Source: Actinomycetota bacterium
GTDB lineage: Bacteria; Actinomycetota; Acidimicrobiia; Acidimicrobiales; Poriferisodalaceae
NCBI GenBank assembly: GCA_002724355.1
Contig: PBOM01000056.1
Span: 16,696 to 56,325, forward strand
Length of the DNA stretch: 39,630 bases
Reading direction: 5' to 3'
Positions 1 through 39,630 of this stretch are shown here, one piece after another; position 1 is the first letter of the stretch, and each line of letters begins with the position of its first letter. Position numbers and translations under genes: made by a program. A model generated the notes under the pieces. The model saw only the letters and a program-made list of their open reading frames with translations. It did no database searches and was not told the DNA's origin.

Positions 1-3
1 GTC

Positions 4-363
4 TTGACAGGGATGGCTAAGCGGACCCTCAAGGACGTCAACACCATGTCGGTGGCAACTCCCGAGGATGTCGACACCCTGCTTGCCGCAGTCACTGATT
101 TGGGGTCTTCTGGGCAAAATGCAGGCGTAGCCGGAGAACACCTGTATGTCACAGAGCGCCTTGTGGTAAGCCCTTGCGCTGGAATCTTCTCTCCGAAAGA
201 GGGGCTTCAGACAGACCAGTTAGTCAATGTTGGTGATGTGGTGGGCTGGGTCGCGGAAGAGGAAGTACGATCCCCATTTGCTGGACTGCTCATGGAGTTC
301 ATGGCGTTAGATAGTGAACGGGTAACCGCCAGGCAACCAATAGCCTGGCTCCGAACGAGATAG
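4..363 (+). CDS. Biotinyl/lipoyl-like (barrel-sandwich) domain protein without an obvious acceptor lysine; real start uncertain (TTG 4, ATG 13 or ATG 46), may extend upstream of the window
   Basis: Two half-motifs VVSPCAGIF...VNVGDVV and EVRSPFAGLL...ARQPIAWL resemble the two halves of a biotinyl domain; located 11 bp before fabH. Confidence 0.6.
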   Translation: MTGMAKRTLKDVNTMSVATPEDVDTLLAAVTDLGSSGQNAGVAGEHLYVTERLVVSPCAGIFSPKEGLQTDQLVNVGDVVGWVAEEEVRSPFAGLLMEFMALDSERVTARQPIAWLRTR

Positions 364-374
364 GCAACGAGTAA

Positions 375-1319
375 ATGACCTCCACCGCGATATCTGGAGC
401 CCGGATTCTTTCTGTAGGCACGGCTCTTCCAGAAAAGGTCTTAACCAATAAGGACCTCGAGCAGATGGTGGACACGAGCCACGAGTGGATCGTTGAACGC
501 TCTGGCATCCATGAGCGGCGAATCGGCGGAACGACAGCCGATCTTGCTGCCAACGCTGGCCGGGTTGCAATTGAGCGGGCCGGTATTGATCCGGCAACAA
601 TCGATTTATTGATTCTCGCAACGACAAGTCCCGATCGAAGAGTCCCTGCCTCAGCTTCAACAGTCCAAGAGATCCTGGGTTTGCAATGCGGTGCCATGGA
701 TCTCAACGCAGCATGCTCTGGATTTGTTTATGCGCTGGTTGCCGCTCATGGGTTTATCGAAATGGGGCACAGGCGGGTTTTGATTATCGGTGCTGAGACT
801 CTCTCACGGATGACCGACTGGACAGATCGAACTACTTGCATCTTGTTTGCCGACGGCGCCGGGGCAGCCATAGTAGAAAAAACTGACGGCCCCGGAGATC
901 TCCATGGCTGGCACGTCGACAGTAACGGATCGTTAGAAGAAGCACTCTTTTGCGAGTTCGATGGAAAAATTGAGATGGCGGGCCAGGCCATCTTTAAGAA
1001 CGCTGTTCTGGCTATGGAGAACGCGGCCCGCAAATCTTTGGCTATGGCTGACATGTCCGCAGACCAAATCGATCTTGTCGTACCACATCAAGCCAACGTT
1101 CGAATCGTTGAAGCCTCATGTAAGCGCCTGGGAATACCCTACGAAAAAACCTCAATGGTGATCCATCGAACCGGCAACACCTCGTCGGCTTCTATCCCTT
1201 TGGCGCTTGAAGATGCTTGGGCAGGTGGGCGTGTGAACCAAGGAGACAACATTCTTCTTGTTGGGTTCGGGGCGGGTATGACTTCTGCTGCGGCAGTCAT
1301 TACCTGGGATGGCATATGA
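375..1319 (+). CDS. fabH: 3-oxoacyl-ACP synthase III (KAS III)
   Basis: Cys motif NAACSGFVYAL, VPHQANVRI, RTGNTSSASIP; 314 aa. Confidence 0.96.
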   Translation: MTSTAISGARILSVGTALPEKVLTNKDLEQMVDTSHEWIVERSGIHERRIGGTTADLAANAGRVAIERAGIDPATIDLLILATTSPDRRVPASASTVQEILGLQCGAMDLNAACSGFVYALVAAHGFIEMGHRRVLIIGAETLSRMTDWTDRTTCILFADGAGAAIVEKTDGPGDLHGWHVDSNGSLEEALFCEFDGKIEMAGQAIFKNAVLAMENAARKSLAMADMSADQIDLVVPHQANVRIVEASCKRLGIPYEKTSMVIHRTGNTSSASIPLALEDAWAGGRVNQGDNILLVGFGAGMTSAAAVITWDGI

Positions 1320-2029
1320 GTCAGACTCGAACGGTTGTTGTGACCGGCGGCAATAGGGGTATCGGACTTGCTACGGCGAAACGTTTCGCCGAACTTGGAC
1401 ACCGGGTGGCAATTACTGCCCGGGATCCGGGACACATCGACGATCAAATTTTGGCGGTGTCTTGTGATCAAACAGACTCCAATGCTGTCGACGCCGCGTT
1501 TGAGGAAATTGAGTCGAATCTAGGAGCGGTCGAAATTCTGGTCGCCAATGCCGGAATTACGCGCGACCAGCTGATGCTGCGCATGTCCGATGACGACTTT
1601 TCTGCTGTAATCGAAACCAACCTCACCGGTTCGTACAGAATGGCTCGACGAGCAGCACGCCCCATGCTCAGAGCCCGCTGGGGCCGTCTCATCTTCGTTT
1701 CTTCAGTAGTCGGATTATTAGGTTCCGCAGGACAAGTTAACTACTCAGCCAGCAAAGCCGGGCTGATCGGAATGGCTCGTTCCATGGCTCGGGAACTTGG
1801 CTCGAGAAACATCACTGCCAACGTTCTCTCGCCCGGCCCAGTCGAAACCGAGATGTTTGCCGCCTTAACTGAAGAGCAACAGGCAACTATTACTGAGCAG
1901 GTGCCACTCAATCGAGTCGCCCAACCAGAGGAAATAGCTGAAACCATCACCTTTTTGGCGTCTGACTCGGCGGCCTACATAACAGGTGCAGTAATTCCAA
2001 TTGATGGTGGACTAGGCATGGGGCATTGA
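1316..2029 (+). CDS. fabG: 3-oxoacyl-ACP reductase (SDR)
   Basis: Start MSQTRTVVVTGGNRGIG at the ATGA overlap with fabH stop; VNYSASKAGLIG catalytic YxxxK; IPIDGGLGMGH C-terminus. The ORF-track start at 1217 is an over-extension. Confidence 0.93.
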   Translation: MSQTRTVVVTGGNRGIGLATAKRFAELGHRVAITARDPGHIDDQILAVSCDQTDSNAVDAAFEEIESNLGAVEILVANAGITRDQLMLRMSDDDFSAVIETNLTGSYRMARRAARPMLRARWGRLIFVSSVVGLLGSAGQVNYSASKAGLIGMARSMARELGSRNITANVLSPGPVETEMFAALTEEQQATITEQVPLNRVAQPEEIAETITFLASDSAAYITGAVIPIDGGLGMGH

Positions 2030-2077
2030 CCCATAGGCTCTACACTTCGCATTGTCCCATGACACAAGGAATACCCA

Positions 2078-2311
2078 ATGAGTGACAACTTCGAGAGATT
2101 CAAGAACTGCGCCGTAGAGGTGCTTGCAGTGGATGCTTCCGCCGTAACCCCCGAGGCCAGTTTCGCAGATGACCTTGACGCAGACAGTCTTGACTTAGTC
2201 GAGTTAGTGATGGCTCTGGAAGAAGAGTTTGACATCAGCGTTGAAGAAGAGGAACTGTCCGACGTCGCGACCGTAGGCGACGCTGTGGCTCTGGTTGAGT
2301 CGAAACTGTGA
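2078..2311 (+). CDS. acpP: Acyl carrier protein
   Basis: 77 aa acidic protein with [18 protein letters not shown] phosphopantetheine site. Confidence 0.95.
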
Positions 2312-3486
2312 CCGAAAGGCGCAGGGTCGCTATCGTCGGCCTAGGGGTCGTTTCCTGCGCTGGTACCGGTCTTGAAGCGTTCTGGAAGGGATTGAACTCG
2401 GAGCCGCCGGAGGGCGAACGACGAGTCCATGACTTTGACCCGCTTCCTTATTACGAAAACCCTAAGGAAGCGCGAAGAGCGGATCGATCGCAGCAAATGG
2501 CAACAGCCACAGCGGCAATGGCCATTGAAGATGCCGGCGAGCTTGAGACTGACCCGGACCGGTGCGGCGTGATCTATGCGACTGGCGTCGGAGGGTTACA
2601 AACGTTCGAAGAGCAGGTCATAGTTCATGATCGCAAAGGTGCTCGACGCGTTTCACCTTTCATGGTGCCAATGATCATGCCCAACGCGCCCGGCGCGGCG
2701 ATTTCTATGCGCTTCGGCCTCCAAGGCCCAAACGAAACGATCACGACAGCATGCGCTGCGAGTACCCATGCTCTCGGTTACGCAGCGCGGCTCATTCAGA
2801 TGGGGTATGCCGATGTCATCGTTTCGGGCGGAACCGAATCTGTTATGTCTCCTGTAGGCATGGCCGGTTTTCAGAATATGACTGCTTTGTCTTCGTCGGG
2901 AAGATCTATGCCCTTTGACAAAGATCGCGATGGCTTCATGATGACCGAAGGATCAGCGACTCTCATTCTTGAGGAAATGACGTCGGCGCAGTCACGGGGC
3001 GCTCGTATCTACGGAGAGATTTTGGGATCGGGGTCCAATGCCGATGCTCATCACATAACGGCTCCATCCCCGGGAGGAAACGGCGCGCTTCGATGCATGC
3101 AGATGGCTATCGAGGATGCCGGCCTTATGCCTTCCGACATTGCTTCGGTGAACGCTCACGGAACTTCGACCCCTCTCAATGACGCTGCTGAAGCTGAAGC
3201 CCTCTCTAAGTTATTTGGTGACGACGGCCCTCCGGTAACTTCCACCAAGGGCGTGACTGGGCATGCGCTGGGGGCAGCGGGAGCACTGGAGGCTACTGCC
3301 GTACTGCTTTCCTTTGCCCACAAATCGATCCCACCAACTGCCGGTCACACAACTGCTGACCCTGAGATGGCTAGCTTCAATCTCGTGTCAGGAGCACCGC
3401 AGGCCTGGGAACCAGGTCCGTCTCTATCTAATTCCTTCGGTTTCGGTGGACATAATGGTTCTGTTGTCCTTTCCCCCGTCGAGTAA
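2308..3486 (+). CDS. fabF: 3-oxoacyl-ACP synthase II (KAS II)
   Basis: [34 protein letters not shown] motifs; starts in a GTGA overlap with acpP stop. Confidence 0.95.
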
Positions 3487-3493
3487 GGGCGAC

Positions 3494-3793
3494 TTACAAC
3501 ACACGTAAGACCGCGGTCACAGCAGACGCGCAAATCAGTACGACCGGAAACGGCAGTCGGGCGCACGCTGCGATTCCTCCGGCTGCTACTCCCGCAGTGA
3601 CCGCTCCTATCGCGAGGGTTCCGCCGCCATCGAAGGTTTGGACCATTATCAAGCCGGACAGGGCTGCGGGAGTTAAGTTGCTTAACGCATGTCCTCCGAC
3701 TCCCGAAAGGCGAATGTGGCGGCCTGCGAAGACGCCGACTGCCTTAAAGAAATAACATCCGATCGCCAACGCCCCGATTGAGATCCACGTCAT
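3494..3793 (-). CDS. azlD: Branched-chain amino acid transport protein, AzlD family
   Basis: ~99 aa hydrophobic protein immediately downstream of AzlC-like ORF. Confidence 0.8.
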   Translation of the reverse strand: MTWISIGALAIGCYFFKAVGVFAGRHIRLSGVGGHALSNLTPAALSGLIMVQTFDGGGTLAIGAVTAGVAAGGIAACARLPFPVVLICASAVTAVLRVL

Positions 3794-3799
3794 TTGGCG

Positions 3800-4486
3800 C
3801 TACTCGTCATCTCGTACTCCGAAGCTGGCAAAAACCACAGCACTCAAGGCTGCTAGCAGTACAGGTAAACCAGATGGCACGAAGGGAATCGTTGCCACTG
3901 CTATCGCTGCACCCAACAGTGCTGTTCGTAGTTTTTCCTTCTCCCGCACATGGGGTAATAAGAGCGCCAGAAACGCTGCGGGGAAGGCCGCATCAAGACC
4001 CCACTGTCGCGGGTTCCCGATGACTTCTCCAAGAAGAACTCCCATCAGGGTTCCAATGTTCCAGAACACGAAGACAGAAAGGCCAGTAACCCAGAAAGCT
4101 TCTTTCGCTTCTTGTGCGCTCGACTGCGCGTTCGACATGGCCGCACTTTCGTCAATTACCAACTGCGCGGCTACGAACCGGCCACCTCGTTTTCCGGGAA
4201 GTACTTGTGTAAGCGACAGCGCATAGGCGCAGTTTCGTGCCGACAAGAGAAGCGCTGTCCCTAGAGCAGATATCGGCTCTCCACCTGAGCTAGCTATTCC
4301 TACTGCAGCAAACTGAGAAGCACCTGTAAACACCAGGAGCGACATAGTCACTGCTTTAGGGCCTGAAAGTCCAGCCGAATTGGCTAATACGCCAAAGGTC
4401 ACTCCAAACGAACCGACCGCGAGCCCAAGCAAAAAACCATCACGCTGGTGGTCCTGGGACCAAAGCGCTCGCAACCGTTTAATCAC
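3800..4486 (-). CDS. azlC: AzlC family branched-chain amino acid exporter subunit
   Basis: GLAVGSFGVTFGVLANSAGLSGPKAVTMSLLVFTGASQFAAVGI is typical AzlC N-terminus. Confidence 0.87.
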   Translation of the reverse strand: MIKRLRALWSQDHQRDGFLLGLAVGSFGVTFGVLANSAGLSGPKAVTMSLLVFTGASQFAAVGIASSGGEPISALGTALLLSARNCAYALSLTQVLPGKRGGRFVAAQLVIDESAAMSNAQSSAQEAKEAFWVTGLSVFVFWNIGTLMGVLLGEVIGNPRQWGLDAAFPAAFLALLLPHVREKEKLRTALLGAAIAVATIPFVPSGLPVLLAALSAVVFASFGVRDDE

Positions 4487-4502
4487 GTGCGGAACTCGTC
4501 GA

Positions 4503-4940
4503 CTACAGGTCAGAAGCTTCTGCGATCACGAACATCATGTCAGCCTCGCAAGCCACCTCGCCGCCGACGGACGCAATACCAGAAGCTCGGCCGGCCATCC
4601 GGGACATACGTCCCAACTGCGCCACCAACGTCAACGTTTCGCCTGGCAGGACCTGTCGCCGAAAACGTGCTTTGTCGATTCCCCCAAACAGAGGAAGCTT
4701 TCCGGAGAAATCCCCATCGCTCAGCGCCGCTAAGCCTGCGGTCTGCGCAAGTGCCTCTACCATCAGAACGCCCGGCAGGGTCGGCCGGCCCGGAAAGTGT
4801 CCGGCAAAGAAACTCTCATCGCCACTCAAATGCCATAACGCCGTGCAGGACACCCCCGGTTCCAGTTCGACGATTTCGTCACAGAATAGGAAGGGAGACC
4901 GGTGAGCAAGAAGCTCTGCGGGGTCGGGATAGCTACTCAT
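4503..4940 (-). CDS. fabZ: 3-hydroxyacyl-ACP dehydratase FabZ-like
   Basis: HRSPFLFCDEIVELEPG...FFAGHFPGRPTLPGVLMVEALAQ; start MSSYPD at 4940 overlaps the bcp stop. Confidence 0.87.
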   Translation of the reverse strand: MSSYPDPAELLAHRSPFLFCDEIVELEPGVSCTALWHLSGDESFFAGHFPGRPTLPGVLMVEALAQTAGLAALSDGDFSGKLPLFGGIDKARFRRQVLPGETLTLVAQLGRMSRMAGRASGIASVGGEVACEADMMFVIAEASDL

Positions 4941-5394
4941 TAAGTTCGTCCAATGCTTCCAACAATTCAGGTGCTGTCGCACCAGGTGAAATTTTCAACC
5001 AACTCTTCTCAATTCGACCGGTCGGAGAAATCAAAAACATGGACCGGGTAATTCCTTCATATTCTCGGCCATATAGCTTCTTCGGACCATAAACACCGTA
5101 CTTTTTTGCGACCTTACTGGTCGGATCGGATAGAAGTGGGTAGCTGAAATTGTGCTTCTCATCCCACTGCGCTTGTTTGTCAGGTGCATCGGCACTTACC
5201 CCGACCACGATGGTGTTCTCCAAACGGGGCAGCACATCGCGGAGGCCACTGGCTTGTTGGGTGCAACCGGATGTGTTTGCTTTGGGATAGAAGAACAGCG
5301 CTACGCGGCAATTAGTTTGGTCCGTCAAACGCCATTTGTTTTTGTACTGATCGAGAAGTGTGAAAGTTGGGGCACGATCGCCGGGCTGCAACAT
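4933..5394 (-). CDS. bcp: Thioredoxin-dependent peroxiredoxin, Bcp/PrxQ type
   Basis: PGDRAPTFTLLDQ...FFYPKANTSGCTQQASGLRD. Confidence 0.9.
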   Translation of the reverse strand: MLQPGDRAPTFTLLDQYKNKWRLTDQTNCRVALFFYPKANTSGCTQQASGLRDVLPRLENTIVVGVSADAPDKQAQWDEKHNFSYPLLSDPTSKVAKKYGVYGPKKLYGREYEGITRSMFLISPTGRIEKSWLKISPGATAPELLEALDELNE

Positions 5395-5444
5395 TTAGCC
5401 AACCTAGCCACCTAAATCAGTTGGTAGACACTTCAAATAGGTAA

Positions 5445-5813
5445 TTAGTTATTTCTAGCTGCGAAGAAGCCAACTCGTATATGAGCTAAGACCGCCTCAA
5501 TTTCTTCTTCCGATAATCCCGCCCCGAACCCGGGCATTGAGCGGCGGCCACGCTCAATGAGGCGTCGTTGCTCCTCGTAAGAGTATTTATGGCCCTTGCC
5601 TATTAACGCTGGCCCAAAACTACCTGAACCGTCCGAACCGTGACATGCGGCACAGCTATCTCGGTAGACATCAGCCCCCAGGACCATGACTTGCTGGCTG
5701 TAATCCTCCTCTGTCGGACCCTTCGATGCCCAGTCAGTTCGGTCGATGCATGCAGCGCAGCAAAGGGCAAGTGCCAGGAGCGCTGGAGTTAGACGGAACA
5801 AGGTGCTTCTCAT
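5445..5813 (-). CDS. Lipoprotein-like class I c-type cytochrome
   Basis: CAACH haem-binding motif, distal Met (RSMPGFG), N-terminal hydrophobic signal with LCCAAC lipobox-like end. Confidence 0.85.
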   Translation of the reverse strand: MRSTLFRLTPALLALALCCAACIDRTDWASKGPTEEDYSQQVMVLGADVYRDSCAACHGSDGSGSFGPALIGKGHKYSYEEQRRLIERGRRSMPGFGAGLSEEEIEAVLAHIRVGFFAARNN

Positions 5814-6175
5814 TTAAGGGGCGCCCGTTCTCCACCAACTCCTGAATACTTACTTGGGATTTCAGTCCAACGACGAGAAAGCCACTGAGGATCGCGCCAA
5901 TGCGCATGAAAATGCTCCGGTACCTGACGCATTGTGCGGTCGATCGCCCCGACTCCTTCGCCGAACCTTTCTACAGCCGCTTCTTCTAAGCGTTGAAGCA
6001 TCCAGGCGACTTCTTGCTCACTGGGTTGAGTGCCGTGAGACTTCCATACAACCATGGGCGTGGAACAGGCCTCACAGTCAGCTACCCAACACACCTCATC
6101 TTCGTAGTACCAATGGGTGAATCGCGCAGCTTCACAAAGTTCGCAATCGTCAGCCATATGGTCGGTCACTGGCAC
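5810..6175 (-). CDS. Small Cys-rich, HIT-like protein (putative)
   Basis: CELCEAARFTHWYYEDEVCWVADCEACSTPMVVWKSHG plus HFHAHW resembling a diverged HIT HxHxH. Confidence 0.55.
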   Translation of the reverse strand: MPVTDHMADDCELCEAARFTHWYYEDEVCWVADCEACSTPMVVWKSHGTQPSEQEVAWMLQRLEEAAVERFGEGVGAIDRTMRQVPEHFHAHWRDPQWLSRRWTEIPSKYSGVGGERAPLK

Positions 6176-6180
6176 CTACC

Positions 6181-6972
6181 TCATCCAGCGTCGAGTGCCG
6201 CTCTATATGCGGCGACAAGATCTCCCACTCCCTCAGCTCCGCTGCCGTCAAGCAGGCGTCGCACGACCGCCGAACCGATAATGACTCCGTCAGCAACTGA
6301 ACTTGCTTCGACTGCTTGTTCTGGAGAGCCGATTCCCACTCCGGTAAGCACCGGTTTATCAGTTACTTCCTTACAGCGTTTCGCGATTTCTGTAGCGGTT
6401 GCCGCGAGAGCAGCTCTTTCTCCGGTAACGCCGAGCAACCCAACTGCATAGACGAACCCTTTAGAGGCTTCACACAGTTCAGGCAGGCGATGATCTGGGG
6501 TGGTTGGGGCTGCCAACATAATGGTCTCGATCCCCGCGTTCGCAGCCGCCTCCCGCCAGGGACCCGATTCGACCAACGGTAAATCGGGAAGAATCGCCGC
6601 GTCTATGGCCGAGTTCGCTAGCGTCGCAGCGAATCTTTCATGCCCCGGATGGTGAGCGAGGTTGTAGTAAGTCATAACAGCGTGGGGAACACCGGTATCC
6701 AAATCTGGGACTGCCGCCAAAACCGATGCCGGGGTAGCACCAGTTTCAAGAGCGGCTTGACTTGCTTGTTGGATCACTGGGCCATCCATGACGGGGTCTG
6801 AGAACGGTATTCCGATTTCAATTGCGTCAGCTCCAGCGGCTGCCGCGCTTTCAACCGCTGCCTCCCAGCCTTCATAACCCCCGGTGATGTAGGCAACAAG
6901 AAGCTTGGCTCCGCCATCTCGCCGATCGCGGAGGAACTTCTCCATGCGCCCTAGGTCCGATGGTGAGCTCAC
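6181..6972 (-). CDS. trpA: Tryptophan synthase alpha chain
   Basis: [47 protein letters not shown]; likely GTG start at 6972 overlapping trpB TGA. Confidence 0.94.
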
Positions 6973-8138
6973 TGAGTATTTCCCGGTCCCAACACATCCA
7001 TCATTTGGTCGACGTCTTTGTCTCCGCGCCCAGACAAGTTCAAAAGAACTACTTGCCCTTGCAGCGATGGTGCTTCGCGGACGACCCAAGCTAGGGCGTG
7101 TGCGGATTCCAAGGCTGGAATAATGCCTTCTGTCCTCGAAAGGAGTTGGAAAGCCTCTACAACTTCTTGATCTGTAACGGCGGGGTATTCAGCTCTACCG
7201 ATAGCCGATAGGTGCGCATGCTCAGGTCCGACGCCCGGATAATCAAGACCCGCCGAGATCGATTCCGCTTCTTGGACCTGCCCTACTTCGTCTTGCATCA
7301 AGTACGAGGTCATGCCATGGACCACACCGGGTACTCCTCTGCCCACGGCCGCTCCGCCCGCTGGTTCGACTCCTACTAAGCGGGCATCACTGTCAGAAAA
7401 GCCGGAGAAAATTCCCGCTGCGTTGCTTCCGCCCCCAACGCATGCAACAACCACGTCGGGCAATTTATTCATCAGTTTGAGGCATTGTTCGTGCGCCTCA
7501 TCACCTATGACGTGGTGAAATGTTCGAACCATCCAGGGATATGGGTGTGGACCCATCACCGAACCTAGGCAGTAATGCGTATGTTCAACCGTTGCGACCC
7601 AGTCGCGAAGAGCTTCGTTAACTGCATCTTTGAGTGTTTTACTGCCCGACGAGACGGTTTCGACTTCTGCGCCCAACAGTTGCATACGAAATACATTGAG
7701 TGCTTGGCGCTTCACGTCCACTTCGCCCATGTAGACCTTGCACTCCATATCCAGTAGTGCAGCCGCGGTCGCTGAAGCAACACCGTGTTGCCCAGCCCCT
7801 GTCTCGGCGACTAACCGAGATTTACCCATCCTTCGCGCAAGGAGAGCTTGCCCAATTACGTTATTGATCTTGTGAGATCCAGTGTGATTCAAATCTTCGC
7901 GCTTTAGGAGAACTCTGACCCCTAGATCTTCTGACAAGCGGTAGCACTCCGTTAAGGGCGATGGCCTGCCGCCATAGTCCCTCAAGATCGTGTGGAACTC
8001 CTCGACGAACTCAGCATCGCTCCATGCCTCTCGAAAAGCTTCCTCGAGCTCTTCACACGCAGGTATCAAAGTCTCAGGAACAAAGCGACCTCCGAAGTCG
8101 CCAAAACGTCCTTCTTTGTTCGGATCGGTCATCACCAT
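6969..8138 (-). CDS. trpB: Tryptophan synthase beta chain
   Basis: [28 protein letters not shown] (PLP lysine), [10 protein letters not shown]. Confidence 0.97.
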
Positions 8139-8171
8139 GAGTTCAACCTATCGCCGGCAAGGCCGCAGACA

Positions 8172-8846
8172 TCACTCATCACGCCAGTCGTATGGCCGAG
8201 GGGCGTTAGGGTCGAATTCTTCATCCGCGGATTCCAAGTCCGCCCAGGCCTCTCGCGCCGCCACAATGAATTCTCTTACTTTGACTGGATCCTTCACACC
8301 AGGCGACATTTCGACTCCGCTAGCCACGTCAACACCCCACGGCCTTACTACATTGACCGCTTGACCGACATTGGCGGGTGTCAGCCCACCGGCCAATATC
8401 AATGGTCGACCTCGTTCTCGTCCATCTAACATCGACCAGTCAAAAACTTCTCCGGACCCTGGTTCCGGTGCGTCTACCAGGACGGCTTTAGCCCCATATT
8501 GTTCGAGGTCATCAATCGCTGAATCTCCCGCTGTGAATGCCTTGATCAGATAAGGCACACGTTCAGCAATCCAGCTACTGTCATTCGTTGATTCACGGCC
8601 GTGGAGCTGAGCAGCTTGAAGACCCGCTTGATGTACCACATCAACAACAGTCTCTCGTAGCTCATCTTTAAAGATCCCAACAGTAAGAACGCCACCGGGC
8701 AATCGACGGGCAATATCACGAGCCACAGCAGGTCTAACTTGTCGACTTGAACCTGGCACGAAGTTGAAGCCGAGAGCGTCAGCGCCCATTCCGATTGCCA
8801 ATAAAGCATCCTCTTCGGATGTAACTCCACAGATTTTGACGAACAT
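8172..8846 (-). CDS. trpF: Phosphoribosylanthranilate isomerase
   Basis: MFVKICGVTSEEDALLAIGMGADALGFNF...VDVASGVEMSPGVKD. Confidence 0.94.
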   Translation of the reverse strand: MFVKICGVTSEEDALLAIGMGADALGFNFVPGSSRQVRPAVARDIARRLPGGVLTVGIFKDELRETVVDVVHQAGLQAAQLHGRESTNDSSWIAERVPYLIKAFTAGDSAIDDLEQYGAKAVLVDAPEPGSGEVFDWSMLDGRERGRPLILAGGLTPANVGQAVNVVRPWGVDVASGVEMSPGVKDPVKVREFIVAAREAWADLESADEEFDPNAPRPYDWRDE

Positions 8847-9634
8847 CAGTGAGATCCTCGCAAAGCGGAGACTGCCGCTGCTGGGTCACCACTTGTCACG
8901 AGAGTTTCTCCAACTAAAACCGCGTGGTATCCAGCTTCGTTGAGCACAGCTGCGTCTTCGGGTCCTCGCACGCCGGACTCAGCTACTCCGATAACACCCG
9001 GCGGCACAAGAGCCGCCATTCGCATTGCGCGCTCATGGTCAACCTCAAAGGTATAAAGGTCTCGTTGGTTAACTCCGACCAGATCCGCGCCCACTTCTAG
9101 AGCGGCCTCCATTTCTCTCTCGTCATGAACTTCAACTAATACGTCTAGGCCGATTTCTCGAGCGAGTAAGTAGAAATGTTTGAGTTCTGCTGAAGATAGC
9201 GCTGCGGCGATAAGCAGCACGGCGTCTGCTCCCATCAGGCGAGCATCTAACACGTCGATTGCATCGACGGTGAAGTCCTTTCTGAGAACTGGCAAGTCGA
9301 CCGCCGCACTCGCGTCTTCTAGATCTTTGGGCGACCCACCGAAATGTGGATTGTCAGTAAGAACCGAAAGGCAGGCTGCGCCGCCGTCAAAGTATTGTTT
9401 GGCCAAGATTGCCGGGTCCAATTCGGGAAACAGATCACCTTTCGATGGCGATTTTCGCTTCACTTCTGCGATGACACTCAATCCTGGTTCAGCTAACGCG
9501 CTACGAAATTTCTTTGCCGGAACACAGCCCTTAGCAACATCGAAGAGATGTTGTGGATCTCGCCGGTCAGCAGCAGCACGCTTTCGGTGCTGCGCGACGA
9601 TTCTGTCCAAGTAGGTTTCGTTAGCGGCAGCCAT
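8846..9634 (-). CDS. trpC: Indole-3-glycerol phosphate synthase
   Basis: VIAEVKRKSPSKG, VLRKDFTVD, VGVNQRDLYTFEVD, VAESGV. Confidence 0.96.
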   Translation of the reverse strand: MAAANETYLDRIVAQHRKRAAADRRDPQHLFDVAKGCVPAKKFRSALAEPGLSVIAEVKRKSPSKGDLFPELDPAILAKQYFDGGAACLSVLTDNPHFGGSPKDLEDASAAVDLPVLRKDFTVDAIDVLDARLMGADAVLLIAAALSSAELKHFYLLAREIGLDVLVEVHDEREMEAALEVGADLVGVNQRDLYTFEVDHERAMRMAALVPPGVIGVAESGVRGPEDAAVLNEAGYHAVLVGETLVTSGDPAAAVSALRGSH

Positions 9635-9675
9635 CTTTCGTACCTTCCAGATGTTGTGATGCGCGCTGCTTGCGC

Positions 9676-9990
9676 TTAGATGTCGAGCCCCTTGGCGCAG
9701 GTCGGCTCTAGGAAAATTAGATCCGGCCTTCCGTCCATGAACTCCGCTGTAGCTCTACCGAACTCCTTCATACCATCGGATCCACCGTGAGCTGCGAGTG
9801 CATCGCCGTCGGTATACATCTCATAAAACCAGACTACGTTTGCGTCATTTTGGTCCTTGTGCGCGGCATATACCTCTGTTCCGGGTTCTCCCGAGACGTT
9901 CTTCATTCCGAGGTCCGCGATCACTGCCAACAACGCGTCACGTTGCCCATCTTTGGCGGTCAGTTTCGCTAAAAGTGCAGTCTTGGCCAC
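9676..9990 (-). CDS. Antibiotic biosynthesis monooxygenase (ABM) domain protein
   Basis: Small ferredoxin-like ABM pattern LLAKLTAKDGQRDALLAVIAD...GTEVYAAHKDQNDANVVWFYEMYTDGDALAAH; SD-like AGGAGA upstream. Confidence 0.8.
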   Translation of the reverse strand: MAKTALLAKLTAKDGQRDALLAVIADLGMKNVSGEPGTEVYAAHKDQNDANVVWFYEMYTDGDALAAHGGSDGMKEFGRATAEFMDGRPDLIFLEPTCAKGLDI

Positions 9991-10015
9991 TATTTGTCTC
10001 CTAATTCAACCGGTT

Positions 10016-10028
10016 TCACAATTTGTGA
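10016..10028. promoter_or_regulatory. Dyad TCACAA-T-TTGTGA, possible operator upstream of ABM-trpCFBA
   Basis: Perfect 6+6 inverted repeat in the 90-bp gap before the ABM gene. Confidence 0.3.
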
Positions 10029-10080
10029 TCATTTTTGGTTAACGCAGAGGCTACTGCGCTATAGCTCTTGAAGGATCACG

Positions 10081-10896
10081 CTATTGGAGAGGAATCTCAA
10101 GGGAAACGACAGAAACCTCGGAACCAGCATCTGTACTGACCACAGAATGCTCACCGCTTAGCGATGCAAACCCAACATACGGAGCGGCAGTAGTTGCGCT
10201 CAGAACTTCACCAACGGGTTCAGAGGATAGAAATAGGGGCTGACCCGAGAGCAGCTCCTCATCACTGCATATTCGGTGAATTTTGTGGCGTCCACCGCCA
10301 CGAGCTGAAATTCGTTCAACCAATTCTTGACCCCTGTAGCACCCTTTGTCGAATGACACCGCTCTTTCGACTAAACCGGATTCGTTCGGGATTCCCCCTA
10401 CCTGAAGTTCCCTTCCGATTGTTGGAACGCCACATTCAAAACGAAGGCGCTCGTACTCTTGCGGATCACAGGTAGGTAGATCTATTTCTAAGGTTTCACC
10501 TAGGACATCAAACACCGCTTCAGATAGCCAGGGCGAGGCGACCACTTGAACTTGTGGTCGCAGATCTGTGGGCATCCACTCCCCCAGGACGGAAATCATT
10601 TTCCACTCGTGTAGCTCAAAGTCCGCTTGAGTTCTCAGTTTGAAACGCTCAAGCGAAACAAGAAGCGGCGACCCGAATCCAGGTTCAGTGTCTAGAAGGA
10701 ACCGGTCGTGTTGGAGCTTGGTAATTCTGAAATAGCCTTCGATGTTTCCCTTGGGCTCCAAAAGAAACGATAGGCGCGATTCCCCCTCAGACATGTCGTC
10801 AACGTTTTGCGATACCTGGCTGTGCAGGTAGCCCTCTGCTTCGGGTCCTTGAACAATGATTACATCGCGGTCGCTTGTCCAGATTTTCGTGGTCAT
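10081..10896 (-). CDS. ygfZ: Folate-binding YgfZ/GcvT-like protein
   Basis: Signature KGCYRGQELVERI, N-terminal GcvT-like fold. Confidence 0.88.
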   Translation of the reverse strand: MTTKIWTSDRDVIIVQGPEAEGYLHSQVSQNVDDMSEGESRLSFLLEPKGNIEGYFRITKLQHDRFLLDTEPGFGSPLLVSLERFKLRTQADFELHEWKMISVLGEWMPTDLRPQVQVVASPWLSEAVFDVLGETLEIDLPTCDPQEYERLRFECGVPTIGRELQVGGIPNESGLVERAVSFDKGCYRGQELVERISARGGGRHKIHRICSDEELLSGQPLFLSSEPVGEVLSATTAAPYVGFASLSGEHSVVSTDAGSEVSVVSLEIPLQ

Positions 10897-13043
10897 CGAT
10901 TTCCCGTCAACATGACTACGGCGTTGCGAACCAAACGAAGCCCGACTTCATCATCGAAAGACATAATCGATTCTGGATGAAACTGGACTCCACAAATCGG
11001 CAGACTTTCGTGTTCGACCGCCATCACCACTCCATCGTCGACGCTTCTTGCAACCACATTAAGGGAATCTGGCACGCTGTCTTCTTTTGCGTATAAAGAA
11101 TGGTATCGACCGGCCCGAAACTCTTTGGGGAGACCCTCAAACAAACCGCTCTCCTCCGCGGTGATCAGGGAAGGTTTGCCATGCATCGGTGTGTCAAGTT
11201 GCCCAAGGTGACCTCCGAAGTGCTCCACTATCGCTTGAAGACCTAGGCAGACACCAAAGATAGGAATTTCAAGGTCAATTGCCGCGTTGATAGCAGAGGA
11301 GACGTCATAATCATTCGGAGCGCCGGGACCTGGGGATAGGACCAGTAAGTTTGGTTTATGAGCGGCAAGATCTTCTAAGGGGAAACCTGTCCGCCGTGTG
11401 ACGACGTGAGCCCCGGTCTGCCTTAAGTAGTTAGCGAGGGTATGAACGAACGAGTCCATGTGGTCGACTAAAAGAACTTCTTTACCTTCTGCAGGCGAGG
11501 ACGACGCAGCGGTCTCTGTCGTTCTGCGAGGAAGTCGGAGGGCGTCGAGAAAGGCAGAGGCCTTGAGTTCCGTCTCTTCTTCTTCCGCCACGGGGTCAGA
11601 ATCCCATAGCAAGGTCGCGCCCACCCTCACCTCAGCATGACCACCTTTAATTCGTATAGTTCGCAGCGTTAAGCCTGTGTTGAGGCTGCCATCGAATCCG
11701 ACTTTGCCGATTGCGCCGCCATACCAAGCGCGGGGACTTTTCTCGTGATCTTCTAAGAACATCATTGCTGCCGTCTTGGGGGCACCTGTCACGGTTACCG
11801 CCCAAGTGTGAGTGAGAAATGCGTCCAATGCGTCAAACTCGGGGCGCAGTCTTCCTTCCACGTGGTCCACGGTGTGGATTAAACGCGAATACATTTCGAT
11901 TTGACGCCGGCCTATCACCTTGACGGAGCCGGGCACACAGATTCGACTTTTGTCGTTGCGGTCCACGTCAGTACACATGGTGAGTTCTGACTCGTCTTTT
12001 TCGGAGTTGAGTAGAGCAAGTATTTGGGAGGCGTCATCGAGTGGGTCTTGCCCTCTAGCGATCGTTCCTGAGATCGGGCAAGTTTCGACTCGGTCTCCTT
12101 CAACTCGGACATACATCTCCGGAGATGCGCCCACTAGCCACTCTGATTGTCCGAGGTTGATGAGGAAGCCATACGGAGAGGGATTCTGTTCTTTTAACCG
12201 TCGAAAGAGTTCTGAAGGGGGCTCTGGTGACGGTTCAACGAAGGTTTGACTCGAAACAACCTCAAATAGATCTCCACGCGCAAAGTACTCTCGCGCTGTC
12301 TCTACTATCTGCGCATATTCGCCTTTCTCATGATCGCGGGATGGTTCCAGTTCTAAATCCGGCTGATATAGGTCGCGAGCTCCGCCCCTGCTGATATTGG
12401 TAGTACTCAGGTCTCTGTACGCGAACTCGTATCGACGACGCTCAGCCACCCCGCCCTGGTGGTCCACAACAATAATTTCGTCGGGGATGTAAAGGACAAG
12501 ATCTCGTTGGTCTGATGGTCGTGTGAGCTTCAACTCGATGGGCTCGAACTGAAACGCCAAGTCGTATCCGAAGGCCCCGTATAGGCCCAGGTGTTCTTCA
12601 GCTCCGGTAAACAATTCGACTAAGGACCGCACAACGGTAAACGAAGACGCTTGCCGACTTCTATCTTCTTCCTCGAAACGAGCGACGCTTCGCTGTACTT
12701 CGTATGTAAGTAGCGTTGAGTTCTCTTCTATTAGCGCAACCTCTTCAAGCTCATTTAGTGCCACTCGTACCGGCACCAAGAGCATTTCACCTCGCGAGTT
12801 GAGCGCCTGAACCTGGACTATGTTGCCGCGGCTGGTCAGCACCAATGGCGGGTCCACAAATCCCATATCCCAGCGGGTGTAACGGCCTGGATACTCATAG
12901 CTTGACGAAAGTAGAACTCCCCTTGCGGAATCCAGACGATCTACCAGGTCTTCAATGGCTGCCTCAGGCTCGATAGCAGTGATTTCGACGCGTACCTCTA
13001 TATCGCCTTGGGTCTTATATTCCCGATGGAGCTCCTCAGCCAC
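10893..13043 (-). CDS. trpEG: Fused anthranilate synthase (TrpE-TrpG), single 716-aa polypeptide
   Basis: Chorismate-binding half (SPEMYVRVEGDRVETCPISGTIARG, ELTMCTDVDRNDKSRIC) followed by glutamine amidotransferase half (LSPGPGAP, FGVCLGLQ, FHPES) in one frame. Confidence 0.93.
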   Translation of the reverse strand: MAEELHREYKTQGDIEVRVEITAIEPEAAIEDLVDRLDSARGVLLSSSYEYPGRYTRWDMGFVDPPLVLTSRGNIVQVQALNSRGEMLLVPVRVALNELEEVALIEENSTLLTYEVQRSVARFEEEDRSRQASSFTVVRSLVELFTGAEEHLGLYGAFGYDLAFQFEPIELKLTRPSDQRDLVLYIPDEIIVVDHQGGVAERRRYEFAYRDLSTTNISRGGARDLYQPDLELEPSRDHEKGEYAQIVETAREYFARGDLFEVVSSQTFVEPSPEPPSELFRRLKEQNPSPYGFLINLGQSEWLVGASPEMYVRVEGDRVETCPISGTIARGQDPLDDASQILALLNSEKDESELTMCTDVDRNDKSRICVPGSVKVIGRRQIEMYSRLIHTVDHVEGRLRPEFDALDAFLTHTWAVTVTGAPKTAAMMFLEDHEKSPRAWYGGAIGKVGFDGSLNTGLTLRTIRIKGGHAEVRVGATLLWDSDPVAEEEETELKASAFLDALRLPRRTTETAASSSPAEGKEVLLVDHMDSFVHTLANYLRQTGAHVVTRRTGFPLEDLAAHKPNLLVLSPGPGAPNDYDVSSAINAAIDLEIPIFGVCLGLQAIVEHFGGHLGQLDTPMHGKPSLITAEESGLFEGLPKEFRAGRYHSLYAKEDSVPDSLNVVARSVDDGVVMAVEHESLPICGVQFHPESIMSFDDEVGLRLVRNAVVMLTGNR

Positions 13044-13058
13044 AGGGATCGCCTCTAG

Positions 13059-13412
13059 TTAGAGGTATAGGCCCGTACTACCGGGCTCAACTCTTGGGGC
13101 CGCGATCGCATGTACATCTCTTTCTCTCAGAATGAGGAAATCGTCGCCGTGCACCTCAACCTCATAACGGTCTTCTGGACTGAACAAGACCTGATCGCCT
13201 TCCTCCGCGCTGCGGACATTAGGACTAGCGCCAACCACTTCACCCCACACCAGTCTCTTTTGTTGCTGAGCCGTAGCCGGTATCAGAATCCCCCCACTAC
13301 TTCTCCGTTCAGCCTCGTCACCGGGCATGCGGACGAGGATGCGATCATGCAACATTTTGATCGGGCGCTTAAGATTTTGGTCTGTGGAGACGTCTTTAGG
13401 TTCTTCAGCCAC
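13059..13412 (-). CDS. groES: GroES/Cpn10-family co-chaperonin with C-terminal extension ending GSTGLYL
   Basis: IKMLHDRILVRMPGDEAERRSSGGILIPATAQQQKRLVWGEVVGAS...VLFSPEDRYEVEVHGDDFLILRERDVHAI Cpn10 fold; GTG start. Confidence 0.85.
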   Translation of the reverse strand: MAEEPKDVSTDQNLKRPIKMLHDRILVRMPGDEAERRSSGGILIPATAQQQKRLVWGEVVGASPNVRSAEEGDQVLFSPEDRYEVEVHGDDFLILRERDVHAIAAPRVEPGSTGLYL

Positions 13413-13436
13413 TATCGCACGGTACCGTTCTTAGAC
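13413..13436. promoter_or_regulatory. Putative bidirectional leaderless promoter; palindrome ACGGTACCGT (13419-13428) gives TACCGT on both strands
   Basis: TACCGT ends 8 nt before ATG 13437 (+) and 6 nt before GTG 13412 (-). Confidence 0.5.
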
Positions 13437-14084
13437 ATGAACCCGGACGCCGGAACACCTCAAAAAACAAATTTTACTGCTAGCGATGGGGTTTCCTTAG
13501 AAGCCGAATGCTTGATCCCTGAGTCGACTAAGGCGATCGCTGTACTCTCACACCCTCACCCCCTATACGGCGGAGACATGCACAACAACGTGGTCCAGGC
13601 ACTGTTCGAGGCCTTGCCGCAAGCATCGATAGCGACATTGAGATATAACTTCCGAGGAGTTCAAAACTCTGGTGGCAGCCACGGCGAAGGGAGACTTGAG
13701 CTCCTTGACTGCCAAGCAGCTTTTTCCCACGCAATAGATTTGGCTGGGTCTGCGCCAGTGTTCTCAGTCGGCTACTCGTTCGGAGCAGATGTCTCATTAA
13801 GCGCTGATAGCTCGAGACTTGCTGGTTGGGTCGGCATAGCTTCACCTCTTGCGTTGCTCGCTCCAAGTGAAATGAAGGCGAATTCCGACTTGCGACCCAC
13901 TCTGCTAATAGTGCCAAAAAATGACCAATATCGTTCGTTCGCAGAAGCTCAAGAGATTTCTAGCGACTGGACCGCGACAACAGTCCAGGAGCTTGCGACA
14001 GGGGACCATTTTCTTTTTGGAGAAACACAGCAGGTCACGGAACTAGTGAGTTCCTTTGTCACCGATTGCATTGCTGAACAGTGA
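13437..14084 (+). CDS. Alpha/beta hydrolase
   Basis: SHPHPLYGGDMHNNVV...LRYNFRGVQNSGGSHGEGRLELLD...GYSFGA nucleophile elbow; the upstream ORF-track extension is antisense to groES. Confidence 0.85.
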   Translation: MNPDAGTPQKTNFTASDGVSLEAECLIPESTKAIAVLSHPHPLYGGDMHNNVVQALFEALPQASIATLRYNFRGVQNSGGSHGEGRLELLDCQAAFSHAIDLAGSAPVFSVGYSFGADVSLSADSSRLAGWVGIASPLALLAPSEMKANSDLRPTLLIVPKNDQYRSFAEAQEISSDWTATTVQELATGDHFLFGETQQVTELVSSFVTDCIAEQ

Positions 14085-14097
14085 GGCAGCCCTGAAG

Positions 14098-14421
14098 TCA
14101 TAGCCTCGTGAGCCGATGCCGGTTGGCTGCTACCAGTCGATAACAAATCGCCGAGATCCACGAAACCGGTGGGATCATCATCATTGCCCCCAGAAACCAC
14201 CAGAGGCCCCCTATGCAGCGCAATGTCTTCGCAACCGCCTTATGGCCCGCGAGTCTGAGATTGCCTTCAATCCACCACAGAGAGCGCTTAGCGTCCCTCT
14301 GAGAAAGGTTCAATCGGTTCAGATCCGCCTGTGTGCCACCACTCATCGGGATAGGAGCCCGCCGCTCTACCCAAGCAGCGCATCGGCAGCAGAGCGCGCA
14401 TTCCCCGTCGTAGACCAACAC
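14098..14421 (-). CDS. DCC-family (DUF393) thiol-disulfide oxidoreductase-like protein
   Basis: N-terminal YDGECALCCRC. Confidence 0.8.
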   Translation of the reverse strand: MLVYDGECALCCRCAAWVERRAPIPMSGGTQADLNRLNLSQRDAKRSLWWIEGNLRLAGHKAVAKTLRCIGGLWWFLGAMMMIPPVSWISAICYRLVAANRHRLTRL

Positions 14422-14430
14422 CGGAGCGCT

Positions 14431-14718
14431 TTATCCCAGTCCTCGAGCCAGCGCTGCCCGCGAATCGGTTGCGGCTAACCGCAATGGTAAGGCCTTTTGG
14501 TACTCGGGAGAGTCGTACCAGTCCCTGAACGCGTCCTCATCTTCAAACTCGAGAATCACAAGGCGAGCTCCGTGCCAATTGCCTTCAACCGCAGCGACGG
14601 CGTTGTCGACCACCAATGCTCTACCGCGCCCCAAGGAAGAGGCTTTAGCGGCCTCCATATAGGCGTCCAGCCCATCGGAATCATGAACTTCTTCCTGAAC
14701 TACGAAATAAACTGACAT
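14431..14718 (-). CDS. DUF1330-family protein
   Basis: DGLDAYMEAAKAS...GNWHGARLVILEFEDEDAFRDWYDSPEYQKALPLR; SD-like AAGGAGAAGG. Confidence 0.85.
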   Translation of the reverse strand: MSVYFVVQEEVHDSDGLDAYMEAAKASSLGRGRALVVDNAVAAVEGNWHGARLVILEFEDEDAFRDWYDSPEYQKALPLRLAATDSRAALARGLG

Positions 14719-14820
14719 GTCCTTCTCCTTGTGGGAATGACGACAGAACGTAGCAAAAGTCGCCTACAACAATTCAGTTACTCAAAGCGTCAGCCCTTAT
14801 TACTCATTGGGAGCTAAATC

Positions 14821-16410
14821 TCAAGAATCGGTGATCTGTTGGATGGGTGACGCGGCCGCATCGGAGCCGCCATCGACACCCCAATATGCATCCCTTAATA
14901 GGCGTTTGTAGAGCTTTCCAGTCGGCAATCGAGGCAATTCTTCCATGAAGTCGATGGATCGTGGCACTTTGTACCCGGCTATGTGTTCACGCGCAAACTC
15001 AGTAAGCCGTTTGGCCAACTGGTCATCTCCGTTGACTCCTTCCAGCGGCTGTACTACAGCCTTTACTTCCTCTCCAAAGTCTTCATTGGGCACCCCGAAA
15101 ACAGCAACATCGGATACTTCTGGGTGAAGAATGAGGCAGTCTTCGATCTCCTGGGGGTAAATATTTACTCCGCCGGAGATAATCATGAAAGCTTTGCGGT
15201 CAGTCAAGTACAGGAAGCCATCTTCGTCCACACGGCCGACATCGCCAAGAGTCGTCCACAGCGGATTATCAGGATGTTGGGAGCTACGAGTTTTATCCGG
15301 AGCTTGGTGATATTCGAAGGTTTGTTCTTCTCGTTCGAAGTAGATCAGTCCTGATTCTCCGGTTGGTAACTCTGTTCCATCCTCATCGCATATGTGCAAC
15401 GTTCCGATCAGTGGTTTGCCGACAGTACCTGGATGAGTGATCCACTCATCGGGTCCGACGTAGCAGAAACCATTTAGTTCCGTGCCTGCGTAATACTCAT
15501 GCAAAATGGGTCCCCACCACTCCAACATTTGCTTCTTCACTTCTACCGGACATGGGGCGGCCGCGTGAATCGCGACCTTGTGCGTCGATAGGTCGTGTTC
15601 ATTGCGATCGTCTTCAGATAATTTCAACATTCGGGTGAACATTGTGGGGACCCACTGCGAATGCGTCACGCCATGTGTTTCTATTGCTTGTAGTGCTTCG
15701 TGTGGATCGAATTTCTCTAAGACCACCACGGTGCCCCCAACCGATTGAGTTCCCGTAGTGAACCCCAATGGCGCCGAGTGATAAAGAGGTGCCGGTGAAA
15801 GGTAAACCGACTCTGCGCCCATTCCAAATATGCCGCCAACTAGGCCTGCCCCAATTAAGTCGGGGTCACTTATCTCAGATCCGTCGAGTGGGCGCTTGAT
15901 TCCTTTGGGTTTTCCGGTCGTACCCGAGCTATAGAGCATCAATGACCCTCGCGGCTGCTCCTCTAGCGGTTCCGCTTGGTACTGCTCGACCGTCGCTTCG
16001 AAGCTCTCAAAACCTTCGATGGTTTCTCCAAACATCAAACGTACGGGGCAGTTGGGGATTAAGGGCAGCATTTCGATCGCTACGTCTCTAACTGCTGTGC
16101 TTGCCACTAGGACTTGGGCCCCGCAATCTTCAACGATGTACGCCGCTTCTTCTGCGGTGAGAAAGCGATTAACAGTTGTGAAATAAAGTCCGCTTCGCAT
16201 GGCGGCCCAATAGGCCTCAAAGTATCGGATGTGGTTGTCAGCAAAGATAGCGATGTGGTCACCGGGTCGAAGCCCAGCTTCTCTCATCATTTGAGCAAAG
16301 CGGCACGATCTGTCTTCGAGTTCTTGATAGGACAGCGACTCGCCCGTTCTCGCCATGACAACCGCAGTCTTGTCGGGATTTGTTGCAGCGTGGATACCTG
16401 GATAACTCAT
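14821..16410 (-). CDS. Acyl-CoA synthetase / AMP-dependent ligase
   Basis: LMLYSSGTTGKPKGIKRPL AMP-binding motif, GDVGRVDEDGFLYLTDRKAFMIISGGVNIYPQEIE, LPRLPTGKLYKRLLR; likely start MSYPGIHA at 16410 (ORF start 16449). Confidence 0.92.
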   Translation of the reverse strand: MSYPGIHAATNPDKTAVVMARTGESLSYQELEDRSCRFAQMMREAGLRPGDHIAIFADNHIRYFEAYWAAMRSGLYFTTVNRFLTAEEAAYIVEDCGAQVLVASTAVRDVAIEMLPLIPNCPVRLMFGETIEGFESFEATVEQYQAEPLEEQPRGSLMLYSSGTTGKPKGIKRPLDGSEISDPDLIGAGLVGGIFGMGAESVYLSPAPLYHSAPLGFTTGTQSVGGTVVVLEKFDPHEALQAIETHGVTHSQWVPTMFTRMLKLSEDDRNEHDLSTHKVAIHAAAPCPVEVKKQMLEWWGPILHEYYAGTELNGFCYVGPDEWITHPGTVGKPLIGTLHICDEDGTELPTGESGLIYFEREEQTFEYHQAPDKTRSSQHPDNPLWTTLGDVGRVDEDGFLYLTDRKAFMIISGGVNIYPQEIEDCLILHPEVSDVAVFGVPNEDFGEEVKAVVQPLEGVNGDDQLAKRLTEFAREHIAGYKVPRSIDFMEELPRLPTGKLYKRLLRDAYWGVDGGSDAAASPIQQITDS

Positions 16411-16438
16411 AGGGTTGAAACTATCCGATAGAAACGCT

Positions 16439-17212
16439 TCACTCTTCATCTGCCGGGGGTCGAACTACCACCCCTTCGGCGCTGAGCACTTCCTTGGCCT
16501 CCCGAATACTGTGTTCTCCGAAGTGGAAGATAGACGCCGCAAGCAGCGCATCAGCTTTCCCTTCTAGCGCGCCCTCTACCAAGTGTTGCAGTGTGCCAAC
16601 TCCCCCACTGGCAATAACTGGAACGTTAACCGCTTCTACGACTGCCCTAGTTAACTCAAGGTCATACCCGTTTCTGGTTCCATCTCCATCCATCGATGTA
16701 AGCAATATTTCGCCCGCTCCTCGTTCAGCGACTTCTCTTGCCCAGGAGACGGCGTCTATGCCTGTGTCTTCGCGGCCTCCTCTCACGTAAACGTTCCAAG
16801 TACGGTTCGAGTTCGCTTTCGCATCTATGGCGACCACTACGCACTGACTACCAAACGCAGATGCCAGTTCTCCGACGAGGTTGGGATTACTCACTGCTGC
16901 CGAGTTGACCGAAACCTTGTCCGCACCGGCGCGTAGGAGAGCGCGAGCATCGTCGGTGGATCGAATACCTCCACCAATCGTGAAGGGTATGTACACCTCT
17001 TCAGCAACTCTTTCAGCGAGTTCGATGATTGTTTTCCTATTGTCAGAACTTGCCGTGATGTCCAAGAAGACGATCTCGTCGGCTCCTTCGGAGTCATAGC
17101 GGGCAGCTAGTTCCACTGGGTCCCCTGCATCGCGAAGGCCTACGAAGTTGACGCCTTTTACAACGCGGCCTCTATCGACGTCTAAACACGGGATCACTCT
17201 TATGGATTTCAT
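16439..17212 (-). CDS. hisF: Imidazole glycerol phosphate synthase cyclase subunit
   Basis: [32 protein letters not shown]. Confidence 0.97.
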
Positions 17213-17946
17213 TTCTCCTCAATCACCGCAAGCGCCGCAGAGACTTCGATGGTTCCGTCGTGAATGGATTTGCCGACGATGACGCCACCAAGGGATTTGC
17301 CGTGAACTTTGAGTCTGGCCAACTCAGCGATGTGCGTAAGAGCTCCAACTCCACCACTTGCAATTACCTCTAGCGACGTCGAAGCCAACACCCGCGATAG
17401 TCCTTCAACATCTGAGCCGGTCCCCATTCCATCGCGAATGATTTGAGTGACGATCACAGCATCAACGCCAGCATTTTCATACCTCGGCAGTAGGTCAAAG
17501 ATCGTAAGGCCGCTGTCCCGTTCCCAACCTTGTGTAGCGACGTTCTCACCTCGAACATCCAGTCCCACCGCAACACGATGCCCCAGAGCCGCTACTTCGT
17601 GCACCAGCTGAGGATTCTCTACGGCTGCGGTTCCGATCACACACCTCGACACGCCGATGTCATATAGCGCTTTCGCTGCGGTAACAGTGCGCACGCCCCC
17701 GCCGCATTGGACTGGGATACCGACAGCGTTTGCGATCGACGCGATCGTGTCCAAGTTCTGAGATTCGCCAGATCTAGCTGCATCTAAATCAACTACGTGT
17801 ATCCAGCTGGCGCCATCGGCTTCGAAGGAAGTTGCTACCTCTACAGGGTCAACCTCGTACTGAACCTCGCGGTCGTAGTCGCCCTGGATCAAACGGACAC
17901 ATTTTCCGTTCCGTAAATCAATCGCCGGGTACAGGTTAAAACTCAT
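17209..17946 (-). CDS. hisA: ProFAR isomerase
   Basis: [25 protein letters not shown]...VIASGGVG. Confidence 0.95.
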
Positions 17947-18599
17947 CGAGACGCGATCTGTCGACAGAAGTTGCTAGCGAACAGGCGTCCCAGTTCGCCA
18001 GACTTTTCTGGGTGGAATTGTGTTGCCCAAAGAGAGTCCCGTTCAACCATGGCTGTCAACTCTTTGCCATATTCGCATGTGGCCACTACGAAGTCAGCGT
18101 CGGTGTCTGCGGCGTAGCTGTGAACAAAATACATCCATGAACGGTCACTAATACCTTTGAGGAGTGGGCATTCGGGACGACGAATGTGGAGTTGATTCCA
18201 TTGCATTTGAGGGCGCGGTAACCCATCAGGTAGCAAACGCACTCGTCCTGGAAGTACTCCCAGGCCTGAGACGTCAGGTGCTTCTTCCGAACCTTCAAAC
18301 AACATTTGCATTCCTACACAAATACCCAAAAAGGGTGTGCCGGCTTCGATCGCTGTATAGACGGCATCATCCAGCTTCGCTCTTCTCAATTGGTCCATAC
18401 ACGCGCCAAAATGGCCGACGCCAGGGAGCACCACAGCTTCTGCCTGTGCGATTAAGCCTCGGTCGTCAGTTAAACGAACGTCAGCGCCGGCGCGCTGAAA
18501 CCCCTTCTGCGCTGATCGTAGGTTGCCTATACCGTAATCCAGAACAGCAATCAGTGGCCCTGCTTTCGGTTTATTCACCGGGCGACCCTCACAAAACAC
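17943..18599 (-). CDS. hisH: Imidazole glycerol phosphate synthase glutaminase subunit (start may be GTG 18578)
   Basis: IAVLDYGIGNLRSAQKGFQRAGA, LGICVGMQMLF, TQFHPEKSG. Confidence 0.95.
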   Translation of the reverse strand: MFCEGRPVNKPKAGPLIAVLDYGIGNLRSAQKGFQRAGADVRLTDDRGLIAQAEAVVLPGVGHFGACMDQLRRAKLDDAVYTAIEAGTPFLGICVGMQMLFEGSEEAPDVSGLGVLPGRVRLLPDGLPRPQMQWNQLHIRRPECPLLKGISDRSWMYFVHSYAADTDADFVVATCEYGKELTAMVERDSLWATQFHPEKSGELGRLFASNFCRQIASR

Positions 18600-19179
18600 C
18601 TTTTGTTGAGGGCATCACGTCATCAGCTACTCGGACTGCGTCATACAACGCTCTCGCGACGGCCTTAAAGCTTGCCTCGATGATGTGGTGGGTGTTTTTG
18701 CCTCGCACCAACACCAAATGCAGAGTTATTCCCGAGGCCATAACAAAAGCCCTCCAAAACTCTTCGCAGAGCTGCGGGTCAAAAGGAGGGTCCCCTAGAA
18801 TCTTTTCTCCTGGGGGATCTATTTCGTAATGCAGAAAAGGGCGACCTGAAAGATCCAGAATCACATCTACCGCAGCTTCGTCAAGTGGAACCGAAATCGA
18901 CGCGAAACGGCGGACGCCGTGTTTGTCGCCAAGAGCGTCTCCAAAGGCTTCGCCCAAGGCTATACCGACGTCTTCAACGGTGTGATGTGAGTCAATATCG
19001 ATGTCACCTTGGCAATCAACGCGTAAGTCGAAGCGCGAGTGCTTACCAAGCTGACTGAGCATGTGGTCGAAAAATGGAAGCCCGGTGCTCACCTCAACTT
19101 TGCCCGAGCCGTCCACGTTTACGAATAAGTCAATGCTCGTTTCTTTGGTTTGTCGCTGCCGCTCAGCTGTTCGTGTCAT
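18589..19179 (-). CDS. hisB: Imidazoleglycerol-phosphate dehydratase
   Basis: GLPFFDHMLSQLGKHSRFDL, DSHHTVEDVGIALGEA. Confidence 0.96.
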   Translation of the reverse strand: MTRTAERQRQTKETSIDLFVNVDGSGKVEVSTGLPFFDHMLSQLGKHSRFDLRVDCQGDIDIDSHHTVEDVGIALGEAFGDALGDKHGVRRFASISVPLDEAAVDVILDLSGRPFLHYEIDPPGEKILGDPPFDPQLCEEFWRAFVMASGITLHLVLVRGKNTHHIIEASFKAVARALYDAVRVADDVMPSTKGVL

Positions 19180-20252
19180 TTGATTGCCCCTTCGAGAGCT
19201 TCGATAAAAATATTATTTTCAGTTGCAGTACCCACAGTCACGCGCAAACAGTCTGCTAACCCTGGCCACTTAGAGCAGTTTCGTACCAACACTGACTTTG
19301 CTAGTAGGCGGTTCCAAAGTTCATCCCCGTCGACACCACACTCGGTTGATCTGAACATGATGAAGTTGGCTTGGGAAGGGAAGACCTTCAAACCCAGACC
19401 TGAAAGTGCGGTGGCAATTCGCTGTCTTTCTGCTGATATCTGCGTTACGCGTTCTTCCATCTCATCGTGGAACCTAAGGGCTATCCGACCCGCGATTTGC
19501 TTCAACGAGTCCAGATGGTACGGGAGTACGACTTTCTCAAACTCAGGCAACATCCATGGTGGGGCCACGCAATAGCCCAGGCGAACTCCAGCCATAGACC
19601 AAGTTTTCGAAAAGGTTCGCGTAACCACTAATGATTCGGGCGCTTCAGACTGCTTCAACATCTCGATTGCAGTGAAGTCGGCGAACTGACCATAGGCCTC
19701 ATCGACAACTACAACTCCTTGCGACTTTGCGACCGCTAGCTCTACAACCTCTCGACTTTCGGGGGTACCAGTTGGATTGTTTGGGGAGCAAACAAAGAGA
19801 AGATCGGGTCTCTCAGATTCGATTGCGGCCTCTAAGACTGGCTCGGTAATTCTGAAGTCTTCATCTCGAGCAGCCTCAACTACTCGACACTGAGTAGTCC
19901 GAGCTATTTGACCGTACATGGCGTAGGTGGGCTCAAATGTCAGGGCAGTTCGTCCGTGCCCTCCGAACGTAAGGCAAAGGGTTTGCAAAACTTCGTTAGA
20001 CCCATTCGCCACAAATATCTGTTCAGCTTCGACCCCATGAAGGTCTGCTAGTTCTTCCCTTAGGGCCTTAGCTACTCGATCGGGATAACGGTGCCAATCA
20101 ACCTTGGCAGCTTCCGCCAGAAACGCCGCTTGGAACTCTTCAGGGGGCGCTAACGGTGCCTCATTTGTGTTAAGACGCACGTCAACTTCGACCTGAGGAG
20201 AGTGATATCCGTCCATTGACCTCAAGTCGTCTCGTACAAGGGGCCGTTTCAC
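19176..20252 (-). CDS. hisC: Histidinol-phosphate aminotransferase
   Basis: LNTNEAPLAPP, VCSPNNPTGT, TRTFSKTWSMAGVRLGY. Confidence 0.94.
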   Translation of the reverse strand: MKRPLVRDDLRSMDGYHSPQVEVDVRLNTNEAPLAPPEEFQAAFLAEAAKVDWHRYPDRVAKALREELADLHGVEAEQIFVANGSNEVLQTLCLTFGGHGRTALTFEPTYAMYGQIARTTQCRVVEAARDEDFRITEPVLEAAIESERPDLLFVCSPNNPTGTPESREVVELAVAKSQGVVVVDEAYGQFADFTAIEMLKQSEAPESLVVTRTFSKTWSMAGVRLGYCVAPPWMLPEFEKVVLPYHLDSLKQIAGRIALRFHDEMEERVTQISAERQRIATALSGLGLKVFPSQANFIMFRSTECGVDGDELWNRLLAKSVLVRNCSKWPGLADCLRVTVGTATENNIFIEALEGAIK

Positions 20253-21553
20253 GGCTTTATCCCCTCGTTAGCCCACCTTTCGCGTTCTCGCACCGACGCA
20301 GCGTGCGCCCAAAGGCCCTCAGCCTGGGCCAATTCCGAGACCGCCGGACCAACGACGTCAAATCCGTCTTTGGAAACCTCAATAATGTGCATGCGTTTTT
20401 GGAAATCATCGACCGTCAGTGCCCCGCTGAATCGCGCTGTGCCCGCTGTGGGCAGTACATGCGAGGGCCCCGCTACGTAATCGCCAATTGAGGCTGGCGC
20501 CCAATTGCCTATAAAAACAGCTCCTGCATTTCGGATTGATCCAGCCAATTCCTTAGCGTTATCGCACATGAGCTGCAGGTGCTCCGGTGCAATGACATTG
20601 ACCACCTCTACGGCGTCGGCGGGTCGGTCGACTAAACACAGGTACCCACCTTCAGTGAGAGTTTCTAGTGTTTCTTTGTGACGCGGAGACAACGAGAGAA
20701 TGTCCCCAATGGCTGTTTCGACCTCGTCCGCATACTGTTCACTCCATGTAACCAACCAAGCTCTACCTCCTGGGCCATGTTCTGCTTGGAGGACTAGGTC
20801 AACTGCAGCTGAGCTAGTAGGACAACTTTCATCCCCTACGACCACTATCTCCGAAGGCCCAGCAAATGCTGCGGCGATGCCAACGGTGCCTGCTACCTCT
20901 TGCTTCGCAGTAGCTACCCATGCATTACCGGGGCCGGCTATGACGTCAACAGGGCAGATAAGTTCAGTCCCGTAGGCCATGGCGCCTATTGCTTGAACAC
21001 CACCTATTTTGTATAGCTCATCGACACCGCAGAGATGCGCAGCAGCCAAAACCGCCTGATCAATCTCACCTAACGGATTCGGGGGCGTGCAGACAACAAT
21101 CTCTTTTACACCTGCTGCTCTTGCTGGCAAAGCAGTCATCAAAACAGTCGATGGATACGAAGCGAGGCCACCTGGTATGTACAGCCCAGCGCGTTCAACT
21201 GGCTGAGGGATACTCGAGACCGTGATCGCATCCTGAGTGACCTCGTGCGATTGGGCTCTTTCCTCTCTATGGAATTCCAGAATTCGATCATGAGCCACTT
21301 GGAGAGCGGCAGACAAACCCGTGTCCAATGCTTCCCAGGCTTCTCGCAAGGTCTCGGGGGCGACGCGAAAGTCGACGATATCGACCCCATCGAACTGAGC
21401 CGTTAGTGACCTAACGGCATCGTCTCCCCCATCCCGAACCTTAGAAAGAATCTCCCTCACGGCAGCCGTAGGCATGTCCGCGCTTAGATCCAAGCGCGGC
21501 AGGTGAGAACCATAGGGCCTATTAGCACCTCGAAGATCGATGCGTTGCAACAC
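20249..21553 (-). CDS. hisD: Histidinol dehydrogenase; likely GTG start at 21553
   Basis: RIDLRGANRPYGSHLPRLDL, GLYIPGGLASYPSTVLMTALPARAAGV, AEHGPGGRAWL; TACCCT box 7 nt upstream of GTG 21553; ORF-track start at 21727 appears over-extended. Confidence 0.93.
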   Translation of the reverse strand: MLQRIDLRGANRPYGSHLPRLDLSADMPTAAVREILSKVRDGGDDAVRSLTAQFDGVDIVDFRVAPETLREAWEALDTGLSAALQVAHDRILEFHREERAQSHEVTQDAITVSSIPQPVERAGLYIPGGLASYPSTVLMTALPARAAGVKEIVVCTPPNPLGEIDQAVLAAAHLCGVDELYKIGGVQAIGAMAYGTELICPVDVIAGPGNAWVATAKQEVAGTVGIAAAFAGPSEIVVVGDESCPTSSAAVDLVLQAEHGPGGRAWLVTWSEQYADEVETAIGDILSLSPRHKETLETLTEGGYLCLVDRPADAVEVVNVIAPEHLQLMCDNAKELAGSIRNAGAVFIGNWAPASIGDYVAGPSHVLPTAGTARFSGALTVDDFQKRMHIIEVSKDGFDVVGPAVSELAQAEGLWAHAASVRERERWANEGIKP

Positions 21554-21560
21554 GCTATTG

Positions 21561-21566
21561 AGGGTA
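21561..21566 (-). promoter_or_regulatory. Putative -10 box TACCCT of a leaderless hisD transcript
   Basis: Ends 7 nt before GTG 21553. Confidence 0.45.
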
Positions 21567-21632
21567 CCGCTGACAGAGGGCTCCACAGAAGCGGATATCG
21601 CCTGTACTTGGCTGGGACTGTATCGTTTCTCC

Positions 21633-21827
21633 ATGGTCTCCCAAGCAGAGCTCTCGTCTCTCGAAACAGCCATCCGAGAGTTGAGCGAACGAATCACACT
21701 CGCCGCTGATGAACTGGTAGGAACCAAGGAAGAAGATGTAGCCCTTGATCTTTACGAAGTTGAGCGCAGTTTGAAGACCGCTCAACGCCGTATAGCTCGG
21801 GCAGCCGACGGCCTTGCGAAGTCTTAG
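21633..21827 (+). CDS. Small (64 aa) charged helical protein of unknown function
   Basis: MVSQAELSSLETAIRELSERITLAADELVGTKEEDVALDLYEVERSLKTAQRRIARAADGLAKS; TATCGT box 6 nt upstream; divergent from hisD. Confidence 0.55.
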   Translation: MVSQAELSSLETAIRELSERITLAADELVGTKEEDVALDLYEVERSLKTAQRRIARAADGLAKS

Positions 21828-21838
21828 AGATCTCTTAT

Positions 21839-22729
21839 TTACTGCAGCCCGCTCAGTGCTTCAGACATCTCAACGATTTTCTTTGCGCGGGTTAGATGCG
21901 GCACATCCACCATTTGACCGTTGAAGCTGAACGCCATGACCCCTTCAGCTTCTTTTACTGCAAACAACTCGAGCAGTTCTTTCGCTTCGCTCACCTCAGC
22001 AGAAGAAGGCGTAAAGCATTCATTAACGATCTCGATTTGGTTGGGGTGGATAGTGATCTTCCCTGTGTACCCCATGTTTGCTGACTCCAAACATTCACTT
22101 CTGAGCCCGTTCGGATCGTTGAAGTCGACGAAGACGGTGTCAAGCGGTTGCTTATCCCAAGCCGTAGCCGCGAGTAAACACATCACTCGCGCATGCTCAA
22201 AGATGGGCAAGTAACTTCCCTCAGAATTTCTATTCGTTCGAGAACCGATGGCCGCAGATAAGTCCTCCGCTCCCCAGGTAAGAGCGTCAACCCGAGGGTT
22301 AGCTGCGAGATCGCCAATGTTCAAGAAGCCTTGTGGAGTTTCGGTTCCCAGGATCAGGAGCTTCACTTCGCCCTCTTGGTGACCAAACGAGCGTTCGTGT
22401 TCGCGGATAGTTGCGTCAATTTCCGCTACTTCATTGGCGTTGTTCACTTTGGGTATGAGGTAGGAGTCAGGGGGGTGCTCCATAGTTTCTTCGACGTCGC
22501 GTTCGAACCAAGGGCTCCCCAGCGGGTTAACTCGAACCACTCGTTCTTGTCGACCGAAATCGACGTGTTCAAGCCAGCCACTTACCGTGACTCGCGCTGA
22601 GTCTTTATTCTCGGGAGTCACAGCATCTTCCAGATCCAGAATCAATGCGTCTGCTTCTGTCTCCAGGGATTTGTTCAGCATCTTCTCATTGGCTCCTGGA
22701 ACGAAGTGAGCCGCTCGCCGAATAGTCAT
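21839..22729 (-). CDS. HpcH/HpaI aldolase / citrate lyase beta-subunit-like (CitE/malyl-CoA lyase superfamily)
   Basis: FVPGANEKMLNKSLETEADALILDLEDAVTPENKDSAR, RVNPLGSPW, TWGAEDLSAAIG, GYTGKITIHPNQI. Confidence 0.9.
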   Translation of the reverse strand: MTIRRAAHFVPGANEKMLNKSLETEADALILDLEDAVTPENKDSARVTVSGWLEHVDFGRQERVVRVNPLGSPWFERDVEETMEHPPDSYLIPKVNNANEVAEIDATIREHERSFGHQEGEVKLLILGTETPQGFLNIGDLAANPRVDALTWGAEDLSAAIGSRTNRNSEGSYLPIFEHARVMCLLAATAWDKQPLDTVFVDFNDPNGLRSECLESANMGYTGKITIHPNQIEIVNECFTPSSAEVSEAKELLELFAVKEAEGVMAFSFNGQMVDVPHLTRAKKIVEMSEALSGLQ

Positions 22730-22748
22730 CTTGGTTGTCCTTTAACAG

Positions 22749-23390
22749 TTAAAAGTCGAATGCAGTAGGGCAAAAGTCGTTGAGAATACATTCATCACAC
22801 AGCGGATTTCTCGCGAAACAAACTTGTCGCCCATGCAGTATCACTCGGAGGCTGAATTCCCCGCGCTCATATTGAGGCACCATCGGATTCAACTCCATTT
22901 CTACCTTCACCGGGTCCTCTTCCTCAGTTAACCCAAGGCGTCGAGATAAGCGACCTACATGGGTATCCACTGGCAGGCCGGGAAGCCCGAACGCAACAGA
23001 TCTTATTACGTTGGCCGTTTTGCGTCCGACACCTCCCAATTTGACCAGATCGCTCAAATCGGTCGGCACTTCGCCCCCGTAATCGTCGAGCAACTGGTTC
23101 GACATCTTCAAAAGGTTCTTAGCCTTGCTCTTGTAGAACCCTGTTGGGTGCACTAATTCCTCCAACGTCTGCTGATCGGCCGCGGCAAGATCGATCGGAG
23201 CGGGATATCGCTCGAACAGGGCGGGAGTGGTTTTGTTTACGCGAACATCCGTGCACTGTGCCGACAAGATGGTTGCTACCAAGAGCTCAAACGGGCTTCG
23301 ATGGTTCAGTTCGCATATCGCCTCATACTCGCCCTTAAGCCGCTGATGCACTAATTTCGCTCGACCTTTAGGTGATCGCGGCTTCCCCAT
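22749..23390 (-). CDS. nth: Endonuclease III
   Basis: LVATILSAQCTDVRVNKTTPALFERYP, LPVDTHVGRLSRRLGL, four-Cys Fe-S motif C-ARNPLCDECILNDFC. Confidence 0.95.
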   Translation of the reverse strand: MGKPRSPKGRAKLVHQRLKGEYEAICELNHRSPFELLVATILSAQCTDVRVNKTTPALFERYPAPIDLAAADQQTLEELVHPTGFYKSKAKNLLKMSNQLLDDYGGEVPTDLSDLVKLGGVGRKTANVIRSVAFGLPGLPVDTHVGRLSRRLGLTEEEDPVKVEMELNPMVPQYERGEFSLRVILHGRQVCFARNPLCDECILNDFCPTAFDF

Positions 23391-23438
23391 GTTCTTTGTT
23401 TACCTCATCAACAGGCATCTAGCGATAGCTTCAAGGCT

Positions 23439-24155
23439 GTGAATGCTCCCGACGCAGAAGAACCCACTATACGAATTAGCCAAGACAGAGAGGGTGAACT
23501 CATAGAGCTAGACGCCAGCGACTGGACCGCTGACGCGTTGTCAATGGCTTTGCGGGATGTATTAGCTCAAACCGCTGAAGGTGTATCGCTTTGGTTGGAT
23601 AACCCAGCGGAAGATACCGATGAAACCTTGGCAAGGCTGGGGATGGAACCTCAACGGGACCTCTTTCGGATGGAGCGCTCAATTCCTCTCGAGCAAAGGA
23701 CTGATATTGACACGCGGCCCTTTGAGCCAGCGCAGGACGAAGAGGAGTGGTGTCAAGTAAACAACCGAGCGTTCTCATGGCACCGAGAGCAGAGCGGCTG
23801 GACGCCCGCTCTATTAGCAGAGCACCAAGCAGAACCGTGGTTTGACGCTGAGGGCTTCTTAATTCACGAGCGCGAGGGTCGAATTGCGGCATTTTGCTGG
23901 ACCAAAATTCATGACTCGGAACAGCCCCCGATTGGAGAAGTTTTCGTCATTGCCGTCGACCCCGATTTTCACGGTCTAGGACTCGGGCGAGCCTTAACTT
24001 TGGCTGGCTATCAGCATCTCGAAGCACAGGGAATCACGAGAGCCATGTTGTACGTTGACGCTGACAACACTCCGGCGGTTCACCTCTACCGTGACATCGG
24101 CCTTGAAGTCGCAACCGTCCGACGGTTGTACCAAAGACATAGCAAAACGAGCTAA
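23439..24155 (+). CDS. mshD: Mycothiol synthase-like GNAT acetyltransferase
   Basis: VNNRAFSWHREQSGWT, GEVFVIAVDPDFHGLGLGRALTLAGYQHLEAQGITRAMLYVDADNTPAVHLYRDIGLE. Confidence 0.87.
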   Translation: MNAPDAEEPTIRISQDREGELIELDASDWTADALSMALRDVLAQTAEGVSLWLDNPAEDTDETLARLGMEPQRDLFRMERSIPLEQRTDIDTRPFEPAQDEEEWCQVNNRAFSWHREQSGWTPALLAEHQAEPWFDAEGFLIHEREGRIAAFCWTKIHDSEQPPIGEVFVIAVDPDFHGLGLGRALTLAGYQHLEAQGITRAMLYVDADNTPAVHLYRDIGLEVATVRRLYQRHSKTS

Positions 24156-24862
24156 AGCTGCACTACGGCTCCAAGGGCGAGACCCACAAAGTGAATACAC
24201 GTCGCAGCTGCGATTGCTATTCCGACGTGTCTGCTAACGCCGCGCCACACCGAATGGCCCGTTGCCAAGGCCAAAGTTGCGCCAATGGATGCCGCGCCCG
24301 CAACACCCGCAGCTACTGATAACCAAATCACGAAGCTCGCGGAAGAGAAGAACCAAGGGATTAGTGGCACCAAGGCCCCAATGGCGAACGCCGAAAATGA
24401 CCATCCAGCCGCAACATAAGGTGAGGCCAACGCGTCCGGAGCGATTCCAAGTTCTTCTCTTGCGTGAACCTCAAGCGCCATTTCAGGATTCTGCATCACC
24501 AACTGAGCCATCTCTCTGGCTTGATCGATAGTCATGCCTCTTTCCACATAAAGCTGAGCCAATTCCTCGGTTTCTTCCTCGGGATCGTCTGCCAGCGCCT
24601 GTCTTTCTTTCTCTAGTTCTCGGGCGACAAGATCATTTTGTGCTCGAACGGATACATATTCGCCGGCGGCCATGGAAATGGCGCCGGCTAGTAGGCCAGC
24701 GACTCCCGCTGCTCGGACCACTCCGGAGGAAACATCCGCACCCGCTAAACCAACTATCAGCAGAACATTAGAGACGAGTCCGTCGGAGGCTCCGAACACT
24801 GCCGCCCGAACGCCCCCGCCTTGGACGTCTCGGTGATGGTCGTCATAGCGGTGCGCTGCCAC
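24152..24862 (-). CDS. VIT1/CCC1-family iron/manganese transporter
   Basis: GVRAAVFGASDGLVSNVLLIVGLAGA...AGAISMAAGEYVSVRAQNDL, cytosolic acidic metal-binding-like helix pair. Confidence 0.9.
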   Translation of the reverse strand: MAAHRYDDHHRDVQGGGVRAAVFGASDGLVSNVLLIVGLAGADVSSGVVRAAGVAGLLAGAISMAAGEYVSVRAQNDLVARELEKERQALADDPEEETEELAQLYVERGMTIDQAREMAQLVMQNPEMALEVHAREELGIAPDALASPYVAAGWSFSAFAIGALVPLIPWFFSSASFVIWLSVAAGVAGAASIGATLALATGHSVWRGVSRHVGIAIAAATCIHFVGLALGAVVQL

Positions 24863-24869
24863 GCAATCG

Positions 24870-24888
24870 AAGCTACCCGCCCTACCCT
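24870..24888. promoter_or_regulatory. Two divergent -10-like boxes: TAGCTT (-, 24870-24875) and TACCCT (+, 24883-24888)
   Basis: 7 nt from GTG 24862 (VIT1-family gene) and 6 nt from GTG 24895 (rlmN) respectively. Confidence 0.45.
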
Positions 24889-24894
24889 GTAAGG

Positions 24895-25932
24895 GTGGTG
24901 ATCACTCGTTATGACTTGTCTCGAACCGAGCTAGCTGACCTACTTGAAGGCGAGCCCAATTACAGGGTGGACCAAGTGTGGGAGGGTCTCCACAGTCAGC
25001 ATCGAGATCCTGCTGATCTGACCAATATCCCCAAGAAACTGCGCTCCGCAATCGAATCTCTTCTTCCTGCAGCCCTCACGCCGCTTAGAGAAGTCAGTGC
25101 CGACAACGGGACCACAATAAAGAATCTCTGGCAGCTCAGCGATGGTCACCTCATCGAATCAGTTCTGATGCACTATCGCGATCGTTCGACTGTGTGCGTT
25201 TCTTCTCAAGCCGGCTGCGCAATGGCATGCAGCTTCTGCGCCACCGGACAAGTTGGATTCGATCGACATCTAACAACCGGCGAGATCGTTGAACAAGTAA
25301 TTCGAGCGTCTCAACATTCCGTTGACAAACGCGTCAGCAACGTTGTGTTTATGGGGATGGGCGAGCCGTTAGCCAACTTTGACAATGTATGGTCCGCCAT
25401 CGAACGGATTAACACAGACATAGGTATCGGAGCTAGAAAAATTACCGTCTCTACAGTTGGCATAATTCCCGGGATCGAGCGCTTATCGCAACAAAAGCTT
25501 CCCGTAAGCCTCGCTGTGTCACTGCATTCCGCTAACGACAAGACACGTAATCATTTGGCCCCAATCAACCGGACATACCCTCTCCGAAAGCTCGCTGAGT
25601 GCCTGCAAAACTACAAACGGGCGAGAAACAGACGAATCAGTTTCGAATGGGCAATGATGTCAGAGGTAAACGACACCGACGAAGCAGCGCGTGAACTCGC
25701 AGCGTTCGCGCGGCCGCTTAACGCCCACGTAAATCTCATACCGCTAAATCCAACTCCTGGGTACGCCACCTCCCCTTCGGGCCCAGAAGCAATCGTTCAC
25801 TTCCGCGACCTTCTCGATTCGTTCGGTGTCAATACGACAATTCGATCGAATCGCGGAACTGATATCGATGCTGCTTGTGGGCAGTTACGTGCCGAACAAG
25901 CAGTTGCGTTTTCAAAGCGACCCAAACGCTGA
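24895..25932 (+). CDS. rlmN: Dual-specificity 23S rRNA/tRNA adenine-C2 methyltransferase (radical SAM)
   Basis: CAMACSFCATGQVGF radical-SAM motif, FMGMGEPLANFDNV, C-terminal CGQLR. Confidence 0.95.
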   Translation: MVITRYDLSRTELADLLEGEPNYRVDQVWEGLHSQHRDPADLTNIPKKLRSAIESLLPAALTPLREVSADNGTTIKNLWQLSDGHLIESVLMHYRDRSTVCVSSQAGCAMACSFCATGQVGFDRHLTTGEIVEQVIRASQHSVDKRVSNVVFMGMGEPLANFDNVWSAIERINTDIGIGARKITVSTVGIIPGIERLSQQKLPVSLAVSLHSANDKTRNHLAPINRTYPLRKLAECLQNYKRARNRRISFEWAMMSEVNDTDEAARELAAFARPLNAHVNLIPLNPTPGYATSPSGPEAIVHFRDLLDSFGVNTTIRSNRGTDIDAACGQLRAEQAVAFSKRPKR

Positions 25933-25965
25933 GGGATTTGGGTCTACCTCTGACACACTGGCAAG

Positions 25966-26364
25966 GTGAACAACTTGCGTTGGCTTAATCCCACACAACC
26001 TCAAACGCTGTACAGCGCTGTAATGCTCGCCTATTTCCGAGGCGCAAGCATTGTCTTATTCGGCAGTGTTTATTACCGCCAGCTTGCCTACGACCTACTG
26101 GGGTTATTTGCGTCCCGCGTGTTCCCCCTACTGCTTCTCGTCGCACTGATCGGCGGCGGTCTTGGGATCGCCAACGAAAAGAAACTTGGTTTCCGTTTCG
26201 CTTTATCTGCAGCTATCTATTCGGTTGTTGCCACGCTTTGGATAGGTATTCGATATGACGTAGAGCTCCTTGGTTTCCTGCTGAGGCTGATGTTTGACAT
26301 AGTGCTTGTAGTTCTCTTACTCCATCCTCAAAGCAAGGAATACAGGAGGATCTGGTTCAGCTAG
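25966..26364 (+). CDS. Small multi-pass membrane protein, unknown function
   Basis: 132 aa with several hydrophobic helices. Confidence 0.65.
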   Translation: MNNLRWLNPTQPQTLYSAVMLAYFRGASIVLFGSVYYRQLAYDLLGLFASRVFPLLLLVALIGGGLGIANEKKLGFRFALSAAIYSVVATLWIGIRYDVELLGFLLRLMFDIVLVVLLLHPQSKEYRRIWFS

Positions 26365-26374
26365 CCAATCGCCC

Positions 26375-26380
26375 TAAACT
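26375..26380 (+). promoter_or_regulatory. Putative -10 box TAAACT of a leaderless maoC transcript
   Basis: Ends 7 nt before ATG 26388. Confidence 0.4.
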
Positions 26381-26387
26381 GTCAACC

Positions 26388-26846
26388 ATGACTACGCAAA
26401 TTGACGGAATTGACGACCTTGAAAGCCGAGTGGGGCAACACATCGGCTACAGCGACTGGCACACCATCACTCCCGAGCAGGTGCAAAAATTCGCCGAAGC
26501 AACGGGTGATTTCCAGTGGATTCACCTTGACGAGGAAAAGGCTAAGGCCGGGCCATTTGGAACCACAATCGCGCACGGATACTTAACGTTGTCGTTAGCG
26601 CCAATGTGCATGTCTGAGGCTTTTGTAATTGGCGGTGACGTGCAAATGGGAGTGAACTACGGCGCCAACAAAATTCGCTTCACAGCCCCTGTCCCCGTTG
26701 GCTCTAATGTGCGAATGGGAGCAACTCTCAAGGATGTTTCACGATTTGATGGCGGGGCCCAGTACACCGCTGAGCTCCTATTCGAAATCGAAGGATCCGA
26801 CAAACCGGCCTGTATCGCTGAATGCATCTACCGCGTCTATAGCTGA
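26388..26846 (+). CDS. MaoC-family (R)-hydratase
   Basis: FAEATGDFQWIHLDEEKAKAGPFGTTIAHGYLTLSL hot-dog hydratase motif. Confidence 0.93.
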   Translation: MTTQIDGIDDLESRVGQHIGYSDWHTITPEQVQKFAEATGDFQWIHLDEEKAKAGPFGTTIAHGYLTLSLAPMCMSEAFVIGGDVQMGVNYGANKIRFTAPVPVGSNVRMGATLKDVSRFDGGAQYTAELLFEIEGSDKPACIAECIYRVYS

Positions 26847-26873
26847 ACGCTCCTAAAACTCGATTTAGAACCC

Positions 26874-27569
26874 GTGCCCCCTAACGAGGAACTACCCCAA
26901 GGAGAAGAGAAAGCGGTCGCTGTCGAGCAGATGTTCGATCAGATCGCCCCTCGATACGATTTCGTCAATCGGCTCATGACCTTTCGCATGGACGTCGGGT
27001 GGCGACGGCGCGCCGTTCGGGCCTTAAAGCTCCCCCAAGATGCGAAAGTCTTAGACCTAGCTTGTGGGACCGGTGATTTCTGTAACGACCTTCTGCGCTC
27101 CGGCCTTGACCCCGTCGGCTTAGACTTCAGCGCTGGCATGCTCGAAGCTGCTGGCACAGATGCTCCTCTGGTAAGAGCTGATGCACTTCGACTCCCTGTC
27201 CTCACAGGATCCGTAGACGGCGCGACTTGCGGCTTTGCTTTGCGTAACTTGACCGAGCTCACCCCGTTCTTCGAGGAACTCTCACGAGTTCTTAAACCGG
27301 GGGGCCGGATCGCTCTTTTGGACGTCGCTCAGCCTTCTAACCCATTACTCAGAATTGGGCATCGGGTCTACTTTGGAAAGGTCGTTCCAAGGATCGGTGG
27401 CTTGATCTCCGACCGAAACGCTTACAAATATCTGCCCAAGTCGGTCGAGTACCTGCCCCCACCAGAAGATCTTTTGTCTGAACTCAAAGCAGCCGGTTTT
27501 TCTGATGCAAATAGAACCCTCTTCAGCGGGGGCATCACTCAATTATTTCTCGGAACCCTCGACCGGTAA
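26874..27569 (+). CDS. menG: Demethylmenaquinone methyltransferase
   Basis: MFDQIAPRYDFVNRLMTFRMDVGWRRRAV...VLDLACGTGDF; UbiE/MenG family. Confidence 0.93.
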   Translation: MPPNEELPQGEEKAVAVEQMFDQIAPRYDFVNRLMTFRMDVGWRRRAVRALKLPQDAKVLDLACGTGDFCNDLLRSGLDPVGLDFSAGMLEAAGTDAPLVRADALRLPVLTGSVDGATCGFALRNLTELTPFFEELSRVLKPGGRIALLDVAQPSNPLLRIGHRVYFGKVVPRIGGLISDRNAYKYLPKSVEYLPPPEDLLSELKAAGFSDANRTLFSGGITQLFLGTLDR

Positions 27570-27570
27570 G

Positions 27571-28428
27571 TCAGATCCCTATTCCAAGACCGCAACACAA
27601 AAGCAGCCCGTAAACCATTTGAAACTTTCCGGTTGCACTCAATACGGGAATGAGTTCCTTTCCAGCAGCACCTTTGACCACCAGCCGAATTGGTTGAATC
27701 GCAAACGGTGTAGCCAACAGAGCTAAAAGCGCCGCTGGGCGCAAAAGGCTCAGGTAAGGAAGACAGAAAATCGCCAACAGCATCACAACTACATACAACG
27801 CTCTCGTGGGCTTATCTCCCATCCGAACCGCCAAAGTGCGTTTACCCGTGGCGCTGTCACCCGGGATATCTCGCAAATTATTGGTAATCAGCAAAGCAAC
27901 CGCTAGCAATCCCACCGGCACGGCCGCCCCGACGGCAAGCGTAGTTATCTGCTCATCTTGGACGAATGTGCTTCCCGCAGTAGCAACGACACCAAAGAAG
28001 ATGAAGACGAACAACTCCCCTAAACCGCTGTAGCCGTAGGGCAGCGGTCCGCCCGTGTAACACCATGCAGCCAGAATTGCCAAGCCACCTACCAATACAA
28101 GCCACCAAGTGGTCGCAGAAGCTAAGTACAAACCTGACAAAGCGGATATGCCAAATGCGATAAACGCCGCGTTTCTCACACTTTCCGGACTGGCGTTTCC
28201 AGAGGCGACGAGCCGCATCGGCCCTACCCGCTCGTCATCGGTTCCTCTGATCCCATCACTGTAATCATTGGCGTAATTGACGCCGATTTGGAGGCCGATC
28301 GCGACCACAAGTGCAAATATGGCACGAACCACATTCGGTTGTGTCTGAGCCGCGGCAGTTCCTACTATCACCGGCACAATCGCAGCCGGCCAAGTTCTCG
28401 GCCTTGCCCCAGCTAACCAAACACCCAC
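27571..28428 (-). CDS. menA: 1,4-dihydroxy-2-naphthoate polyprenyltransferase
   Basis: ARPRTWPAAIVPVIVG, NYANDYSDGIRGTDDERVGP, NNLRDIPGDSATGKRTLAVRMG. Confidence 0.94.
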   Translation of the reverse strand: MGVWLAGARPRTWPAAIVPVIVGTAAAQTQPNVVRAIFALVVAIGLQIGVNYANDYSDGIRGTDDERVGPMRLVASGNASPESVRNAAFIAFGISALSGLYLASATTWWLVLVGGLAILAAWCYTGGPLPYGYSGLGELFVFIFFGVVATAGSTFVQDEQITTLAVGAAVPVGLLAVALLITNNLRDIPGDSATGKRTLAVRMGDKPTRALYVVVMLLAIFCLPYLSLLRPAALLALLATPFAIQPIRLVVKGAAGKELIPVLSATGKFQMVYGLLLCCGLGIGI

Positions 28429-28522
28429 TCAAACTCCTCTTTACTTGCGAGCCAACTGACTCCGTATCTACTTCTAGCAAACGAACCCTAGGAGGACACA
28501 GACTCAAACACCTTGTTCGTTC

Positions 28523-28528
28523 TAGAAT
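28523..28528 (+). promoter_or_regulatory. Putative -10 box TAGAAT of a leaderless LLM oxidoreductase transcript
   Basis: Ends 6 nt before ATG 28535. Confidence 0.45.
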
Positions 28529-28534
28529 TCACAC

Positions 28535-29416
28535 ATGAAGTTCGGTTATCTCACAGGCAATCACGCAGAAGGCATCCTCCCTGGCGACTTAGCGAGGGAG
28601 CTCGAAGCTCGAGGATTCGACTCGGTCTGGTTCCCAGAACATAGTCACATCCCAGTCGACCGCCGCAGCCCCTACCCAAACGGTGGACCCCTACCTGGTA
28701 GCTACTTCCACATGATGGACCCTTGGGTCTCGATAGCCGCGGCTGCAGCAGAAACAACCACGCTCACGCTGGGGACTGGAATCTGCCTACTTCTTGAACA
28801 CGACCTTTTAGATCTTGCCTGCGCAGTCGCCACGGCCGATGTTCTAGCCGAGGGGCGAGTCGTCATGGGAATAGGTGTCGGCTGGAACGAGGAAGAATTA
28901 GAAAATCATCGACCGGATCTACCCTTCAAAAAGCGATATTCAGCGATGCGCGAACGAGTTGAGGCTCTTCGTACTGCCTGGCGTGACGAAGAAGCTACTT
29001 TTTCGGGTACTTGGGACAGCTTCTCCACCTCATGGGTTTTCCCGAAACCAGTCAAAGGCACAGTACCGATAGCTCTAGGAAATGCCGGGCCGTTAGGAAT
29101 CCAGCATGCCGCTGAGTATGCGGATGAGTGGGCTCCCATCGATGTTGGAGTAATGAACACAGATGGGAAACCTGATGTCTTGGGAGGTATCCAACGGTTT
29201 CGCAATCTCGCTGATGAAGCAGGGCGCGACGGCTCCTCAATCCCTATATCTCTCTACATTTGGGGACGACCAAGGCAAGAACGACTTGAGCAATACGCCG
29301 AAGCTGGTGTCACACAATTTGTTTTTACTCCTGTGAACTTCGACTTGCCTTCTGCTGATGACACCCTGCGTTACATCGATGAACTCACCTCGGCAGTCGA
29401 GGAGTTTCGCTCTTAA
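28535..29416 (+). CDS. LLM-class F420-dependent oxidoreductase-like protein
   Basis: ARELEARGFDSVWFPEHSHIPVDRRSPYPNGG...GTGICLLLEHDLLDLACAVATADVLAEGRVVMGIGVGWNEEE. Confidence 0.92.
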   Translation: MKFGYLTGNHAEGILPGDLARELEARGFDSVWFPEHSHIPVDRRSPYPNGGPLPGSYFHMMDPWVSIAAAAAETTTLTLGTGICLLLEHDLLDLACAVATADVLAEGRVVMGIGVGWNEEELENHRPDLPFKKRYSAMRERVEALRTAWRDEEATFSGTWDSFSTSWVFPKPVKGTVPIALGNAGPLGIQHAAEYADEWAPIDVGVMNTDGKPDVLGGIQRFRNLADEAGRDGSSIPISLYIWGRPRQERLEQYAEAGVTQFVFTPVNFDLPSADDTLRYIDELTSAVEEFRS

Positions 29417-30462
29417 TAGCTATTGGGGCGACCCCATTTAGTGAGCCGCCACAGAAACCTCTCGTCTCCGCTATCGAGACGTTCTGACAACTCGAGCCGT
29501 ATGTCAGGGTCGAGAACCTGCAAGACCCCTTCCCATAGTCCCGATATCCCATCCATCCATTCGGGAGTGCTTTCGGCCTCTAGGCCTCTCATGAGTCGCC
29601 AGGTTCGCTGCGTCACTTGATTTCCGTCCAGCGTCACTACATCACCCTGAGCTTCGAGAAGTCCTACCAACACTTCGGCAGGGCTATCAGTTCCTAGTTT
29701 CCTTCTCACCACGGACGAGTATTGCATTCCTATTTTGCGGCCTGTGCGGCGAAGAATGCCTTGTGCAGCAAGTGGGCCGAGCTCTTCAGAGATGACAGGA
29801 ACAAGATTGCGGATGTAGTCCATGCTGTAGTTTCGGGCGGCCTTGGCTCTTCTCTCCGCAGGCCAATCATCACTATCCAACGTCGGGAGATTCTCAACAT
29901 CAACCGGAGGGCAGCTTTCCCCAAAACGAAATCTCAGCCGCTTTTCCGGCGAGAGCGGTTCTGACTCCTGAACGTAGTAGCCCTCTAGGCCAGGCATGGC
30001 ATCGACTGTCTGACCAGTACAGACAAACCCCAAACAAGGGTTACCTAGGAGCACCCCATTATTGGCATGCCAACCCCACAGCATCGCTCTTGATACTTCT
30101 GTTGGTATTCCAGCAATCGCGGCACCGTCAAAAATCCAACGTGGGGGGAGATACTTGACCCAAGCTTTGTCATCAGATTCAGCCACATAAACGACCGAGA
30201 CTCCCCCCAGATGATTCGACAGGTAATGATATTTCGCGCACGCAACAGCATCGGGTTCGCCAACCAACCCCAACTTCTGGAGGCCTGGCAAGAATCGCTC
30301 TTCTTGCTGACGCCGGAACAGACTCTTAACTATTTTGGCGCTTCGATCAGCCCCTACTTCAACGACCAACGCGAGGATAAGCCCCGTCAGATATCGGTGA
30401 AGTAACTCTCCTATCGCGCTATGGCCACCATCTTGAGACTCTGAAAATTTAGCTTCACCCAT
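29413..30462 (-). CDS. Conserved-looking protein of unknown function
   Basis: 349 aa ORF; GWHANNGVLLGNPCLGFVCTGQTVDAMPGLEGYYVQ; no family assigned with certainty. Confidence 0.75.
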   Translation of the reverse strand: MGEAKFSESQDGGHSAIGELLHRYLTGLILALVVEVGADRSAKIVKSLFRRQQEERFLPGLQKLGLVGEPDAVACAKYHYLSNHLGGVSVVYVAESDDKAWVKYLPPRWIFDGAAIAGIPTEVSRAMLWGWHANNGVLLGNPCLGFVCTGQTVDAMPGLEGYYVQESEPLSPEKRLRFRFGESCPPVDVENLPTLDSDDWPAERRAKAARNYSMDYIRNLVPVISEELGPLAAQGILRRTGRKIGMQYSSVVRRKLGTDSPAEVLVGLLEAQGDVVTLDGNQVTQRTWRLMRGLEAESTPEWMDGISGLWEGVLQVLDPDIRLELSERLDSGDERFLWRLTKWGRPNSY

Positions 30463-30480
30463 TAGAGACGCCTTCTCTCA

Positions 30481-31095
30481 TCACCAACGACCTCGATGAA
30501 CCACTGCATCAAGGCCACCTTCTGTTGGTCTGCGCGCCTCAGCTGCTGAACGCCCAGGCCGTTCACCAGATGGGTCTGGCCAACCAAGGGCAATGGTGCC
30601 GACCGGTAGATGCCCAGCAGGGACCCCAAGCTCTTCTGCAACTTTCGAGGCCTTTTCAAACATTCCAAAAAAGAGGACACCAAGACCTTCGTTGATCGCT
30701 GCTAGCTGCAAGACCATCGCAGCAAAGCTGCTATCAACAAGCCAATACGGGGTACCCCACATGTCAATGCCCTGCCCTAGCCCGGTCGCGCGCTTATCGC
30801 TCCGGCTATAGCGCTCTAGATAGGCGCCAGGATTAGCCCATACAGTAATGATGACTGGAGCATCCAAAAGATTGGGCCATCGGAACGTCGCTCTTCGGTC
30901 TTTGGGCAACGTCACATCCCAATAGCTCGAAGTTTGATCTCCCTCTAAAACAACGAAGTCAAACCCCTGACTATTACCAGCCGTCGGCACACGACGCGCT
31001 TGATCAAGAACCCGACCCAATACAGCATCAGGTATTGAATCGCGCAGAAAAGCGCGTGTCATTTTCCGCTTGTGAATCAGTTCAGAAAATTCCAC
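30481..31095 (-). CDS. Nitroreductase-family flavoprotein
   Basis: MTRAFLRDSIPDAVLGRVLDQARRVPTAGNSQGFDFVVLEG...AAINEGLGVLFFGMF...GTIALGWPDP. Confidence 0.88.
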   Translation of the reverse strand: MEFSELIHKRKMTRAFLRDSIPDAVLGRVLDQARRVPTAGNSQGFDFVVLEGDQTSSYWDVTLPKDRRATFRWPNLLDAPVIITVWANPGAYLERYSRSDKRATGLGQGIDMWGTPYWLVDSSFAAMVLQLAAINEGLGVLFFGMFEKASKVAEELGVPAGHLPVGTIALGWPDPSGERPGRSAAEARRPTEGGLDAVVHRGRW

Positions 31096-31111
31096 AAGCT
31101 GAAACGCAGGA

Positions 31112-31777
31112 CTAGAGCAGCTTGGCGAGCTTTTCGCGAGTGGCCCAGCCGAAGGTCACCAGGGCATCACCCTTGGACGCATCATGCCCATCAAAAAGTG
31201 CTACCACCTCGGGCTTAATGCTCTCAGGTTTGGCGGAGTTATGGCTTAGAACTAGCGACGGTGACCCTTCGCCGTAGACACGAAACTCTTTTGCTTTGTA
31301 TTCCCCTCGAACATCAAAACGCTTTGCGAGCCGTCTGCCCCACGCACGGTCCTCCCCATTTGCTTCGTAACCCGGTCGAGGAACCACTCGGCTAAGTGGC
31401 TTATAAGCATCAAAAGCAGCCGGATCAGACATTTGCGATGCAACTAGGACATCCTCATCAGGGAAAGCAAGAACGGCACGACGCATTTGATCGGTAATCA
31501 TTGCTTTCAGGGCGCTATCTCTGCGACTACTCCGACGAACGGCTGCAAGACCAATTAACACAGTCGGGTCACCTCCCACCCGTTCGAGAGTACAAAAGCC
31601 GTATGCGGATAGCTTGTTGCCATCTCTAACTTGTGTTACGAGAACCCACGCATCTCTTTGCTTGGAAAGTTCACCAACATCGAAAATGATTGGCTCATCT
31701 TCGATTAGGTCAGCCATCTCCTCAAGTTCAGCGTCACTTAGCGCAGTGCAATCTTTGGTATCGACCGTCAGGGCCAT
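31112..31777 (-). CDS. Protein of unknown function (possible diverged GNAT fold)
   Basis: 221 aa ORF with no confident family. Confidence 0.7.
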   Translation of the reverse strand: MALTVDTKDCTALSDAELEEMADLIEDEPIIFDVGELSKQRDAWVLVTQVRDGNKLSAYGFCTLERVGGDPTVLIGLAAVRRSSRRDSALKAMITDQMRRAVLAFPDEDVLVASQMSDPAAFDAYKPLSRVVPRPGYEANGEDRAWGRRLAKRFDVRGEYKAKEFRVYGEGSPSLVLSHNSAKPESIKPEVVALFDGHDASKGDALVTFGWATREKLAKLL

Positions 31778-31856
31778 TAGGAAGTTTCCTTCATCGGTAC
31801 TCGTCGACTTAATAGTTCAGCCGATAATTGACAATTGAGCAAAACAACGTTCGGCC

Positions 31857-32387
31857 TCATAGGTATACGCCTCCCGGACGGGAGTCCTGTTCACTGCTAC
31901 CCGGGGGGATATCGCCGCTTGTTCCCGGCGGCAAAGCTCCTTGTCGCATCTCCATGAGTTGGCGTTGCGCCATCATCTGTTGCGCTGCTACCGCGGCTTG
32001 AATTCCATGGAACAAGCCTTCGAGCCAGCCCACAAGCTGAGCTTGCGCAACGCGCAACTCAGCTTCAGAAGGAGATTCGGAACTGAAAGGCAAAGCCAAT
32101 CTCGCCAACTCTTCGCGTAGCTCTGGGGCGAGGGCTTCAGACAACTCCGCTACCGACTGTTCATAGATTTCTCGCATGCGATCACGACTGGCTTCATCCA
32201 GTTGCGCTTCGCGCACTTCATCTAGGAGAGTTCTGATCATCGAACCAATTCGCATTACCTTCGCAGGCTCCGAGATAGCGGGAGGCTCTTCGGTGCCTTC
32301 CGGCGCGGCGTTAGGTTCGATCAATTCGACGTGCTCGTCAGCTGAAGCGTACGATCCGCCGGCAGGGTCTCGGGACTGCTCGACCAT
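31857..32387 (-). CDS. bpa: Bacterial proteasome activator Bpa/PafE
   Basis: RIGSMIRTLLDEVREAQLDEASRDRMREIYEQSVAELSEALAPELREELARLALPF...GWLEGLFHGIQAAVAAQQMMA helical bundle, C-terminus GGVYL. Confidence 0.9.
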   Translation of the reverse strand: MVEQSRDPAGGSYASADEHVELIEPNAAPEGTEEPPAISEPAKVMRIGSMIRTLLDEVREAQLDEASRDRMREIYEQSVAELSEALAPELREELARLALPFSSESPSEAELRVAQAQLVGWLEGLFHGIQAAVAAQQMMAQRQLMEMRQGALPPGTSGDIPPGSSEQDSRPGGVYL

Positions 32388-32393
32388 GCAGAA

Positions 32394-32399
32394 ATCCTA
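32394..32399 (-). promoter_or_regulatory. Putative -10 box TAGGAT of a leaderless bpa transcript
   Basis: Ends 6 nt before ATG 32387. Confidence 0.45.
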
Positions 32400-32428
32400 C
32401 CGGCGTCATAGCTTAGAACGGCCGAGAT

Positions 32429-33526
32429 TTACCTGGAGAAGCTCAGTAAGGGCACAAGCATTTCGTCTGCTGTTAACGAACCATGTCTGGCTATGAGGTG
32501 CGGTGAGTCCGGAAGTCGGGGGTCCATAATCGCAACTGGATCGCGGGCGACAATCGCTAAATCACCCATTCGGCGCTGAGCTTCATTGGACACATACGGG
32601 CCAAACCACCGCTCATCAAGAATCTGTTCTAACGGCACAATCCACGCAACATCTGAATGGAACTGAGCAGCCTCCTCCAGAGACTCCGCTCCCCCACTGT
32701 CAGCATGCAACCACAAAAACCTAGCTTCCCCGGAAGTCATTGACGTTCTATGGACAATCTCTTCTTCGAGCTGAAGGATCCTGTCACCTACCTCAACCAT
32801 CCCATGGTCTGCAGTAACTAACAGCACAGCACCGTCAGGCAACTCTTGGAATATTCGCTCTACCAATGCGTCAACAAATTTCAGTTCGTCCTGGTAATGC
32901 CGATCGAAGCCATGCACGTGAGCGATTGTGTCGACTCCGTCGTAGTAGGCGTAAACAAATGTGGCGCCGGTCTCAACTTGATCGATGATCTCAGTCACTA
33001 AGGTCGCTGGGGACCACCATCCGCGAAACTTTCCGTTCCGGAGATGAGCTTGAGTAAACCCCGTGGTTTTAAATTCGGCTCTCGTTATTGTTGGCGGATT
33101 GGTCCCTAGAAACGGCTCAACGGGTTGGAAATCTATTGGCGACAGTTCACCGACCATCGATTGTCCTCCGACGGACCAGCGAAGAGAGTTCAACAGTCCC
33201 TGTGGCGTGGGGATTTTGTAACCGATTACGCCGTGCTCGCCTGGCGGAACACCTGTCGCGATCGAAGTTAGAGCTGCTGCAGTGGTGCTAGGAGCAACAG
33301 TGGTAATTGCAGTGGCGGAACCTGCATGAAGAAATGGCAGATCACCCCGGCGATCTTTGATCTGATTCCAGCCAAGCCCGTCCAAGACAAGCAGAACAAT
33401 ACAATCCGCTTCAAGAATGTCTTCCGGCACTAGCGAATTGGCTTGTTTGGTCAGAATCGCAGGCACGATGGAAGACACCGACATCTCCCCATGCGCGGGA
33501 ATCATCATCTGTTGATCGTCAGTCAT
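32429..33526 (-). CDS. Alkaline phosphatase superfamily / type I phosphodiesterase-nucleotide pyrophosphatase
   Basis: LVLDGLGW, TTVAPSTTAAALTSIATGVPPGEHGVIGY, YYDGVDTIAHVHG, TADHGM. Confidence 0.9.
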   Translation of the reverse strand: MTDDQQMMIPAHGEMSVSSIVPAILTKQANSLVPEDILEADCIVLLVLDGLGWNQIKDRRGDLPFLHAGSATAITTVAPSTTAAALTSIATGVPPGEHGVIGYKIPTPQGLLNSLRWSVGGQSMVGELSPIDFQPVEPFLGTNPPTITRAEFKTTGFTQAHLRNGKFRGWWSPATLVTEIIDQVETGATFVYAYYDGVDTIAHVHGFDRHYQDELKFVDALVERIFQELPDGAVLLVTADHGMVEVGDRILQLEEEIVHRTSMTSGEARFLWLHADSGGAESLEEAAQFHSDVAWIVPLEQILDERWFGPYVSNEAQRRMGDLAIVARDPVAIMDPRLPDSPHLIARHGSLTADEMLVPLLSFSR

Positions 33527-33549
33527 TGCGGCACCCTCAACCGAGGTAG

Positions 33550-33593
33550 GCGTCCCTTCAAAAGCTCTTGACTCATGATCTTAAAGGGGACGC
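33550..33593. repeat. Intergenic inverted repeat GCGTCCCTT...AGGGGACGC (one G-T pair)
   Basis: 9-bp stem 33550-33558 / 33585-33593 between rluD stop and phosphatase start. Confidence 0.35.
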
Positions 33594-33635
33594 TAGCCAC
33601 AACTTCTTGTGCGGAGGGCTGGTGCAAGATAAATC

Positions 33636-34577
33636 TCATTCGGGATCACCGACACCCCGATTTTGCTCCCTGAAGGCCGCTAGGGCGGATTCGAAATCGT
33701 CCGGAGGTTCAGAAGTAAACCGCATAGCTTCTCCTGATGTGGGGTGGGTGAACGCGAGCTCAGCGGCATGGAGAAGAGGGCGTCCGATTTCAAACGGATC
33801 CGGCTTTCCGTAGGCAGAATCTCCCAAAACTGGTGTACCTATTGCTTGCAGATGCACGCGAATCTGATGTGTTCGACCTGTATCCAGAACGCATCGCAGC
33901 AGGGATGCGGGGATGGGATTCTTCCAGGTTTCCAAGACCTCATAATGCGTTTTAGCTTCGCGACCTCCTTGTGTGACAGTCATTTTCGTTCGAGCGCGCC
34001 GGCTACGCCCAATGGGTGCATCAACTGTCCCACGGGGCGCTTCAGGAGAACCACCAACCAGCGTTAGGTAACTTCGATGAATTTCTCTCGCTGACAAGGC
34101 CTCAGTGAGGTCGTGTAACGCCTCGTTAGTTCTGGCACAGAGCAACAGGCCACTGGTGTCACGGTCGAGGCGGTGAACTATTCCAGGTCGCTCCTGGGGT
34201 CCCACATTTGCGATTTCAGGGTAACGAGCAAGCAGTCCGTGAGCCAAGGTGCCGCCGGCGCGCCCGGCACCCGGATGAACCACTAACCCAACCGGTTTAT
34301 TTACCACGAAGAGACAATCGTCCTCATACACCACATCAAATTGGACAGTTGGATCCCCCACAAGCGCGACCACTTCAGATTCACTCTTGGGAACCTCCAC
34401 CTCGATTTGGTCGCCTTTGGATACGCGGAAAGAACCATTCGTCACGGACTTTTCGTTGTGGAGTATTTTGCCCTCAGAGATTAAGTCAGCAATGACACTG
34501 CGACTCAGCCCAGTCATCAGAGCTGCTACGCGGTCGACTCGCTCACCATCGAGGGCGTTGGGAATCTCCTCATGCAC
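33636..34577 (-). CDS. rluD: 23S rRNA pseudouridine synthase, RluD-type (S4 + PSUS)
   Basis: GIVHRLDRDTSGLLLCAR catalytic Asp motif, TGRTHQIRVHLQAIGTPVLGDSAYG. Confidence 0.94.
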   Translation of the reverse strand: MHEEIPNALDGERVDRVAALMTGLSRSVIADLISEGKILHNEKSVTNGSFRVSKGDQIEVEVPKSESEVVALVGDPTVQFDVVYEDDCLFVVNKPVGLVVHPGAGRAGGTLAHGLLARYPEIANVGPQERPGIVHRLDRDTSGLLLCARTNEALHDLTEALSAREIHRSYLTLVGGSPEAPRGTVDAPIGRSRRARTKMTVTQGGREAKTHYEVLETWKNPIPASLLRCVLDTGRTHQIRVHLQAIGTPVLGDSAYGKPDPFEIGRPLLHAAELAFTHPTSGEAMRFTSEPPDDFESALAAFREQNRGVGDPE

Positions 34578-35058
34578 TGCTCTCGCCCTCTCGTTGTTCT
34601 ATCCACATCCTCAAACTAAGAGCGATCACTCCGATCACGATCGCAGCGTCGGCAAGGTTGAAAACGGGCCAAAATTGTAGGTCGATAAAGTCAACGACCG
34701 CTCCACGCCCCCATCTCGGTGATCGAAAGGCTCTATCAAGAAGATTGCCTGACGCGCCTCCCAGAACGAATCCAAGTGCCATGGTTGCCAATTGGCCAGA
34801 GAACCGAGTTCTGACCTTCCAGAGAACGACCATGACCCCGAGAGCGATAACCCCGAGAATGGGACCTAGGCCTTGCCCGGTGCTGAACGCGAAACCCGTG
34901 TTCGAAGTGAGGTGAAACTGAAGTTTCCAGACAATCCCGATGGTTCTGTCGTCTAGGGCATTGACGGCCCACGACTTAGTCAACTGGTCTAGAGCAGCAA
35001 CCAATAACGCTATAAGTGCGATCGAGTTTCCCGATGGCACCTTACGAAGAGCAGCCAC
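34570..35058 (-). CDS. lspA: Lipoprotein signal peptidase (likely GTG start near 35058)
   Basis: ALDQLTKSWAV, GNLLDRAF, GAVVDFIDLQFWPVFNLADAAIVIG catalytic Asp pair. Confidence 0.93.
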   Translation of the reverse strand: MAALRKVPSGNSIALIALLVAALDQLTKSWAVNALDDRTIGIVWKLQFHLTSNTGFAFSTGQGLGPILGVIALGVMVVLWKVRTRFSGQLATMALGFVLGGASGNLLDRAFRSPRWGRGAVVDFIDLQFWPVFNLADAAIVIGVIALSLRMWIEQREGESSA

Positions 35059-35062
35059 GGGG

Positions 35063-35647
35063 TCACCGCCACGACATGCCGGTGGCTTTCTCCTCAACTC
35101 GTTTGTCCGCATGAGGAATAGCCTCTAGGCGTTCTTTAGGTATGGGAAGTCCAGATACAACGCTTATGCCGTATGTGTCCTTTTTGATGCGTTCCAACGC
35201 ATCATCAATTTCTTGAATCGCCTCTCTCGCCTGGGCAGAAAGTTGCAGATCTCGATCCCGTTCAACGGCTATCGAATCGCCCTCTCCTGACTCTTCATCG
35301 AATTGCACGTCCCCTGGCTCCCGGTCTCTCGCGAGCTGGTCGGCCTCTGCCTCTAAAAACTCTGCATGTTGGGTATAGCGGCCTCTCTCTGCGAGAAGAG
35401 CTTCACGCTGTTTTTTGAGCCACTCAGCGCTAAAACGCGCTTTAGCCGAAGTCTTCTTCTTGTCAACTGCCTTCTTCTTCGCAGGAGCCTTCTTCTTCGC
35501 AGGAGCCTTCTTCTTGGCCACTGTCTTCTTCTTCGCAGGAGCCTTCTTCTTGGCCACTGCCTTCTTCTTCGCAGGAGCCTTCTTCTTCGCAGGAGCCTTC
35601 TTCTTGGCCACTGCCTTCTTCTTCGCTACTGCCTTCTTCTTCGCCAT
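35063..35647 (-). CDS. TraR/DksA-like protein with K/A-rich N-terminal tail and no zinc-finger cysteines
   Basis: C-terminal YGISVVSGLPIPKERLEAIPHADKRVEEK aligns with YGxCxxCGxPIPxxRLEAxPxAxxCxxC; 11 AKKKAx hexapeptides at N-terminus; SD-like AGGTGA. Confidence 0.87.
   Translation of the reverse strand: MAKKKAVAKKKAVAKKKAPAKKKAPAKKKAVAKKKAPAKKKTVAKKKAPAKKKAPAKKKAVDKKKTSAKARFSAEWLKKQREALLAERGRYTQHAEFLEAEADQLARDREPGDVQFDEESGEGDSIAVERDRDLQLSAQAREAIQEIDDALERIKKDTYGISVVSGLPIPKERLEAIPHADKRVEEKATGMSWR
35447..35644 (-). repeat. Coding tandem repeat: 11 x 18 bp (hexapeptide AKKKAV/AKKKAP and variants)
   Basis: Direct reading of the ORF N-terminus MAKKKAVAKKKAVAKKKAPAKKKAP... Confidence 0.92.
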
Positions 35648-35799
35648 AACTCACCTGCCGAATAGTCGTGTTCGAAAAGGTGTCGCATCATAGCCTTCCG
35701 GGGTCGTTTAACGGCGGACCATCTCAAGAAGCGTTAAATAACAGGCAAACAAATTCCAGACGGTAGCTTGAATGGTTGCATGGCAGATCAGGACGACTC

Positions 35800-38700
35800 A
35801 TGAGCACTGCAGACAACACTCCCTACCCCCGAGTGCCCAACCGGGCAGATTTCCCTGCTATCGAGCGCTCTGTACTCGACCGTTGGAACAAAGAGGGAAC
35901 TTTCAAGCAATCAATAAGCTCTCGACCCAATGACGACGAATATGTGTTCTACGACGGACCGCCATTCGCAAACGGACTTCCGCATCACGGGCACCTATTG
36001 ACCGGCTATGTGAAAGACGTGGTACCCCGATACCAAACAATGCTCGGCAAACGCGTTGACCGCCGTTTTGGCTGGGATTGTCACGGTTTACCAGCCGAGA
36101 TGGAAACCGAACAAGAATTAGGAGTCTCTGGAAGAGCAGCTATCACCGAATTCGGGATCGAAACCTTCAACGCCAGCTGTAGGGAATCAGTACTGAAATA
36201 CACCTCAGAATGGCAAGAAACTGTCACGCGCCAAGCCCGATGGGTCGATTTCGATAACGATTACAAGACCATGGACCTCTCCTACATGGAATCGGTCATG
36301 TGGGCCTTCAAACAGCTGTGGGACAAAGGACTCATTTACAAAGCATTCCGGGTAATGCCCTACTCCTGGGGAGCCGAAACACCTCTATCGAACTTCGAGA
36401 TTCGCCTAGATGACGCAACGCGCCCTAGGCAAGATCCAGCGATCACTGTCTGGTTTCAACTCAAAGAAGAAGAAGCAGCAGAGTTTTCGGCAGGGCTACC
36501 GACTCGATTGCTGGCCTGGACCACTACGCCCTGGACTCTGCCTTCGAACTTAGCTCTAGCAGTTGGACCAGAAATTGAATACGTACTCGTCGAAGCACTC
36601 AACGCACGTTGGATCCTCAGTTCGGATTGCCTAGAAAAGTACTCCGAGCAGCTACCTGACTATCAAACGATCCAAACCCTGCCCGGCTCGTCTTTAGTTG
36701 GACTCCATTACGAACCAATTTTTGATTTCTTTGCTGAGAGAGACGACGCCTTCCGTGTTCTCGCTGCCGATTTTGTCGACACATCCGAAGGCACAGGGGT
36801 AGTACATATGGCACCCGGCTTCGGCGAAGACGATCAGCTAGTTTGCGAAGCCAACAAAATCGAGATCCGCGATGCTGTCCCTGTAGACGATCAGGGAAGA
36901 TTCACGGACAGAGTCAACAACTGGTCCAACCAAAATGTCTTCGATGCAAACCCACAGATAATTCAACACCTGAAAGATCTAGGAAAAGTTCTGCGTCACG
37001 ATACCTACGAACACAACTACCCACATTGCTGGCGCACAGACACTCCAATTATCTACAAAGCAATATCATCCTGGTACGTCGAAGTCACAAAGATCCGTTC
37101 ACGGCTGCAAGAAATCAACCAAGAAATCAACTGGGTTCCCGATCATGTCAAAGACGGACGGTTCGGACAGTGGTTAGCCGGCGCACGAGACTGGTCCATC
37201 AGCCGCAACCGTTTCTGGGGATCTCCGATACCAGTCTGGGTCAGCGATAACCCTGACTATCCACGAACCGACGTCTACGGCAGCCTTGACGAACTAGAAG
37301 CGGATTTCGGAGTGAGGCCTGATGACCTTCATCGTCCATTCATCGATGATCTCACGAGACCAAACCCCGACGACCCTTCGGGCAACAGCACCATGCGGCG
37401 CGTTCCGGAAGTCCTCGACTGTTGGTTTGAATCTGGCTCCATGCCATTCGCGCAGGTTCATTATCCCTTCGAAAACAAACAATGGTTCGAGGAACATTTC
37501 CCCGCTGATTTCATAGTCGAATACATCAATCAGACCCGGGGGTGGTTCTACACACTGCATGTCTTAGCTGGAGCGCTATTCGATCGACCAGCTTTTCAGA
37601 ACGTAATTTGTCACGGAATCCTCCTGGCAGAAGATGGCAATAAGCTGTCCAAAAGGCTCAGAAACTACACCGAACCGACAGAGATCTTTGATTCGCAGGG
37701 CTCAGATGCCCTTCGCTGGTACTTGATGTCAACAAACATCGTTCGGGGTGGCGATACACGAATATCGGACGCCGGAATCGACGATGTAACGAGGCAAGTT
37801 CTCATCCCGATATGGAACGCCTATTCTTTTTTTACTCTCTACGCAAATGTCGATCATCATCAGGCAGTACCCAGAGTCGACTCGAAACATCTCTTAGATC
37901 GCTACCTATTAGCCAAGACACGATCTCTCATAGCCAACACCACCTTGGCGTTAGACGCGTACGACCTTCCGGGTGCTGCGAACGAAATTCAATTGTTTAT
38001 CGACGCCCTAAATAATTGGTACATACGACGCTCGAGAGACCGGTTCTGGGGGCCCGAGGGCGGCGGCCAAGGAGACCCTGACGCATACGACACTCTTTAC
38101 ACCGTGTTGACTATCTTCACCCGAATTGCTGCTCCGTTTCTTCCTATGGTCATGGACGAAATTTACGGAGGTCTCACAAATGGTGAGAGCGTTCACTTAG
38201 CATCCTGGCCAAGCGTTGAAGAGTTGCCAGAGGACTCAGATCTAGTTCACCGAATGGACCAGATAAGAGAAGCAGCGTCAACGGCCCTCCGACTGAGAGA
38301 AGACGCTGGACTTCGGGTGCGGCTACCTTTGACATCGGTCACAGTTGCTGGAAAACGCGCGTCAGAGCTCAACGAGGTTTCCGACCTTCTTGCTGAAGAG
38401 ATCAACGTTCATAGGGTCGTTTTGACTGACGAGATAGGCGATTCCGCAACAATGACTTTAAAGCCCAACGGAAATGTTCTTGGGCCCCGGCTCGGGTCTG
38501 ACGTTCAAAAGGTTTTTGTCGCAGCGAAAGAAGGAAGCTGGACTTCCCTGGAGGGCAACCGCGTGGAAATCGCTGGCCACATACTCGAATCCCACGAGTA
38601 CGACATGGCTTTAGAGCCCTCTGACCCTGCGACTACCGCTTCTCTCAAGTCCAACGATGCAGTAGTGATTCTGGACACCAAGGTAACTCCGGAGCTTGAG

Positions 38701-38922
38701 GCGGAAGGCTCGGCTCGCGACTTAATTAGAACAATCCAGCAGGCAAGAAAAGAAGCTGACCTTGAAGTAACAGAACGAATCACAGTCGAAGTGAGCTGGT
38801 CCCCGAAAGATATTGACGCGATTAAGAAGCATGAACCGGTTGTCATGGCTGCCGTCTTGGCAAATCAAATTTCTTGGCTGCCAGGCAATGATGAGCCAAT
38901 GGTGCTACTCGCTAAGTCCTAG
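35800..38922 (+). CDS. ileS: Isoleucyl-tRNA synthetase (type 2/eukaryote-like signature); start ATG 35800 or TTG 35776
   Basis: DGPPFANGLPHHGHLLTGYVKDVVPRYQTMLGKRVDRRFGWDCHGLPAE; KLSKRLRNY. Confidence 0.96.
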   Translation: MSTADNTPYPRVPNRADFPAIERSVLDRWNKEGTFKQSISSRPNDDEYVFYDGPPFANGLPHHGHLLTGYVKDVVPRYQTMLGKRVDRRFGWDCHGLPAEMETEQELGVSGRAAITEFGIETFNASCRESVLKYTSEWQETVTRQARWVDFDNDYKTMDLSYMESVMWAFKQLWDKGLIYKAFRVMPYSWGAETPLSNFEIRLDDATRPRQDPAITVWFQLKEEEAAEFSAGLPTRLLAWTTTPWTLPSNLALAVGPEIEYVLVEALNARWILSSDCLEKYSEQLPDYQTIQTLPGSSLVGLHYEPIFDFFAERDDAFRVLAADFVDTSEGTGVVHMAPGFGEDDQLVCEANKIEIRDAVPVDDQGRFTDRVNNWSNQNVFDANPQIIQHLKDLGKVLRHDTYEHNYPHCWRTDTPIIYKAISSWYVEVTKIRSRLQEINQEINWVPDHVKDGRFGQWLAGARDWSISRNRFWGSPIPVWVSDNPDYPRTDVYGSLDELEADFGVRPDDLHRPFIDDLTRPNPDDPSGNSTMRRVPEVLDCWFESGSMPFAQVHYPFENKQWFEEHFPADFIVEYINQTRGWFYTLHVLAGALFDRPAFQNVICHGILLAEDGNKLSKRLRNYTEPTEIFDSQGSDALRWYLMSTNIVRGGDTRISDAGIDDVTRQVLIPIWNAYSFFTLYANVDHHQAVPRVDSKHLLDRYLLAKTRSLIANTTLALDAYDLPGAANEIQLFIDALNNWYIRRSRDRFWGPEGGGQGDPDAYDTLYTVLTIFTRIAAPFLPMVMDEIYGGLTNGESVHLASWPSVEELPEDSDLVHRMDQIREAASTALRLREDAGLRVRLPLTSVTVAGKRASELNEVSDLLAEEINVHRVVLTDEIGDSATMTLKPNGNVLGPRLGSDVQKVFVAAKEGSWTSLEGNRVEIAGHILESHEYDMALEPSDPATTASLKSNDAVVILDTKVTPELEAEGSARDLIRTIQQARKEADLEVTERITVEVSWSPKDIDAIKKHEPVVMAAVLANQISWLPGNDEPMVLLAKS

Positions 38923-38930
38923 CGCTTTAT

Positions 38931-39630
38931 CTACTTACCCTCTAACGGCTGTTGCCGCTGCAAAGCAGAGAAGAACGGGTCATCGATTTCTTCTCCGGAA
39001 CCAATTTCTGTTTTCAGGCGGGGAGTCGCATCAACCGCAGGTTGATCATTTCGCGTTTCGTCGATAACAGCAACGCCTTCGACCATTGTTGTGGCCGGAT
39101 GCTGGTCAGGGGGACCGTCCGGGCGGCCACTTAGATCTCTGGCAATTTCCCCCAAGGCCCGTCGACGAGTTTCTATCAGGTCCGCCAACTGGTCGGCATC
39201 GCTACGCCTCGCAGCGATTCGCGCTTCTAGCTCCAACAATTCTTCTTCTAAGTCTGACTTACGAGCCCAGGCCTCAGTCGTAGCTAGCTCAGACGAAGAC
39301 ACCACCAGAACGTCAGCTAAAAGATCTGCTACTTGTTCCCTCGCCGCGGCGACGGCATCTTCTACAACATCCTCAGCGGTTTCTTGAGCAAGAGCTATCA
39401 GCTGCGCAATCCGATCAATCTCTATTTTCGTTGCGCCAATTGCAACAGCGACCCGTTCCTGATCGGTCCGACCGTCGCTTTCCACTCTGGGTGCTGTGGC
39501 TAGTGCTTCTTGGATGCTCTCAACTGCGTCAAGGCGCCCGTCGTGGACTTGAATCCCTTCCTGGTCGCCGTTTTGGTTTATTCGAGCTTCCGTAGCTATT
39601 AGCCGGTCAGCCACGTCGTCTAGCCGCGAC
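38931..39630 (-). CDS. Coiled-coil protein of unknown function (possibly DivIVA-like); runs off the window edge
   Basis: Long heptad-rich helical segments; frame remains open from 39614 to the window end (SRLDDVADRL...), so the listed GTG start is probably internal. Confidence 0.65.
   Translation of the reverse strand, partial: SRLDDVADRLIATEARINQNGDQEGIQVHDGRLDAVESIQEALATAPRVESDGRTDQERVAVAIGATKIEIDRIAQLIALAQETAEDVVEDAVAAAREQVADLLADVLVVSSSELATTEAWARKSDLEEELLELEARIAARRSDADQLADLIETRRRALGEIARDLSGRPDGPPDQHPATTMVEGVAVIDETRNDQPAVDATPRLKTEIGSGEEIDDPFFSALQRQQPLEGK

Follow-up and report, generated by a model that had tools for sequence, protein, structure and literature searches.

Bpa, the bacterial proteasome activator, was found in Mycobacterium tuberculosis by a search for proteins with an HbYX end and co-occurrence with prcBA (PMC4254994). 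In this organism the GQYL tail of Bpa contacts R26 and K52 of PrcA through its Tyr and Leu, with all seven pockets filled by seven Bpa tails (PMC11953334), the Gln at position -3 being not essential (PMC12288473). Here we describe an orphan Cpn10/GroES-like protein that ends in a tail of this type. Its host genome encodes prcA, prcB, Mpa with a GQYL end and Bpa, and the host PrcA retains RGRS and LRKVSE, the stretches that carry the Arg and Lys pocket residues. The gene lies in a window (the whole stretch of DNA analysed, 39,630 nucleotides) whose relevant features are listed below.

10893..13043, minus strand: aminodeoxychorismate/anthranilate synthase-type gene (Chorismate_bind and GATase), downstream of the orphan and co-directional
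13059..13412, minus strand: orphan Cpn10/GroES-like gene, 117 aa with a GTG start at 13412 (Pfam Cpn10, AlphaFold, PDB match)
13062..13073, minus strand: C-terminal GLYL, putative proteasome-docking motif of the HbYX/GQYL type (ortholog alignment; no binding data)
13074..13097, minus strand: linker PRVEPGST, variable in sequence, joining the last barrel strand to GLYL (ortholog linkers; low model confidence)
13197..13229, minus strand: shortened roof-hairpin region, the GroES dome (IPxT-to-GD spacing)
13263..13322, minus strand: mobile loop, with the hydrophobic tripeptide ILI at 13281-13289 (alignment)
13437..14084, plus strand: divergent alpha/beta hydrolase, a weak Hydrolase_4 match whose start is 24 bp from the orphan start
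31857..32387, minus strand: bpa, bacterial proteasome activator ending GGVYL (PF10759, 207.7 bits)

The initial annotation had called a Cpn10 with a GLYL tail at 13059-13412, and both the reading frame and the Pfam match (Cpn10, PF00166, 63.3 bits over residues 18-103, cut-off 21.1) show it to be a real gene; the Bpa that it placed in the same window is likewise genuine and ends PGGVYL. The C-terminus of the orphan reads ...LRERDVHAIAAPRVEPGSTGLYL before a TAA stop, with STGLYL as its last residues, and an in-frame stop lies 7 codons 5' of the GTG start with no ATG, GTG or TTG between them. The protein scores far under all curated GroES cut-offs of NCBIfam and is thus a divergent paralogue. 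Cpn10 was its sole match in the Pfam search, which found no BPA domain (PF10759). Two further statements of the annotation, that the mobile loop SSGGILIP is kept and that no groEL stands beside the gene, also agree with the sequence. The source MAG is 75% complete and the orphan is the only Cpn10 found there; nearly every genome of Acidimicrobiales holds two Cpn10s, one at about 100-115 bits and one at about 64-74 bits. The close named relatives of this orphan are marine Acidimicrobiales MAGs.

With the tail excluded from the tree data, the orphans form one clade apart from canonical GroES with a branch support of 100/100. AlphaFold predicts a GroES core for the single chain with a pLDDT of about 90, leaving the mobile loop and tail at low confidence, as is expected for a flexible loop in the case of the former, and the best Foldseek match of this beta-barrel in the PDB is M. 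tuberculosis Cpn10 (1p3h, E 1e-6, probability 1.00), followed by other GroES structures. Among 107 aligned orthologues G41, P45 and T47 of the mobile loop are invariant and I44 is found in 106/107; nearly all orphans carry ILI, IVI, LVI or LLI followed by P, the same type as the LVI of canonical actinobacterial GroES. The roof hairpin is 7-8 residues shorter than the canonical one, the span from IPxT to GD being 24-25 residues in 182/184 orphans vs 31-32 in 30/30 canonical GroES. A groEL neighbour was seen at 0/189 orphan loci vs 30/30 canonical loci, and no CIRCE operator was found upstream of the orphans, where the best score was 13/18 vs at least 15/18 in 29/30 canonical cases. The separate clade and the lack of groEL and CIRCE exclude a mis-annotated canonical GroES. 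Control by HAIR/HspR was also considered and dropped, with no signal above background except at one locus.

Neighbouring genes vary with lineage, being of pabB/trpE or hisI type in Acidimicrobiia and DUF3618 in several Actinomycetes. The Chorismate_bind/GATase gene lies 18-84 bp downstream of the orphan in Acidimicrobiia-type loci, with other genes there elsewhere; it is a probable operon neighbour, but we do not consider it to belong to the function. The divergent hydrolase was rejected as a conserved partner, since its 140-locus cluster turned out to be antisense-ORF noise of high-GC DNA and the true figure is 47/189. DUF3618 lies directly upstream in 29 orphan loci, often together with a divergent Bcp-type peroxiredoxin gene, and at three loci from two families clpB stands 65-236 bp upstream in the same direction. 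Several database records are odd in their own right. An apparently phage-borne homologue (MT835744.1, "Bacteriophage sp.") is probably a fragment of an actinobacterial chromosome, because the Bcp-type peroxiredoxin gene there adjoins the orphan in other actinobacteria. A 12.4-Mb record of Rhodococcus rhodnii NRRL B-16535 holds an orphan nearly identical to that of Kibdelosporangium and is probably mislabelled, and an 11.85-Mb record from Nonomuraea that is entered as a plasmid (NZ_LT559118.1) holds an unannotated orphan ending GTGLYL.

Orthologs were fetched starting with peptide seeds that omitted the tail, so that the GxYL end was not selected for. The scan of named genomes with these seeds gave 80 loci from Acidimicrobiia, Pseudonocardiales, Nocardiopsis, Nocardioides, Brevibacterium and others, and 80/80 end in G[LM]YL before the stop. 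Profile searches of 397 genomes of the phylum found the orphan in about 110, with scores of at least 97 bits and a clear gap to canonical GroES, which reached no more than 62 bits. Every orphan reading frame at the loci extracted from the surveyed genomes (189/189) ends in G[LQM]Y[LI]. After deduplication 160 remain, all with this ending: 140 GLYL, 12 GQYL, 7 GMYL and a single GLYI. Another 30 orphan loci all end GLYL (30/30). The G and Y of the tail are invariant and the L near-invariant in the 107 aligned orthologues, and the linker before it occurs as 119 distinct sequences of 8-13 residues. Under these conserved residues the codons vary synonymously, the last four positions drawing on four Gly, six Leu and both Tyr codons and on all three stops. 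One genome encodes two orphan Cpn10s, both with GLYL ends.

Canonical groEL-linked GroES had a GxYL-type end in 0/30 cases, and of the other genes called around the orphans, some 1,550 in all, Bpa was the only one with a GxY[LI] end. A chance tail is ruled out by this background together with the conservation in 160/160 distinct orphans, and the expectation that the tail would be conserved in the orphan clade and missing from groEL-linked GroES was met. The statement of the initial annotation that other actinobacterial orphans end in similar STGLYL tails proved correct as well. GQYL, the exact motif of Mpa and Bpa, is found among the orphans in two separate places far apart in the tree, family f75 and part of f23. 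Mpa carries Q at -3 wherever its end is complete, except in one Brevibacterium, and nearly all complete Mpa ends read GQYL; in Brevibacterium celere Mpa/ARC apparently ends ...NSDLL, with prcB and an orphan (GMYL) present. In Bpa tails (loci L251-L280) the residue at -3 may be Q, P, M, T, V, A, N or S and the last residue varies once. Tight covariation of position -3 between Bpa and the orphan was not seen, f75 alone having Q in both.

The orphan tracks the proteasome, as the initial annotation had proposed should be looked for. PrcB was sought by TIGR03690 in the genomes of a phylum survey and a class survey. The phylum survey gave 109 genomes with orphan and PrcB, 1 with the orphan only, 62 with PrcB only and 226 with neither, and the class survey 175, 1, 62 and 58, respectively. 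PrcB is thus encoded in 109/110 and 175/176 of the orphan-bearing genomes, and the orphan in 1/227 and 1/59 of those that are PrcB-negative. The Fisher p values (2e-51 for the phylum, 2e-26 for the class) are uncorrected for phylogeny, and the surveys overlap in some genomes. In the named-locus set 30/31 genomes have PrcB, including every tested genome of Brevibacterium, Nocardiopsis and Pseudonocardiales, and in the exception prcA lies at a contig end. The two survey exceptions are MAGs of about 230-250 contigs: G513 has Bpa without any Mpa or prcBA found, and G104 has Mpa ending GQYL with neither prcA nor prcB seen. Because both are fragmented, missing assembly is the likely cause; this is unproven, and a true prcBA-negative host is not strictly excluded. 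Four families (f77, f92, f98 and f146) contain PrcB-less genomes without the orphan and PrcB-positive relatives with it. The relation is one-way, as 62 proteasome-bearing genomes per survey, all sampled members of f91 included, lack the orphan, which must therefore be dispensable for proteasome function. One genome has divergent prcA/prcB and lacks Mpa, Bpa and the orphan. Four others have the proteasome and the orphan with no Bpa detected, while the literature states that Bpa accompanies every actinobacterial proteasome.

Comparison at the sequence level establishes a GroES-type domain in a clade of its own, with a conserved HbYX/GxYL tail on a flexible linker, a retained mobile loop and a shortened roof, in a gene that is confined to genomes with a proteasome and stands apart from groEL and HrcA/CIRCE control. 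From this we conclude that the orphan is very probably a partner of the proteasome that has so far gone undescribed. Our preferred reading, to which we give a probability of roughly 0.75, is that an ancient actinobacterial GroES paralogue has been converted to a dedicated proteasome partner, with no data at hand on binding, gate-opening, heptamer formation or phenotype. The orphan retains exactly the Tyr and Leu of GQYL that make contact, the PrcA stretches with Arg and Lys are kept as well, and the seven-fold symmetries would match, which together point to a proteasome-docking Cpn10 ring. By inference from the Cpn10 family the orphan would form a seven-membered ring, whose seven tails could enter the seven symmetry-matched pockets between PrcA subunits, the Tyr and C-terminal Leu meeting the same PrcA Arg and Lys that Bpa uses. 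Such a ring may sit on the 20S as an ATP-independent cap, open or regulate its gate and perhaps hand over unfolded clients, which might come from GroEL via the retained mobile loops. That the orphan docks on the 20S appears highly likely from comparison alone, no binding having been measured, and that it acts as a cap opening or regulating the gate is an inferred function to which we would give about even odds. The initial annotation had offered a proteasome cap or adaptor, or a link between chaperonin and proteasome. The partnership with the proteasome has gained comparative support from the tail and from the confinement to prcBA genomes, and the choice between cap and chaperonin link has not been decided; more broadly, cap, GroEL link, inhibitor and assembly factor all stay undecided as roles of the orphan.

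The conserved mobile loop gives some room to a direct bridge from GroEL to the 20S, in which the loops hold GroEL, the tails hold the 20S and misfolded clients are handed to the protease. The GroEL-contacting tripeptide and the flanking G41, P45 and T47 show the same degree of conservation as the tail, and the shortened roof would widen the axial opening, itself inferred. On the other hand, the orphan never adjoins groEL and is outside CIRCE control, a conserved loop could serve another need, and it is not established that tails and loops leave the ring on opposite faces. We regard the bridge as a tentative possibility, and its full form, a roof-reduced Cpn10 heptamer set between GroEL and PrcA as a fold-or-degrade machine, as unlikely on present evidence.

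It is also conceivable, if improbable, that the tail-docked orphan is an inhibitory plug or storage cap that blocks entry or competes with Mpa and Bpa. There is structural precedent in the chloroplast Cpn11/20/23 cap (7ekq), which represses ClpP (PMC12282863; a reference title in PMC8889267), and since this co-chaperonin cap is inhibitory, an activating role of the orphan should not be assumed. The roof hairpin of the orphan is reduced and not enlarged, however, with no hint of a plug, and HbYX-type tails are mostly gate-opening (PMC12288473, PMC11953334). HbYX-dependent assembly factors, which are known in eukaryotes and Archaea (PMC4254994), raise the possibility of a chaperone for assembly of the 20S, and the fact that the orphan tracks prcBA would fit this; but many prcBA genomes do without the orphan and the retained mobile loop would be left unexplained, so we see little chance for such a role. 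Least credible of all is a tail that has nothing to do with the proteasome, being a lineage-specific extension of an ordinary co-chaperonin whose co-occurrence reflects shared ancestry, for although the p values ignore phylogeny and both orphan and proteasome genes are old in many lineages, the invariant G and Y adjoin a hypervariable linker, the shifts to GQYL in f75 and f23 were separate, co-loss is seen inside several families and the orphan is missing in 226/227 and 58/59 PrcB-negative genomes.

In the literature searched, which left out preprints and most subscription journals, no paper described a proteasomal GroES in bacteria. The orphan family satisfies both criteria by which Bpa was discovered, an HbYX-type end and co-occurrence with prcBA. 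It was probably overlooked because M. tuberculosis was the species in which the published motif search was carried out (PMC4254994), and the sampled family f91, which we infer to be Mycobacteriaceae, lacks the gene. If our reading holds, the known bacterial proteasome partners would gain a further family, the first with a co-chaperonin fold and present in many proteasome-bearing actinobacteria, and the seven-fold 20S would acquire a symmetry-matched bacterial cap. It may also couple the folding and degradation machines, of which it offers a concrete test in bacteria.

Among described systems, Bpa/PafE (PF10759) resembles the orphan in its GxYL tail on a flexible linker, its co-occurrence with prcBA and its place outside the pup-proteasome locus. 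It differs as a four-helix bundle forming a 12-mer, of which seven of twelve tails dock (PMC11953334), whereas the orphan is a Cpn10 barrel expected to be a 7-mer and is also found in genomes without detected Bpa. Mpa/ARC shares the C-terminal tail motif, with GQYL identical in the most divergent orphans, but is an AAA+ hexamer that is Pup-dependent and encoded in the pup-proteasome locus. Canonical actinobacterial GroES (1p3h) has the same fold and a mobile loop with [IL][LV]IP; unlike the orphan it is groEL-linked and CIRCE-controlled, with a longer roof hairpin and no GxYL tail. PA26/PA28 (11S) serve as a working analogy, being heptameric ATP-independent caps that dock by C-terminal tails, without homology to the orphan and known from eukaryotes (PMC4254994). 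The chloroplast Cpn11/Cpn20/Cpn23 assembly of Chlamydomonas, a co-chaperonin ring that caps the self-compartmentalising protease ClpP, supplies the top sequence-profile match of the orphan among solved structures (a chain of 7ekq), and the 7ekq chains resemble the orphan in fold as well, but there the protease is ClpP, the ring is a repressive hetero-oligomer with tandem domains, and no GxYL tail was aligned. We accordingly rate a co-chaperonin that caps a protease as already known from chloroplasts, and a tail-docking proteasome partner built on the Cpn10 fold as new; if the latter is true, the two together suggest that Cpn10 rings have been recruited repeatedly as protease lids.
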